64,000 nucleotides of DNA from Candidatus Zipacnadia bacterium. GTDB lineage: Bacteria; Armatimonadota; Zipacnadia; Zipacnadales; Zipacnadaceae. Positions 1-64,000 of this stretch are shown one piece after another. The DNA lies in the NCBI GenBank assembly GCA_029820565.1, contig JALGUR010000022.1, positions 1 through 64,000 of the forward strand, given 5' to 3'. The position numbers and the translations under genes were made by a program. Below the pieces are notes generated by a model, which saw nothing but the letters and a program-made list of their open reading frames with translations, had not been told where the DNA came from and made no database searches. Numbering within the stretch: the first letter of the stretch is position 1; every line of letters starts with the position of its first letter.

Positions 1-1336
1 AGCTGAAGGGCGATGCCATAACGGGGCATGTCATGAATCAGATTGTGGGATATGACATTGTCAGCGGCGTTGATATTGAAGGAGAAAATGCCTGCGGCGT
101 GCTTTTCCAGTACCCCGCAATGGTGGATATGATTGCGGGAGATAAGGTTGCCGATGGTTCTGGGCTTCTTGGCGGCCATCAGCCGAATGCCTGCCAGGCC
201 TTCCTCGGCGTGCCAGGTATGCGTATTACCTCCGCCTTGGCCATTGAAGCACACCCCCTGAGCGCCGGCGTAGGCCATTTCGTTGCCGACAATCTCATTG
301 TGAGCGTTATTATTTTGGAGTCGTACGGCGTCGCCACCCACCTGGTCGAAAAGGTTATTGACAATGTGGCAGTCCTCAGCTTCCTCCAGATACACAGCGA
401 AGCCGTCTGACTGGACTGCATACCCCCGCCGGGGGAAAAGCGAGAGAGTCTGGGTGAACGTCAGGCCGCTAATACTAATGAACATGGTTGGCTCTTCAGC
501 ATTGCCCTTAATCTCTATCAGTCGGTCATTGGCCGGCGCGACCACCGCGCCGTCATCTACCGAACCATCTGGCGGCCAGAAGTATAACATACCGGTCTCT
601 ATGCGGTTATTTTCCCGGTCAACTTGCTTGATGGGCACGATGTCGCTAACCCAGCATAACCACGGAAAAACGAAGATCTCGCCCTGCTCAGGTTTGGCCC
701 ATCCTCGCGGAAAGAGGTCAGGGTCGTAGCCGAAGATGGTCGGTCTAACTCGCTGGGCAACAGTATCGTCCCGGGTAGTGCCTTCGGGAAATACTTCTTC
801 AACAAAAGCCCAACCGCCATAAAGCCCGGGTCAAAATTAGGATAGCGGGCGCGGATTTGCCGCTGGCCGTTGAAGAATAACTGCCGGAAATTCCACTTCC
901 CCTCCTTCACCTCGGGCAGTTCGGCACACATAATCTGGCCTTCGTAGGGCCGCCAGCCGGTGATAACCTTCCCGCCACTTAGGATCGGCTGCTCCCCGGG
1001 AAATGCCTTATAGGTAATAGGGCAATCAAAGGTGCCGGAGTCCGGGGCACTGAGGCGCAAAGGTTCAGAGAGGTAGTAGGTCCCCTCCCGTACCAATATC
1101 TCAACCGGCTGCTGCAGGCCACCGTCGGCTTTCAGGGCGCGGATGGCGTCACGGGCAGCAATGAGGGTGGCAAAAGGACCATTAGTGGCCGCTGGGTTAG
1201 GTTCGCGCTGCTTCCCCGACCATGCATCATTGCCATTGGTGGCCACATAAAAAGTAACCGGCTCGCACGCCGCTAAACTTACGATTGTAATACTACTGAC
1301 CAGATATAGTAGCAGTAGGTCAATGCGCATCGTCAC
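1..1336 (-). pseudogene. Decayed tandem paralog of the downstream beta-helix protein (frameshift plus internal deletion); runs off the window edge
   Basis: N-terminal 190 aa (FYVATNGNDAWSGKQREPNPAATNGPFATLIAARDAIR...) is nearly identical to the 1561..3771 product. Homology then continues in another frame (ETGMLYFWPPDGSVDDGAVVAPANDRLIEIKG...) down to position 1. Confidence 0.8.
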
Positions 1337-1560
1337 AGAACTCCTTTTCCTTTATTGCAGATATCGGTATAAAACCGGCCGCCTTGTCCCGCCCGCCATG
1401 TTGGGATGCGGTCATCCCTATCGGGCCAGGCATCGCCGCCCCACATGACCAGTCTGCTTGCCGGCCGTATACAGAAATCAGTTGGCGCACTATAGCACAG
1501 AAAGCACTCGTTGTCAATCCAAGCAGGCCGACAGCAGTTTCCCAGATCAACGCGAGGGTA

Positions 1561-3771
1561 TCAGCCGTCCAGGCCGATGCGCTCTACTGGTATGCGTTGG
1601 AAACCGAGTTTGAAGGCCGGCGAGTCAGGCCGCAAGCGGTAGTCGCCGTTGGCCGGATCCACAAATAACGGGTCGGCGACAATTGAATGGGTATCATAGC
1701 CCAATTCCTGCCACTTGGCAAACGAGTCTCCTTCCACACCACTTACGACAAACTTTTGGCCGCCTGTGTGGTAGTAGAGGTTATAGTCACACTCAGCCAC
1801 GCCGCGGCCGGCGTGGGTCGCCAGCAGTGCTGCCTTGGGGTCAGCACAGTAGACGATGTTTCTGACGATCCTGTTGCCTTCAGCATAAGTGCCGAAGCGC
1901 AGGTCCATCTGCTGCACGCTGCTTCCACCAAAGATGTTATTCTCGACCAGATTGTCTTTCGGGTCGGCTACTGGCATACTAATTCCGCCCAGCGTATTCC
2001 CAATGCAGATGTTGCCATACACCGTTGTCTTCATGCCTGAGTTGTCGAAATAGATGGCCCACGTGTAGTAGGGGGTCCAGATTTTGCCGTCGGCCTTGGT
2101 GTTCGTGACTGGCTGCATCGGCTTTTCATACGCGCCACAACCCACTATGTCACGGATAAGGTTGTAACGGATGACCGTCCCGTTGCACAGCTCCTCGTCA
2201 TCTTCTATTACAAAGAACCGGTTGGAGACAAAGCCACCGCAGTCAGCCATTTCTAAACACAGCGTGTGTAGTTCGTTGTACTCGATAATATTGGACCCAA
2301 ATCCCAACGTGAGAGCAATGCCCTCCAGAGGCATATGGTGAATCAGATTGTGAGATATAACATTGTTGACACAGTTCAAGCCATGGATTTTGATGCCGGC
2401 AAAGGCCTTATCTATCACTCCGCAGTGATGGATATGATTGCGGGAGATAATATTGCTGCGGGCTATGTGCCTCTGGCGAGACGTCTCCCTCAGTAGCTCA
2501 GCATTGTCGCGCCACGACTGTGGAAAGGTGCCACCGGATTCCTGGTCGCTCAAACAGATGCCCTGGGCGCCCGCATAGGCAATTTCGTTGCCCACAATAC
2601 GGTTGTAGGCGTTGTCATTCTGCAAGCGGACGGCGTCGCCCCCCACGGCGTCAAAGAAGTTGTGGCCGATGGTGCAATGTTCGGCCGACTCCAGGTAGAC
2701 AGCATGCCCTTCTGTATTAGGCGTATTACAACTCACATGGCGAGGCGGGAAAAGTGATAAGGTCTGAGTGAAGGTGAAGCCGGACACCCTGATGTAGCTA
2801 ATCGCTTCGTCGGCAGTACCTTTGAGTTCTATGAGCCGATCGTTGACTGGCGCAACCACTTCGCCGTCCTCCACTGAACCGGTCGGCGGCCAGAAGTACA
2901 CCATGCCGGTCTCGGTGTCCAGACACCACTCGCCGGGCTGGTCAAGTTCCTCCAAGAGATTCTCCACGTAGAAGCGGTTGCCGGCAATCACGCCGTACAG
3001 CTCGTGCCCCAAGGGCTTGTTGAGAGTAATGGTGCGGCCATTATGGTCAACCTGCTTAATTGGGATAATGGCGTTATTCCAACACAATCCGAAGAAGATG
3101 AAAATCTCTCCCTGACTCGGTTTGGCCCAGCGGCGCGGGAAGGTGCCCGGCTCGTAGCGGAATGTACCGGTGTCCTCCTCGCCTTCAGCAACCCTTGCTT
3201 CAACAAAGGCCCAGCCGCCATAAAGGGGGTCGTCAGGGTCAAAATTAGGACCACGGGCGCGAATCTGGCGCTGGCCGTTGAAGAATAACTGCTTGAACTT
3301 CAACTTCCCGTCTTTCGCCTCGGGCAACTCGGCACACATAATCTGGCCTTCGTGGGGCCGCCAGCCGGTGATGACCTTTCCGCCGCTCAGAATTGGCTGC
3401 TCCCCGGGAAATGCCTTATAGGCGATAGGGTAATCCAAAGTGCCCGAGTCTTCGCTGCCGAGGCGCAAAGGTTCTGATAGGTAATAGGTCCCCTCACGCA
3501 CTAACACCTCAACCGGCTGCTGCAGGCCCTCAGCAGCCTTTACCTCGCGGATGGCGTCGCGGGCAGCAATGAGAGTGGCAAAAGGACCATTAGTGGCCGC
3601 CGGGTTAGGTTCGCGCTGCTTCCCCGACCACGCATCATTGCCGTTGGTGGCCACATAAAAACGAAGCGGCTTGGCGGCCGCTGTGCTGAGCGTGGACATA
3701 ATCAAAGTAGACACTCCTAATATTGCCATCATACGCATTATTGGTACGCACCTCCTTGGTAAGTCTGGCAA
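1561..3771 (-). CDS. Secreted right-handed parallel beta-helix repeat protein
   Basis: 736 aa ORF; N-terminal signal-like segment; FYVATNGNDAWSG motif and N-rich beta-helix repeats (NRIVGNEIAYAG, NIISRNHIHHCG). Confidence 0.85.
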   Translation of the reverse strand: MPDLPRRCVPIMRMMAILGVSTLIMSTLSTAAAKPLRFYVATNGNDAWSGKQREPNPAATNGPFATLIAARDAIREVKAAEGLQQPVEVLVREGTYYLSEPLRLGSEDSGTLDYPIAYKAFPGEQPILSGGKVITGWRPHEGQIMCAELPEAKDGKLKFKQLFFNGQRQIRARGPNFDPDDPLYGGWAFVEARVAEGEEDTGTFRYEPGTFPRRWAKPSQGEIFIFFGLCWNNAIIPIKQVDHNGRTITLNKPLGHELYGVIAGNRFYVENLLEELDQPGEWCLDTETGMVYFWPPTGSVEDGEVVAPVNDRLIELKGTADEAISYIRVSGFTFTQTLSLFPPRHVSCNTPNTEGHAVYLESAEHCTIGHNFFDAVGGDAVRLQNDNAYNRIVGNEIAYAGAQGICLSDQESGGTFPQSWRDNAELLRETSRQRHIARSNIISRNHIHHCGVIDKAFAGIKIHGLNCVNNVISHNLIHHMPLEGIALTLGFGSNIIEYNELHTLCLEMADCGGFVSNRFFVIEDDEELCNGTVIRYNLIRDIVGCGAYEKPMQPVTNTKADGKIWTPYYTWAIYFDNSGMKTTVYGNICIGNTLGGISMPVADPKDNLVENNIFGGSSVQQMDLRFGTYAEGNRIVRNIVYCADPKAALLATHAGRGVAECDYNLYYHTGGQKFVVSGVEGDSFAKWQELGYDTHSIVADPLFVDPANGDYRLRPDSPAFKLGFQRIPVERIGLDG

Positions 3772-3852
3772 CGAGATGGCAAGAGGTCAATAACAAGAAA
3801 ATCATCGTGAGATAGTGGCATCCTTCGCGATGATTGGTCTGGGCTACAGGCC

Positions 3853-5460
3853 TCAGAAGTACATTTTCTCGGCGATCATATACGAGAAGTCGTCTTCCAG
3901 TTCGTTGGGCTTGACATGCTGGATTTGCTGGGCAACTTCCTCGGCCTGCTGGCGACTTTGACCCGAGACCAGCATCTCCCAGGCACCGGCTAACGCGGCA
4001 TTGCCAATTCTCACCACCTTGTCAGGCGCATTAGGCAGCAGGCCAATGGCAATGGCATTGTCGGCATTGATGTAGTTACCAAACGCCCCGGCCAGGTAGA
4101 TTTTGTCGATCTCGTCCAGAGTTAGGCCATAATACTTTATCAACAGGTCCTGGTCCAGGCGCAGGCCAGCCTTGGAAGTTATGAGCTGATAGACGTCCTG
4201 CTGGGATAGAGTGATACCATCGGCGACGGCAAATTCTTCCTTCAGTTTGGCCTTCTTAGTCATAATGCCCGCCTTGAGTAGTTCGCCCAGCAAATCAATC
4301 AGGCCCGACCCGCATATCCCTACCGGCGGTTTGTCTCCGATGGTCTTATACCGCACCTGGCTGTCTTCTATCCAGATATTGGTGATAGCGCCTTCAATTG
4401 CTCCCACCCCGCTTTGGACAGTAGCGCCCTCATAAGCGCCGCCCGCGGCACACGAGCAGGTCATCAGGCCATCTTTGTTGCCTATGGCTACTTCCCCGTT
4501 GGTGCCTATATCTATGAGTATAGAGGCTTTTTCTGCCTGATAGAGTCCTGAAGCGATGATATCCGCCAGGCAATCAGCGCCGGCATGCCCCCCTATTAAG
4601 GCCGGGCCATAGACATTGGCCTCAGGATTAATCTGCAGGCCCAACTCGCCGGCCTTTATATTAACCGGCGCTTTGCTCGGCGCCTCGAACGGAATGACCC
4701 CCAGCGAGGCCACTTCCAGGCCAAAGAACAGATTGCGCATAGTGCAATTGCCTACGACGACCGCTTCGTAGATTTGGTCACTATTGAAGGAGTATTGTGC
4801 GGCGACCTGCTGGATACTCTCGTTTAACGCCTCTACCACGCTTGATTGTAATTCTTGGAGGCCATCGGGGTTCCGCATCGTATAATCTATGCGGGAAATC
4901 ACATCGTCACCGTAAGCACTCTGGGGGTTGCGTCGGGCCACAGTGGCCACGGCCTCGCCCGTTTCCAAATCCACTACTTGAGAGACCAGCGTCGTAGTAC
5001 CCACGTCCACGGCTAAGCCATACATTCTGCCGGTATACTCACCCAACAATCGTTCGCTCTCAGGCCCTCGCCACCAGACCTGGTTATCTGCGGCATAGAC
5101 CAAAGGGTTTATCTCAACCTGGCGATGAAGTGTTTCGCTGAGGATGGAATATTGACCCGTGCTCTTGATGAAGACATAGATATTAGCCGGCCTGACAATC
5201 CTCGCCTGGCAAGCCAGACGTTCAGACTTGCCCAGGGGAAACTGTGTTTCCGCCTCTGTCCGCGGACTTAGAGCCTCGCCGCCCCGGTCAATCCTGACCA
5301 CACAGCGCCCGCATATCCCCTGGCCTCCGCACTCTGAAGCCACCGCCACTCCCAGTTTCCGGGCATGCTCTAATATAGTCCCGGGGAATATTTGCAATCC
5401 CTGCTTGCCCTTCTTATATTGGGGGAAGAAAATCTTGTAGCCTTCAAATTCCCGATTCAT
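3853..5460 (-). CDS. 2Fe-2S/ASKHA-domain protein (DUF4445; corrinoid-activating RACo/RamA-like)
   Basis: N-terminal CGGQGICGRC 2Fe-2S motif; AVDVGTTTLVSQVVDLETG and ILIDIGTNGEVAIG ASKHA motifs. Start chosen at MNREFEG; the ORF extends to 5487. Confidence 0.85.
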   Translation of the reverse strand: MNREFEGYKIFFPQYKKGKQGLQIFPGTILEHARKLGVAVASECGGQGICGRCVVRIDRGGEALSPRTEAETQFPLGKSERLACQARIVRPANIYVFIKSTGQYSILSETLHRQVEINPLVYAADNQVWWRGPESERLLGEYTGRMYGLAVDVGTTTLVSQVVDLETGEAVATVARRNPQSAYGDDVISRIDYTMRNPDGLQELQSSVVEALNESIQQVAAQYSFNSDQIYEAVVVGNCTMRNLFFGLEVASLGVIPFEAPSKAPVNIKAGELGLQINPEANVYGPALIGGHAGADCLADIIASGLYQAEKASILIDIGTNGEVAIGNKDGLMTCSCAAGGAYEGATVQSGVGAIEGAITNIWIEDSQVRYKTIGDKPPVGICGSGLIDLLGELLKAGIMTKKAKLKEEFAVADGITLSQQDVYQLITSKAGLRLDQDLLIKYYGLTLDEIDKIYLAGAFGNYINADNAIAIGLLPNAPDKVVRIGNAALAGAWEMLVSGQSRQQAEEVAQQIQHVKPNELEDDFSYMIAEKMYF

Positions 5461-5490
5461 ATGGGTCACCTCGGATAGGCAACGCACTGC

Positions 5491-5892
5491 TTACTCAGTA
5501 TCGTCGGCCAGTGATACGTTAACTTCCATCCTATGCTCTATACTCTGGGTTATGTAACATTGCTTAGCTACTCTCAGTACCGCCTGCTGGTATTTCTCCG
5601 GCACTGGACCAGGAAAGTTAAGGCGGACATGCACCACAACCACCCGCGAGGGGGAATCGTCACTGTCGTAGTCCAACTCCACGCTCATTCCCTCGTAGGG
5701 TATGTCGTGGCGCTGGCAGAAGCGTGCCACATAGCCAGCAATGCACGCCCCCAGAGCCGCGATGAAGAGTTGACCAGGCCACATACCATTATTTTGCTCA
5801 TCATCGTCCTGAACCTGGCCGGTAACGATCGTATACTTGCCACACCGGGCAGTAAAGCGCATATCTTTGTCATGTTCGACTAATATGTCCAC
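5491..5892 (-). CDS. OsmC family protein
   Basis: 133 aa; GMWPGQLFIAALGACIAGYVARFCQRHDIPYEGMSVELDYD pattern. Confidence 0.8.
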   Translation of the reverse strand: MDILVEHDKDMRFTARCGKYTIVTGQVQDDDEQNNGMWPGQLFIAALGACIAGYVARFCQRHDIPYEGMSVELDYDSDDSPSRVVVVHVRLNFPGPVPEKYQQAVLRVAKQCYITQSIEHRMEVNVSLADDTE

Positions 5893-5945
5893 CGTTCTGA
5901 ACCTACCTTTGTCAATGTTAGGCGTTCCTTGTTCTATGTCATTCG

Positions 5946-6908
5946 CTATTTGTTGGCCTTCGAAGAAATGGCTGTCGGTATGTAAAAGGTATTATTAGCT
6001 CGTTGGGAGGTCGCGATTTGGCGGCGGGCCAGTAGGGCATCAATGTATTTGAGGGCCTCGTTGCGATGCATATTCAACCCGGCCGCGATGTCGTCCAACG
6101 TACACGGTCGGCGCCGCAGTAACTCCACCACTTCGGCCTCAGTGCGCTGGCGTTCGCCAGCCATAACCTGGCGAGCATCCAGCGGGGCGATGATCTCAGC
6201 CCGCGGGCCCAGAATCTGCTGGGCCTGCTGCAGAGCACCAGCAGATAGCGCCTGAATTCCGGCCTCCGCCGGCGGACGCACAACCGTATTGATCTGCACG
6301 TGCTGGGGCCTAATAGAGTCTACTGCCGCCCGTAAGGCTTCCAATTCGTCAGGCGTATCATTGTAACCTTCTACCAGCAATACCTCCAGCCACATTTCTC
6401 CGGCGCATTCCAGTTGCGTCTCGCGCAGGCCTGCGATGATCTCGTCTATTTGAAGTCCGTTGGCGGGACGGTTCACCTGGGCAAAAGCCCTGGGCGTAGC
6501 CGCATCCAACGAAGGAATCAGAAGATTCGCAGTGCGCACCTCTGCACGCAGTTCGGCCTGCCCCAGCAGCGAACCGTTGGTCAGAACGACTACGGGGATA
6601 TTAGTCATTGCCTGGACTGCCCGAATCATCTCGCCAAGGCGCGAATGCAGAGTAGGCTCACCAGAGCCGGAAAAAGTCAGGTAATCAGCCTCCCCCTCCT
6701 CCGCCAGCCACGCTTCAATTTCAGTCAACACTTCCTGCGTATCCACATATTCGTCACGCTGAAGAGTGTGGTTTGTGGTACGGCCCAGTTGGCAGTAAAT
6801 GCAGTCGTAGGTGCAGACCTTGTAGGGTACAAGGTCTATGCCTAAGGACCGACCGAGCCGTCGGGAAGGGACAGGACCGTATAGATGTTTGTATGGACGA
6901 TCATTCAT
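5946..6908 (-). CDS. Radical SAM protein (COG0731-like)
   Basis: CTYDCIYCQLG (CxxxCxxC), SGSGEPTLH motif; PVPSRRLGRSLGIDLVPYK N-terminus; C-terminal winged-helix-like segment. Confidence 0.85.
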   Translation of the reverse strand: MNDRPYKHLYGPVPSRRLGRSLGIDLVPYKVCTYDCIYCQLGRTTNHTLQRDEYVDTQEVLTEIEAWLAEEGEADYLTFSGSGEPTLHSRLGEMIRAVQAMTNIPVVVLTNGSLLGQAELRAEVRTANLLIPSLDAATPRAFAQVNRPANGLQIDEIIAGLRETQLECAGEMWLEVLLVEGYNDTPDELEALRAAVDSIRPQHVQINTVVRPPAEAGIQALSAGALQQAQQILGPRAEIIAPLDARQVMAGERQRTEAEVVELLRRRPCTLDDIAAGLNMHRNEALKYIDALLARRQIATSQRANNTFYIPTAISSKANK

Positions 6909-7750
6909 AGGACTTTCCTCTTTTGGCGACCCAGCAATATCATATCGCCGTTGTTGACGCCGATATGCTGGGCCACAAAATCACACTTAGCCAGCAGCAG
7001 GAAGAACAGCGGCCCATCAGCGTCGCTATATGCCTCGTAGTTGGCTTGACCTTTGGCAATGATAAGTTCAGCATTTCCCCATGCCTCCTCGAACTGTGGG
7101 GAAGTATCCGGGTATATGGGCACTTCAATTACGTGAGCTACATCGGTTAAGCCCGTCGTACGGGCGTCTTCCATAAGAGCGTCATTGATAAATGGTTCGC
7201 TTTTTACCGCGACGACGATGTGCTCAGCGGGGATGTGTTCAACGAGCACCCGGTCGAAGACAATTTCGCCCGCATTATCAGCCAGATAGAGTAGGTTAGA
7301 GACGCTCCTGAGGCGCTGGGCAAATAGTTCGTAGTGGTCAATAGCGAAGGTACTTTCCAGTACACGGTCCAGAGTAGCCTCAACATCGAAGTCTTGGGCC
7401 GGAGCGCCAAAATCTATGATATTGCCAGCGATGGCAATCTTGGTGGCAGCCAACAGGGCATCGTCGGCGCCAGCCACAATCTGTTTGAGCCGCGGATATA
7501 ATCGCAGAGCCTCAGCATTGGAATCCTTTCGGATGGTCGCATAAGCATCAGGGCAATCGCTCACCTCGCGGGCGACGCGCTGGGCTATTTGGCCTAATTC
7601 CATGGGCGTAGCGCTCAAGTCGGCTCCGCCCAACTCAGACAACAATCTCACCACCACGCGCCGATGCACTTCTTCATCCGAAGTAACCAACCGGGCCGTC
7701 CGCAGACCTTGTTGAACGATACACGGTATGCAATCTAAGAATGCTTTCAT
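6905..7750 (-). CDS. DUF89/ARMT1-like damage-control phosphatase family protein
   Basis: MKAFLDCIPCIVQQGLRTARL N-terminus; LYLADNAGEIVFDRVLVE and KGQANYE motifs; overlaps the next gene by 4 nt. Confidence 0.8.
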   Translation of the reverse strand: MKAFLDCIPCIVQQGLRTARLVTSDEEVHRRVVVRLLSELGGADLSATPMELGQIAQRVAREVSDCPDAYATIRKDSNAEALRLYPRLKQIVAGADDALLAATKIAIAGNIIDFGAPAQDFDVEATLDRVLESTFAIDHYELFAQRLRSVSNLLYLADNAGEIVFDRVLVEHIPAEHIVVAVKSEPFINDALMEDARTTGLTDVAHVIEVPIYPDTSPQFEEAWGNAELIIAKGQANYEAYSDADGPLFFLLLAKCDFVAQHIGVNNGDMILLGRQKRKVL

Positions 7751-7776
7751 AATTTCTTCATTTTCTGCATTTTGTG

Positions 7777-8104
7777 ACAGGTTCTTAATCTGTGTATGAT
7801 GAGCGGGGTTAGAGAACCCCGCCTACGCGACCAATGGGCGAGCGCCGCCCTTCACCGGGTAGCGCAGGTTCTTAACCTGCGCGTGATGAGCGGGGTTAGA
7901 GAACCCCGCCTACGCGACCAATGAGCAACCGCCGCCCTTCACCGCGTAGCGCAGGTTCTTAACCTGCGCGTGATGAGCGGGGTTAGAGAATCCCGCCTAC
8001 GCGACCAATGAGCAACCGCCGCCCTTCACCGCGTAGCGCAGGTTCTTAACCTGCGCGTGGTGAGCGGGGTCAGAAAACCCCGCCCACGCGACCAATGAGC
8101 AACG
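7777..8104. repeat. 87-bp tandem repeat array (about 3.6 units) made of two hairpins and a longer-range stem
   Basis: Units begin at 7801, 7888, 7975 and 8062. Each carries GCGGGGTTagagAACCCCGC, CTACGCG...CGCGTAG and GCGCAGGTTcttAACCTGCGC. Confidence 0.95.
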
Positions 8105-8974
8105 TTACTGGGGCAGTTGAGCAACAATGTCAGCCAGCGCTTGCCGGACTGCCTGCGGTACACCCGGGTCAGTTAAGGGTATGCCCTGGTCGGTTGATGT
8201 GACGACTTGGGGGGCTACCGGCAGGCGACCGAGAAAAGAAACCCCCATTTCCTTAGCCATATTCTCCGCGCCACCAGTGCCGAAAATTGGTGTCTCCACA
8301 CCACAGTGAGGACAAATGAATCCGCTCATATTCTCCACCACGCCCAATACTTCCAAGTCCAACTGGCGCGTGAAGTTTATGGCTTTGCGGCAATCTTCTA
8401 AACTGGCCTGCTGGGGCGTGCTGATCACTATCATACCGTCCAAGCCGGGGATGGCCTGGGCAACGGTCAGCGGCTCGTCGCCGGTGCCGGGCGGCAGGTC
8501 AATAATAAGATAATCCAACTCTCCCCAGTTAACATCCGCGACGAATTGCCGAATTGCCATTGACCGCATCGGGCCGCGCCATATTACAGGGGCGTCGCGG
8601 TCGGTAGCCAGCATCCCCATAGACATAACCTTTATGTTACCAGAGGCCACCACCGGCTCTATCAGTTTGCCACTGGCATCAGCGCGTGCCTTCTGCCTTT
8701 CAATTCCCATCATTAGTGGGACATTGGGGCCAGTTATGTCAGTATCCAATAGTCCGACGGCATTCCCCTGGGCGGCCAGAACACTGGCAATGCCCACAGC
8801 CACCGTAGTCTTGCCCACCCCACCTTTGCCGCTGATTATCCCGATCTTATGCTTAATCGCCGCCGACCGCTCGGCAATGACTTGCTTCTGTTGCTCAAGT
8901 TGCCGCTGGCGCTCTTCGGCAGAGGCGGGCTGCCCCTGCGGATTGTCAGGTCGTTGTTCATTATCCATAGTCAT
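8105..8974 (-). CDS. Mrp/NBP35 family P-loop ATPase (Fe-S carrier type)
   Basis: GKGGVGKTTVAVGIASVLAAQG deviant Walker A; DLPPGTGDEPLT; C-terminal ENMSGFICPHCG. Confidence 0.92.
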   Translation of the reverse strand: MTMDNEQRPDNPQGQPASAEERQRQLEQQKQVIAERSAAIKHKIGIISGKGGVGKTTVAVGIASVLAAQGNAVGLLDTDITGPNVPLMMGIERQKARADASGKLIEPVVASGNIKVMSMGMLATDRDAPVIWRGPMRSMAIRQFVADVNWGELDYLIIDLPPGTGDEPLTVAQAIPGLDGMIVISTPQQASLEDCRKAINFTRQLDLEVLGVVENMSGFICPHCGVETPIFGTGGAENMAKEMGVSFLGRLPVAPQVVTSTDQGIPLTDPGVPQAVRQALADIVAQLPQ

Positions 8975-9544
8975 TTAGTCTTTCACCAAAGTGCCCCGCC
9001 AGTAGCGGTTAATTATAGGACCGATAGGGTTATGGCAGGTGACACGATCCTTGACTACGAGGGTAGTCACCGGGGCTTCGGAGAATTGTTGAAACAGAAT
9101 GTCGTGGCCTATACATAAGCCCATAATGACGTTAAGTTGGGTCTGAAGTTCGTTGAGAGCCAGGGCCTGGCCGACGGGATTACAGCCACCATTGACCGTG
9201 CAGACGACGGTTTCGACAGAGAAGCCGTGACTTTCCAATATCTTCACCAGGGCCTGGGTCTCTTCCCGCAAGCCCACGCAAAAGGCTATACCGATTTTCT
9301 CAATGTCCAGGCGCTGGCAGAACTCAATCAGTTCCTGGACGCGCGGCCACTTGCGGTAGCCGGTCTGCTCCACGTCCGCGGCAACCTCGGCCCAGCGCTT
9401 CACCTCGGCGTCTGCGCTGCGTATCTCTTCGGCCTCTGCTATTGCCCCGGCTGTGACGCGGCGCGGACACAGTTGCGGCGTAGTCTCAATGTCTTCGGTA
9501 GTACAGGCGGCACCAGCACAGCGAGCGCAGTCAATTTCCCCCAT
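8975..9544 (-). CDS. DUF1847-type metal-binding protein
   Basis: CARCAGAACTTED N-terminus; GLREETQALVKILESHGFSVETVVCTVNGGCNPVGQALALNE pattern. Confidence 0.75.
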   Translation of the reverse strand: MGEIDCARCAGAACTTEDIETTPQLCPRRVTAGAIAEAEEIRSADAEVKRWAEVAADVEQTGYRKWPRVQELIEFCQRLDIEKIGIAFCVGLREETQALVKILESHGFSVETVVCTVNGGCNPVGQALALNELQTQLNVIMGLCIGHDILFQQFSEAPVTTLVVKDRVTCHNPIGPIINRYWRGTLVKD

Positions 9545-9633
9545 CTATGCCATCTCCTCTTGATCTTTTGTTTTCGCAGTCTAATACTTTCTGAGTGACT
9601 CAGTCCAATACTATTGTTTGTCAAACCATAGAC

Positions 9634-9852
9634 TTACACTATTATTATTGCATTCTGGGGGCATGCTTGACTGCAATCACCACAGCCCTGGCACATATTA
9701 GGAGGGAAGACCATCGGGGGATCATATGGCCCGTCCACCTGCTGCATAATACCGTGGGTACAGGCACGCACTGCCAGACAGATACCGTCGCTGGGAGCGC
9801 ATTTCTCAGGTGCACATTTAGCATAGTCAATTATGGCTATTCGTTTAGGCAC
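9634..9852 (-). CDS. Small ferredoxin-like protein resembling the ABCE1/RLI N-terminal Fe-S domain
   Basis: RIAIIDYAKCAPEKC...MCQGCGDCSQACPQNAI, the layout of the RLI domain plus a 4Fe-4S motif. Confidence 0.7.
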   Translation of the reverse strand: MPKRIAIIDYAKCAPEKCAPSDGICLAVRACTHGIMQQVDGPYDPPMVFPPNMCQGCGDCSQACPQNAIIIV

Positions 9853-10055
9853 GATTGCCTTTATTACTTTTTCTGAAATTGAATATATGGCCCTTTACCA
9901 AGGCGCCCTCGTATACAAGCGTTTCACTATATTCGCGTTTGCGACAGAACTCCGTCTGTGTTGTTTCTCTTTTAATAGTTGCTAACTCGGAATAGCGGTG
10001 AAACACTTCAGGGGCACCCGGATAGAATGAAAGTGGGCCCGGTGGTATTTGCATT

Positions 10056-11204
10056 CTATCGCTGCTCTCTAATCGTCTCCAACATAGCCGCGACGTTTTC
10101 CCGCGGCGTGCCGGGGACGAAATAGTTGGAGGTCCCCACGATGATTCCACCACTGCGCTTAGCCTCCTGGAGGCAGGAGCGTGTCTCGGCAATGACTTCC
10201 TCCCGACTACCCAGATGGACGGTGTGAGAACTGATGTTGCCAATCAGAGTCAGTTCCGGAAACCGCTCGCGCATTAGGCCCAAGTCCATCCCTGCCCGGC
10301 GGTCAATTTCGAAGTAGCCATCAATGCCGGACTTGCCAAACAAGTCCTCGGCCACTGGCCACAGATTGCCATCGCTGGCAAAAAGGTAATAGGCTCCATA
10401 TTGATGACAGATGTCAGCAATCTGTTGCATTCGTGGTGCGACCAGATCGTGAAATATCTGAGGCGAATACATAGGCCCGGTATTGGAAGCAAAGTCGCCA
10501 CCGCCGAAAATATAGCGAAAGCCGTGGTTAGTCAGGAACGCTACATCGCGTCGGGTTCGTTCTACTGCTATGTCCAGCAGACGGGCCACTAAATCAGGGC
10601 GCAGTAGCATCGCCTCCAACCAAATTGCCTCGTGGGGTATGCCCACGCCCCCGGCCCCCACCCGGATCACCCGCTCCTCACCCAACAACTGCTGTGCGCG
10701 GATCTCAAAAGAATCCTCGGCACTGGGCTGGTAATCTTCTACAGATCGCTCCTGCTCAGTTAACTGCTCATCCAGCTCCTCGAAAGTTGGTTTCCTCTCA
10801 CCGAGATAGGGAAATATATGGCACTGCTCACTGCCGGGGTCATAGCGCAGCACCTGCCAATCCTCTTCCTCGCCATACTCATAGAGGAAAGTGTACTCAT
10901 CAATCCGCTGGGTGGGTTTGACATTGTACCGCCAATAACTGGCGCGAACAATATCGTGCTCACAGAGCAAGGCAACGTCAATCGCGTCGCGGAAGGAACG
11001 CTCTAAGAATTCAGCGTGGGCCGCTTCGCTCTGCCATAAAGCGACCGCCTCGCGCCAACGCTGAATGCCGCCGCCGACATAGGCCTCTCGGCCCAATACA
11101 CCAGAAGCAACCTCCGAGCAAAACCCAATATGATGTATGGGAACTTTGTCGGTTGCTTGCTTATCAAACGCGGCTTGTACTCGTTGCCGGTAGGTCATAT
11201 TCAT
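10056..11204 (-). CDS. Uroporphyrinogen decarboxylase (URO-D) family protein
   Basis: 382 aa; MTYRQRVQAAFDKQATDKVPIH start; internal YGAYYLFASDGNLWPVAEDLFGKSGIDGYFEID and LTLIGNISSHTVHLGSREEV. Confidence 0.82.
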   Translation of the reverse strand: MNMTYRQRVQAAFDKQATDKVPIHHIGFCSEVASGVLGREAYVGGGIQRWREAVALWQSEAAHAEFLERSFRDAIDVALLCEHDIVRASYWRYNVKPTQRIDEYTFLYEYGEEEDWQVLRYDPGSEQCHIFPYLGERKPTFEELDEQLTEQERSVEDYQPSAEDSFEIRAQQLLGEERVIRVGAGGVGIPHEAIWLEAMLLRPDLVARLLDIAVERTRRDVAFLTNHGFRYIFGGGDFASNTGPMYSPQIFHDLVAPRMQQIADICHQYGAYYLFASDGNLWPVAEDLFGKSGIDGYFEIDRRAGMDLGLMRERFPELTLIGNISSHTVHLGSREEVIAETRSCLQEAKRSGGIIVGTSNYFVPGTPRENVAAMLETIREQR

Positions 11205-11252
11205 CTCGTTGCGCGATTAGTCTTATTCCTGGCGCAAGGACCTACGGTGCTT

Positions 11253-12101
11253 CTACGCTGGCTTTTGTGCTTCGGTGAGCAAGTAGTCATCTATCTCATA
11301 CATCCGTACGTTATAGAAGCCATTCTCTAATAATAATTCTACCCATTCTTCTCGGGAGATGGCCAGAAAACAGTGCCAGCCGTGGGCAAGGAACCCTCTT
11401 AAGCCGACTAAGAAGTCTACACACAGGAACCTGCCCCCAGGTTGCAACAGCTTATAGATGGCCTTCAGACACTCTAATTGGTCCTCCATACAATGGATTG
11501 CCTGGCTGGAGACGATATAATCAAAGCTATTATCGGGTTCAGCAAGTCGTCTTATGTCGGCCTGGCGAAATTCTACATTTCCTCCTTGCGTGCGGGCCTG
11601 CTGCCGGGCTTGCTGGATACTATCCTTAGAATAGTCAAATGAGCCCGAGTCAATGCCCAGAACCTGAAAACCATACTCAGCCAGCCTAAAGGCTAAGAAT
11701 CCTTCTCCGGTGCCCGCGTCAAGTACGTAAGCATTGGACGGTACACTCGTCAGCAGCGACAGCATCTTCTCAGCCGCACGTTCCTTACCACCTGACTCGG
11801 ACTGGTTCTGCCGCTCAATTTTCGACCGTGCCCGCCGGCCATGCCAGCTTATTTGCCATTTGCCGCTGGCACTATCGCACTCAATAAGGCCCCGCTGGCG
11901 CAGATTCGCCAGTACCTTGTCCATATCGGCACTGGCTACCCACAATGCTCCGGTGGAGCGATACACGCGATTATCGGCGCTGCGGTCTCTAATTTCTTGG
12001 ATCAGTTCCCGCTTAGTGTGGGGCTGCTCAGCCAGTAGCACCAACACATAGTAGTTTAGGAATTCTCTTATGCTGGGGCCACTACGGGTTCGTCGCATCA
12101 T
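11253..12101 (-). CDS. PadR-like winged-helix / class I SAM methyltransferase fusion
   Basis: N-terminal YVLVLLAEQPHTKRELIQEI wHTH; SAM motif VLDAGTGEGFLAFRLAEYGFQVLGIDSG. Confidence 0.78.
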   Translation of the reverse strand: MMRRTRSGPSIREFLNYYVLVLLAEQPHTKRELIQEIRDRSADNRVYRSTGALWVASADMDKVLANLRQRGLIECDSASGKWQISWHGRRARSKIERQNQSESGGKERAAEKMLSLLTSVPSNAYVLDAGTGEGFLAFRLAEYGFQVLGIDSGSFDYSKDSIQQARQQARTQGGNVEFRQADIRRLAEPDNSFDYIVSSQAIHCMEDQLECLKAIYKLLQPGGRFLCVDFLVGLRGFLAHGWHCFLAISREEWVELLLENGFYNVRMYEIDDYLLTEAQKPA

Positions 12102-12109
12102 GGGCTACT

Positions 12110-12439
12110 CTACTGCTGCTGAGTCAATGCTGGGGTTAGCAAAGAGATTGCGCCAACGGGGCAGTCGGCGGCACAGGCCGCGCAGCCCTGGCAGACACCG
12201 GTATTGACCACTGCCGTTCCGGCCGGAGTCAGGGAGATAGCCCCCGTCGGACAAACAGCAACACACCGCCCACAGCCAATGCAGAATTCGCTGTTGACCT
12301 CGGCAGTCCGCCGCGCATGGGCGACCTGACTAAATGTTCCAGGTAAGGGCACTGCTCGGCTCCCAGGCAAGGGCGCTGGCGCGGGCCCGAAATAATCTCC
12401 GGTGTTCCTGCCACGTTTTCGCCTACGCATAGTAAGCAT
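12110..12439 (-). CDS. 2x[4Fe-4S] ferredoxin-domain protein
   Basis: CIGCGRCVAVCPTGAI and CQGCAACAADCPVGAI motifs. Confidence 0.85.
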   Translation of the reverse strand: MLTMRRRKRGRNTGDYFGPAPAPLPGSRAVPLPGTFSQVAHARRTAEVNSEFCIGCGRCVAVCPTGAISLTPAGTAVVNTGVCQGCAACAADCPVGAISLLTPALTQQQ

Positions 12440-12458
12440 CCTCTTAGGGACAAACTTG

Positions 12459-12496
12459 CGGCCTGCAGCAGGCCCACGCCCAAGCGCGTGGGCCTA
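12459..12496. repeat. Palindromic intergenic element
   Basis: GGCCTGCagcAGGCC overlapping GGCCCACGC-N6-GCGTGGGCC. Confidence 0.7.
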
Positions 12497-12526
12497 CATC
12501 ATCTGTGGAATTGCTACCCCTATTTG

Positions 12527-12733
12527 TTAGTATGGCAGAGGGCAGGTTCCCGTGGGGCAAGAAGCGCCTACGGAAGACGAACTTGCCGATGAATGGGCAA
12601 CGGCGGCTGACACTAAACGCTTGGTGTTCTTGCGGCCACAGTTGGGGCACTGAGGCGGTTTGGCCTTAGAATTAGGCTGAAGAACCTCCTGAAGTTCTCC
12701 GCAGTCCTGGCATTTGTATTCGTATAGCGGCAT
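12527..12733 (-). CDS. FmdB family zinc-ribbon protein
   Basis: MPLYEYKCQDCGELQEVLQ...CPNCG. Confidence 0.88.
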   Translation of the reverse strand: MPLYEYKCQDCGELQEVLQPNSKAKPPQCPNCGRKNTKRLVSAAVAHSSASSSSVGASCPTGTCPLPY

Positions 12734-12744
12734 ATGCTTAACCT

Positions 12745-13050
12745 CTATTCCTCGCGCACTGCCAATATGTCATCCTCGTTTACGATGAGGTAATCCTCAC
12801 CCGCGATCTTCACTTCTGTGCCGCCAAAGGAAGCATATATGACTATATCGCCCTCCTTGACGGCTCCCTCGCCCTCGTCCTCTTCCATATCCATGTAAAG
12901 GGGTTCCGTTCCGAGAGCTACTACTCTGCCCTCGCGGGGACGCTCCTGAGCGGCCTCCGGCAGGATGATACCTCCGGCGCTCTTCTCCTCCGCCTCCAGC
13001 GGTTTTACTAATGCCCTCGCTCCAAGGGGTTTTAACATAGCAAAAATCAC
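12745..13050 (-). CDS. groES: Co-chaperonin GroES
   Basis: LKPLGARALVKPLEAEEKSAGGIILPEAAQERPREGRVVALG; GDIVIYASFGGTEVKIAGEDYLIVNEDDILAV. Real start may be MLKPL at 13038. Confidence 0.93.
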   Translation of the reverse strand: MIFAMLKPLGARALVKPLEAEEKSAGGIILPEAAQERPREGRVVALGTEPLYMDMEEDEGEGAVKEGDIVIYASFGGTEVKIAGEDYLIVNEDDILAVREE

Positions 13051-13138
13051 CTTCCTTATTTATTCTATATGATGCTTTGCATCTGGGTACACTTAGTCAT
13101 AAACGTGCCTGAGTCTGTTTGTAGCGACCAAGGCATTG

Positions 13139-13165
13139 TTAGCAGTCGCCATTCCCGAGTGCTAA
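13139..13165 (-). promoter_or_regulatory. CIRCE (HrcA) operator upstream of groES
   Basis: + strand TTAGCAGTC-N9-GAGTGCTAA, one mismatch to TTAGCACTC-N9-GAGTGCTAA. Confidence 0.9.
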
Positions 13166-13172
13166 CATAAGT

Positions 13173-13200
13173 ATTTTACACTATAGATTGCAATTGTCAA
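13173..13200 (-). promoter_or_regulatory. Sigma70-type promoter for groES
   Basis: Minus strand TTGACA (13200-13195), 16-nt spacer, TAAAAT (13178-13173), immediately upstream of CIRCE. Confidence 0.7.
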
Positions 13201-13238
13201 GACCCACATCATTAGCGCTGTCGCATTCCCCCAGACGT

Positions 13239-13490
13239 TCACTTAAGGCCCAAGAGGCGGTCGATCTTTGGCTTGTCGAATCCTACTATTGCCTGGTTGC
13301 CAATTAACAATACCGGTACGCCCCGAATGTGGCGGCGCTGTAATTCCCTCTGCGCCCTTGGATCTCTTGACGCGTCTACTTCGTGGAACCGAACGCCCTT
13401 TTGTCGCAAATACTGCTTCGCCGTTGCACACCAGGGGCAACTGGCGCCGGTGAAAAGTACTACCTTCTTCCGCTGAGGCAAACGACTCAT
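13239..13490 (-). CDS. Glutaredoxin family protein
   Basis: VVLFTGASCPWCATAKQYLRQKGVRFHEVDASRDPRAQRELQRRHIRGVPVLLIGNQAIVGFD. Confidence 0.88.
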   Translation of the reverse strand: MSRLPQRKKVVLFTGASCPWCATAKQYLRQKGVRFHEVDASRDPRAQRELQRRHIRGVPVLLIGNQAIVGFDKPKIDRLLGLK

Positions 13491-13544
13491 CTGTATTTAG
13501 ATATCCTTTCCCTTTCCTGGCAGAGTAGCGCCTGTGTTACGCTT

Positions 13545-14426
13545 TTACTTCAACAGCAACTGCTCCAGACGAGTCCAGGCCTCGCGGAGTCCCTGGGCCA
13601 CCGGGCCATCCTGATATTCCACGAGTGGCACCTGCGCGGCTAAGGCTTCAGTAACTGTTTCATCATAGGGCAACTCCCCGATGATGTCAAGCCCGTTGTG
13701 TGTGCAGTAATTACCGATGCGCTGGGTATTTTCCTCGTTAATATCAGCCTTGTTTATTAACACTGCCGCGGGGGTGCCAAAGTGCCCAATCAATTCGGCT
13801 ATGCGCTCCATATCATGAATCCCCGCCAGCGTGGGCTCGGTTACAATTAGCGCCAGGTCCACATCGGCCAGGGCTGAGACAGTCGTACAGCCGATGCCCG
13901 GAGAGCCGTCAATCAGTATCAACGGCAAACCTCGCTGCAGGGCTACGTCTTCGGCTTTCTGACGGACGATAGTCACCAGTCGCCCCGAACTCTCGGCTCC
14001 AGGTAGCAGTTTGGCGTGCGCCATAGGGCCATAGACCGTGTCGGATAGGAACCACTGGCCACAAGAAACCGTCTGGAGTTGTAGAGCCTGGTGGGGGCAA
14101 GCCAGCACGCATACGCCACAGCCCTCACAGGCCAGTTCGTCAACCGCTTGTGTAGTAATTGCCCCGAAGCGGCAGCGGCGCTCGCATTCGCCGCATTGTT
14201 GACATAGACTATCATCGCGGACCGCGATCTTAGCGCCATAGAAGTCGCCCGACTCGATCACGTCCGGATGCAATACTAAATAGAGGTTAGCCGCATCCAC
14301 ATCGCAATCAGCCACGACTTTATTCTCAGCCAAAGCTGCAAAGGAGGCCAGGGCAGTAGTCTTGCCGGTGCCGCCCTTACCGCTGACTATCGTCATTTGC
14401 TTAAGCGTATTTCCCATAAGTATCAA
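13545..14426 (-). CDS. MinD/Mrp-like P-loop ATPase with inserted 4Fe-4S domain (COG1149-like)
   Basis: VSGKGGTGKTTALASFAAL Walker A; CQQCGECERRCRFGAI and CEGCGVCVLACPHQAL. Confidence 0.88.
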   Translation of the reverse strand: MILMGNTLKQMTIVSGKGGTGKTTALASFAALAENKVVADCDVDAANLYLVLHPDVIESGDFYGAKIAVRDDSLCQQCGECERRCRFGAITTQAVDELACEGCGVCVLACPHQALQLQTVSCGQWFLSDTVYGPMAHAKLLPGAESSGRLVTIVRQKAEDVALQRGLPLILIDGSPGIGCTTVSALADVDLALIVTEPTLAGIHDMERIAELIGHFGTPAAVLINKADINEENTQRIGNYCTHNGLDIIGELPYDETVTEALAAQVPLVEYQDGPVAQGLREAWTRLEQLLLK

Positions 14427-14531
14427 TCTCTCCTATGCCCACAGATAGCGGCAGTCGGCCCCTAGGGAGGTGCCCTACAGATAATATAGAGCACTTGCCG
14501 GCCGCCGCTAACTTTGGGATACCGGTCGGTC

Positions 14532-14927
14532 TTACCACCGACGGCCCATACCCATACCGCGGCCCATGCCCATACCACGGCCCATACCCATACCCCAGCC
14601 TCTACCACCCCAGCCTATGCCACGGCCGAAAAAGCCGCGACCATACCCCATGCCCATACCGTAACCGTAGCCCATCATGGGGGAATACCCGCCGTAACCA
14701 TACCCGTAAGGCATACCGTAGCCGTAGCCCATCATGGATGGATATGCACCATAAGCCCCCATAGGATAGGCTCCATAGCCACCATAGGGCATCCCGCCAC
14801 CATAGGGCATCCCGCCCCAATTCGAGGGGCCGTAGGGGTTACACCAGCCGCGGGCGCCGCCGGTCATCGGACCCATACCTCTTGGTCCAGTTCCGTCTAA
14901 TCCTGGCATTATTTTCACCTCCTCCAT
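14532..14927 (-). CDS. DUF5320-like Gly/Met/Tyr-rich protein
   Basis: MPGLDGTGPRGMGPMTGGARGWCNPYG N-terminus, then GYG/GMG low-complexity tail. Likely start at MPGLD. Confidence 0.75.
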   Translation of the reverse strand: MEEVKIMPGLDGTGPRGMGPMTGGARGWCNPYGPSNWGGMPYGGGMPYGGYGAYPMGAYGAYPSMMGYGYGMPYGYGYGGYSPMMGYGYGMGMGYGRGFFGRGIGWGGRGWGMGMGRGMGMGRGMGMGRRW

Positions 14928-14971
14928 CTATTAGATTCTGTAATGATAATTCACTAAGCGGTGTATTCTTA

Positions 14972-15235
14972 TCATCGTGCTCTGGTCATAGGCTGCCCGC
15001 ACTTGGGGCATTTCATCCTGTAGCAAGGCGTGGCGCGTGGATGTGTAGCTGTCGCTCCACAACTGAGGCAGACACAATTGCCCCCCGGGCCCATAGCAAA
15101 CCCTCCGCCACGGCCCTGACCGCCACCGCCTGCGCCTGCCCCACTACCTGCACCACCGCCTCGGCCCTGACCTCGCCCTGTACCCGGGCCTTGACCCGTC
15201 GGTCCGGTTCCATCTCCTCGTGGCATTTCAATCAC
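14972..15235 (-). CDS. Gly-rich small protein with C-terminal zinc-ribbon-like domain
   Basis: MPRGDGTGPTGQGPGTGRGQGRGGG... CVCLSCGATATHPRATPCYRMKCPKCGQPM. Confidence 0.7.
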   Translation of the reverse strand: MIEMPRGDGTGPTGQGPGTGRGQGRGGGAGSGAGAGGGGQGRGGGFAMGPGGNCVCLSCGATATHPRATPCYRMKCPKCGQPMTRAR

Positions 15236-15238
15236 CTC

Positions 15239-16117
15239 CTAATCAGTCAACAAGTTGGTTATCTGGTCAAAAACTTTCTGGAGCGGCTTCATCCATTGAT
15301 TATCAGCGGCGGCCAGGGTCTGCCCGCGAGAGTAAGCCTCGGCGATGCGCCGTTGCTGCGGGATGCGCAGTAGCAGCGGCAGGTTCTCGTTTTCGCAATA
15401 CTGCTCCACGCCGGAATTGCCCACACCATGACGATTGATGATGACTCCGCAGGGAACATCCATCCGCCGGCAAGTTTCCACCGAATCCTGGAGATTGGCC
15501 AGGCCAAAGGGCGTAGGCTCGGTCACCAGGATGCAATAGTCGCTGTCCTCAATGGTCTCCTGCATCGGACAGGCTGTGCCCGGGGGTGCGTCCAGGATAG
15601 CAATCATCTTCTCATCAACGCAGTCTTTGGCTGCTCTGGTCACCGGCGTAGCCCGCTGGTCACCTACTGTCAGGCGACCCTGAATAAACTCAATAGTCCC
15701 TTCGGCGCTTCCCTTAGACAATAGTCCTACCTGGCGCTGGACCTCAGTGATGGCTCCGGTGGGACAGACGTAACTACAAGCCCCGCAGCCCGCACACAAT
15801 TGCGGAAAGGTAATCACCGCTTGCCGAATTACGACAATGGCGCTGAATTGGCAGGCCTCGGCACATTTGCCGCAGTAAATACATTCCTCCAGGTCCACCT
15901 GAGGGACCAGAATATATACCGGCTCCTCACTGCTGATTTGGGGGTGGAGAAGAATATCGGCATTAGGTTCCTCCACATCGCAGTCAATCAGTTGTATCCG
16001 ACCCGGATATTGTTCATCCAAAGCCAGGGCCAGACTGGTGGCTACCAGCGTCTTGCCGGTGCCGCCCTTGCCCGCCGCAACAGAGATAGTAAAATTGTTA
16101 TCATTTGATTTAGACAC
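15239..16117 (-). CDS. Second MinD/Mrp-like P-loop ATPase with inserted 4Fe-4S domain
   Basis: VAAGKGGTGKTLVATSLALAL; CIYCGKCAEACQFSAI; CAGCGACSYVCPTGAI; DAPPGTACPMQETI. Confidence 0.88.
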   Translation of the reverse strand: MSKSNDNNFTISVAAGKGGTGKTLVATSLALALDEQYPGRIQLIDCDVEEPNADILLHPQISSEEPVYILVPQVDLEECIYCGKCAEACQFSAIVVIRQAVITFPQLCAGCGACSYVCPTGAITEVQRQVGLLSKGSAEGTIEFIQGRLTVGDQRATPVTRAAKDCVDEKMIAILDAPPGTACPMQETIEDSDYCILVTEPTPFGLANLQDSVETCRRMDVPCGVIINRHGVGNSGVEQYCENENLPLLLRIPQQRRIAEAYSRGQTLAAADNQWMKPLQKVFDQITNLLTD

Positions 16118-16191
16118 TCATATCCTCCTCACCCAACCGCATCCGGCTTATTTGCGTTGAACTTTCTTAAAGTTGTCTTCCAGATCGGACT

Positions 16192-16947
16192 TTATGACAA
16201 AAGAACATCCTTAATTATGAGTGTTGCCGCCACTGCCAGTAGCACGCAGCCGAAGACTACCCTAACTGCTCTGGATTTCATTTTTGTAGCCATCAAGCGC
16301 GAACCCAATTGACTGGCAAGCAGGACCGCGCCTGCTGTCGCCACGGTCACTCCCCAGTGTAAGTCGGCCGTCGGTAGATGAGATAGAAAACCCGAGGTGG
16401 CTGACCCTGTGACCACAAAGGCCGAGGTGGCCGCGGCTGCCTTTGCCTCTAACCCGCAGATGTACAATAGCGGCACCACAAAGGAACCTCCCCCTCGGCC
16501 AATCAGTCCTACCAAAAAGCCCAACGCGCTTCCCCCACCCAGTCCCACGGCCATTTGTCCAGTCCGTGACACTCCTCCTCGCTGCGGCCTCCACCCGCTC
16601 AGCATTAGTAGTGCAGCAGTTGCAGTAAACAACGCGAAGGCCAGGATTATTGGCTTGGTAGCCATACGGACATTGACCAAGGCACCAATGGGTGGCAAGA
16701 GCAACATTCCCACCGCAAAGGGCAGTCCCACACGCAAGTTCACCAATTGATTGCGGATATAGGTAACTGTTGCTGACGAAGTATTGACTACGTTTAGCAG
16801 TAGGCCCAACGGGATTGCTTCCAACTTGAAATCCATCCCTAACCAGAAAAGAATCGGGATGTAAAGTTGCGAGCCACCCATGCCCAGCATGGAGAAGACA
16901 AGAGCAATGCATAAGCAAATAGGCGGAGCATAGTAAATTGGCTCCAT
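16192..16947 (-). CDS. TauE/SafE family sulfite/organosulfur exporter-like permease
   Basis: Multi-TM; FSMLGMGGSQLYIPILFWLG and GFLVGLIGRGGGSFVVPLLYICG repeats. Confidence 0.82.
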   Translation of the reverse strand: MEPIYYAPPICLCIALVFSMLGMGGSQLYIPILFWLGMDFKLEAIPLGLLLNVVNTSSATVTYIRNQLVNLRVGLPFAVGMLLLPPIGALVNVRMATKPIILAFALFTATAALLMLSGWRPQRGGVSRTGQMAVGLGGGSALGFLVGLIGRGGGSFVVPLLYICGLEAKAAAATSAFVVTGSATSGFLSHLPTADLHWGVTVATAGAVLLASQLGSRLMATKMKSRAVRVVFGCVLLAVAATLIIKDVLLS

Positions 16948-17034
16948 ACATCGCGCCTCTCTCAGCTAATCCTTCTATAATTGCGAGGCTTCATCGTCAT
17001 GTCAAAGAGCTCTTGAATTAACATTAGTTAGCGT

Positions 17035-17706
17035 CTATTGTTGGGTTTCTTCCAGTGCCTTTATTTGGTCGTTAATCCAGTCCAGTTGGGCTTGAATCAT
17101 CTGGGCCTGGGCGCGGAGCATCTGGATCTGTCGCTCCGGACTGGGCTCAGCCTCCGAGCCCCACATAGGCGGTGCCCCCTGAGCAGGAGGCGCCATCTGT
17201 GGCGCAACAGGCGGCGGCTGACTCTGAGCACCAATACCACCACCCATGCCCATGCCCCGACCCATACCTCCGCCCATACCTCGGCCACCACCCATACCGC
17301 CGCCCATGCCAGCCCCACCACCTACACCTGTCCCTGCCCCCACACCGAAGTGAGCCTGGACGTTGGCACCCCCGGCGGGCTGAAGTTGCCCAGCGTTAAA
17401 GGCCTCCATTACTTGTCGCACTGTACCGGTGGCCCCACTGTATAGTTGTATGCCTCCCGCTGAGAGAGCCTGGAAGGCATTGGGCCCGTAGTTGCCGGCA
17501 ATCACTGCCTCCGCCCCCGAGTTCGCCACCAACTGAGCAGCAGCGATGCCGGCCCCACTGCCCTGCATTGCGGCGGTGTTATCCAGCGCCTGAAATTCCA
17601 TCGTCTCGCTGTCCACAACGACAAAGTAATTACACCGCCCGAAGCGAGGGTCAGCCGGTGCCTCCAGGTTGTTACCCGAAGCGGCTACTGCGATTTTCAT
17701 TTTCAT
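17035..17706 (-). CDS. NifX/NifB-like (dinitrogenase Fe-Mo cofactor family) domain fused to a Gly/Met-rich, coiled-coil DUF5320-like tail
   Basis: MKIAVAASGNNLEAPADPRFGRCNYFVVVDSETMEFQALDN; GAEAVIAGNYGPNAFQAL; then GMGGGMGGGRGMGGG and QIQMLRAQAQMIQAQLDWINDQIKAL. Confidence 0.85.
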   Translation of the reverse strand: MKMKIAVAASGNNLEAPADPRFGRCNYFVVVDSETMEFQALDNTAAMQGSGAGIAAAQLVANSGAEAVIAGNYGPNAFQALSAGGIQLYSGATGTVRQVMEAFNAGQLQPAGGANVQAHFGVGAGTGVGGGAGMGGGMGGGRGMGGGMGRGMGMGGGIGAQSQPPPVAPQMAPPAQGAPPMWGSEAEPSPERQIQMLRAQAQMIQAQLDWINDQIKALEETQQ

Positions 17707-17736
17707 TTCCTCCTTTGTTTTAATGCAAGTAAGTGT

Positions 17737-18621
17737 TTACGGCATGATGGTCAGTTTTTTGCCTACTCCAACTCTGATGAAATCGTCGCCGTAGGCATCT
17801 TCAAACATCTGGCGCGTACGGTCGCCCGAACAGTGACAGGGAGCGGCCTTCTGCACTCCCAACTGCTGGAAGTCTCGGATGACTTGATTTACTTGGGTAT
17901 TAGAGAAGCCACTCATATGAAATCCGCCCATTACCAAGTAGACCTCTTTATCCAGAACCTGTTTGGCCCGGCGAACCATATTAACCACGCCAGGGTGGGC
18001 ACAACCGGTAATCACTACCAGACCCTGACCGGTTTCTACGATCAAGGCTTGTTCCTTGATGGCCCTACCCAGTTCACCAGTGGAGAAAGCGTGCTCGCAG
18101 ATCTGAGTGCTCTCCCCTACTTCCACATACTCGGCACCGACCTGAGTTACTGTGCGGCTGAAATCTGGCGGAAATGACTGAGGAGCAAATACGGTTACCT
18201 GAGAGTTTTGGCCAAGGAAAGCCGAGAGGCCGCCGGTGTGGTCCCAGTGGACATGAGAGAGCACGATGATATCTACCTGCTGGGGGTCAATCTGAAGTTT
18301 AGTCATATTGTCCAGCAAGATGCTGCCGTCAGCGCCGGTATCGAACAAAATGGTTTTCTCCAGGCCCTCTATCAGACAACTGAAGCCCCAATCAGTTTGC
18401 AGATCGGGGTTGTGTGGATAATTATCATAGACAATCGTCACTGTGATAGCCTCCTTCTTGCCCAGTAAACGCGGAGGTAAAGAAGTCCGCATAGGTGCAG
18501 TTGGTGGTGGCGAATCAGATTGGTGGACAGGTTCACACGCCCCACCACCAGCAGCCACAACCAAGACCCCGACTGCCAGGCACCTGAGCATTGACGTATT
18601 CACTAAGATCATCGCTCCCAA
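17737..18621 (-). CDS. MBL-fold metallohydrolase with N-terminal secretion signal (dihydropterin-ribofuranosylaminobenzene phosphate synthase-like)
   Basis: LSHVHWDHTGGLSAFLG; VVITGCAHPGVVNMVRRA; GGFHMSGF; hydrophobic Cys-containing N-terminus. Confidence 0.82.
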   Translation of the reverse strand: MGAMILVNTSMLRCLAVGVLVVAAGGGACEPVHQSDSPPPTAPMRTSLPPRLLGKKEAITVTIVYDNYPHNPDLQTDWGFSCLIEGLEKTILFDTGADGSILLDNMTKLQIDPQQVDIIVLSHVHWDHTGGLSAFLGQNSQVTVFAPQSFPPDFSRTVTQVGAEYVEVGESTQICEHAFSTGELGRAIKEQALIVETGQGLVVITGCAHPGVVNMVRRAKQVLDKEVYLVMGGFHMSGFSNTQVNQVIRDFQQLGVQKAAPCHCSGDRTRQMFEDAYGDDFIRVGVGKKLTIMP

Positions 18622-18666
18622 TCAATGTCTAATCGGCCCAATTGCTGCCCGGGCAAGCCAGGCTGA

Positions 18667-19044
18667 CTATTGCCCGGCTTGTTGGAGCTGCTGGATTTCG
18701 GCATTGATCTGCTCAAGTTGCTGCTGGAGCATCTGGGCCTGCTGCTGGAGCATCTGCAGTTGCTGCTGGCGAGCCTGCTGCGGATCTCCGGCCATCGGAA
18801 ACTGAGAGGGCATACCCATCATAGGTGCTTGGTAACCCATTGGTCCTATGGGCGGCTGACCCGTCTGCATTCCCTGCCAGGCCATCTGCATCTGAGGGGT
18901 AGGCCACTGGCCGGTCATAAGATATTGAGCGCCCGGCGGCATTCCCGTGGGGCTGCGGCCCACCCAGCCGGGACTGTAGCCGAAGCGCATCCAGCCGGGT
19001 AGTCCTGTTAGATAGTACATATTACGGTTTCGCATATCGTTCAC
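18667..19044 (-). CDS. DUF5320-like small protein with Gln-rich coiled coil
   Basis: C-terminal QQQLQMLQQQAQMLQQQLEQINAEIQQLQQ. Confidence 0.6.
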   Translation of the reverse strand: MNDMRNRNMYYLTGLPGWMRFGYSPGWVGRSPTGMPPGAQYLMTGQWPTPQMQMAWQGMQTGQPPIGPMGYQAPMMGMPSQFPMAGDPQQARQQQLQMLQQQAQMLQQQLEQINAEIQQLQQAGQ

Positions 19045-19089
19045 TCCTTTTCAATTGGACTGAGTCGCAATAAATCTACTATTGCCTAT

Positions 19090-19419
19090 TTAGTGGACAC
19101 ATTGATCCTCGCCGCCCACTAATTCAGCGGCGGCGATCTGAGAAATGGCATCTTCCAACAATCCGGACACTCCCAGGATCGTTTCAATACCCATCTGCGT
19201 GAAGTGCTGTTGGGCCATTGGCCCCATGCCACCAGCTACCACATAGTCAACATCTTCCCCGTTGAGTAATTCAGGCAGTTGCCCGGGCGCGTGCCCGGGG
19301 CTATCCAAACGATAGCGGTTGGTGATTTGGTCGTCACTGACGTCTATGATTTGATAACACTCGCACCGTCCAAAGTGAGACGCTACCTGGTCGCCGTCAA
19401 CAGCTATAGCAAATTTCAT
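19090..19419 (-). CDS. NifX/NifB-like dinitrogenase iron-molybdenum cofactor family protein
   Basis: MKFAIAVDGDQVASHFGRCECYQIIDVSDDQI; VDYVVAGGMGPMAQQHFTQMGIETILG. Confidence 0.87.
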   Translation of the reverse strand: MKFAIAVDGDQVASHFGRCECYQIIDVSDDQITNRYRLDSPGHAPGQLPELLNGEDVDYVVAGGMGPMAQQHFTQMGIETILGVSGLLEDAISQIAAAELVGGEDQCVH

Positions 19420-19472
19420 AGTAAAAGCTCATTCCCTTGACCATGTTGACTAACAAACAATTGTACCCCGCG

Positions 19473-19889
19473 TTATGTTTCGCCTTCTTCCCTATTGGGC
19501 CGGTTGTCAGTGAGTTGCCGGCACTGCTCCACAAAGTTCACCATACCCTGCATACGCTGCTGGATTACCTGCATCCAGCCATCCAACCGTTCCCAGCCCA
19601 AATCGGTCAGTTCGTAGAGACGGCGGGCCGGGCCAGCACCGGCGGTATCCCAGGTGGAAACTACGCACCCACTTGCCTCTAATTGGCGCAGACAGCGATA
19701 CACTGCGCCCGGGTCAATCTCCATTTCACTGAGGCCTAATTGATTGGCCGCGGCAGCCAGGTCGTAACCATGGGCGGCCGCCCCGCTGCCCAACAGGTAC
19801 AGGAGGGCTGGCTCGACCATCCGCGACAGCCTGCCGGTCAGCCATTCATATCGTCCTGGAGGTCCGCGAAAACCGCCTCTGCGTCTCAT
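19473..19889 (-). CDS. PadR family transcriptional regulator
   Basis: EPALLYLLGSGAAAHGYDLAAAANQLGLSEMEIDPGAVYRCLRQLEASGCVVSTWDTAGAGPARRLYELTDLG. Confidence 0.87.
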   Translation of the reverse strand: MRRRGGFRGPPGRYEWLTGRLSRMVEPALLYLLGSGAAAHGYDLAAAANQLGLSEMEIDPGAVYRCLRQLEASGCVVSTWDTAGAGPARRLYELTDLGWERLDGWMQVIQQRMQGMVNFVEQCRQLTDNRPNREEGET

Positions 19890-19900
19890 CGGTGTCCACC

Positions 19901-19919
19901 TATATGTTAATCACATATA
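19901..19919. promoter_or_regulatory. Perfect 7-5-7 dyad upstream of the PadR gene; candidate operator
   Basis: TATATGT-taatc-ACATATA, 11 nt before the annotated PadR start. Confidence 0.5.
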
Positions 19920-20132
19920 TAGTATACCACAAAATAGCCTCTTTGTAAACCCCTTTGGGGAAATTCTCTGATAGAGTTGACTAACATGCGCTCTATATGA
20001 TACTCTGTTAGCACGCCGTCAGGTCTGTTTAGTAGGATGATGCAGAGTATCTCTCATCAACAGCCGCGACAGTAAATATCCACACCCGACTGTGTAGACT
20101 ACTCAAACCAAATAGTTCGGAGAAATCCTGAC

Positions 20133-20720
20133 ATGCCTACTTCTACCAGCAACCCGGGTCAGAAACTTGCCAGCGCTGGCAACAGTTCAAGTGTATTAGC
20201 CAAAGCCGGTCTTGACGTTGACCTCAAGCGCATAGCGGTGATGCTGGTGGTCGGTTTGGCTGTGGGACTAATTGCCGATATCTTCACTGGTCAGAATTAC
20301 CAACAGCGAGTGGCCGGCAGCCAAGCAGCCCCCCGGCAGGGCCCAAAACCGCCACCGGGCATTGACGCGCGAACGGCTCACGAGTTGAGCAGTACAGGGG
20401 AAGCAGTGTTAGTAGATGTCAGGAGTGCTGGCTCATACCGCAAAGAGCATGCCGCTGCAGCTATTAACCTCCCGGAGTACGTTTTGGCAGCCAAAGAGAA
20501 GGATGCCGGCGTCCTGGCCAAGGTACCTAAGGATACCCACCTGATCGTATATTGCTCTTCGATGCAATGCTCGCAAGCAGCCCGTGGGGCTATGTTATTG
20601 AACACGCTGGGATATGCAAAAGTGTCAACGATGACCGGGGGTATAGAAGGTTGGAAGAACGCCGGATTGCCTACGGAAAAAGGTCAGGAGAACGACACTA
20701 CTCGCGAGGAGAAGAAGTGA
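20133..20720 (+). CDS. Membrane-anchored rhodanese-like domain protein
   Basis: TM segment (VMLVVGLAVGLIADIF); VLVDVRSAGSYRKEHAAAAINLPE; HLIVYCSSMQCSQAARGAMLLNTLGYAKVSTMTGGIEGWKNAGLP. Confidence 0.85.
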   Translation: MPTSTSNPGQKLASAGNSSSVLAKAGLDVDLKRIAVMLVVGLAVGLIADIFTGQNYQQRVAGSQAAPRQGPKPPPGIDARTAHELSSTGEAVLVDVRSAGSYRKEHAAAAINLPEYVLAAKEKDAGVLAKVPKDTHLIVYCSSMQCSQAARGAMLLNTLGYAKVSTMTGGIEGWKNAGLPTEKGQENDTTREEKK

Positions 20721-20726
20721 ACTGCT

Positions 20727-21206
20727 GTGGCACTACTTCGGAGGAGTATAGACAGTGTGTTGGCGAGCCGATGGGTCCTACTAACCTTGCGGCTGGCTAT
20801 TGGGGCAGTGTTCATCATAGCCAGTTGGGACAAAGTGCTGAACCCGGGCCGGTTTGCCGAGATTATCGAAGGTTACAAGATCGTCTCAGGATATCCAGTC
20901 CAGGCATTAGCCGTGTGGCTGCCGTGGGTAGAACTCGGGGTTGGCCTGATGTTGGTTGCCGGGATTTGGATACGAGCCGCGGCGCTACTCTTTTCGGGTC
21001 TAACGATAGTGTTTATTGCTGCCATCGCCTCAGCCTTGGTTCGGGGATTAGACATACAGTGTGGCTGTTTCTCGCTTTCTCTTGGTAGCGACGCTCGGAC
21101 ATGGGTCTCGCTGTGGCAGGAGATTGCCCTGCTAATGGGTTGCCTATGGCTATGGGTAGCCTCTTGGCCTGCCACCGGAACTCAACCTTCACAGACCGAT
21201 AAGTGA
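20727..21206 (+). CDS. DoxX/MauE-like membrane protein
   Basis: LRLAIGAVFIIASWDKVLNPGRFAEIIEGYKI; WLPWVELGVGLMLVAGIW; IQCGCF. Confidence 0.8.
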   Translation: MALLRRSIDSVLASRWVLLTLRLAIGAVFIIASWDKVLNPGRFAEIIEGYKIVSGYPVQALAVWLPWVELGVGLMLVAGIWIRAAALLFSGLTIVFIAAIASALVRGLDIQCGCFSLSLGSDARTWVSLWQEIALLMGCLWLWVASWPATGTQPSQTDK

Positions 21207-21228
21207 CCAGCCGAATACGAAAATCTGT

Positions 21229-21260
21229 GTCTGCACTCCCGTAGGTCTCAGGGTGCAGAC
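21229..21260. terminator. Hairpin between convergent doxX-like and rpoD genes
   Basis: GTCTGCAC ... GTGCAGAC inverted repeat between convergent stops. Confidence 0.5.
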
Positions 21261-21269
21261 GGACCCGCG

Positions 21270-23363
21270 TTAGGTTTCTACCTGCAGGTAGTCGCGCAGT
21301 ATCTGAGTACGACGGGGATCGCGGAGTTTCTTGAGCGCTTTGGATTCAATCTGGCGAATGCGCTCGCGGGTGACATCAAAGATGTGGCCTACTTCCTCCA
21401 AAGTGCGAGGATAGCCATCCTCCAGGCCAAACCGTAGTTTGAGCACTTCGCGCTCGCGTCCCGTGAGGTCGTCCAGCACCCGATTGAGTTGTTCACGCAG
21501 TACCAGATTAGAGGCCAGATTAACGGGGGTTTCTTCTTCTTCATCAGGCACAAAATCGCCGAGGTAATTATCTTCTTCTTCACCGATGGGAGCCTCCAGA
21601 GAGAGAGGCTCAGGGGCAATACGTTTGACTTCGGCGACCCTCTCGACAGGCATATCCATCTCCACAGCGACCTCATCAAGGGTGGGTTCGCGGCCGTATT
21701 GCTGGAGAAGTTGTCGTGAGGTCTTGACCAACTTGTTGATGGTCTCGACCATATGGACAGGGATACGAATGATGCGGCCTTGGTCAGCCAAGGCCCGGGA
21801 GATAGCCTGGCGAATCCACCAGGTAGCATAAGTGCTGAACTTGTAACCCTTACGATAATCAAATTTCTCTACGGCCCGCATCAGTCCCACATTGCCCTCT
21901 TGGATCAGGTCCAAGAAACTCATTGCGGAGCGCCCGGTATACTTTCGGGCGATGCTAACCACCAGACGGAGGTTAGCTTCAGCCAACGCGGCAACTGCAT
22001 CTTCGTCTCTGAGTTTCATACACGAGGGGTCTATGCTGCCGGGATCCACAATGCGAGTGAAAGACGCTTCGATGAGACCATACAAGCCAGCTCCCTCGGT
22101 CTCATCAGGCGGGAAAATGGAACCTACCTGCATGGCAGTGCGGGTCGCGGTCGTAGTGAAGTCAACGGTAACCGGTTCGGGCAAGGGGTAGCCGGTAGTT
22201 CCTTTAATACCATCCTCGCCTGCCTTCAAAGTTAGCGTATAGGCCATCTCAGTGGTCAAAGGATCGCGGGGCAAGAAGCGAATTTGACGGCGCTCAGCGT
22301 CATAATAAACCTTTCCGGAGACGGGATTATTCATTGCGTCCCGGACTTTGACGGTCTTAGAGGTGACCGTACTGGGGTCTAATTGGCGATCCACAGTAAC
22401 TGTGATGGGAGCAGCAATGCTAACGTTGGTAGCCTCCGCAGCAGGTTGAGTATTCACCACCCGAGGGGCCGCCTTCCGATAAGTAGTTTCAAACTGAAAC
22501 GTGTAATCAGCCGCCAGAGGACGGCCGTCCTCGGTATTGATGCCTTCCTCATCTCCTCGGACGGTTACAGCAAGTTTGTTGCGATGGCGCAGGGGCTGTT
22601 TGGGAGTAAACACCAGCCGCCAGGGGTCAGGCCCCACTTTGACTCTCCCCAGAACCTGGCGACCTTTGCCATCAATAACTTCTATCTTCTGGGACGTGAC
22701 CGACGCGGGATCCAGAGCATCATTGAAATAGATGATGATGGGACTATCCACGTCCACCTGCTGTTGACCGTCAGCCGGATAGGTTCTGGTTATCTGCAAC
22801 GGACCATCAGCCGCACGAGTTCGGAACGACCACATATAGTCAGAAGCCAGCGAGTGGCCAGTAATGTCGTATAAACCATCATCACCGTCACGCAAGATTA
22901 CGACGTAGAGAGTATCCGGTTCCAGGCGCTCGTGGGGGTGAAAGCGCAGAGCGTTATGGGCCTTGTCATAGCTCAATTCTCCCTCGCCTTTTTGGACACG
23001 TCGAGCTAGTTCTACCTCCTGCTCAGCGGTCAGCAGAGGCACCTGCCCAATAGCATGTAGATACATACGGACTGAATCATCAACCGGTACACCTTCATCC
23101 TCGTCGGCTGTATCTTCTTCTTCCTCCTGGCGATGTTCCCGGGTGGCCTTTTCATCCTTCGCCACATAAATACCGGCACCGTGTAAGACTCGATATATCT
23201 CCTCAATATCCTTGGCGTCCAGAAGTTCATTATCAGCCAAGGCTTCCTGAATATCACTATACGTTAGATAGCCCTGCTCGCGTCCCTTGGTTAGCAGGCT
23301 TTCCACTTCGTCAATGTCCCGAACGTCAGCCGGTTTTTTGTCAGTCTGTTCGTCCTCGGGCAA
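21270..23363 (-). CDS. rpoD: RNA polymerase primary sigma factor RpoD with inserted Ig-like (Big_5/SbsA-type) domains
   Basis: Regions 1.1/1.2 ([33 protein letters not shown]); regions 2-4 ([85 protein letters not shown] ... [39 protein letters not shown]); downstream of dnaG. Confidence 0.93.
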
Positions 23364-23369
23364 CTACAC

Positions 23370-25391
23370 TCAACTCCCTGAGTTATGCTCTTCGTCCTCA
23401 GCCTGGTCTGAGGACTGCTCGTCGTGAGACGGTTTCCTTTGTGTTGCTGCCACGGTTCCATCGGTCTCGACAAAGTCGAATTGACCTTTCCCGTGAAACA
23501 GCATTACCAAGCGCAGAAACTTTTGATAATCGGGATGCTCGTGAGTCAATTCTCCGGTTTCCGCCAGATTAGCTACTCGCTGCTGGAGTCGGTAAAAATC
23601 TTCAATATCGGCTTGACCGTTCTGGTCAGCGGATAACTCCGTGCCGCGAATCTCGTATTCCTCCTGCAAACCGGCCCCAGACCGATGTTTGCGCAGTTTG
23701 GCGGCCGCATCTTGTAGCATCTCCTCGTCCAGCTCATCAACAGGCGGCACTAATAGTAGTTCTATGCCGCGGTCCCGGGTTCCTTCCTCTTCGGGGAGTT
23801 TATCCACTAATCGGCCCGGGTCGTACTGGTCACCTGCTGCTAACTGGTCGGATATAGCCTGGGCGATCTGGCGATGTTGAGGGATAGCAAAGTCATTGGG
23901 ATTTATCTGGGCAAAGACTTGTTGGGCCAGATCGGGACTTTCCAGCGCGGCAGCCAGCAGTTCCTTCTCCAACTTCTCCCACCACGCCGGTTGCTCCGCG
24001 TAGCGAGCCACCGCATCGGTTATGAAACTGCGGTCGCGCGGCGAGTTGGCAGTAATCTTGGGAGCGCTCGTTCTGCGCCGACTAGCCCGGCGCCGCAATT
24101 CCATCTGGAGGGCCCGCTGCATACTTTCGGTGCGGCCCGGTTGGTCCTGGGCCCACAGATCACCGGCGCGCGCGATAAACTCGTTGCGGCGCGTGAGGTC
24201 AGCAACATCGGCCAGCACATCTACCGCGGCGCGCGCGGCTCGCACCATACCATCAGCGCCTTGATTACGATACTGACCGAACACCATATCCAGGCGATAC
24301 TCCACTAAACCAACCGCCTCGTTGATCAACTGTCTAAACTGCTCAGCACCATGGCTGCGGACGTAATCATCAGGGTCCTGACCTTCGGGCAGGACCAGTA
24401 TCTTTGCCGCCAGACCGCTGCGCTCAAACAAATCAATATTGCGCAGGGCCGCTTGCATTCCACCGGCGTCCGCGTCATAACACAATATGACTTCGTCAAC
24501 ATAGCGACCCAGCAGGCTCAAGTGGTCTGAGGTCATGGCAGTGCCCAGAGTCGCTATCACATTGCTCAGGCCGGCCTGGTGGAGAGCAATGACATCGGTG
24601 TAACCTTCCACGACAATCCCATACTTGTCGGCCACTAACTGCTGACGGGCCAGGTCCAACGCATACAGATTACGGCCTTTGCTAAACAAGGGAGTGTCGG
24701 GAGAGTTAAGGTATTTGGCTGGCTCCTCAGGATCCATAGCCCGGCCGCCAAAGGCAATTATCGTCCCGGCCGCATCAGTGATGGGAAAGATGATGCGGTG
24801 GCGAAACACATCGTAGTGGCTGCCGCGATCGCTCTGCTTAATCAGTCCGGCTTCCTGGGCAATATCAGTACTGATACCCTTGCCAGCCAGTAACTTGAGC
24901 AAGTCATCCCACGCATTGGCAGCGTAACCCAACTCAAACTTATCAATGACCTCATCAGTAAGGCCCCGCTCGTGGACATAGGCAAGCGCGGCGGCTCCCC
25001 GGGACTGACCGAGATTGCGCCGGAAATGCTCAGCCGCCAATTGGAGGGCGCGGTGCAAGAGTTTACGGCGCTGCACCTGGGCCTCGTCTGCCGGCCTCGC
25101 CCGCCATGGCAGGCCGACTCGTTGGGCCAGCCGCTCCCCCGCCTCCGCGAAACTTATTCCCTCTATCTGCATCAAGAACGCGAATACGTCGCCACCAGCA
25201 CCACATCCAAAACAATGCCAGAATCCACCCGCAGGGTCTACATAGAACGAGGGATTCTGTTCGGCGTGGAAGGGGCAGCAAGCCTTGAACCGGCGACCCG
25301 CCCGTTGCAGAGGGACATATTGAGAGATCAACTCAACAATATCAACCCGGCGCTTGATTTCTTCCTTAACGTCGTCCCTATCCATAACCAC
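23370..25391 (-). CDS. dnaG: DNA primase DnaG
   Basis: CCPFHAEQNPSFYVDPAGGFWHCFGCGAGGDVFAFLMQIEGISFAEA; TOPRIM VVEGYTDVIALHQAGL; CYDADAGGMQAALR. Confidence 0.95.
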   Translation of the reverse strand: MVMDRDDVKEEIKRRVDIVELISQYVPLQRAGRRFKACCPFHAEQNPSFYVDPAGGFWHCFGCGAGGDVFAFLMQIEGISFAEAGERLAQRVGLPWRARPADEAQVQRRKLLHRALQLAAEHFRRNLGQSRGAAALAYVHERGLTDEVIDKFELGYAANAWDDLLKLLAGKGISTDIAQEAGLIKQSDRGSHYDVFRHRIIFPITDAAGTIIAFGGRAMDPEEPAKYLNSPDTPLFSKGRNLYALDLARQQLVADKYGIVVEGYTDVIALHQAGLSNVIATLGTAMTSDHLSLLGRYVDEVILCYDADAGGMQAALRNIDLFERSGLAAKILVLPEGQDPDDYVRSHGAEQFRQLINEAVGLVEYRLDMVFGQYRNQGADGMVRAARAAVDVLADVADLTRRNEFIARAGDLWAQDQPGRTESMQRALQMELRRRASRRRTSAPKITANSPRDRSFITDAVARYAEQPAWWEKLEKELLAAALESPDLAQQVFAQINPNDFAIPQHRQIAQAISDQLAAGDQYDPGRLVDKLPEEEGTRDRGIELLLVPPVDELDEEMLQDAAAKLRKHRSGAGLQEEYEIRGTELSADQNGQADIEDFYRLQQRVANLAETGELTHEHPDYQKFLRLVMLFHGKGQFDFVETDGTVAATQRKPSHDEQSSDQAEDEEHNSGS

Positions 25392-25630
25392 GATGTGTCA
25401 CTCACAATTAGTTCGACGAATTACTATATGTAGAAGTTCTCCTGGGCCAGCAATAATCCTCCTTTGGCATTTGGGCCGGTCTTCCGGGCGGCTGAACTTG
25501 CTGAAGTCTACGCTCGACACGGCCCCTGCAATGGTCAAGATGGTAAGTCGTGCGGAGGGGCCGGTCGCCGCAGGCCCAGCGAAGCGCAGGCCTGCCAGGC
25601 CGGCCCTATTCTTCCAATCTTCACCAAAAG

Positions 25631-25660
25631 ACAGCGGCCCCGCCGCAGCGAGGCCGCTGT
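25631..25660 (-). terminator. Rho-independent-like terminator of the collagen-like gene
   Basis: ACAGCGGCC-N12-GGCCGCTGT, followed on the minus strand by CTTTTGG. Confidence 0.5.
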
Positions 25661-25686
25661 TACCAATAACCGAGGAGTGGGACAGG

Positions 25687-26610
25687 TCAATCCCAGATAT
25701 GGATTCTGGTCACCTTCATATTGTGTAAAGTGAAGGCAATATTGTTATCCTCGGTGTAGCGTAAGATAACATCACGGGAGAACACCCGGCTGGTACCGGC
25801 GAAGGACACCGTTACGCTCCCCGTTCCCGGCGTAGCCTCCCCGGGGCCAGTATTCATAAAAGTGACGGATTCGTCAGCGAAGCCATAGCGGTACAGTACT
25901 TGTTTGAAGTCGTCGCCCAGTTTGACGTATTTGTGGGGCTGCCACAGGGCGGTGCGGGCGTAGTTGCAGTTTTCGGCGGCCACAGCGATTACCTGTATAT
26001 AGCCATCACGGTCCAGGACAAAGCCTAAGATAACAGGACCCTTTTGATATAGCCATTCCACCTCACCCGGCTCCACCTCCACCCACACTGGCAGAGCCCA
26101 GATGGGGAACGGCCCACCCGCAGCGGCACCGGCAGCAAGTCCACCAGGGCCGGCGGCTCCGCCGGGTCCAGGAAAGGCACCAGGCCCGGCCGGTCCTCCC
26201 AGACCAGGCATCGGCGGACCAACCCCAGGCGGGGCCGCGGCCCGTCCTGGAGGGCCGCCTGGACCCATCGGGCCCATAGGTGGCCCCATCATCATTGGCG
26301 AAGGCATTCCCGGAGCACCAGGTGGCCCCATAGGAGCCCCGGGCATTCCGCCCATACCTGGCATGCCTGGCATACCAAGCATCCCAGGTGCGCCCGGAGC
26401 AGCGGCCGCAGCCGCGGCAAACTCGGGCCCTTCGCCCACGACGACCCCCTCGGGTTCGCCATAGACATCCAGGAGGTCAATAGCATGCTGGCCCAGGCGC
26501 ATACCAGCCAACTGTACCTCACGGGCGCACACGATACTGCTACTGGCAACCACTAACACCGCCACTGCACCTATCAACAATATATTGTGAGAGCGAGATA
26601 TTCGGCTCAT
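25687..26610 (-). CDS. Secreted collagen-like Gly/Pro/Met-rich protein with globular C-terminal domain
   Basis: Signal peptide; GAPGMLGMPGMPGMGGMPGAPMGPPGAPGMPSP...GPPGR G-X-Y-like run; globular segment after it. Confidence 0.75.
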   Translation of the reverse strand: MSRISRSHNILLIGAVAVLVVASSSIVCAREVQLAGMRLGQHAIDLLDVYGEPEGVVVGEGPEFAAAAAAAPGAPGMLGMPGMPGMGGMPGAPMGPPGAPGMPSPMMMGPPMGPMGPGGPPGRAAAPPGVGPPMPGLGGPAGPGAFPGPGGAAGPGGLAAGAAAGGPFPIWALPVWVEVEPGEVEWLYQKGPVILGFVLDRDGYIQVIAVAAENCNYARTALWQPHKYVKLGDDFKQVLYRYGFADESVTFMNTGPGEATPGTGSVTVSFAGTSRVFSRDVILRYTEDNNIAFTLHNMKVTRIHIWD

Positions 26611-26729
26611 CGCGGCTGTCTCCCTTCAGTGATGCATTGTAATCTATAGTGTCACGTAAGTTGTTGTGCCACGTTGCTTAGCAGCCGTTGAAGTATAGTA
26701 TAACATATTATTGGTATATTTTTCAAGTG

Positions 26730-27704
26730 TCAAGCCGGCACTTCGCACCAGCGGCGACTGCCGCCGGCCTCTTCGGCGAGGCGAGCCAGATAATCCGCCT
26801 CTTGACGCAGCACGTGGCGGCGCTGGGGGGGAGGAAACTTGCCCAGCGACTCATCCTCCATATTCAGTCCGCCCTCATACCCGGCGACCGTTAGGATATC
26901 TACAATCTTGCCGTGATCTACATCGCCCTGGTGGATGGGGGCTACATACTCCCCGTACTGCCAGCCCAATTCCCGACGCTGCTGGCGGTATTGTACTGGA
27001 TATGCAATATTCTTGCAATGAGTATGGCGGACGTGGGCCGCCAAATCCTGCATAATCTCGTAGACAGTATCCAGCGAATGCCCGGCCCAATAGAAATTAC
27101 CTGTATCTAAGGTTACCCCGAACCGCGGCGAATTAACCGTCTCCAGAACCTGGTGCAGCCATTGCGGATTATTGCCCTGAGCGCCGTGGTTTTCTATAGC
27201 GAGGGGAACCTGACAATCTTCGGTAACTGCTAACACCTGGCGGACGGCGTCGGCATATATGGTGACCCGTTGCTCAAAGGGCAACTCCTGCTGACCCGTC
27301 ATAGCACTGTCCACTCTCACCGCGTCAACGCCCAGCACCTGACCAGCCTGAACCGCGCCTACCGCCCATTCAATCTCGGCGTCCAGGGCCTGGGCATTAA
27401 AGTTATTGGCCAATAGCAGTCCGGAGATGTGCAGGTTCCACTGGCTGTAGGCTTCGGCAGCCTCCAGTGCCTGGGCCTCAGAAGCGACAGAGAGTTTGGG
27501 ATTGCCAGCCGCTCCGTCGGGCGAGGGAATCTGCAGCGCCCGTTCCACGGCTACTTCCACACTATTGAGTTCTAACTCCTCCATCGCTTCCAGGATGCTA
27601 TCATATCCCGCCTGGAAAATGCATACATCACGCACTCCTACATACATTGCTCTTGCCTCACTTTGTGATGCGTCGATAAACATCGTTAGGTAGTTCCTTC
27701 GCAA
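26730..27704 (-). CDS. Sugar phosphate isomerase/epimerase (xylose isomerase-like TIM barrel)
   Basis: VPLAIENHGAQGNNPQWLHQVLETVNSPRFGVTLDTGNFYWAGH; HVRHTHCKNIA. Confidence 0.82.
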   Translation of the reverse strand: MRRNYLTMFIDASQSEARAMYVGVRDVCIFQAGYDSILEAMEELELNSVEVAVERALQIPSPDGAAGNPKLSVASEAQALEAAEAYSQWNLHISGLLLANNFNAQALDAEIEWAVGAVQAGQVLGVDAVRVDSAMTGQQELPFEQRVTIYADAVRQVLAVTEDCQVPLAIENHGAQGNNPQWLHQVLETVNSPRFGVTLDTGNFYWAGHSLDTVYEIMQDLAAHVRHTHCKNIAYPVQYRQQRRELGWQYGEYVAPIHQGDVDHGKIVDILTVAGYEGGLNMEDESLGKFPPPQRRHVLRQEADYLARLAEEAGGSRRWCEVPA

Positions 27705-27944
27705 TACGCAGAATCCTTCTTACTGTACTGTTGAGTACCCGTGATAAACACCTGCCGCAAGCACTTATCCATATTCCGTATGTGGGACGAGGCGGAGCCT
27801 GATGTAACTCACCCAAGACTTGACAGGACAAGAGACACAACTTATAATTCAAATAACTTGGGCTCCCGTCATACAGAACTTCTGTGTTTGACGATTGTCA
27901 ATAATAGTAAGTAGCGCCTACCAGACAGGTGAGGTGTTAATACT

Positions 27945-28955
27945 ATGGCTAAGAATTATATGGTAGTAGCCGTGTTGGTTGCAGTGGTGGTCTGGGCAGG
28001 AGCCAGCGCCGTACGCAGCCAGCCCGAGCAAGTATTGCTGCGTTATGGTTGGGTGGACGGCGACGAGTTGCAGTATGATTTGTCAGTTCGCGGCCAAGGG
28101 CAGTTAGTCTTCCACAGTGCGGCTATAGCCCAAGGACAGGGCGGTGAGACGCCACTGCCGATTGTAATGAGTATGGACACTGTCTATCGCCAACTCGTCA
28201 AGGCGATAGACGAAGAGGGCAACGGCACAGTGGAGATTCACTGGGAGCCAATGCAGATTAGCGTAGATATGATGGGCCAGTTAATGCAGGCGACTGTAGA
28301 TCTGGAGCAGGGAACCATAAGGTTCAATGGTCAGGAGCAGGCACTGCCCGGCTTCTCACCTCAGCCAGGAGCGGAGCCGCCTGCAATGAAAATATCGCCG
28401 CGAGGTAAAGTGTTGGCAATCACTAATCTGGAGCGGCTGATGCCTATGATGGGTACGGCCGGGCTGGGTCAGGTAGACCCCAGCCAGATAGTACGTGCCT
28501 CTCAGGCTGAATTTCCCGAGGAACCCGTGGCGGCCGGCGCAGAGTGGGAGCAACTCGTTGCCCTGCCCTTGCCCACTGGCGAAGGTCAGCAGGCCCCACA
28601 GATGCGCAGCGCATATGTTCTGAAAGGCTTCGCCACCATCAATGAGCGCCCCTGTGCGAAGATTAGTACGCGCAGCCATATCCAATTGCAGAATATGACT
28701 GTACCCGGTCAACCAGCCGTCGGCATCGGCGGCGCGGCCGGCTTCGCCACTCAGATTGACGCTATGCAGATGGACATTAACGGTGATTTATATTTTGACC
28801 ACGAGGTGGGCAGACTCATTAGAGCCTTGATGAATATTACGATGAATCTAAACATGAACATAGTTGGGGCTGCAGCCCAACAGCAGCAAATACCTGGTAT
28901 CCAGTGTGAACTTAGGGACTTTGCTATGGAAGTGCTGATGAATCTTAAGGAATGA
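27945..28955 (+). CDS. Secreted protein of unknown function
   Basis: 336 aa; N-terminal signal peptide; VLLRYGWVDGDELQYDLSVRGQGQLVF. Confidence 0.6.
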   Translation: MAKNYMVVAVLVAVVVWAGASAVRSQPEQVLLRYGWVDGDELQYDLSVRGQGQLVFHSAAIAQGQGGETPLPIVMSMDTVYRQLVKAIDEEGNGTVEIHWEPMQISVDMMGQLMQATVDLEQGTIRFNGQEQALPGFSPQPGAEPPAMKISPRGKVLAITNLERLMPMMGTAGLGQVDPSQIVRASQAEFPEEPVAAGAEWEQLVALPLPTGEGQQAPQMRSAYVLKGFATINERPCAKISTRSHIQLQNMTVPGQPAVGIGGAAGFATQIDAMQMDINGDLYFDHEVGRLIRALMNITMNLNMNIVGAAAQQQQIPGIQCELRDFAMEVLMNLKE

Positions 28956-29067
28956 ATTGGCGAGATAGATTAGCAAGCAGGAGAAACCGAATAGACGACG
29001 AAACTATAACTGTGATAGTGACAAACTCTTTGCCTGATTCTACCAATGTGTTCTCAGAAAGGAGATT

Positions 29068-30015
29068 ATGATAATGTCTAAGAATACGATAGTGGCATCT
29101 GTGATAGCAGTCGTGATGGTAGCGGTGATAGTGGGTCTTAGCAGTTGTGGCGGGGGTGGTGACACCGGGATGTACTTCAACATCAGCGAGCGAGCCTCCT
29201 GGTCGGCAGATGGTAGATTCGCGTTCGCCTCTTTCGGGGGCAATGGGCTGCTGTATACCTACAGTGTCAATGAGAGTGGCGGCGGGACTGTACTCCTTAC
29301 GCCTTCGGATAATGATGAGGACCTGGCCGATGAGGGCGGCTGGCATCCGGCCTATAGTCCCGATGGTGGCCTCATCGCCTTCGCCTCGCGTCGGGGACCG
29401 AGTCCGGCTATCTGGATTATGGATGGAGCGGTAGGCGACCGCACAGGACTCAGCCGCCTAACCGATGACAGCGGCCTGGGCAGCGATGAACAGCCCAGTT
29501 GGAGTCCCGACGCCAGCAGCATTGTCTACACCAGCACCCGCAGCAATAATAATCACGATATCCGAGTGATAAATGCTGATGGCAGTGGCCAGGCAGATCT
29601 GCTGGCGACCGCCGCTGAGGAGCAGTGGGCTTCGTATAATCCCCAGAACGCTGACCAGATAGTGTTTCAGTCCGACCAGGACGCCGCGGCCAACGGTGAT
29701 ACTGACATTTTTGTTTATAGCATCTCGACTCAGATCTATCAGAAGCTGGCCGATAGTCTCTATACTGACTCGGCACCCGCCTGGAGCCCTGACGGCACCA
29801 AGATCGCTTTCCACTCCAACCGCAGCGGGGACTTTGACATCTGGGTGGTGGATGCCACGGGGGGCGACCCCACCCCGTTAACCACTGATGCCCGTTCTGA
29901 TGGTTTCCCCATCTGGAACTCCGACGGCACTCGTATCGCCTTCACCCGCAGCCGGGAACTATGGTCAATGGCTGCCGACGGCACCGACGAGGAGCAGATT
30001 ACGCGACGGTTCTAA
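29068..30015 (+). CDS. TolB/PD40-type beta-propeller lipoprotein
   Basis: Lipobox GLSSCGGGG; repeats PAYSPDGGLIAFASRRG, PAWSPDGTKIAFHSNRSGDFDIWVVDATGG, PIWNSDGTRIAFTR. Confidence 0.85.
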   Translation: MIMSKNTIVASVIAVVMVAVIVGLSSCGGGGDTGMYFNISERASWSADGRFAFASFGGNGLLYTYSVNESGGGTVLLTPSDNDEDLADEGGWHPAYSPDGGLIAFASRRGPSPAIWIMDGAVGDRTGLSRLTDDSGLGSDEQPSWSPDASSIVYTSTRSNNNHDIRVINADGSGQADLLATAAEEQWASYNPQNADQIVFQSDQDAAANGDTDIFVYSISTQIYQKLADSLYTDSAPAWSPDGTKIAFHSNRSGDFDIWVVDATGGDPTPLTTDARSDGFPIWNSDGTRIAFTRSRELWSMAADGTDEEQITRRF

Positions 30016-30137
30016 ATAGCACGAACCGTCCCTACCCAAGCAGCATAGCGATACACAACAGTAGAAGAGGATATACTGGCCGGCCGCCGAACAGCCACAT
30101 ATCGGCGTGTCGGCCTTGGCGTTGTAGGCCTGCTACT

Positions 30138-30866
30138 ATGATTCCTCTACGCGACAACATTCGCTCGGTTCATTTTCCGGTGGTGAATATCGCCATTATT
30201 GCCACTTGTGGGGCGATATTTGTCTACCAACTTACCGCCCCGGCGGCAATAACCCAATATGCCTTCCGCCCTGTCTATCTGGCCTCGCCAAGTGAATTTC
30301 GTGAGGTCGGTTACCAACTGGCACTGGGGAGTTTGATCCTGTCAATATTCATGCATGGCGGTTTGTTACATATTGGCGGAAATATGCTGTTTCTGTGGGT
30401 GTTCGGCGATAATGTGGAAGACAGAATGGGGCATTTGCGCTACCTGGTCTTCTATCTGCTGTGCGGAGTGCTGGCCAGCCTGGCCCATACTTTCATCACT
30501 CTGGCCAGTACGCCCATTACTGGAGGAGAGGCACTGACAGTTCCTATGGTGGGAGCAAGTGGGGCTATTGCCGGTGTGTTAGGGGCGTACTATTCACTAT
30601 TCAAGGGAGCCTATGTTCGTGCTCTGGTGCCCCTCTTCTTCATATTTACTACTGTAGACTTACCGGCGGGACTATTTATCATAATCTGGTTCATTATGCA
30701 GTTGTTCTCCGGTGTAACATCGCTGGGAGTGGGTACGGGGATAGCCTTCTGGGCCCACATTCCTGGTCAAGATTTTCGTTCGTCGGCGGCGTCGGCCCCG
30801 GCCCCGGGTATTAGACCTGCGCATAGACTAATGTTCATTAGGGCGGGGCGCGAATACTCGTTGTAG
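30138..30866 (+). CDS. Rhomboid family intramembrane serine protease, C-terminus apparently frameshifted
   Basis: MHGGLLHIGGNMLFLWVFGDNVEDRMGHLRYLVFYLLCGVLA; VGASGAIAGVLGAYY (catalytic Ser); GIAFWAHI (catalytic His), then non-homologous tail. Confidence 0.8.
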   Translation: MIPLRDNIRSVHFPVVNIAIIATCGAIFVYQLTAPAAITQYAFRPVYLASPSEFREVGYQLALGSLILSIFMHGGLLHIGGNMLFLWVFGDNVEDRMGHLRYLVFYLLCGVLASLAHTFITLASTPITGGEALTVPMVGASGAIAGVLGAYYSLFKGAYVRALVPLFFIFTTVDLPAGLFIIIWFIMQLFSGVTSLGVGTGIAFWAHIPGQDFRSSAASAPAPGIRPAHRLMFIRAGREYSL

Positions 30867-31724
30867 GTAGGTATGCCCAATCAGCAGCACAGCGCGCAGC
30901 CATACTCCTATCGAGATAAGCCAACGCGTGGCGAAGCAGCGGGCTTGGTGCTTGCAGTAAAGCCGGTACATACTGCAGTGAGAATTGATTATGGTGGGGA
31001 TGACCGCTTTATCAGAGCTGCGGCCTACGGCGTGAATAATCTCGGGCTGGGGAGTGTAGAGCACCTGCCATCCAGCCTTGTGAGCGCGCCAGCAGTAGTC
31101 AACGTCCTCCGAACCCCAAAAGAATTGCTCATCCAACAAGCCTATCTGTTCTATTAGTTCTCGGCGCAATAGCATACAGGCCCCGGAGACCCAATCAACT
31201 TTGCGCACCTCGTTGTGATCCCAATCAGACATTAAATAGTCGGCGACACTGGCGGCGCGGGGCATAACCCGGCCAAAGAACGTATTACGAAAAATAGCGG
31301 CAGTAATTGTGGGAAAGTGGCGGCACGAGTACTGGAGGCGGCCGTCGGGATAAAGTAACTTAGGGCCGATAATGCCGGCCTCGGGGTGCTGGTCGGCGAA
31401 GTTGACCATTTGTTGTAGCGCTTCCGGCGGCACAAGGGTGTCGGGATTGAGTAGCAGAATATAGCGGCCAGTAGCCTGCTCAATTCCCTGATTGCAGCCG
31501 GCGGCAAAGCCGCGGTTGTCCTCGTTTTCAATGACACGCACCTGAGGATAGCGCTGAGCAGTCGCCAGGGCGGTATCGTCAGCCGAAGCATTATCTACGA
31601 CAATGACCTCAACGGACAGGTCACCGGCACCCGAGTAAATGGAGTCCAGACACGCCAGCAGATCATCCCGAACATTCCAACTGACAATACATATGCTCAA
31701 CTCAAGCGGTTGAGTTTGATTCAC
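30828..31724 (-). CDS. Family 2 glycosyltransferase
   Basis: LSICIVSWNVRDDLLACLDSIYSGAGDLSVEVIVVDNASADDT; RGFAAGCNQGIEQATGRYILLLNPDT; ED motif (GSEDVDYCWRAHKAGW). GTG start at 31724 preferred over the longer ORF. Confidence 0.85.
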   Translation of the reverse strand: MNQTQPLELSICIVSWNVRDDLLACLDSIYSGAGDLSVEVIVVDNASADDTALATAQRYPQVRVIENEDNRGFAAGCNQGIEQATGRYILLLNPDTLVPPEALQQMVNFADQHPEAGIIGPKLLYPDGRLQYSCRHFPTITAAIFRNTFFGRVMPRAASVADYLMSDWDHNEVRKVDWVSGACMLLRRELIEQIGLLDEQFFWGSEDVDYCWRAHKAGWQVLYTPQPEIIHAVGRSSDKAVIPTIINSHCSMYRLYCKHQARCFATRWLISIGVWLRAVLLIGHTYLQRVFAPRPNEH

Positions 31725-31893
31725 CGGGGCTCTCCTGGGGCTCTTCGGCTTCTTCAATGAGCATAATGGGGATGCCGTCTCGTATCGGGTAACGCTTGCC
31801 GCAGCCGGTACAGACGATTTTGTCGTCTCGTAGTTCCACCGGCGCTTTGCAGTCTGGACAGGCCAATATCTCCAAAAGGCTTTCATCAATCAT
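31702..31893 (-). CDS. Trm112 family protein
   Basis: MIDESLLEILACPDCKAPVELRDDKIVCTGCGKRYPIRDGIPIMLIEEA. Confidence 0.87.
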   Translation of the reverse strand: MIDESLLEILACPDCKAPVELRDDKIVCTGCGKRYPIRDGIPIMLIEEAEEPQESPGESNSTA

Positions 31894-31917
31894 ACGATCA
31901 TCTCCCTAAACACGTAG

Positions 31918-32035
31918 GCGGGGTTCTCTCCTTCGGCAGGCTCAGGACGGTGAGCTTGCCGAACCGCAACCCCGCATTTGGCCGTGAGCTGCACAGGTTG
32001 AGACTTCGGCGACCTCAGCCGAGCCGAACCTGCGC
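31918..32035. repeat. Nested palindromic element (relative of the 87-bp unit with both hairpin loops occupied)
   Basis: GCGGGGTT (31918-31925)...AACCCCGC (31968-31975) and GCACAGGTT (31991-31999)...AACCTGCGC (32027-32035), each enclosing another palindrome. Confidence 0.85.
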
Positions 32036-32043
32036 TACGCGAC

Positions 32044-35000
32044 TTACTCGGCGACCTGATTAGATTTACTTAACCCCAAGCGGACGGCTACCTCCTCAAA
32101 AACGCTGTATGCTACCGGCACTACTAATAGGGTCAAGAAAGTAGAGCTAATCAGACCACCGACGGCAGTTAGCGCCAGAGGCTGCCACATCTCGGAGCCT
32201 TCGCGCATCGCCAAAGCCATAGGAATCATTGCAAAGCCGGTGGTAAAAGCGGTCATTAGAATTGGGCGCAGCCTAATCCGCCCGCCTTCAATAATCGCTT
32301 CCCGTGTCGGCATACCGCGTTGGCGGAGCAGATTGATCATTTGTACCAATAGAATTGAGTTACTGACCACAATGCCGGTGAGCAACAATATGCCCAAGAA
32401 GACCATGAGGCTGATGACGGTGCCGGTCAATAGCAGGAGAATGCTAACTCCAATTATTTCCAGAGGAATGGCCAACATAATAGTCAAAGGGTGCACCAGG
32501 GACTCAAACTGGGAGGCTAAAATCATATAAATGAGCAGGATGCCCATAATCAGCGCAACAAACATCCCGGCAAAGGCTTCGCGGCGGTCTTCCTCCGCGC
32601 CCGCGAATTCATAGCTGTAACTGCTGGGCCAGTTGTGGCTAATCGGCTTTATGCGGGCGGCTACATCCTTGAGAATATCGGTCAAGGCACGGTCGGGTGA
32701 CTTACCGGCGGTAACTCTAACTACGCGCTGCCGTTCGTCTCGGTGAATTTGGCTCGGACCAGCGGCCGGCCTAATGTCAGCAATCTCGGTCAAGGGTATT
32801 ACCTGGCCGCTATATGGTGATACGATGGTAGCATCTTTTACGGTCTCAATCCAGTCGCGGTCTGCCTCAGCCGCTCGGACTTTGATGTCATACTCTTCCC
32901 CGGCCTCGCGGTACTTGGTTAACTGCTGGGTCCCCCGAACCAGAGTCTGGAGGGTAGCGGCGACCTGACCGGCAGTTATTCCTAAAGCGCCCGCCTTTTG
33001 TCTATCAATGAATACCTGATACTCAGGCTTGCCGGGCCGCCAATTCAGGTCCAAGTCATGCAATCCGGGCACATCCGCAATTCCATCCATAACCTCATTG
33101 CCCAGGCGGCTGAGCACAGGTAGTTCATCGCCGCTGATAACCACCTCAATATCGGCCCCGCCCATAGCGCCGGGGCCCATTTCGGTAAAGCGAGCGGTAA
33201 CTCCCGGTACGCGGTCAAACTTCTCACGCAGCTCAGCCTCAATTTCACCGGCGTGACGCTCGCGCTGACTGCGGGGTGTCAATTTGCCAAACAGAGATGC
33301 TGTATTTGTCCCCCCTCCTCCCATACCCATCATCATGGCTTCAGCGCCCAGCTCGCCGCCGGTGGCCCCGACCAACTGAAACTCGGGAGTCTGCTGCATT
33401 ATTCGCTCCAACTCCTGGGTCATCTGGTCAGTATATTGGATTGATGAGCCGATAGGGGTTTCCACATTAATGAATACCTGATTTTCTTCCATTGTCGGGA
33501 AGAATTCCAGGCCCACTAAGCCCATCAGCATAAGACTGATAATGAAGGTGCCGCCGGCAATAGCAGTGGTCATAGCCCGGTGGCTCAGGGCCCAGGTTAT
33601 AGCTCGCAGGTACCACTGGGTCAACCATCCAAAACCTTGTTGAAATTTGCCCAGTCCCTTCTCCACGAGGCGAGGTAGTATGCCGAAAAGCCTCACCCCT
33701 CGTCCCGCTCCGTCGCCATAGCGGCTTGGGCGCGTCGGTGACGCTCCCGGCGGGAGAGGAAAACCAGATGAATCAAGGGGCTGGGCAGCAGCCATAAACC
33801 GAGAGCAAAGCAAGGGAACCAGGGTCAAGGCAACCAGCAGTGAGGCGGCCAGGCCAAACATTACTACCCAGGCCATAGACGCGAATATCTCGCCCACCAA
33901 TCCCCCGATAAGCAGTAGCGGGAAGAAAACGGCGAAGGTGGCCAGGGTTGTGGCCAGGCACGCTGAGGCCACTTCGCCAGTGCCCGAGAGGGCTGCCTTG
34001 GTTACCGTCTCGCCCTGCTCGGTTATATGGCGATAGATATTCTCCAATACAACAATGGAGTCATCTACCATCCGCCCAATGGCCAGCACCAGGCCGCCCA
34101 TAGTTATTATATTGAGAGTCATATCGGCGTAGTACATTAGGACAAAGGTGGCAATTAACGACATCGGTATGGAGACAGCTATCACTATAGTATTGCGGAT
34201 TGCAGCCAGGAAGAAGAAGATGACAATTACTGCCAAGATACCCCCTTCAAGGGCTACCTCATACAAGTTATTCAGCGATTGCTTGATATACTCGGCCTGG
34301 TCAAAAGTAGCCTGTAACTCCACGCCCGCCGGTAGCCTCTCCGGCAGTGTCCCGACAGCCTGATGGACGGCATTGGATACTTCTACTGTGTTAGCTACCG
34401 ACTCTTTGGCTATCTCTAAGGCCACGCAGGGCTCGCCATTGAGTCGAGCAAAGCTCCGAATCTCCTTATGACTATCTTTGACCTGGGCCACATCGCGCAG
34501 GCGAATGGGAGTGCCGTTATGAGCCGCTATGGCGATGTCGGCAATCTCGTCCACGCTCTGGAATTGTCCGATAGTGCGAATTGTGTACTCTTTGGTCCCT
34601 TCCGTGGTATATCCCGCCGGAAGATTGAGGTTCTCACTGCGCAAGATGTTTTCAATCTGTCCCACGGACAGGCCGTAAGCGTCCAGGCGGGCGCGGTCTA
34701 CCTGGACCAGGATTTCCCGCTGCAAACCGCCGTAGATGGTGGCCGCCGCTACTCCTTCCAGTTTTTCTAACTCCGGCTTGATGACATCTTCAGTGATTTT
34801 TCGCAATCGTTCCATATCCTCCATGCCAGTGACTTCCATCTCCATCACTGGCATCATTGTGGAGGGGTCCATTTTACCGATGAGGGGCCGGTGGGCGTCT
34901 CCCGGTAACCAGTTAATGACCGGGTCCACCTTTTCGCGAGTGTCAAAGGCCGCATCATCCATATCGGTGCCCCACTCAAACTCTAATATGACCACGGAGA

Positions 35001-35262
35001 GGCCGTCTTGGGAGATCGACCGAATGCTTTTGAGGTCCTCAACGATGGCCGCGGCTTCCTCAATGGGCTTGGTGACAAACTCCTCTACCTCCTGGGGCCC
35101 CGCTCCCGGATAGCGGGTCATAACGGTGAGGATTGGGAAAGTAATATCGGGCAGCAGGTCTATCTTCAGATTGGAAAGCCCCAGCAGTCCCAGCAGCACC
35201 ACTGCCAGGGCCGCCATATAGGTAGTGACGGACCGATTTAGTGAAAAACGCGCCGGATTCAC
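32044..35262 (-). CDS. Efflux RND transporter permease (AcrB/HAE1-type)
   Basis: 1072 aa; DLLPDITFPILTVMTRYPGAGPQEVEEFVTKPIEEA; GLVLAIGRMVDDSIVVLENIYRH; 12-TM pattern. Confidence 0.93.
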   Translation of the reverse strand: MNPARFSLNRSVTTYMAALAVVLLGLLGLSNLKIDLLPDITFPILTVMTRYPGAGPQEVEEFVTKPIEEAAAIVEDLKSIRSISQDGLSVVILEFEWGTDMDDAAFDTREKVDPVINWLPGDAHRPLIGKMDPSTMMPVMEMEVTGMEDMERLRKITEDVIKPELEKLEGVAAATIYGGLQREILVQVDRARLDAYGLSVGQIENILRSENLNLPAGYTTEGTKEYTIRTIGQFQSVDEIADIAIAAHNGTPIRLRDVAQVKDSHKEIRSFARLNGEPCVALEIAKESVANTVEVSNAVHQAVGTLPERLPAGVELQATFDQAEYIKQSLNNLYEVALEGGILAVIVIFFFLAAIRNTIVIAVSIPMSLIATFVLMYYADMTLNIITMGGLVLAIGRMVDDSIVVLENIYRHITEQGETVTKAALSGTGEVASACLATTLATFAVFFPLLLIGGLVGEIFASMAWVVMFGLAASLLVALTLVPLLCSRFMAAAQPLDSSGFPLPPGASPTRPSRYGDGAGRGVRLFGILPRLVEKGLGKFQQGFGWLTQWYLRAITWALSHRAMTTAIAGGTFIISLMLMGLVGLEFFPTMEENQVFINVETPIGSSIQYTDQMTQELERIMQQTPEFQLVGATGGELGAEAMMMGMGGGGTNTASLFGKLTPRSQRERHAGEIEAELREKFDRVPGVTARFTEMGPGAMGGADIEVVISGDELPVLSRLGNEVMDGIADVPGLHDLDLNWRPGKPEYQVFIDRQKAGALGITAGQVAATLQTLVRGTQQLTKYREAGEEYDIKVRAAEADRDWIETVKDATIVSPYSGQVIPLTEIADIRPAAGPSQIHRDERQRVVRVTAGKSPDRALTDILKDVAARIKPISHNWPSSYSYEFAGAEEDRREAFAGMFVALIMGILLIYMILASQFESLVHPLTIMLAIPLEIIGVSILLLLTGTVISLMVFLGILLLTGIVVSNSILLVQMINLLRQRGMPTREAIIEGGRIRLRPILMTAFTTGFAMIPMALAMREGSEMWQPLALTAVGGLISSTFLTLLVVPVAYSVFEEVAVRLGLSKSNQVAE

Positions 35263-36908
35263 GGGGTGGCGCCCACCTCCTTATCGCGGACTTCAATAGA
35301 CTGTCCGGCCTCAAGTCGCTCCTGGCCCCGAACAACTATGTGGTCGCCCTCCTGTAGCCCGCTAAGAATAGCCACGCGGTCGGCATCCTGCAGCCCTGTC
35401 TGCACTTCTTTCTGTATCGCCTGGCCGCCTTTCGCGATATATACGAGACTCTTGCCTTCTCGCTGTATGACAGCATCGCGGGGAACTACCAGCACATTGC
35501 TCTGCTGCTCGGCCACAACTTGTACGCGGGCGAACATCCCCGGGGTCAATTTGCCTTCTTCATTCGGCACCCATATCTTAACATCAAAGGCCCGCGACTC
35601 GGGGTCAGCAGCAGGCAGGATTTCGGTAACGGTGCCCACAAACGTGCCCTGCGTCGCGTCCACGACTACCATGGGGGTCTGGCCCTTATGTATCTGTGCG
35701 ATATTGCCCTCTCCAACCTGTGCCCGCACATATACCTGGCGATTGTTCACTAACCTGAACATAGGCAAGCCGGGAGAAGCTGACTCGCCCGGGTCCACGC
35801 TACGCTGAACAATTGTACCGGAAGCGGGCGCGCGAATGTGGGCATAACCAATCTGGGTCTGCAGATAATTGACATTGGCTTTAGCCTGGGAGAGAGCAGC
35901 CTTAGCCGCCTGCACGTCCTCCTCGCTCATCTGGTCGCGGGCAGCAGCAGCCTGGGCCATCTCCAAGCCAGCGCGGGCCTGGTCAACCTGCTTCTGAGCG
36001 GCTTCTACCTCACGCTGGCGGATCTGATTTTGAGCCTGGTTAGCCTGGGCCAGAGATAGGACTGCTTTAGCCTGCTGGACCTGGGCCTCAGCGATCTGTA
36101 TCTCTTCGGTACGAGCGCCTTCTTTGATCAAATCGAGCCGTTGGACCACTGTGTTGTAGCCGGCCAGTGCAATGTCATATTGCAATTTGGCCGCGTCATA
36201 TTGCTGCTGGGCGATAGCGCCTTGTCCCAGGAGTTGTTGGGCACGGTCCAAGTTTTTCTGGGCGGTATCCCGGCTGGCTTGCGCCTGACGGACCGCCTCT
36301 TGGGCCTGCTGCCTTTCTTGCTTACGAGCGCCCTGGCGCAGTATATCTAACCGAGCCTGGGCCTGCTTCAGGGCTTCTTCCGCTTGTTGGATAGATGTAG
36401 TTGTTTGCGCTGTGGTAATCTCGGCACCGGTTTGAGCCTGGCGCAGCCGGGCTTGGGCCGCCTGCAACTGTGCCTGGGCACTGGTAATGGAAGTGCTGGT
36501 TTGTGCCTCTTGCAAACCGACACCGGTTTGGGCTTGCTTCAGGCGGGCCTCAGCCGCCGCCACTCCAGCCCGGGCCTGGCGTAGTTGGGAGAGCAAGTCT
36601 TTATGTTCCAGCAGGGCCAGTAACTGCCCAGTTCTGACCACAGCCCCTTCGTCCACATAGATTTTGGTCACCTTGCCCGGGACCTTAGGCACGACACTAA
36701 TGTCCACCTTAGCCTCTACAGTGCCCGTGACAGTGAAAGAGCGCTGAATATCGCCTATCTCCACCGGCTGAGTCTGTACGGGCAGAGCCGGTTGTTCCTC
36801 GGCTGCTTGCTGGGCAGCGACTCTTTGCTGCTGGAGGGATCGAGTTAGCACTAAGCCTCCCAACACCAAAATGACCAGAATAATGGCAGCAATAAGTTTG
36901 CGATTCAT
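35259..36908 (-). CDS. RND efflux periplasmic adaptor (HlyD/MFP family) with long coiled coil
   Basis: VEAKVDISVVPKVPGKVTKIYVDEGAVVRTGQLLALLEHKDL; long Ala/Gln coiled coil; IRAPASGTIVQRSVDPGESASPG. Confidence 0.9.
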   Translation of the reverse strand: MNRKLIAAIILVILVLGGLVLTRSLQQQRVAAQQAAEEQPALPVQTQPVEIGDIQRSFTVTGTVEAKVDISVVPKVPGKVTKIYVDEGAVVRTGQLLALLEHKDLLSQLRQARAGVAAAEARLKQAQTGVGLQEAQTSTSITSAQAQLQAAQARLRQAQTGAEITTAQTTTSIQQAEEALKQAQARLDILRQGARKQERQQAQEAVRQAQASRDTAQKNLDRAQQLLGQGAIAQQQYDAAKLQYDIALAGYNTVVQRLDLIKEGARTEEIQIAEAQVQQAKAVLSLAQANQAQNQIRQREVEAAQKQVDQARAGLEMAQAAAARDQMSEEDVQAAKAALSQAKANVNYLQTQIGYAHIRAPASGTIVQRSVDPGESASPGLPMFRLVNNRQVYVRAQVGEGNIAQIHKGQTPMVVVDATQGTFVGTVTEILPAADPESRAFDVKIWVPNEEGKLTPGMFARVQVVAEQQSNVLVVPRDAVIQREGKSLVYIAKGGQAIQKEVQTGLQDADRVAILSGLQEGDHIVVRGQERLEAGQSIEVRDKEVGATP

Positions 36909-36914
36909 TCTACG

Positions 36915-38300
36915 TCACTCCTGTTCACTGGCGACGGGCAGATTATCAGCAGAGACATTGATGGCGCTGAGCAATTCAGCCTCTGCTATCTGATACCCAT
37001 ACAATGCATTGACGTGATTGGTGCGCGCCGCGGTTAGTGCCACGCGGGCATCAGTAACTTCTACTGCCGGACCAACCCCGGCGTTATAACGGACTTCGGC
37101 CAGCCGAGAGGCTTCCTCGGCCTGTTGAACCGTCTTCTCTGTGGCGTGCAGTTGAGATTTGGCTTCCTCTAATTTCAAGTATGCCTGCCAGACCTCGGCG
37201 GACACCTGTTCTTTGAGTTGCTCAACCGACAGCAGAGCCTGCTGAAGTTGATAGTGAGCCTGACGCTCCTTGGCCCGCGATGCCCCGCCGTCAAAGATCG
37301 GTTTACTGAGACTGACGGTAACATTCCAGCCATAGTCAGTGCCGCCAAAGCCCCCGGGACGCTGGCGATTGTAGCCGCCAACCAAGTCCAAATTGACGCC
37401 ACGCTGGGCGCGCCCCAGTCGCAGCGAAACCTGGGCCATATTTACCGCTTTCTGTGCGATTGTTATCTCCTCGCGGCGCTGTTGAGCCAGATTAAGACAA
37501 GCCACAGGGGCTATGTCGGCTATCTGTGGCTCCGGAGGCGCTACCAGTTGCACCGGAGTAGTCATATCCACCGCCAGAGTTCTCTTCAACATAGTTTTAG
37601 CCAAGTCCACTCCATTTTGGGCAGCAATCAAATCGTGCTCAGCATTGGCAATATCTACTTCAGCCCGTAGAACATCAAACTGGGGAGCTGCTCCAGCTTC
37701 AAAACGGGTTTGAGATATCCGCCAGTGTTCTCGGGCACTATCCACAGTTTGTTCAGCGACGTCAATTAATTGTTGAGCTTGGATGACTCCTAAAAAGCCT
37801 TTAGTAGTGGCCAGTTTTATCTGACGGCGGACTATGACGGCTTGAAGTTCAGCGACGTCAACATTCAATCTGCTCAACTGCACCAGGGCCTGGTTGCGAC
37901 CGGCCGAGTAGAGGGACTTGTACAGGGAAGCCCCATACTGCCAGTTTTTATCGGGACCAACTTCCACCGACTGGGAACCCTGCGGGGTAGGTATCTCAAT
38001 GCTGGATGAGGGGCCCAGGCGGGAGTAGCGGCCTTCCAAGCCAAGTTGACAGCGGTTAGCCGCCTTGGCCTCAATGATACCTGCTTGCCGCTCGTAGATG
38101 ATCTCGTCAGCGATGCGAACTTGATAATTATTTGCAAGAGCCAACGCTACTGCCTCGGGAAGAGTGAGCCGTAGGACTTCGGGGGCAGCCTCTGCCCTAT
38201 ACAACCCCCCGGACAGAAGGATGGCGCCTAATATTAGTGCCATAAAGGCAAAAAGGCCGCGCCCTGACCCTTGCGGTAACAGCAGTTGCGCAGTTTTCAC
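36915..38300 (-). CDS. TolC family outer membrane efflux protein
   Basis: LRLTLPEAVALALANNYQVRIA; duplicated coiled-coil repeat; AEVRYNAGVGPAVEVTDARVALTAARTNHVNALYGYQIAEAEL. Confidence 0.9.
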   Translation of the reverse strand: MKTAQLLLPQGSGRGLFAFMALILGAILLSGGLYRAEAAPEVLRLTLPEAVALALANNYQVRIADEIIYERQAGIIEAKAANRCQLGLEGRYSRLGPSSSIEIPTPQGSQSVEVGPDKNWQYGASLYKSLYSAGRNQALVQLSRLNVDVAELQAVIVRRQIKLATTKGFLGVIQAQQLIDVAEQTVDSAREHWRISQTRFEAGAAPQFDVLRAEVDIANAEHDLIAAQNGVDLAKTMLKRTLAVDMTTPVQLVAPPEPQIADIAPVACLNLAQQRREEITIAQKAVNMAQVSLRLGRAQRGVNLDLVGGYNRQRPGGFGGTDYGWNVTVSLSKPIFDGGASRAKERQAHYQLQQALLSVEQLKEQVSAEVWQAYLKLEEAKSQLHATEKTVQQAEEASRLAEVRYNAGVGPAVEVTDARVALTAARTNHVNALYGYQIAEAELLSAINVSADNLPVASEQE

Positions 38301-38581
38301 GATGTCTCCTCCTCGGGTGGAGTGGTTGGAGATTCATCCATTTCCCGGAGCAATTGGCCTAACAGCGAACTGACCTGTAGCATCGCCTCAAGTTTAACGA
38401 ACATCACTCCGGACCCGGCTGGATGTACGAAGGCCAGCAGTTTGTCACCGGGCTCAATACCACAGGTTTCCCGAGCCTGTATTGGGATTACTATTTGGCC
38501 TCGTTCCCCGACAGTAGCGGTTCCCTGGAAAAGCTGCTCAATATTAGTGGATATTTCCATACTATTCTCCTCACTCGCCAA
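38297..38581 (-). CDS. AbrB/MazE/SpoVT-type DNA-binding protein
   Basis: GTATVGERGQIVIPIQARETCGIEPGDKLLAFVHPAGSGVMFVK. Confidence 0.82.
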   Translation of the reverse strand: MASEENSMEISTNIEQLFQGTATVGERGQIVIPIQARETCGIEPGDKLLAFVHPAGSGVMFVKLEAMLQVSSLLGQLLREMDESPTTPPEEETS

Positions 38582-38715
38582 TAGTTACAAACATCCAGTT
38601 AGTTCCCAACTGCAAAAACCTCCGAAATAGATAATCATACAAATATGATTTGAATGGTATTATATATAATTATGAGAAATTTGTCAAGGGGCAGTTCCGC
38701 TACTCATTGAGGAGA

Positions 38716-38751
38716 GGGCACCTGCTCGGGAACAGTGATGAGCAGGTGCCC
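38716..38751 (-). terminator. Hairpin terminator downstream of the CBS-domain gene
   Basis: GGGCACCTGCTC-N12-GAGCAGGTGCCC perfect 12-bp stem. Confidence 0.6.
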
Positions 38752-38775
38752 TTCGGTAGGCTTATTGCTGACAGG

Positions 38776-39138
38776 TCACAGTTTGGCTGCCAGCACGTCG
38801 CGCCGACTGACAACACCGACCAGTTTGCCTTTCTTGTCCACTACTGGTACCCGCTTGATTTTCTGCTTCTTGAGTGTGTCGGATACCGATTTGATGGAGT
38901 CGTCGGGGCTGGCTTTGTACACTCGCTTGCTCATCGCCGATTCGACGTTCTGAGTGGTGCGCGCGGCCAGCAAGTCCGCCTCGGTCAGCAGCCCTATCAC
39001 TTTGCCGTCGTCATCAACGACAGGCAGCCCACTGACTTCGTTCTTTACCATCAGCCCTACTGCCTCTTTGACCTTGGTCTTGGGTGTAACCGTTATTACT
39101 TTCTTGGTCATAATGTCTTTTACCTTGTTCTTAGCCAT
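38776..39138 (-). CDS. CBS-domain pair protein
   Basis: VKDIMTKKVITVTPKTKVKEAVGLMVKNEVSGLPVVDDDGKVIGLLTEADLL, second CBS repeat follows. Confidence 0.9.
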   Translation of the reverse strand: MAKNKVKDIMTKKVITVTPKTKVKEAVGLMVKNEVSGLPVVDDDGKVIGLLTEADLLAARTTQNVESAMSKRVYKASPDDSIKSVSDTLKKQKIKRVPVVDKKGKLVGVVSRRDVLAAKL

Positions 39139-39226
39139 TGATATTCACCTCCCTCCAAATTTGGTATGAATTGTACTTAACCTAATAGCCCACCGTCCGG
39201 CGAGTTATGCCCCCGCCCTGGGGCAG

Positions 39227-40408
39227 TCAATAGGCTCCGTATTGGCCCACCAGTTCCAGCACTCGACAGTATCGGTCAAAACCTACGTTGCCAGGCACCG
39301 AATGGTCAGAGTGATACAGGTAGCCGCCACCTTGCTTAGCAATAGGTATCTTTGTCTTAATCTCTTCTTCAATGACCGCGGGGTCGGGGTGGGCCATCGC
39401 CCTGACGTCGATGCCGCCCATAAAGGCGATTTGGTCGCCAAAAGTTTCCTTAAGGTCGACCAAATCCATCCCTGCCTTTTGTTCCAAAGGCTGGAGACAA
39501 TCCAGCCCGTCCTCAATAAATCTGGGGATGAGTTCTTTGACACAGCCGCAACTATGCAGGATGACCGGCAACCCCTCGGAATGAAAGTAATCCACCAGGC
39601 GCTGGAAGGTAGGACGGAGTTGCTCGTCGTAGTGTTGGGGAGAGAACAGGAGGCCATTGCGGTAACCCAGGTCACAACCGGGCCAAGCCCCATCGAACTG
39701 AAACCCCCCTTCTTTCATTATTTCATACATCTGGATACTCAGGGTCGCATCAGTCTCGTACATATCCCGGACCCAATCCGGGTCGGTAGCTATGGCTATC
39801 AATAGTTGCTCCGAGGCTACATAGGATTGGATTTTGTCGTACCCAAAGCTGATCCCGTAGAAAATAAACCGGCCCGCCTCGCGGGCCTGCTGGCAGCCAG
39901 GCAACCCCAGGCGCCGCTCGCAGCGCCCCGTTTCCAGTACTGACTGTTCGCCGCGATCATCTTCTGCCGTCCCCGCCAGCCAACTGCCCTCCCAGTCTAC
40001 CCGGTCCCGGCTGGGGACCAGATGTTCCTTGATGCGCTCCCAATCGTCCCGACTCTTGCAAGGATATTCAATAATTTCTGGAGTAGAGGAGTAGTTCTTA
40101 TGATCCCGGCGCAGTCCGCCGTACTCAGTGGTTCTAATGATGTATTCCTCATTCTCTTCAACTATCTCAATGGGGAACTGCGGCGAAGTGTCAGCCCGGA
40201 AGCCTACCAGTTCAAAGTCAAAATATTCTGCTGGATTGACCTCACGGGGCAATCCTTCGTTATGCCACCGCTCAATCGCAGATACCCAGGGACTATCGTG
40301 CATTGGTATGCGGTCGGCTTCTTGATGGTTAAGAGCCAACAATACTCGCTCGCGTGCAGTCATCTGTGTCTCCATGTAATGCACTTGAACTTCTTTACAT
40401 TCTATCAA
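39227..40408 (-). CDS. Uroporphyrinogen decarboxylase (URO-D) family protein
   Basis: MTARERVLLALNHQEADRIPMHDSPW; LPVILHSCGCVKELIPRFIEDGLDCLQPLEQKAGMDLVDLKETFGDQIAFMGGIDVR. Confidence 0.85.
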   Translation of the reverse strand: MIECKEVQVHYMETQMTARERVLLALNHQEADRIPMHDSPWVSAIERWHNEGLPREVNPAEYFDFELVGFRADTSPQFPIEIVEENEEYIIRTTEYGGLRRDHKNYSSTPEIIEYPCKSRDDWERIKEHLVPSRDRVDWEGSWLAGTAEDDRGEQSVLETGRCERRLGLPGCQQAREAGRFIFYGISFGYDKIQSYVASEQLLIAIATDPDWVRDMYETDATLSIQMYEIMKEGGFQFDGAWPGCDLGYRNGLLFSPQHYDEQLRPTFQRLVDYFHSEGLPVILHSCGCVKELIPRFIEDGLDCLQPLEQKAGMDLVDLKETFGDQIAFMGGIDVRAMAHPDPAVIEEEIKTKIPIAKQGGGYLYHSDHSVPGNVGFDRYCRVLELVGQYGAY

Positions 40409-40517
40409 CTAATTGCTAATATTCTTTGCGTATCGCAATCCTCCTTCATTAAAGTAAAAAACTTTTGGAAGGAATATGTTTGTCGCTGTGATAGCATAGT
40501 CCAAAGGAGAAACACAG

Positions 40518-41354
40518 ATGAGCAGTTCTATTCCGACACTTCCCACCATCAGGATAGGCGATTGCGAAGTCAGTAGGCTGATAATGGGCGGCAATCCCTT
40601 CTCCGGCTTCTCGCATGTCAGTACGGAACTGGATTGGGAGATGATTAGTTACTATACGATGCCCAGACTCCAAGACACTCTGGACGAAGCCTGGCGTTGT
40701 GGCATCAACACTGTCGTCTCGCGCGCCGACCGCCATATTATGCGTATGATGTTGGAGCATCGTCTAAACGGCGGCCAGATGCAATGGATTGCCCAGACGG
40801 CAGGTGAGTTTGCTGACATCTCCGCCAATATCGCTGAGATTGCCCGCTACAAACCTATTGCTATCTTTCATCACGGCACTTACGCTGACAATGCTTGGCA
40901 TCGGGGCGAGATGGCTACTATCACCGATATTGTCAAGATTATTAAAGATGCCGGGTTGCCCGCCGGAATAGCCACACACATACCGGAGGTCATCGAGTAT
41001 GCTGAGGAGCACGAGTGGGAGACTGACTTCTACGCGGCTTGCTTCTATGACTTGGCTCGGGGGTATAAGTCAGCACCAGCCGTGGACCAGGACGCCTACC
41101 GCCAGGACCGGTTTCCCGATAGTGACCCGGCCCGGATGGCAAAGGTAATCCGCCAAGCGTCCAAACCATGCCTGGCCTACAAGATATTAGCGGCCAGTCG
41201 CAAGTGCGGCAGCGACGCCGAACTGAGAGCAACCTTCAAGTATGCCTTTGACAACATCAAGCCGACTGATGGGGTAGTGGTAGGAGTGTACCAAAAGTAC
41301 AAGAACCAGGTCGCTCAGGATGCGCAGTTCGTACGGGAGTTATTGGTGGACTGA
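40518..41354 (+). CDS. Uncharacterised TIM-barrel-like protein (aldo/keto-reductase-like reading)
   Basis: 278 aa; CEVSRLIMGGNPFSGFSH; DTLDEAWRCGINTVVSRADRH; ends DGVVVGVYQKYKNQVAQDAQFVRELL. Confidence 0.55.
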   Translation: MSSSIPTLPTIRIGDCEVSRLIMGGNPFSGFSHVSTELDWEMISYYTMPRLQDTLDEAWRCGINTVVSRADRHIMRMMLEHRLNGGQMQWIAQTAGEFADISANIAEIARYKPIAIFHHGTYADNAWHRGEMATITDIVKIIKDAGLPAGIATHIPEVIEYAEEHEWETDFYAACFYDLARGYKSAPAVDQDAYRQDRFPDSDPARMAKVIRQASKPCLAYKILAASRKCGSDAELRATFKYAFDNIKPTDGVVVGVYQKYKNQVAQDAQFVRELLVD

Positions 41355-41419
41355 GCAGGCTAACTTCGCACAGTATGTATGCGCTGAGATCCTGGTCTAA
41401 GGCGATGTCTTTGAGTCGG

Positions 41420-42451
41420 CTATAGATCCACTGGTTCGCCTTTTCCCGCTGATTCAACCATCGCGGCCAAGGCTTTAGTGATCATCAGACCATCGTATCC
41501 GGTAATCAACGGCTCTTGACCGAGCAGCACTGAGTTGATGAAGTGTTTGATGCCCTGATTGAAAAAACCGACCGGCTCGCCCATGACATCGCCATATAAG
41601 ATGCCCCGGTTGGTCTGCTTTTCGTTGGTGGCACACACATAATCAGGCAGGGCCGCGTCAATGTTGACATAGCCGTCGGTGCATATCAATTCGAATTTGG
41701 AATCCACGATAGACGGCATGCTTTCTGGCATAATCCAACAGCTTTCAAAGTTGCCGACACAGTCGTTCTCAAACTCCACCGTAGCCTGGTAGAAATCAGG
41801 CGTGTCTATGCCCAGGCTCTTCAGTTTGACGCTGCGACAGACGGCGTTGACTCGTTGGGCCTCCGATTGGAAGTACCACCGCGCGATGTCATAGCGGTGA
41901 CAAATGAGCCAGAACGGCAGGCGGGTGTCAGCGGCCCATGACAGCATCTGGGTAGGTACAAACAGCGTATTGTTGAGCCGGGCATAAGCATATAGTGGCT
42001 CGCCCAATTCGCCGGCGTCCAATGCGACTTTGGTCTGGGCGAAGGCATGCATCCAGCGGTTGGTCCAGTTGACCATTAGAGTCTTACCGGAGGCTTTTTG
42101 CGCCGTTAGTATAGCCTCGGCATCGGCGACGGAAGTGGCCATGGGCTTTTCTACCAGTACGTGTTTGCCCGCAGCAAAAGCGGCCTCGCAGGCCTCGCGG
42201 TGCAAATGGTCAGGCAGCGCCACCGAGACCGCCTCAATCTCGTCAATAGCCAAAAGAGCACTATAATTTTCAAAGACTTGGCCAACTCCGTACTTGGCAG
42301 CCATAGCCTCAGCACGATAAATATCAATATCAGCGATGGCCAACAGTGTAGCATTATTCGCCATCGCCACGCACTTAATATGACTTTCTCCCTGTATTCC
42401 AGCGCCAATTACGCCGTACCCCAAGTCGCCTTCAGCATACACCTTTGACAT
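41420..42451 (-). CDS. Gfo/Idh/MocA family oxidoreductase
   Basis: YGVIGAGIQGESHIKCVAMANNATLLAIADIDIYRAEAMAAKYGV; ALPDHLHREACEAAFAAGKHVLVEKPMATSVADAEAI. Confidence 0.9.
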   Translation of the reverse strand: MSKVYAEGDLGYGVIGAGIQGESHIKCVAMANNATLLAIADIDIYRAEAMAAKYGVGQVFENYSALLAIDEIEAVSVALPDHLHREACEAAFAAGKHVLVEKPMATSVADAEAILTAQKASGKTLMVNWTNRWMHAFAQTKVALDAGELGEPLYAYARLNNTLFVPTQMLSWAADTRLPFWLICHRYDIARWYFQSEAQRVNAVCRSVKLKSLGIDTPDFYQATVEFENDCVGNFESCWIMPESMPSIVDSKFELICTDGYVNIDAALPDYVCATNEKQTNRGILYGDVMGEPVGFFNQGIKHFINSVLLGQEPLITGYDGLMITKALAAMVESAGKGEPVDL

Positions 42452-42502
42452 TAGAGTCTCCTCTTCAATCTGAGTTTGCGTCTGGCAGTGGCCTACGCGA
42501 GA

Positions 42503-43921
42503 CTACAGCATATAGCGGCTGAGGTCCTGGTCTTCGACGATGTCTTTAAGCTGGTCGTGGACGTAGCCGGCGTCAATTGTAACCTTTTGCTCACCAATGC
42601 CTGCAGCCTCGAAAGACAGTTCTTCCAGCAGCCGTTCCATCAGCGTGTACAGCCGCCGGGCGCCGATATTTTCAGTGGCCTCGTTGACCTGCTGGGCCAG
42701 ATGGGCGACCTCGGCAATGCCCTCGGCGGTGAATTCGAGTTGAACCCCTTCGGTGGCCAGCATCGCGGTGTATTGCTTGACCAAGCAATTCTGGGGCTCG
42801 ACGAGGATACGCTTGAAGTCCTCCTCGGTTAGACTGTCCAACTCAACTCTCAAGGGCAACCGGCCTTGCAGTTCGGGGATAAGGTCCGAGGGCTTGGAGA
42901 TGTGGAAGGCTCCGGCGGCGATGAATAAAATATGGTTGCTATTCACTGGGCCGTACTTGGTCATTACGGTGCAGCCTTCAACGATAGGCAGAATGTCGCG
43001 CTGGACACCCTCGCGGGAAACATCCGGGCCGTGAGTGCTTTCCCGACCGGCGACTTTGTCAAGTTCGTCAAGGAAAACAATTCCGCCCTCTTCTACCCTC
43101 TCAACCGCCTCGCGGGCTATCTCAGCGCTGTCAATTAATTTCTCGGCTTCCTGGTAGGCGAGGATGCGGCGTGCCTCGGCCACGGTGGTGCGCTTAGTGG
43201 TCTTGCGGGAAGGGAACATATTGCCCAGCATCTGCTGCATATCAAAGCCCATCTCCTCCAGACCTGCCGAAGAGAATATCTGCATGCTCTGAACACTTGA
43301 CTCTTCGACCTCAATCTCAATCTCCTGCTCTTCTAATTCCCCTGTCTCCAGGCGCTGACGAGTGAACTGGCGAATACGCTGGTTCTGCTCGGCTTGCTGC
43401 TCGCGGCGCTGGCTTTCGGCCTCGACCTGCTCCGGAGAAGGTGAAGACTTCCCCCCAGCGATTAGATCAGCCCATGGCGGCCGGGAATCGCCAGCCTCGG
43501 GGCCCACTCCTGCCAGGATATCCACCAAGCGCTCTTCGGCACGACGCTGGGCCTCCGGCTCAACTTCGGCAAGGGCTTCCTCCTCAACCATACGATAGCC
43601 AATGTCCACCAAGTCACGGATAATGGCTTCCACGTCGCGGCCCACATAACCGACTTCGGTGAACTTGGTCGCCTCCACCTTAATAAACGGGGCATTGGCC
43701 AGGTTAGCCAGTCGCCGGGCAATCTCGGTCTTGCCGACACCCGTCGGTCCAATCATCAAGATGTTTTTGGGAATTATCTCATCGCGTAGGTCGTCGTCAA
43801 CCAAGCGCCGTCGGCTCCGATTGCGTAGGGCAATGGCCACCGACCGCTTAGCCTTATCCTGGCCAATGATGTACTTGTCCAACTGTTCCACTATTTCCCT
43901 GGGCGTCAAATCGTCAATCAC
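42503..43921 (-). CDS. hslU: HslU ATPase subunit of HslVU protease
   Basis: LTPREIVEQLDKYIIGQDKAKRSVAIALRNRSRRRLV; GPTGVGKTEIARRLANLANAPFIKVEATKFTEVGYVGRDVE; VFLDELDKVAGR. Confidence 0.96.
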   Translation of the reverse strand: MIDDLTPREIVEQLDKYIIGQDKAKRSVAIALRNRSRRRLVDDDLRDEIIPKNILMIGPTGVGKTEIARRLANLANAPFIKVEATKFTEVGYVGRDVEAIIRDLVDIGYRMVEEEALAEVEPEAQRRAEERLVDILAGVGPEAGDSRPPWADLIAGGKSSPSPEQVEAESQRREQQAEQNQRIRQFTRQRLETGELEEQEIEIEVEESSVQSMQIFSSAGLEEMGFDMQQMLGNMFPSRKTTKRTTVAEARRILAYQEAEKLIDSAEIAREAVERVEEGGIVFLDELDKVAGRESTHGPDVSREGVQRDILPIVEGCTVMTKYGPVNSNHILFIAAGAFHISKPSDLIPELQGRLPLRVELDSLTEEDFKRILVEPQNCLVKQYTAMLATEGVQLEFTAEGIAEVAHLAQQVNEATENIGARRLYTLMERLLEELSFEAAGIGEQKVTIDAGYVHDQLKDIVEDQDLSRYML

Positions 43922-44451
43922 TTCACTACCTCCACGGTTATATTTTCATTGGTATAGACGCATATCCCGGCTGCAATTCTTACTGCCTCTTCCGCGATTT
44001 CGGCCGCTGACATATCCGTGTATTTCAGCATCGCCTGCGCCGCCGCCTGAGCATAGCCGCCCCCGCTACCGACACCAATAAGATCCCCATCCGGCACTAT
44101 TATATCACCAGTACCCGATACCAGCATCAGGTTGTCCTTGTCGCTAACTATCATAAGGGCCTGCAACTGACGCAGCACCTTGTCAGTCCGCCACTCCTTG
44201 GCTAACTCAACCACGGCTCGCTGCAAATTGCCGCTGTACTCGTCCAATTTAGTCTCCAATCGCTCAAACAGGGCCATAGCATCGGCCGCCGCTCCCGCGT
44301 AACCCGCCAGTATCTTCCCGTCACGCATCGTCCGCAATTTGGTGGCGGTGGACTTGAAGATAGTGTCCTCAATACTTACCTGCCCATCCCCAGCCAGCGC
44401 CGTCTCCCCACCCCGACGCACTGCAATTACCGTTGTGGAACGTATTTTCAT
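43918..44451 (-). CDS. hslV: HslV protease subunit
   Basis: MKIRSTTVIAVRRGGETALAGDGQVSIEDTIFKSTATKLRTMRDGKILAGYAGAAADAMALFERLETKL; start at 44451, not the longer ORF start. Confidence 0.95.
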   Translation of the reverse strand: MKIRSTTVIAVRRGGETALAGDGQVSIEDTIFKSTATKLRTMRDGKILAGYAGAAADAMALFERLETKLDEYSGNLQRAVVELAKEWRTDKVLRQLQALMIVSDKDNLMLVSGTGDIIVPDGDLIGVGSGGGYAQAAAQAMLKYTDMSAAEIAEEAVRIAAGICVYTNENITVEVVK

Positions 44452-44605
44452 TAACCAATCACATCCTCTGATTATATTATGAATCCGAAAACGTTCATAA
44501 ACCGGTTGCGCGGCCTGTACCCTTTCGGCGTGCAACCCCACATCCCTTCCGCCTTCGCTGCTGAAACAGCTTTGGCGGACAAGTCCGGCAAAAACTTTTG
44601 AAATT

Positions 44606-44669
44606 GTAGGAGCGGCATCCCTGCCGCGATCGCCTTGCCCCCGCGTCGGGACAAGAATGTCCCTCCTAC
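44606..44669. repeat. Palindromic intergenic element with terminal inverted repeats and two internal hairpins
   Basis: GTAGGAG...CTCCTAC ends; GCGGCatccctGCCGC and GGGACAagaaTGTCCC inside; partial second copy from 44714. Confidence 0.85.
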
Positions 44670-44795
44670 CAGCGTGTGAACGTTGGCGCGTCCGCCACAT
44701 CACCCACCCCCCTGGTAGGAGCGGCATTCTTGCCGCGACTGCCTTACCCCCGCTCCTCGCGTAGCATGTTGATGGCCTCTTCGGGTACTGAGCGC

Positions 44796-45608
44796 CTAAC
44801 GCAGCCGCCGCGGCAAGCGGTCAATGAGTTTCAAGGGTTCCCAAACGGCCCGGCCGGCGGCCGTGACCTCCCGGATCGGTAGGTCAGCCAGCAGGTTGAT
44901 CACTTTGTACTGCGTCGGGTTTTGCTCAAAACTGGACCGCTGAAAGCAGATGGTTCCCTGGCCTTCCCAGGCAGCCGTGCAGGTTCCGGACGAGGGATAG
45001 ACCGTCGCATAGGAGACGTCGGCCCCGTCGTTTTCTAAGCGGGGAATGTATTTATAGTTCAACCAATTGCCTTCGCGCCGGGCCCGTTCCAACTCACCTC
45101 TGGCTTCAGCGGCCAGCGGGGTCAGATCGGAGACGGCCATTTCCATAATCGGATAGCCGAAGTGCGATGTGCTACCGTGCCAGGTGCCTGCCTCTTCGGT
45201 GGGGTCCGGGATGTCGGCGAAGACTTTGGCGACACCGCTGTGGTCACGGCCGCCGAGGATAGGCTCGGTCATATTCTCCCACATTATGACGCAGAAGTTA
45301 CCGTGAACATCGCGATCCACCTCCCCGTCAAATATCGCGGCCACATCCACACCCACGAGGTTGTAGGCGCGTCCGGCCAGCCAGTCCACGTCCTCGCACA
45401 CCGCCAGCGACACGCTGATCACAGGCTCGTCGGCGGGACGAAAAGGCTCGGGCAGCAGGCGGGCGGCCGCGTCGGGTTCGGTGAGAAAAGACACGCTGAG
45501 CGCGGTCACCTTGCCATAGTGCATGCCGCCGTGCTCCCACGGACGGGGCTCGCGAAACCAACTGGCCGTCGGCATCGTATAGGGAAAGTCGGGTTCAAGA
45601 GTGTACAT
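44796..45608 (-). CDS. Acetoacetate decarboxylase family protein
   Basis: AARLLPEPFRPADEPVISVSLAVCEDVDWLAGRAYNLVGVDVAAIFDGEVDRDVHGNFCVIMWENMTEPILGGRDHSGVAKVFADI. Confidence 0.8.
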   Translation of the reverse strand: MYTLEPDFPYTMPTASWFREPRPWEHGGMHYGKVTALSVSFLTEPDAAARLLPEPFRPADEPVISVSLAVCEDVDWLAGRAYNLVGVDVAAIFDGEVDRDVHGNFCVIMWENMTEPILGGRDHSGVAKVFADIPDPTEEAGTWHGSTSHFGYPIMEMAVSDLTPLAAEARGELERARREGNWLNYKYIPRLENDGADVSYATVYPSSGTCTAAWEGQGTICFQRSSFEQNPTQYKVINLLADLPIREVTAAGRAVWEPLKLIDRLPRRLR

Positions 45609-45649
45609 TTGATTTCCTCCGTTCCTTGTGATGTGGAGTTCGGTTGGTC

Positions 45650-45765
45650 CGCAGCAACTCCAACCACCCCACCTTCGTTATCATAGTCAACTGCCCGGTC
45701 CCCAGTCAACTTCTTAGGCCAACCCATCCGTCTCGCAGCTTAATACAGAGAGCATCACTCTTGCC
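45650..45765 (-). pseudogene. Remnant of a DUF2283-type gene
   Basis: Fragment LTGDRAVDYDNEGGVVGV and flanking DNA match the intact 46100..46324 gene (LTEDLAVDYDSEGGVAGI); shared ccgtctcgcagctt.ata.agagagcatca. Confidence 0.7.
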
Positions 45766-45798
45766 TCGACCGCCGTTGCGAAAGCCCCCCCTCGCGTA

Positions 45799-45885
45799 GC
45801 GCAGGTTCTTAACCTGCGCCAGGCCAAGCGGGGTTGCGGTTCGGCAAGCTCACCGTCCTGAGCCTGCCGAAGGAGAGAACCCCGC
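45799..45885. repeat. Nested palindromic element (relative of the 87-bp unit)
   Basis: GCGCAGGTTcttAACCTGCGC (45799-45819), then GCGGGGTT (45828-45835)...AACCCCGC (45878-45885) enclosing TTCGGCAaGCTCA-N6-TGAGCcTGCCGAA. Confidence 0.9.
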
Positions 45886-46022
45886 CTACGCGGTGAAGAA
45901 TATACAGAGTATGACTCTTGCCGCGACCGCCGTTTGGAGGGGCCGTGTCGAGCGAAGCGAGGCCGGCCCGCTCTGGCAGTTTTTACTTCTTAGCCGCTGC
46001 ATCCTCACCCCGACCGCTGATT

Positions 46023-46090
46023 AGTGGCACGGGCTTCCAGCCCGTGATAGATTCAAGTAGGGCCACAGGCAGGATGCCTGTGCCACCACA
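46023..46090. repeat. Palindromic intergenic element with terminal inverted repeats and two hairpins
   Basis: GTGGCA...TGCCAC ends; CACGGGCttccaGCCCGTG and CACAGGCaggatGCCTGTG inside. Confidence 0.85.
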
Positions 46091-46099
46091 TCCTTACAA

Positions 46100-46324
46100 T
46101 TACTCACCAGCCGTCACCAGTTTCTCGAAACTAACCTCCAGGGCATCGCTAGCCGCAAAGGCGGTGTCCTTCGCCCGCAGAAGCTCAATTCCAGCTACCC
46201 CACCTTCGCTGTCATAATCAACCGCGAGGTCCTCAGTGAGCCGCTCAGTGCGCGCCACTCCGTCTCGCAGCTTGATATAGAGAGCATCAACTTCCGGATC
46301 ATAGGTTATCTTCATTCCTGCCAC
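46100..46324 (-). CDS. DUF2283 domain-containing protein
   Basis: MKITYDPEVDALYIKLRDGVARTERLTEDLAVDYDSEGGVAGIELL. Confidence 0.87.
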   Translation of the reverse strand: MAGMKITYDPEVDALYIKLRDGVARTERLTEDLAVDYDSEGGVAGIELLRAKDTAFAASDALEVSFEKLVTAGE

Positions 46325-46589
46325 CCCTTACTGAAGAGTAGTAAGCGTACACCGTAATTACAACTATACACGCGTCCTCTTCTGTAAACACACACCTTAC
46401 GGTTTTGTGTTCATAGAATTGTCCTTGCCACAAACTGTTATACTCAAAAGTCTTCTCGCACTCAAGCCGATTGTAGCGCGCCGGCAACCATTCCGATTCC
46501 CTGATGGCCCCGATTACCTCGTCTTGTGTCGCTCCCCGATCGGCGAGTCGCTGACTGGCATGGGTTGAGAATTTGATCGGCTTTGTCAT
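46299..46589 (-). CDS. DUF4258 domain-containing protein
   Basis: IKFSTHASQRLADRGATQDEVIGAIRESEW...VRCVFTEEDACIVVITVYAYY; overlaps the DUF2283 ORF. Confidence 0.8.
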   Translation of the reverse strand: MTKPIKFSTHASQRLADRGATQDEVIGAIRESEWLPARYNRLECEKTFEYNSLWQGQFYEHKTVRCVFTEEDACIVVITVYAYYSSVRGGRNEDNL

Positions 46590-46606
46590 TTGGGTAAGAT
46601 AGGCGC

Positions 46607-46861
46607 CTAAGGGGCACTGGGCACCTCGGCCTCAAAGTGGACTATCGTAGGCTGCTCAGTTGCGCGAGGTTCTTCAAAGTATAGTTCCACCGCCTCGCGC
46701 AGCATTCTAATAGCCTCATCGGCAGAGGAGCCCTGGCTGGCGACGTCAACCTCCACACATTGGGCTACATACAGGTCGTCCTCCTGCCAAACCATCGCCG
46801 TGAATCCCCGCATAACTGGCTTAATATCCTCGTGTTTAGACTTATCCAGTTTCTTTGCCAT
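46607..46861 (-). CDS. HicB-like small protein
   Basis: FTAMVWQEDDLYVAQCVEVDVASQGSSADEAIRMLREAVELYFEEP. Confidence 0.78.
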   Translation of the reverse strand: MAKKLDKSKHEDIKPVMRGFTAMVWQEDDLYVAQCVEVDVASQGSSADEAIRMLREAVELYFEEPRATEQPTIVHFEAEVPSAP

Positions 46862-47107
46862 TGTTCTTCTCCTACCCTAATATTATAACCAGCCTTAGCC
46901 TGCGGTCAACGCCTCTGCCCTCAGAACGGCCACTTCCAGACCTTGCTCACCAACTTCCTGCCGATATACTTGTTCTTCAGCCTGGTCGCTATGCGCCGGG
47001 GCTTGAAACTCAACAGCGTCTCAATATCATTAGCCACCCGCGCTAATTTGTATAGAGAACTAACTAATTTGCTCATAATGGCCCTGGTCTGCTGACAAGC
47101 ACCGATC

Positions 47108-48034
47108 TCAGAACTCTTGAATGTCGGTTACGCTTAGGGCCGATAACAAAAGGTTATGCGCCGCCACTTCTTTCGGACAGATACGACCAATCCCAAAATG
47201 GGTAGCGTATGGGAATATCGGCTGCCTGAAGTTGGTGTCCGAGATAATTTCTCTCTTCTTGCGGCCTTCAATGTCGGTTACGGCGAGCTTCATGCCCTTC
47301 GGTCCCCACGTCATACCGACCTCATACCAGCGTTGTGGTCCGAGCGCCGTGTCGTGCGTAATATCCACCCAATCCCCACTTGAGTCACCCAAGTGCCGTT
47401 TGTACGCAAGCTTCAAGTGCCAATCAGTATCTACTTTTAGATATAAATCAGGCATGGGCTCTTCTTCCCAGTTGCCAGTCGACAAAATGATACCCGCGAT
47501 GAACTGATCCGGCTGAGGGAATTTAACACACAAGGTTATGGTACCCTGGGCTAGCGGCAGTGGCTTCCAGTACCTGATGAACCCATTCTCACCGATCTGG
47601 ACAACTTTACCCCTGATACCATCCATTTCTGCGTACATTCGCTCATATTCCTTCGGTATATAGCCACCCGCATTCGTCTCCAGCCCTTCTAGAGTATCAT
47701 GAAGCACCACCGACGTCGCAGCCCATCTATACGTATCTATGGTAATCCTGGGAACTCGCAGGATCCGATACCAGATTGCCTGCCCGACTAGGAACAGGCC
47801 GATCCCCAGGAATATCCACGGTAGCAAACTAGCCAATAGTTGCCAGACCAAGCTTGCCACTGCTACGCTCAGTACCAGTAAAGGGAACGTCAACTTCAAC
47901 AGCAATCCTGCGGCTCGCGGCCAGGCTCGTCGCAGCGAGGTTTCGATTGCTTTCCCCCACAAGCCGTACATGATGAGACTAATGAAGGTCGCGGCAACGG
48001 TGACGACGGAGGTGACGACGCCATCTGAAGTCAT
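47108..48034 (-). CDS. Membrane protein with C-terminal LamG/concanavalin-like domain (tentative)
   Basis: Three N-terminal hydrophobic segments; beta-rich tail PQRWYEVGMTWGPKGMKLAVTDIEGRKKREI. Confidence 0.55.
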   Translation of the reverse strand: MTSDGVVTSVVTVAATFISLIMYGLWGKAIETSLRRAWPRAAGLLLKLTFPLLVLSVAVASLVWQLLASLLPWIFLGIGLFLVGQAIWYRILRVPRITIDTYRWAATSVVLHDTLEGLETNAGGYIPKEYERMYAEMDGIRGKVVQIGENGFIRYWKPLPLAQGTITLCVKFPQPDQFIAGIILSTGNWEEEPMPDLYLKVDTDWHLKLAYKRHLGDSSGDWVDITHDTALGPQRWYEVGMTWGPKGMKLAVTDIEGRKKREIISDTNFRQPIFPYATHFGIGRICPKEVAAHNLLLSALSVTDIQEF

Positions 48035-48139
48035 CTTTCAACACCCCTTCATTCAGAAAGTCAGCTTCGTGTGTTAATCAAGCGCTGTGTCCTCCCAAGT
48101 AGCTGAAGGGACAATGCAACCTATCCTTCAGCGTCTAAC

Positions 48140-49180
48140 CTATTTCTCGCCGACCGCCTTACTTTCCTCTGCCGCCAACGGATGGGCGTTTTGGTAGGCT
48201 TCTTTGAGGCGCTGGGTGGTGACGTGAGTGTAGATCTGGGTGGTGGCCAGGTTCTTGTGGCCTAAGAGTTCCTGGATGCTGCGCAGGTCGGCGCCCCGGT
48301 CTAGCAGGTGCGTGGCGAAACTGTGGCGGAGGCTGTGGGGGCTGATATTAGCACTCGCCGCGGTCTGTAAGACGTACTTGCGGACGATATTCTGGATGCT
48401 GCGGGCGGAGAGGCGGTTTCCGTAGCGATTTAGCAGCAACGCCGGTTCATCCGCCACATCGGCGGGCTCGCCCCCCACCGGCTGCGGTTCGACAGGCTCA
48501 CCGTGATAGAAGCCGGTGCCACTGGACGACCGCCTCGCCCCCTCCTCTCCCCCACCAGTGCGCTGGCGCAGCAGCAGTTGGCGGCCGCCGTCAATATACC
48601 GGCGCAAGGCGGCCAGGGCGGGCTGGCCGAAGAACACCAGCCGCTCGCGGTTGCCCTTGCCCATTACCCGAATCTGCCGCTGGTCCATATCAATATCATC
48701 CAAATCCACGCTGACCATCTCCGAGACGCGCATGCCGGTGGCATAGAGCAGTTCCAGGATTAGGCGGTCGCGCTGGCCGGCAGGGGTATCTTCGTCGGGA
48801 GCCAGCAGCAATTGCTCTACTTCGTATTCGTACAGTACCTCGGGCAAGCGCTGGCGCTGCTTGGGTACTGAGGCGGCCGCCGCCGGATTGTGGCCGATTT
48901 GCCCGTCGTCCACTAAATATCGGTATAGCGCCCGCAGCGCCGCTAACTTGCGGCCAATGGTGCTGGAGGCATACTCCATACGATTGAGGTGAGCCAGATA
49001 GCGGCGGATGGTGGGATAGTCAACCTCCGCTAAAGCCCAGGCTTTCTCCTCACCCCAGAGCCGGGCCAGAAAGCTGCAGAACTCAACTATATCGTGGGCA
49101 TAGGCCTCAGCGGTGTTGGGCGAGACCCCCTGGACATCGGTCATATAGCCCATAAAGGCGTCAATCTGCTCAGCGGGCAT
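48140..49180 (-). CDS. Xer-type tyrosine recombinase with a Gly/Pro-rich insertion
   Basis: LLYATGMRVSEMVSVDLDDIDMDQRQIRVMGKGNRERLVFFG; SPHSLRHSFATHLLDRGADLRSIQELLGHKNLATTQIYTHVT; insertion GTGFYHGEPVEPQPVGGEPADVA. Confidence 0.93.
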   Translation of the reverse strand: MPAEQIDAFMGYMTDVQGVSPNTAEAYAHDIVEFCSFLARLWGEEKAWALAEVDYPTIRRYLAHLNRMEYASSTIGRKLAALRALYRYLVDDGQIGHNPAAAASVPKQRQRLPEVLYEYEVEQLLLAPDEDTPAGQRDRLILELLYATGMRVSEMVSVDLDDIDMDQRQIRVMGKGNRERLVFFGQPALAALRRYIDGGRQLLLRQRTGGGEEGARRSSSGTGFYHGEPVEPQPVGGEPADVADEPALLLNRYGNRLSARSIQNIVRKYVLQTAASANISPHSLRHSFATHLLDRGADLRSIQELLGHKNLATTQIYTHVTTQRLKEAYQNAHPLAAEESKAVGEK

Positions 49181-49216
49181 TGCTATGTCCTGTGTTGCGG
49201 GTTTGGCAACAGTGCT

Positions 49217-50158
49217 TCAAAGCGCTACGACCGCCTTTATGAAGTCCGGTGTGGCTGCCATCTGCGGTATGCGCGTTATTTCTTCCAGGGGTATCACGTG
49301 AGTAATCAGTGGCTGCAAGTCAAAGATGCCGTCAGCCAGCATTTCCAACCCCTGCGCCATCAGCCGCTTGTACTTAGTGTCGCTACTGGGGTGTGAGTTG
49401 ATGACGGTGAGTTCTTTGGCATGCCACACACCCAGGTCCACCTCGGCGCCGCCACGATAGTAGCCGTGGATAATCAGAGTACCCTCGGCCCGCAGAATGC
49501 TGGGGGCTTGAGCCAACGCGGCTGGGTTCCCGGATGCCTCAATGCAGTTGCCGACTCCCCCACCAGTAAGTTGTACAATCGCTGGCACGGTCTGGGTATC
49601 CCGCGGATTAAAGCAGGCAGTAGCACCCAGTTCTAAAGCGCGCTGGCGTCGGTGCGGCTGCGGTTCGGTGACGATAATGCGCCCGGCATGCTGTGATCGC
49701 AGACCCTGCATAATCAGTAGTCCCATAAAGCCCGCGCCGAGGATGGCGATGTCTTCGCCGGGTGCGATGGCAGTATGGTCTAAAGTGTTGACAACAACGG
49801 CCAAGGGTTCGGCCATCGCTGCATCCATCAACGGCAGTGAATCAGGGACGCCGACCGCCCGCGCCGGGTTGACCAGCGCCTGTTCGGCATAGCCGGGTCC
49901 CAGGTAGGCGATGCGGTCGCCCGGCTCGAATTCCTCAGCGCCTTTCAGCACCGTACCGCAGCCTTCGTGGCCAAAAAACGAACCTTGCGACATTACCGGA
50001 TAGTCACCTGAATAGTGTTCGGAGAGATAGCCCTGGTTACTCGGTAGGTCAACGCCACACGCCCGTACCTGCACCAGCAAGTCGCCGGCCGACGGCTGAG
50101 GCGGCGGGATATCCTCAACGCGTACCTCACCGGGGCCGTGAATTACTGCTGCTCGCAT
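49217..50158 (-). CDS. Zinc-type alcohol dehydrogenase-like (MDR) oxidoreductase
   Basis: MRAAVIHGPGEVRVEDIPPPQPSAGDLLVQVRACGVD; GHEGCGTVLKGAEEFEPGDRIAYLG; AILGAGFMGLL. Confidence 0.88.
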   Translation of the reverse strand: MRAAVIHGPGEVRVEDIPPPQPSAGDLLVQVRACGVDLPSNQGYLSEHYSGDYPVMSQGSFFGHEGCGTVLKGAEEFEPGDRIAYLGPGYAEQALVNPARAVGVPDSLPLMDAAMAEPLAVVVNTLDHTAIAPGEDIAILGAGFMGLLIMQGLRSQHAGRIIVTEPQPHRRQRALELGATACFNPRDTQTVPAIVQLTGGGVGNCIEASGNPAALAQAPSILRAEGTLIIHGYYRGGAEVDLGVWHAKELTVINSHPSSDTKYKRLMAQGLEMLADGIFDLQPLITHVIPLEEITRIPQMAATPDFIKAVVAL

Positions 50159-51030
50159 TAGTATCCGCTCCTTGCTAACTGCCGGCGCAGCATCTCAGCG
50201 GCGCGGGGAATAATGTCCAGCGGGTTCTCCAGTGTGAAATTCTCAATGCTCAAGTATCCGTTAAAGCCCGCATCGGCGAAAATCCTCAGAATGCGTTCAT
50301 AGTCCAAAACTTCATCATTGCTGTCGTCGCCGGCCAGTTTATATATTTTGCAATGGCTAAAAATCATACTGGGCGCAAGGCGCGCCATACTCTCATAAGG
50401 GTCCTCTATAAGTGGCACTTCACTAATACCGTCTCCCGCCGCCAGCGTTTGGCGGACCTTTTCACAGTCGTCCCAGAAATTGCCGGTGTCAATGTTGACC
50501 CCCATGTTGGGTGCACCCACGCAGCGGATGAATCGGAGTGTATCCTCACTGGTTCGCGTGAGACCATAGTGGTTCTCCATCGCCAACTGCAATCCCCACC
50601 TTTGACCGGCGGCGGCCAGAGTCCGAAATCCAGCCACGGCACGCTCAAATACCAGAGCCTCTGTGGCGCCTGGTTCAGTCACCTGGTGCATCCCATTGCC
50701 AGGTTGAGCCGTGTTGACACGCCAAATGGGTGCTCCGACCTCTCTACACATCTGGCCCCACTGTAAGCAGCCTTCCACTTCTTCCTGTACACCCGAAAGG
50801 GTGGGCTGGTAGACCTGTGTCTCCGAGGCAAATGCCGAGATGGCCAGCCCACACTCGGCGGCTAAAGCCCTAATCTCGGCTGCCCTCATCTCATCGGCGG
50901 CGACGTAGCCATCGTTAAGTTCAATAGCATCCAGTCCCATCTGGGCACAGGTGCGAATACATGTGGCGATGTCCATACTGCCCTCAGCAAAGCATTGGGC
51001 AAACGAGAAAGTAGCCGCCGATATTTTCAT
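50158..51030 (-). CDS. Sugar phosphate isomerase/epimerase (TIM barrel)
   Basis: LQLAMENHYGLTRTSEDTLRFIRCVGAPNMGVNIDTGNFWDD; ILRIFADAGFNGYLSIENF. Confidence 0.85.
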   Translation of the reverse strand: MKISAATFSFAQCFAEGSMDIATCIRTCAQMGLDAIELNDGYVAADEMRAAEIRALAAECGLAISAFASETQVYQPTLSGVQEEVEGCLQWGQMCREVGAPIWRVNTAQPGNGMHQVTEPGATEALVFERAVAGFRTLAAAGQRWGLQLAMENHYGLTRTSEDTLRFIRCVGAPNMGVNIDTGNFWDDCEKVRQTLAAGDGISEVPLIEDPYESMARLAPSMIFSHCKIYKLAGDDSNDEVLDYERILRIFADAGFNGYLSIENFTLENPLDIIPRAAEMLRRQLARSGY

Positions 51031-51123
51031 ACTCCACCTTTCTTCTCCACAATAATACTTGTGTTCGGAGTTATGGAGCGCGGGTTCGCACCGGTGTCGG
51101 CCCCAAGCAATGTCAGAGATTTG

Positions 51124-51399
51124 CTATGGCTGCCAGGTGGGATGATTGCGCAAGTAGACTTCCAGGTCAACCCAATCGGTGGATACTGGCTTAATCTCGG
51201 GTGGCGACGGGGCAGGCAATTGGGAGACCGACTCAGTCGGGCTGGGCTGGACGATTCCTGTGATTAGAAATACGTGGTTCCACAACAGACCAATACCCAC
51301 GAGCAGAATGACTACTGCGATGAGCCTGAAGGCCGGATTGGACGCGAGTTTTGCCCTCATTTGGTTCATCCTTGCCTTCACTGTGATAACCATATTCAA
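51124..51399 (-). CDS. Small single-TM protein of unknown function
   Basis: 91 aa with one hydrophobic segment (LIAVVILLVGIGLLWNHVFLIT). Confidence 0.4.
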   Translation of the reverse strand: MNMVITVKARMNQMRAKLASNPAFRLIAVVILLVGIGLLWNHVFLITGIVQPSPTESVSQLPAPSPPEIKPVSTDWVDLEVYLRNHPTWQP

Positions 51400-51496
51400 T
51401 CTTACCAGCCCTGGGGCGGGATGTCAACCGCTGAGGGGGCTTCGGTAGCGAGCCGTATTGTGCTATAATCTGCGAATTAGGCAGAGCAGGTGATGA

Positions 51497-52597
51497 GTGA
51501 TGATAGACTATCGCAGTCGGTGGCAGCGTCAGCGACGGCGACGAATTCAGATTCGCCTGGGAATTGTGGCCGCTGCCATAATCTTCATCGCCGCCACCAT
51601 TGCTATAATATGTGGTTACCGGCACGGAAGGGTAGTCTGGACACATCGGCCGCTTAACCATGGCCTGCCGCGGTTGTGTACCGATGATAGCCGCCTGTAC
51701 GTCGCCTGGGCGGACGGGAATGTCAAAGGCATAGACCCTCGCACGGGCAAAGCCCTGGGGCTGGTAGACTTCACCCGCCCGGTTGCCTTTCAGGCCATTC
51801 CCACTATAGCCGGCGAGCAGTTGATAGTAGGCGGCGATGATTTTCATATTCGGGCGATCTCCACCGATGCCGGGCAGCAAATATGGGACTACCAGACCGG
51901 CGGGGCAGTGCGGGCCCAGCCAGTAGTTGATAAGAGGCAGATATTGGTAGGCTCCGATGATGGATGGTTGTACTGTCTGGATGCGGAGAAGGGGCGCGGT
52001 CTGTGGCGAGTGTACTGTGGCAGTGCTATTGGAGCCAGGGCGGCGGTTACTGAGACGAGGGTGGTCGTGGGTACGGCGGACGGTAAGATTGTGGGAATTG
52101 ATCGCGCCGCGCAGCGGATTGCTTGGAGTAGGTCTACGGAAGGTCCAGTATTAGCGCCGGCCAGGCCAATAGGCGACGGGCTGGTAACGGTCGGCTGCGA
52201 CGATGGAAAGCAGTACATTGTAGATGCAGAAAGCGGCCAGGTGAAGTTCAAAGTTGAGCTGGCCGGTCTTATCAGGCGCGAACCAATCGTGGAACACCAC
52301 CGACTGTATCTGGCCAGCAACAGTGGTGAGATAGTGGCAGTTGACGTGCCCTCCCAGGAGGTAGTGTGGCGGCGAACAATTCAAGCGGCGCTGACTTCGG
52401 GTCTGACGGATAAAGGTCAGTACTTGTATGCCGGCACTGAAACCGGCCAGATCGTGGCCGTGGACAAAGATAGCGGATTGGTTCGGCACAGTTGGCAAAT
52501 CGGAGCACCTGTTACCGGCTCAGTAATAGTCAGCGGCGAAGTAGTAGTGGCGGGACTAAGCGATGGTCGAGTGGTAGCGATTTCGGCTCTGCAGTAG
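51497..52597 (+). CDS. PQQ-like beta-propeller repeat protein
   Basis: N-terminal TM; repeats GSDDGWLYCLDAEKGRGLWR, GTADGKIVGIDRAAQRIAW, GTETGQIVAVDKDSGLVRHSW. Confidence 0.87.
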   Translation: MMIDYRSRWQRQRRRRIQIRLGIVAAAIIFIAATIAIICGYRHGRVVWTHRPLNHGLPRLCTDDSRLYVAWADGNVKGIDPRTGKALGLVDFTRPVAFQAIPTIAGEQLIVGGDDFHIRAISTDAGQQIWDYQTGGAVRAQPVVDKRQILVGSDDGWLYCLDAEKGRGLWRVYCGSAIGARAAVTETRVVVGTADGKIVGIDRAAQRIAWSRSTEGPVLAPARPIGDGLVTVGCDDGKQYIVDAESGQVKFKVELAGLIRREPIVEHHRLYLASNSGEIVAVDVPSQEVVWRRTIQAALTSGLTDKGQYLYAGTETGQIVAVDKDSGLVRHSWQIGAPVTGSVIVSGEVVVAGLSDGRVVAISALQ

Positions 52598-52651
52598 TGA
52601 ATTGTCCAGTGTGTATCCTTCTTTAGATTTATGATCAGTTAATCATACATT

Positions 52652-53962
52652 ATGAATCATCAAGACACGCAACTGTCGGTGCGCAATCTCATTTTGGGTG
52701 TCAGTAATGGCGCCATCCTTTGGTTAGCCACAGCATTTCTGGATCCGGAGACAGTGCTACCAGCCTTTGCTATGGAGGCAGGCAAAGGCAACATACTGTG
52801 GGTGGGAATTGTAGTGGCGATGATAGGTTCCGGCTCATTGTGGCCGCAAGCGTTTTTGCCCAGTATTCTGGCGACCAAGCCCCGCTATCTACCTTACTAT
52901 CGCCTATCAGCGCTGCTGCGCGTCATAATCCGCTTCGTCATATGGGCCACCATTATCCTAATAGCGGGAAGGTCGCCGGCGGTAGGATTAGCCGTTGTGG
53001 CCATCTTACTGTTCATCTATACCTCCAGTGGCGGGGTAGGAATGATACCGTTTATGAGTATCATACGCGACACGATCCCAGCCACGTGGCGGGGCAAGTT
53101 CTTCGGAGGACGATTCTTTTGGGGCGGCCTGCTGGGGTTTGGCGCCGGATTTATTGTTAAGCATGTTCTTAGCCCTGACAGTAGATGGGACTTCCCCTAT
53201 AACTATGGACAATTGGCATTGTATTCGGCCCTATCCCTTACCGTTTCGCTCGGGTTGTTCTGTCTTGCTGAAGAGCGACCGCATCGTGTCTCGTCCCATC
53301 AACTACCACTGAGACTGCAACTGGCTCGGGGCGTGCGGTTTTTTCGCCGAGACCCTAACTTTCGTCGGTTAGTGCGGGCCCGCGTCTTCTATGCGTTAGC
53401 GTATGGGCTTTGTGTGCCCTTCATTGTTCCTTTCGCTCTGCAACGGTTTGGTGTGACTAAAGCAGCAGTGGGAATATTCTTAATGGCGCGAGTACTAAGC
53501 TTTTCCGGAGCCAACACGCTGTGGAGCTACATATCTGACCGCATTGGCAATCGGCTGGTACTGCTGATATCGGGAGTGGCGACGACAGTGCTTCCGCTGA
53601 TGATGGCCCTGGCGCCCCGGATTCCGCAGATCCAATTGACGACTCCGGTGGGCGGATCTGTGAATACAATTCTGGCATACTTTGTGGTCGGCTTCATACT
53701 GGTAGGATTATGCAGATCGGGACAAATGCTGGGGCAAACCAACTATCTACTGGAGGTTGCTCCGTCTCGGGTGTTAACTACCTATTTGGGTTTCTACTAC
53801 ATCGTACTGTTGCCCCTGGCCGCGGTGCCCGTTGCGGGTTCGCTGATAATCGGCCAGGAGGGCCGTTATATACTTGGTTTTGCCCTCAGTATGATAATGG
53901 GCCTGGCTATGCTCATCAACGTGGTCAAACTCGGCGAGATTCGCGAACTACTTCATGATTAA
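52652..53962 (+). CDS. MFS-type transporter
   Basis: 436 aa, multi-TM; WRGKFFGGRFFWGGLLGFGAGFI; SYISDRIGNRLVLLISG. Confidence 0.78.
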   Translation: MNHQDTQLSVRNLILGVSNGAILWLATAFLDPETVLPAFAMEAGKGNILWVGIVVAMIGSGSLWPQAFLPSILATKPRYLPYYRLSALLRVIIRFVIWATIILIAGRSPAVGLAVVAILLFIYTSSGGVGMIPFMSIIRDTIPATWRGKFFGGRFFWGGLLGFGAGFIVKHVLSPDSRWDFPYNYGQLALYSALSLTVSLGLFCLAEERPHRVSSHQLPLRLQLARGVRFFRRDPNFRRLVRARVFYALAYGLCVPFIVPFALQRFGVTKAAVGIFLMARVLSFSGANTLWSYISDRIGNRLVLLISGVATTVLPLMMALAPRIPQIQLTTPVGGSVNTILAYFVVGFILVGLCRSGQMLGQTNYLLEVAPSRVLTTYLGFYYIVLLPLAAVPVAGSLIIGQEGRYILGFALSMIMGLAMLINVVKLGEIRELLHD

Positions 53963-54269
53963 GCAAAAAAACACCGCCAGCGACACAAATGCTGTTTCCG
54001 ACCATCTGTGCGTCTGACGGCTGCTCCTTCACCGGCAGGTTGGGCTGGATTAGCCGAAAAAGCCCCTGCCATAGAGCATGGCAATTCTATTCCCGTGTTA
54101 TATTTAACGTCTAAGTGACGAAAAAGTTCCATAATTCTTTGAGGTTTTGTGCCTGTGGCTGGCTACCGGGGGCCGGGCGGCCATCTGTAGTATTGACGCG
54201 ATCTCTAATGTGGAATAGAATAGTTGCACGCTTTGTAGTCCATTTGCTGTCACCACCCATGGCATTAAG

Positions 54270-55610
54270 ATGGAACTGACCCTTCGCTACGGCAAACAGG
54301 GATTGGCAGTTCGGCTACCTGACGATAATGTAGCCGAGGTGTTGCACTTAAATGAAGTGCCCACACTCTCTGACCCTCCGGCGGCAGCGCAGAAAGCCTG
54401 CCACAGTCCTATAGGCACACCACCGCTGACTGAACTGGCCCGCGGGCGGAAGGACGCTTGTATAGTTATCTCAGACATAACTCGGCCGGTGCCCAATAGG
54501 GTGCTGGTATCGCCGATTCTGAAGGCCCTGCACACAGCCGGGTTGGATGCTGACCATATCGTCATATTGGTGGCTACGGGCCTGCACCGCGCCGCCACGG
54601 ACCGGGAACTGCGCGAGATGCTGGGCGCCGACATTGTTGATGGTGGTTATCACATCCATAGCCATATTGCTCATGACCGCGACAGTCATCACCACCTGGG
54701 TAGAACCAGCCGAGGCACTGAAATTTGGATAGACTACCGCTACTTAGAGGCCGACTTGCGCATCCTGGTATCGTTGGTTGAGCCCCACGTGTTTGCCGGC
54801 TATTCCGGCGGTCGTAAGGCCATCTGCCCCGGCATTAGTGGTGCACAGACCATAATGGGCTTTCACAGTCCAGCAATGATTGAAGCGCCTCGCGCTATAG
54901 CGGGTAATATCGCCAACAATGAGTGCGACCAGGAAGCCCATGCAGTCGCCAAGTTGGCCGGGCGGGCCGACTTCACCGTCAACTGTACTCTCAACGAGCA
55001 GCGGGAATTAACCGGTATCTTCGCCGGCGACTTCTTCCAGGCACCGCTGGCGGCTATGGAACTGGCCGAGAAGCAATCTAAAGTGATTATTGAAGCACCG
55101 GTAGACATTGCCGTGACCACCAATGCCGGCTATCCCCTGGACTTGACCTTCTATCAGAGTCCTAAAGGCATTAGCGCCGCCGCGGCTATTGTCAGGCCCG
55201 GCGGCACCATCATCATTGCCCAGGAAAATGCGGAAGGCATTGGCAATACCGAGTTCGCCGAGTTGATGCTGCGAGTTGATAACCCCCATGAATTCGTGCA
55301 GAAGGCTTTGGAAACTGGCCAAAATCAAATAGACCAATGGGGACTGCACCAACTGGAAAAGACACTGCGTCATCACCAAGTGTACAACTGCTCTGCGGGT
55401 CTTGCACCTGAGGTCCAGAAACAATTATTTGTGGAGCCAATAAGCAGCGTAGAAGAGGGGGTGGCCCGGGCCCTGGCCGAGCATGGTTCCCAGGCTACCA
55501 TAGCCGTCATTCCCGAGGGGCCCTACGTAATGCCCTGTGTGCGGACCGATCCACTCGGGCAAATGAATGTGCGGCAGATGGCTCAGAAAGCCGCAAATGA
55601 CTACTGTTAA
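54270..55610 (+). CDS. larA: Nickel-dependent lactate racemase family protein (LarA-like)
   Basis: LTLRYGKQGLAVRLPDDN; ISDITRPVPNRVLVSPIL; HVFAGYSGGRKAICPGISGAQTIMGFHS. Confidence 0.85.
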   Translation: MELTLRYGKQGLAVRLPDDNVAEVLHLNEVPTLSDPPAAAQKACHSPIGTPPLTELARGRKDACIVISDITRPVPNRVLVSPILKALHTAGLDADHIVILVATGLHRAATDRELREMLGADIVDGGYHIHSHIAHDRDSHHHLGRTSRGTEIWIDYRYLEADLRILVSLVEPHVFAGYSGGRKAICPGISGAQTIMGFHSPAMIEAPRAIAGNIANNECDQEAHAVAKLAGRADFTVNCTLNEQRELTGIFAGDFFQAPLAAMELAEKQSKVIIEAPVDIAVTTNAGYPLDLTFYQSPKGISAAAAIVRPGGTIIIAQENAEGIGNTEFAELMLRVDNPHEFVQKALETGQNQIDQWGLHQLEKTLRHHQVYNCSAGLAPEVQKQLFVEPISSVEEGVARALAEHGSQATIAVIPEGPYVMPCVRTDPLGQMNVRQMAQKAANDYC

Positions 55611-56364
55611 GTCAACCCAGCAGCGATGGGCTGTGCGGTTTGAGGAGAGGTCGGTGGTGGGGGGCTTCACCGCGCGCCACGCCGGCAATCTGTGCTTCAA
55701 GGGCCCCGACCACAAGGCCGTCAGTGCGGCTCGGAGCAGTGCGCTAACCGAGTTGGGGGTGGCCGACTTTCCCCTGGTGGAGGCTCAACAAGTCCACGGC
55801 AACAAAGTCTTTGCAGTGACAGCAAATACTTTGCCGCAGATTAGACGGCCTGACGGCCGCTGGGTAGCGCCGGCCAGCGATGCCTTGATAACTGTCCAGC
55901 CCCAAATAACTTTGTCTTTATACTACGCCGATTGCGTACCGATATTCTTGTGGCTACCTGAGGGCAATGCCATCGGATTGGTTCACGCCGGCTGGCGGGG
56001 AAGCCTGAAAGATGTAGCGGGTAAGGCTGTAGACCAACTGTGCCAGTTGGCTGATGGCTCACCGGCGCAATTGCGAGCCATAATCGGGCCGGCTATCTGC
56101 CCAAGTTGCTACGAGGTTGGGCAGGAAGTAGCCGAAACTGCCAGGAAATTGCCCCACCCCGAGACTTTCCTGGACCACAGGAATGATCACTGGCACTTAG
56201 ACCTCAAAGCGCTCAACAACAAACTGCTGGTAAGAGCGGGGCTACTGCCAGGGAACATAGAAGTCAGCCCTTTATGCACCCGCTGCCGAACGGATTTGTT
56301 CTTCTCCTATCGAGCCGAAGGCACCGGTTGCGGGGAAATGGGCGCGTTCATTGCGATTTTGTAA
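55597..56364 (+). CDS. pgeF: Peptidoglycan editing factor PgeF (laccase-domain/YfiH family)
   Basis: VEAQQVHGNKVFAV; YYADCVPIFLWLPEGNAIGLVHAGWRGSLKDVAGKAV; IGPAICPSCYEVGQEV. ATG at 55597 overlaps the larA end. Confidence 0.88.
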   Translation: MTTVKSTQQRWAVRFEERSVVGGFTARHAGNLCFKGPDHKAVSAARSSALTELGVADFPLVEAQQVHGNKVFAVTANTLPQIRRPDGRWVAPASDALITVQPQITLSLYYADCVPIFLWLPEGNAIGLVHAGWRGSLKDVAGKAVDQLCQLADGSPAQLRAIIGPAICPSCYEVGQEVAETARKLPHPETFLDHRNDHWHLDLKALNNKLLVRAGLLPGNIEVSPLCTRCRTDLFFSYRAEGTGCGEMGAFIAIL

Positions 56365-56520
56365 GTGGTGACTCAACAGGAATTGCTACCTAACAAGTTT
56401 TGACAACGGCAGAGCAAAACGCCTATAATTCTCCCAACTAACTGTTTTGTCGCGGGGGCCAGGTTCTCCAACCTCGGCGCATCGTGCCGCGAGTAGGCCT
56501 GCGGGAAAAGTGAGTTACCT

Positions 56521-57411
56521 ATGCCGAATTTCGCCGATAGACTATGGGCAGCAGTTAAAGATAAGAGCAGCCGCGTCTGTGTGGGTTTGGATCCGCGCTT
56601 GGATCGCCTGCCAGCTCACCTTGAGAAGCAGAACGACACGCCGGCTCAGGCAGTGGAGCAATTCTGTTGTCAAATTGTAGACGCCGTTGCGCAACATTGT
56701 GTGGCCACAAAACTACAGGCCGCCTATTTTGAAATACTGCAGGATGAGGGCTTGCGTGTGCTATGGTCGGTGGCCGAGCATGCTCGGCGCCAGGGCCTGA
56801 TAGTGATAATTGATGGCAAGCGCAACGATATCGGCTCAACCGCGCAGGCTTATGCCGAAGCGTATCTGCACCAATACAGTCCTGCTGATGCTATTACGGT
56901 GAATCCTTATCTGGGTATTGACGGGGTCAAACCGTTCATTGAAATGGCGGCCGAGACAGGGCGCGGCTTATTCGTGCTGGTGAAGACGTCAAATCCATCG
57001 TCGGGCCAACTCCAGGATTTACCCGTGCAGACTGAAAGCGGTCAGAAACTGGTCTACGAGCATATCGCTGACCTGGTCGGTGAGTGGGGCGAGCCGCTCA
57101 TTGGCGAGTCTGGCTACTCGTCGGTGGGAGCGGTAATAGGCGCTACTTATCCTCAGCAGTTGGCGGAACTGCGGGAACGCCTACCCCACGTGCCATTCCT
57201 GGTGCCTGGCTACGGAGCTCAGGGCGCCACGGCAGAAGATATCGCTTTAGCCTTTGATGACAACGGCCAGGGAGTGATTGTCAATTCGTCACGGGGCATA
57301 ATATTTGCTTACCAGCAGTCGGAAGCGCCGCCCGAACGGTTTGCCGAGGCCGCCGCCCAGGCAGCGGCAAAGATGAAGCAGGAAATTAACTACGTCGTGA
57401 AGGAGATATAA
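56521..57411 (+). CDS. pyrF: Orotidine-5'-phosphate decarboxylase
   Basis: FADRLWAAVKDKSSRVCVGLDPRLDRLP; VIIDGKRNDIGSTAQAYAEAYL; VGAVIGATYPQQLAELRERLPHVPFLVPGYGAQG. Confidence 0.94.
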   Translation: MPNFADRLWAAVKDKSSRVCVGLDPRLDRLPAHLEKQNDTPAQAVEQFCCQIVDAVAQHCVATKLQAAYFEILQDEGLRVLWSVAEHARRQGLIVIIDGKRNDIGSTAQAYAEAYLHQYSPADAITVNPYLGIDGVKPFIEMAAETGRGLFVLVKTSNPSSGQLQDLPVQTESGQKLVYEHIADLVGEWGEPLIGESGYSSVGAVIGATYPQQLAELRERLPHVPFLVPGYGAQGATAEDIALAFDDNGQGVIVNSSRGIIFAYQQSEAPPERFAEAAAQAAAKMKQEINYVVKEI

Positions 57412-57412
57412 G

Positions 57413-58807
57413 ATTATTAAATGTGGAATTCGCCTTCTATTAGCCTCGGCGATTGTGGGGGCCCTGGTCGTTGCCAACATCGCCACCGCCCAAGCGGATG
57501 CTTTGCAAGACGCTCTGAACAAGCAACGAGATTTCAATGCGGTGCAGGTCATATATCGCCACGGTGTCCCGCACACGGACAGGCGGGGCCGGCTCATGAC
57601 GGCATATGATCCCGACCGGTCCTTTTTCCAGATCGCCGTGTGGGGTACGCCCTTGGACAAAGTGTACGGACATGAATACGACCTCACCGTCCTTAAGGAG
57701 GCTGGTTTGAACACGGTCTGGCCCTGGCCTATGTACTCGCCGGAATCGGCTCTTGAGTTGGCTCAGAAAGCCGAACTCCAGGTAGTTCTAATGAACAAAC
57801 TCAATGAAGAAGAACTGGAACAGGTAAAAGATCATCCCCATCTGCTCGGGAATATGTGGATGGATGAACCGATCGGCAGACTGGGGTCCGTGGATATGGA
57901 CGAACTGTTCGGCGAATTCCTAGCCTATAAGGAGACAGCGAATCGGATAGCGCCGGACATACCGGTATTCATCAATGACGCACCCTGGATAATGGCACCG
58001 GCAACTGCCTGGTGGGTGAAGTGGAATACCGCGGGCGATGTTTCCTGCCACGACAACTACCCGGTAATGCACCGCCGCGGGCGTGTCAAGTCTATAGGAG
58101 CTGAGCCCAACGGCGTCCCTCAGTCCGTGTCGCTGGCTGTAGCTGCTAATCAGGAGCAAAAACCAGTCTGGCTAATTGTCGGCGCTTTCGATACTCCCAG
58201 TTCCTGGGGCGCTGCCTTCCCATTCCGTTACCCGACCCCAGAGCAATTGTGTGCTTGCGTATATGCCGGCATAATTCATGGCGCTACGGGCATTATCTAC
58301 TTCACATGGGATACTTACATTTCCCGTGATGGAGCTGTCATCGGAATGTCGCCGGACCCACAGGTCGCCTATGTCCCCAATCCTCGGCAAGAGAATTATC
58401 CGCATCCGACGCCCGCCACGCCACTGCAAATGGTCAAGGGCCGGTCCCTGTGGGAGACCGCCACGCAAATCAACAAGGAACTGAGGGACCTAACCCCTGC
58501 CATTCTGTCACCAACCGTAGGAGACGAGGTCAAGTATACGGTAAACGTGGAGGGAGAGTCGCCCACGGAGATGCCCATACGGTGCCTGCTCAAGCCTCAT
58601 CCAGATGGCGGGTACGTGCTGCTGACGGTCAATATTGACGACGCGGTGCTAAACGTCACCTACAGTTTCCCCCAGCCGCTGGCGCAAGTGCACGTGCTTT
58701 ACGAGAACAGACAGCCGGAAAAGCTTGAACCCGACTCCAGCAGCTTTACTCTGATGTACGATCCGTTTGCCACCCACGTCGTTCGTATTCATTTGGGCGA
58801 ATCTTAG
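57413..58807 (+). CDS. Secreted protein, probable glycoside-hydrolase-like TIM barrel; start codon uncertain (ATT 57413 or annotated GTG 57455)
   Basis: In-frame upstream extension gives signal-like (II)KCGIRLLLASAIVGALVVANIATAQA; body VLKEAGLNTVWPWPMYSPESALELAQKAELQVV...GATGIIYFTWDTY. Confidence 0.6.
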   Translation: MIKCGIRLLLASAIVGALVVANIATAQADALQDALNKQRDFNAVQVIYRHGVPHTDRRGRLMTAYDPDRSFFQIAVWGTPLDKVYGHEYDLTVLKEAGLNTVWPWPMYSPESALELAQKAELQVVLMNKLNEEELEQVKDHPHLLGNMWMDEPIGRLGSVDMDELFGEFLAYKETANRIAPDIPVFINDAPWIMAPATAWWVKWNTAGDVSCHDNYPVMHRRGRVKSIGAEPNGVPQSVSLAVAANQEQKPVWLIVGAFDTPSSWGAAFPFRYPTPEQLCACVYAGIIHGATGIIYFTWDTYISRDGAVIGMSPDPQVAYVPNPRQENYPHPTPATPLQMVKGRSLWETATQINKELRDLTPAILSPTVGDEVKYTVNVEGESPTEMPIRCLLKPHPDGGYVLLTVNIDDAVLNVTYSFPQPLAQVHVLYENRQPEKLEPDSSSFTLMYDPFATHVVRIHLGES

Positions 58808-58854
58808 CAGCAGGATGATCGCAAGCCCGTCTCAACTCAGAGGAGAATGCGAAT

Positions 58855-59841
58855 ATGGACACCCTGGCCGGGCGGAGTTTGATATCAATACAGGATTTTT
58901 CTAACGAGGAAATCCTCAGTCTTCTGGGCCTCGCCGAGAAGATGGCTGAAGCGCTGGGTTGGGAGAACACTGATGATCGCCAGGGCCCTGAACCGCTGGA
59001 CGCCATCTTGGCCACTCTGTTTTTTGAGCCCTCCACCCGTACCCGGATGTCCTTTGAGTCGGCGATGCTGCGTCTGGGTGGTGGCGTGATCAGCATGGCT
59101 GAGGCCAAGGCCACCTCAGCGGCCAAGGGCGAAAGCCTCGCCGATACGGCCCAGATCATCAGTGGTTACTGTGATATTATTGTAGTCCGCCACTCCGAAG
59201 CAGGCTCAGCTCAGATAGTGGCCGATAATGCCACCGTGCCGGTGATAAATGCTGGCGATGGCACCCGCGAACACCCCACCCAGGCGCTGACTGACCTGTT
59301 CTGCCTACGGCGCCATAAAGGCACTCTCAGCGGGCTGAAAGTGGGACTATGCGGGGACCTGAAGTATGGGCGAACGGTGCATTCCCTGGCCCCGGCCCTG
59401 GCCCGAATGGGCTGCGAGTTGGTGTTCATCTCACCACCGGCGCTGGCTATGCCGCCTGAGATTGTCAATGACGTCCAGCAACACAGTAGTGCGTCACCAG
59501 TTCAAAGTGAAGAATTACAAGGCGCTCTGGCCGACCTGGATATGTTGTATATGACCCGCATTCAACGAGAGCGGTTTGAGGATCCCGCCGAGTACGAGCG
59601 ATACAAGGGCGTATACGTGTTGGATAAAGCAACTATGAAGCAGGCCCCGGATGATATGCTAATAATGCACCCCTTGCCCCGGGTGGACGAGATTAGCCCC
59701 GAAATTGACGATGACCCCCGCGCCCTATACTTTGAGCAGGCCACTGGTGGCGTACCAGTGCGGATGGCCTTGATTGCCCTGTTGTTAGGGATAATCGAGC
59801 AATCCGAGACCCGGAGATCCGGGCTAACTGAACCCACTTAG
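58855..59841 (+). CDS. pyrB: Aspartate carbamoyltransferase catalytic subunit
   Basis: FFEPSTRTRMSFESAMLRLGGGVISM; DGTREHPTQALTDLFCLRRHKG; MHPLPRVDEISPEIDDDPRALYFEQ. Confidence 0.94.
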   Translation: MDTLAGRSLISIQDFSNEEILSLLGLAEKMAEALGWENTDDRQGPEPLDAILATLFFEPSTRTRMSFESAMLRLGGGVISMAEAKATSAAKGESLADTAQIISGYCDIIVVRHSEAGSAQIVADNATVPVINAGDGTREHPTQALTDLFCLRRHKGTLSGLKVGLCGDLKYGRTVHSLAPALARMGCELVFISPPALAMPPEIVNDVQQHSSASPVQSEELQGALADLDMLYMTRIQRERFEDPAEYERYKGVYVLDKATMKQAPDDMLIMHPLPRVDEISPEIDDDPRALYFEQATGGVPVRMALIALLLGIIEQSETRRSGLTEPT

Positions 59842-59887
59842 GGTTTTATCAGAGTGGTTAGCATCTCCGGGCCTTCACTTGCTACAT

Positions 59888-60676
59888 CTACGTATTCGCA
59901 AACTTCTCGGGCAGGGCGCTCTTGACTCCCTGCACCATTCCCACCGCCGCTTCCCAGTAGGTATCGATATCCTGGCTCAGCGGTATGAAAGTGGAGCCCA
60001 TCCTGATCTGCTCTATGGCCGCCTCCACGCTCATCACATGGCGCCCGTAGGGAATGTTGGCGTGGCGACATGCTTCAAATACTCGCCCGATGGCCGCCGT
60101 CACCTCGGGGTGATCGCTGTTTCCCCGGTGCCCTATGGAGGCCGCCAGATCATCGGGGCCAATCAGCACCGCCTCAATGCCCTCAATCTCCAGTATCTGC
60201 TCAATGTTTTCTACGGCCTTGCCCCGCTCGATCTGGGCAATAACCATAATCATGTCGTTGGCTCCGGCCGTGTACTCGTCGAATTCCATATCCCAGCGAT
60301 TGGCCCGCGCTGAGCAGATACCCCGCACTCCCTCAGGACCAAAGCGTGTAGCCGCCACTGCTTCCCTAAACTGCTCGGGCCTCTCCAGCATCGGTATCAC
60401 CACACCCTTCACCCCCGTGTCCAGAGTTCTTTTCATGATGCCCCGGTCAGGTGTGGCCACGCGCGCCAACGGTACGGTGCCCGTGCCGGCGCAGTCTATC
60501 CCCTGGCAGATGTGCACCAGGTCATCGTACGAAATCGTGGAGTGTTCACAGTCCGCCACGATCCAGTCATACCCCACCGAAGCCATCAGCTCCGCCAGAG
60601 AACTGTTGTTCAGCGTCAACCAGCCTCCGATAGTGGGCATGCCCGCCTTCAGCTTTTCGCGAAGGGGATTAATCAT
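59888..60676 (-). CDS. HpcH/HpaI aldolase family protein
   Basis: GWLTLNNSSLAELMASVGYDWIVADCEHSTISYDDL; KGVVIPMLERPEQFREAVAATRFGPEGVRGICSARANRW; VLIGPDDLAASIGHRG. Confidence 0.9.
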   Translation of the reverse strand: MINPLREKLKAGMPTIGGWLTLNNSSLAELMASVGYDWIVADCEHSTISYDDLVHICQGIDCAGTGTVPLARVATPDRGIMKRTLDTGVKGVVIPMLERPEQFREAVAATRFGPEGVRGICSARANRWDMEFDEYTAGANDMIMVIAQIERGKAVENIEQILEIEGIEAVLIGPDDLAASIGHRGNSDHPEVTAAIGRVFEACRHANIPYGRHVMSVEAAIEQIRMGSTFIPLSQDIDTYWEAAVGMVQGVKSALPEKFANT

Positions 60677-60936
60677 AGTCCCTACCTCCTGTTTGGTCGT
60701 GAGTGTGTGGTCATGCTATTGGTTCTCCGAACCCCGTCCGATGGCCTTCAACCTCGCTTTGTCATTCAATACTATTGCCCAACCTACCTCTCACAATTGC
60801 GAGGCCGTTGCGAAAGCCACCTGTCATTGTTGCAGGGCGGGCTTGATGTCAACACAGTGGTGTGCCAGAATCATCGGTAGTAGTTGGACGATTGTTCTGT
60901 GGCAAGAGTGATGTGACTAATGCAAGGTAAGCCTGT

Positions 60937-62265
60937 TCAGGAAATGCTGATGCGGATCAGTTCGTAGTGTTGGTTGATAACATCCAACTGCGCGGTTAGA
61001 GTTTTAATGTCCTGCTGGATCTGAGAGGCCGAGCGCTGGTTCATCAAGTCGCATACTATCGCTAATCCTCTTGTAGACTGAGGGATGTCCTTGTCCAGCG
61101 TGACACTAACTTGGACTGTTCGTCGGCCGGGAACCGCCGCCAGTTCATAGCCAAGTTGAATGGGCACCGAGTCGCCATTGCTGCCCTCATAAACAATTAC
61201 CGGAAGGGCCCTAACAGTCACCACCCCTGCGTTGTGAAGTGATACCGCCACCCGGGGAGGAGGCCCGGGTAGAAATCTCACCTGCTTGATGGATAGTTCA
61301 GCCTCTACGCGGTTCACCTTCAAAGCGGATAGCGGGTCAACCAGACCCCAGCCCCGCTTGAGTGACCAAGTCTGATCACCAGCAGTTGCCGTCAGGACGG
61401 TCCGCACTTGGCCGGCATCCCATTCGGGATGCTGCGAGAACAGTAGAGCAGCAATTCCCGAAATGTGGGCAATTGCCGGACAGCCGCCGCTGATCTCTTT
61501 GTAGCCATGATCGCTTGAAATACAGGAAAGTACGCCATAGGCGCGGGCACCCGGCTGCGCACTGCTGCCCCAGGCTCCGGGAGGATAGTCGCGGAAGCCG
61601 CCCGGGGCCATGATCTGAGTCACCGGGCCATAGTCCGCAAAATCAGACGCATTGCCTTGTTTGTCACAGGGCGCTACGTTGAAGACCCCGGGATACACCG
61701 AAGGATATCCCAAGCAGCATTGAGCACCGTTGCCTCCGGTAGCCGACACTATCAGTACGCCATAATCGGCGGCATGCTGACAGGCGTTGAACAGGTCATC
61801 GGCGGACGGAATGGTCCACGAACCACGAGGGGCATCTCGCCCTCGGGCAATGTCCTTCTGGTAGCCAGCGTCGCTCAGGTTTATTACGCGGGCACTTTCC
61901 TCCACCGCGATGCGGATACCACAGACCAGGTGTTGGTCATCATAAGAGTTACAGCGTATAGGCAAAATGCGACACTCTGGGGCAAGCCCGCAGATGCCCA
62001 TGCCATTATCAATCTGGGCCGCGATGATGCCGCACATCTGGGTGCCGTGGTCAGCGAATTTCGGCTCTGACCACTGGTTCCACAGGTCAATTGGCTTCAG
62101 CATAACGCGTTGGAGGTCTGGGTGTGTCAGGTGCACACCCCGCTCAATAACTGCTACGCTGACCTCTGCCCTGCCCCGCTGGATTGCCCACACTTCAGGA
62201 AATCCTAACATGTGTAGGTTCCACTGCTGCTCGAAAAGCGGGGCATTGGGCCAGAAACTCGCCAT
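60937..62265 (-). CDS. Subtilisin (S8)-family protein with substituted catalytic residues
   Basis: VAVIERGVHLTHPDL; DHGTQMCGIIAAQIDNGMGICGLAP; ISGGCPAIAHISGIAALLFSQHP, aligned by eye to DTG / HGT / GTSxAxPxVxG motifs. Confidence 0.87.
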   Translation of the reverse strand: MASFWPNAPLFEQQWNLHMLGFPEVWAIQRGRAEVSVAVIERGVHLTHPDLQRVMLKPIDLWNQWSEPKFADHGTQMCGIIAAQIDNGMGICGLAPECRILPIRCNSYDDQHLVCGIRIAVEESARVINLSDAGYQKDIARGRDAPRGSWTIPSADDLFNACQHAADYGVLIVSATGGNGAQCCLGYPSVYPGVFNVAPCDKQGNASDFADYGPVTQIMAPGGFRDYPPGAWGSSAQPGARAYGVLSCISSDHGYKEISGGCPAIAHISGIAALLFSQHPEWDAGQVRTVLTATAGDQTWSLKRGWGLVDPLSALKVNRVEAELSIKQVRFLPGPPPRVAVSLHNAGVVTVRALPVIVYEGSNGDSVPIQLGYELAAVPGRRTVQVSVTLDKDIPQSTRGLAIVCDLMNQRSASQIQQDIKTLTAQLDVINQHYELIRISIS

Positions 62266-62347
62266 AAGTTACCCCTTTGCGCCCTGCCGTAGAGACTATG
62301 TCCTCGGCTCTTTACCCACTTCCACACTCAGCACGACAGTCCTGCCT

Positions 62348-63550
62348 CTACAACATACAGCACTGCTTGTATTTGCGGCCGCTGCCGCAGGGGCAGGGAT
62401 CATTGCGGTCGGGCGGACCGGCTGTGATATGGAGTTGGTCAAGGGGCCGGCGTTCAACCGCTACTTGATGGGCCAGTTGCGCCATACGGCTCTTGCTATA
62501 GGCAAATAATGCCCGATAAGCGCGACAGAGATAGGTCGGTTGGGCGGGATTGTCAGCAAAGAGAGTGCGATACTTCACACAACCTCCGTGACATATATCC
62601 AGCCATCCGCATTCCTGACACTGCTGACTATACTGGCTTTTGCGGGCTGCAAATTCTTGGCGGTGGGTAGAAGATAAGATCTCGGATAAGGGCTGCTCGG
62701 TAATATTGCCCAGACGCCACTGCGGGTCACAGAAAAAGTCGCAAGCGTAAATGTCGCCGTTGTACTCGCAAACAACGTAGTCCGAACAAGAGTCTTTGAA
62801 TTTGCACGAAGGGATAGTTTCTTCGGCATAGGTGATGAGAAGTTCGTCAAATAACCGGACATACAGCGAACCAGGCTCAGCGACCCACAGGTCAAACATT
62901 TCACACTGGAAATGACCATACTGTCGGGCGGTTATGGAAAAATCAGCAATCGCCGAGCCGTCCGGGGTAGTCTCCACGCAGGGAATGAATTGCAGATAAG
63001 TCAAATCATTGTGCAGGAAGAACTCAGCCAGCGCCTGGGGATAATCTACATTAGCCTCAGTAAGCAGGACCAAGATATTGAATTCTACCTGGTATTGGCG
63101 AAGAGCCTGGATCTCCGCCATCACTTGGCGGTGCGAGCCCGAGCCGTTGGCGAATGTCCGATAACGGTTATGCATCGGAGCCGGCCCATCCAGGCTGACC
63201 CCCACCAGGAACCGATTCTCCGCCAGGAAAGCAGCCCAGTCCTCATCAATGATGATAGCGTTGGTCTGGAGACTGTTGGTAATCTGCTGGCCTGGTGCTG
63301 CCATCTTTTGCTGGAATTCTATTGCCCGCCGGTAGAAGTCCAGCCCAGCCAGAGTAGGTTCCCCGCCCTGCCAGCAGAATGAGACCGGCTCACCAAAGTC
63401 TATCGTCTGGCCTATCAACTCCTCCAGCACAGCCTGTGACATTCGGTGGCGCGCAATTTCGGGGTACAGGACAGCCTTGGGGCGATAAAAGCAATACTCG
63501 CAGGCCAGGTTACAATCGGCGGAGACTGGCTTGACCAGGATCTGAACCAT
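62348..63550 (-). CDS. Radical SAM/SPASM protein resembling anaerobic sulfatase maturases (anSME), with C-terminal SEC-C zinc motif
   Basis: CNLACEYCFY; FCWQGGEPTLAGL; GVSLDGP; SPASM cysteines QCQECGWLDICHGGC; C-terminal DRNDPCPCGSGRKYKQCC. Confidence 0.92.
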   Translation of the reverse strand: MVQILVKPVSADCNLACEYCFYRPKAVLYPEIARHRMSQAVLEELIGQTIDFGEPVSFCWQGGEPTLAGLDFYRRAIEFQQKMAAPGQQITNSLQTNAIIIDEDWAAFLAENRFLVGVSLDGPAPMHNRYRTFANGSGSHRQVMAEIQALRQYQVEFNILVLLTEANVDYPQALAEFFLHNDLTYLQFIPCVETTPDGSAIADFSITARQYGHFQCEMFDLWVAEPGSLYVRLFDELLITYAEETIPSCKFKDSCSDYVVCEYNGDIYACDFFCDPQWRLGNITEQPLSEILSSTHRQEFAARKSQYSQQCQECGWLDICHGGCVKYRTLFADNPAQPTYLCRAYRALFAYSKSRMAQLAHQVAVERRPLDQLHITAGPPDRNDPCPCGSGRKYKQCCML

Positions 63551-63554
63551 TGAG

Positions 63555-63758
63555 TTAATAGTTGGCTAACAGCCTATGTACCACCAATTTAGTCCTGATA
63601 AGGTAATAATCACTAAGACTCGGCAGTAGTCTCCACCAACTCTCGTCCCCAGCCGACGGTGGCCAGGCACAACCGATGAGCAAATAGACAATCGGTGCTT
63701 TCTTAAGTTCTTTAGCCAACTGCCCCACATGAAGCTGCTCATATTGTCTGTTGGACAT
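63555..63758 (-). CDS. Small ORF (67 aa) immediately upstream of the radical SAM gene; uncertain
   Basis: MSNRQYEQLHVGQLAKELKKAPIVYLLIGCAWPPSAGDESWWRLLPSLSDYYLIRTKLVVHRLLANY; TAATG overlap with the preceding stop, 4-nt gap to the radical SAM gene. Confidence 0.45.
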   Translation of the reverse strand: MSNRQYEQLHVGQLAKELKKAPIVYLLIGCAWPPSAGDESWWRLLPSLSDYYLIRTKLVVHRLLANY

Positions 63759-64000
63759 TACTGTTTCTCCGAGAATGCGACAATATGTTTTACCATCTGG
63801 GCACGGATATCTTGAATGGATTCTGTCTCGCTGATCAACTGATCCCGTTCCTTCAGGTCGGCCAGCCAATTCTCAGCCTGTTTTATGGCCACGGCATCCG
63901 GATTGGTCTTCTTGGCGGCTTCCAGACAGTCAAGTAGAGTAGATAAGTAGCGCAAATCATCCTTGGCCTCACGCATGGTCTCCCACTTGATAGTCGGCAC
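63758..64000 (-). CDS. C-terminal fragment of a larger protein running off the window
   Basis: Open to the right edge; WETMREAKDDLRYLSTLLDCLEAAKK resembles C-termini of DUF4091/glycoside-hydrolase-like proteins. Confidence 0.5.
   Translation of the reverse strand: MPTIKWETMREAKDDLRYLSTLLDCLEAAKKTNPDAVAIKQAENWLADLKERDQLISETESIQDIRAQMVKHIVAFSEKQ

Follow-up and report, generated by a model that had tools for sequence, protein, structure and literature searches.

Subtilisin has for decades been the textbook serine protease. In the window, the stretch of 64,000 nucleotides analysed here (positions 1 to 64,000 of contig JALGUR010000022.1 of a Candidatus Zipacnadia bacterium), a subtilase gene encodes glutamate and cysteine where the family has its catalytic aspartate and serine, and the question is whether such a protein is the remnant of a protease or a working enzyme with a cysteine nucleophile. 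A preliminary description, made from the sequence alone, reported both substitutions and left a pseudo-protease and a Cys-nucleophile variant as the two readings. From comparisons of sequence we consider it probable, at roughly 0.65, that the window protein belongs to a clade of naturally occurring Cys-nucleophile subtilases, and is most likely a thiol acyl-transfer enzyme.

Catalytic positions and fold

The gene has the sequence AAAGGGG a short distance 5' of its start codon. No prodomain or signal peptide is apparent in its product. The relevant features are the following.

60937-62265, minus strand: Glu-His-Cys (E/H/C) subtilase gene, intact open reading frame of 442 amino acids, ATG start
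Residues ~1-315: catalytic domain of the subtilase
Residues ~324-405: C-terminal beta-sandwich of the subtilase
62143-62145, minus strand: Glu41 codon GAG, position of the triad Asp, in VIERG replacing V[IV]DTG
62047-62049, minus strand: His73 codon CAC, triad His, in HGTQMCG
61729-61731, minus strand: Asn179 codon AAC, candidate oxyanion-hole Asn, in ATGGN
61480-61482, minus strand: Cys262 codon TGT, position of the nucleophilic Ser (subtilisin 221), in GGCPAIA replacing GTSxAxP
61477-61479, minus strand: Pro263 codon, position of subtilisin 222
61468-61470, minus strand: Ala266 codon, position of subtilisin Pro225 (P225A in subtiligase)

The Pfam model Peptidase_S8 (PF00082) matches residues 34-307 with E=1.1e-32, spanning profile positions 3-288 of 288. 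In a multiple alignment with 43 ordinary subtilases, the latter have Asp at column 41 (42/43), His at column 73 (42/43) and Ser at column 262 (41/43), and therefore no canonical Asp or Ser is located elsewhere in the protein. Alignment with thermitase gives the same triad assignment. Together with a check of the codons, these alignments confirm the Asp-to-Glu and Ser-to-Cys substitutions of the preliminary description, which had also placed the TGT codon at its exact coordinates and had rightly described the His motif, HGTQMCGIIAA, as kept. The window protein is thus a member of the S8 family by homology that lacks the Asp-His-Ser triad of S8 serine peptidases. Its candidate oxyanion-hole residue, Asn179, is invariant in the E/H/C family and is shifted by one column relative to the canonical Asn of the aligned subtilases.

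An AlphaFold model obtained from 42 sequences, an alignment that left out the Chloroflexota orthologs described below, has a mean pLDDT of 82, with values of 90-98 for most of the subtilisin core. It replaced an earlier model from 10 sequences, which was poor (pLDDT 56). The predicted fold is subtilisin-like, with TM-scores of 0.86-0.90 of the target to subtilisins and thermitase. Thermitase is the closest solved sequence (E=1e-39; TM-score 0.90). The Pfam alignment and the structure prediction had both been proposed in the preliminary description, and both place the protein among the subtilases. The best named model was that of the mycosins (TIGR03921), but its score of 172 bits lies below the curated cut-off of 279 and the protein does not qualify as a mycosin.

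Relatives and the descent of the cysteine subtilases

With the window protein as the sole query, a genome-wide scan gave no match; it took profile searches to reach the family. No close relative was found in the 291 genomes searched of its own phylum, Armatimonadota, and plasmid and viral searches returned ordinary or distant subtilases only. When a profile was run against 400 genomes of the phylum to which one Chloroflexota relative belongs, homologs with the same E/H/C set did emerge, as the preliminary description had advised seeking. Full-length orthologs, with 44% identity over the full length, occur in four Chloroflexota genomes, which gave the only matches among the 41 genomes of their class. 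Their motifs include VAVIEKG and VAIIEKG (an acid motif of the V[IV]EKG type), DHGTH, TGGN and SGGCMA. Residues E41, H73, N179 and C262 are invariant across the window protein and the four orthologs, and the E/H/C set is thereby conserved in two phyla.

Among the four Chloroflexota orthologs, dN/dS is 0.07-0.15, which means that they are under strong purifying selection. This bears on whether the unusual residues result from a sequencing error or from decay of the gene. The absence of the subtilase gene from two congeners that were searched would fit decay, but the 442-residue reading frame is intact and the orthologs carry the same residues. Because all four share the E/H/C set, with synonymous codon differences between orthologs at the Glu (GAG/GAA) and Cys (TGC/TGT) sites, chance and sequencing error are excluded, and sequencing error is refuted as the source of the E/H/C family. 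Close homologs with a normal triad, which the preliminary description had named as a sign of such an error, were not found. For error and decay taken together, the remaining probability is negligible.

A second family retains the aspartate and also has a cysteine nucleophile position (D/H/C). It comprises 12 proteins from Armatimonadota, Planctomycetota and Chloroflexota, with the motifs [IV]DLGY (IDLGY), HH[AVST]F and GGCMA, and both types co-occur in four Chloroflexota genomes. A tree of 60 subtilases places the E/H/C proteins in one clade and the D/H/C proteins in another. The two are joined with support of 99/93, and still with 97/87 after removal of the columns of the three catalytic motifs from the 60 sequences. 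Cys (GGC) subtilases are thus one clade that excludes the sampled Ser subtilases, and have a single ancestry. The simplest history would be a single replacement of Ser by Cys, with a single replacement of Asp by Glu thereafter. A D/H/C profile gave the window protein 115 bits, the best-scoring Ser subtilase 89 and its own members at least 716, and the link between the two types appears to be distant.

Two peculiarities were seen within the D/H/C family. The protein of genome G021 (L054:8872-10350, minus strand) has about 41 extra residues after its NTA motif that are absent from all other members. Two proteins from the Planctomycetota search (L063:5603-7093 and L153:1381-2853, both plus strand) have what appears by eye to be an N-terminal signal peptide, unlike other members, and the clade may therefore work in more than one compartment.

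Genomic neighbourhood

The subtilase gene is flanked by two genes on the same strand, the maturase gene being located 82 bp upstream.

62348-63550, minus strand: anaerobic sulfatase maturase (radical SAM/SPASM, SEC-C tail), TIGR03942 413 bits, cut-off 349
59888-60676, minus strand: HpcH/HpaI-type aldolase, missing, as is the subtilase, between pyrB and the maturase in two congeners

Because a bona fide maturase adjoins the subtilase, we considered that it might oxidise Cys262 to formylglycine. The maturase motif is C-x-[A/P]-x-R, and the C-P-A of the window protein fits its start. The motif Arg, however, is missing (C-P-A-I-A), and the protein does not match the pattern of a maturase substrate. 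In congeners L132 and L133, the maturase, 80% and 72% identical to that of the window, lies tail to tail with pyrB at a distance of about 20 bp, with no subtilase or aldolase. The maturase is moreover a core gene, present in 36 of the 46 genomes of the class, and the window's genome has ordinary CSPSR sulfatases as its substrates, while the Chloroflexota genome G292, which carries an E/H/C ortholog and may be incomplete, gave no maturase match at all. On synteny, core-gene distribution, the lack of a match in G292 and the missing Arg, formylglycine at Cys262 was rejected as highly improbable, and the maturase probably does not belong to a subtilase system. Since the congener maturases adjoin pyrB directly, the subtilase and aldolase look inserted. 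The pair occupies positions 59842-62347 between pyrB and the maturase, reflecting an insertion here or a loss in L132 and L133.

The relatives have other neighbours. Chloroflexota E/H/C genes share a neighbourhood in which they adjoin solute-binding protein genes, with an M14 carboxypeptidase-like gene nearby. M14-like genes were found at four E/H/C loci and one D/H/C locus, which hints at a common pathway, and D/H/C subtilases often adjoin a NodB deacetylase gene, which is present at five of their loci in two phyla. These neighbours give a hint of peptide or glycan processing. The window subtilase has neither NodB nor M14 neighbours nearby, and a search of its genome for an M14 partner, run with no positive control, was empty. 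The M14-like genes near a Chloroflexota E/H/C gene (L158:12407-13567, minus strand) and near an Armatimonadota D/H/C gene (L046:11796-12959, minus strand) are 28-30% identical.

A role in a defence system was rejected, the only indication being a weak PADLOC subtilase match of 48 bits, and so was a role in RiPP biosynthesis, as there are no RiPP neighbours. Elsewhere in the window (21270-23363, minus strand), a primary sigma factor with Sigma70 regions 1.1, 1.2, 2, 3 and 4 has an apparent Big_5 Ig-like insert between regions 1.2 and 2. The insert matches in two stretches (1e-41), is unusual for a cytoplasmic sigma factor, and may be due to misassembly.

Proposed chemistry and known counterparts

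Replacing the nucleophilic Ser of subtilisin by Cys is a classic experiment. The S221C mutation alone drastically reduces activity, leaving the enzyme nearly dead, and protease activity does not survive without a second change, at position 225 (PMC7921005, PMC6642262). Mutation P225A restores activity by providing room for the sulfur, which yields subtiligase; Gly and Ser at 225 were even better for synthesis in a later screen, and peptiligase variants carry the subtiligase changes plus M222P (PMC7921005). In subtilisin numbering, the sequence G-G-C-P-A-I-A of the window protein gives C221, P222 and A225.

The same features recur throughout the clade. All 17 members, from three phyla, have the Cys, always with the His, and GGC in place of GTS. 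The residue at +4 from the nucleophile, the Pro225 position, is Ala, Gly or Ser in 17/17, whereas it is Pro in 34 of the 43 Ser subtilases (Fisher p=8e-9 against the clade, relatedness uncorrected). A small residue is undiagnostic, since 9 of the 43 Ser subtilases have one too. Of the arguments from sequence, the co-variation of the Cys with a small residue nevertheless speaks most strongly for a Cys that is a working nucleophile and not a remnant, although it falls short of proof. At the position of Thr220 in the GTS motif, every one of the 17 members has Gly, whereas 43/43 Ser subtilases have Thr; in subtilisin, Thr220 helps to stabilise the transition state.

The pseudo-protease reading holds that the E/H/C proteins have no catalytic activity and serve in binding or as a scaffold, with the Cys used for structure or redox sensing. 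The change of two of the three triad residues, the loss of Thr220, the lack of an apparent prodomain and the near inactivity of S221C subtilisin would agree with this. A pseudo-protease, however, need not keep His73 and the Cys/small-residue pair for so long, and these are invariant in both subfamilies and in three phyla. Furthermore, Glu retains a carboxylate at the position of the triad acid, and after mere loss of the Ser one would expect Ala, Gly or Thr at this position somewhere in the clade, but no member has any of them. We therefore regard a pseudo-protease as rather unlikely and favour the other reading of the preliminary description, the Cys-nucleophile variant: the Cys is kept in every relative together with the His and the small residue, and neither a canonical residue elsewhere in the protein nor a close homolog with a normal triad contradicts it. 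That description had noticed neither the conserved family behind the pattern, nor the subtiligase-like co-variation, nor the maturase next to the gene.

As a Cys-nucleophile enzyme, the window protein would use His73, held by Glu41, to activate Cys262, which would attack the carbonyl of a peptide, ester or thioester to give a thioester acyl-enzyme. This intermediate could then react with water, making the protein a cysteine hydrolase, or with an amine, making it a ligase or transpeptidase. For the window protein we infer the assembly and activity of the triad, the formation of the thioester and the type of substrate. Counting against an active enzyme are the Gly at the Thr220 position, the displaced oxyanion Asn of the E/H/C proteins, and the Glu, whose side chain has one more carbon than that of Asp. 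We lean away from ordinary proteolysis in view of the thioester chemistry, the pairing of Cys with a small residue as in subtiligase, and the missing Thr220. The window protein, like the other clade members, has the combination of Cys221 and a small residue at 225 expected of a subtiligase-like acyl transferase. A bolder proposal, which we put forward tentatively, is that the clade consists of natural subtiligases, i.e., mainly peptide ligases, transpeptidases or macrocyclases acting through a thioester, most of them without an apparent signal peptide and with Glu as the triad acid in the E/H/C branch.

The subtilase fold and family, and thiol-subtilisins as engineered enzymes, are already known. 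None of the open-access papers searched describes a naturally occurring clade of Cys subtilases, and a 2022 survey of subtilases gave no match for the terms for such a replacement that were tried. If the proposed reading is correct, a natural lineage that has kept both changes in three phyla would directly test the conversion of a serine protease into a cysteine enzyme, and the clade would be a possible source of ready-made ligases.

Among known systems, the S8A subtilases thermitase and subtilisin have their fold, triad topology and His motif in common with the window protein, which differs by Glu for Asp, GGC for GTS, the lack of Pro at 225 and of an apparent prodomain or signal peptide, and an extra C-terminal beta-sandwich. 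Mycosins are Ser proteases of ESX (type VII secretion) systems, whereas the window protein is of the E/H/C type. The D/H/C GGC subtilases share with it the Cys, the GGC motif, the small +4 residue and the C-terminal domain, but keep the Asp, show HH[AVST]F where the window protein has HGTx, and are about 27% identical. Subtiligase and peptiligase, engineered from subtilisin BPN' (S221C/P225A, later with M222P), have Cys at 221 and a small residue at 225 as in the clade, and Pro222 is also found in the window copy. Unlike these enzymes, the window protein, a candidate acyl transferase, is natural, has Glu as the triad acid and has Gly rather than Thr at 220.
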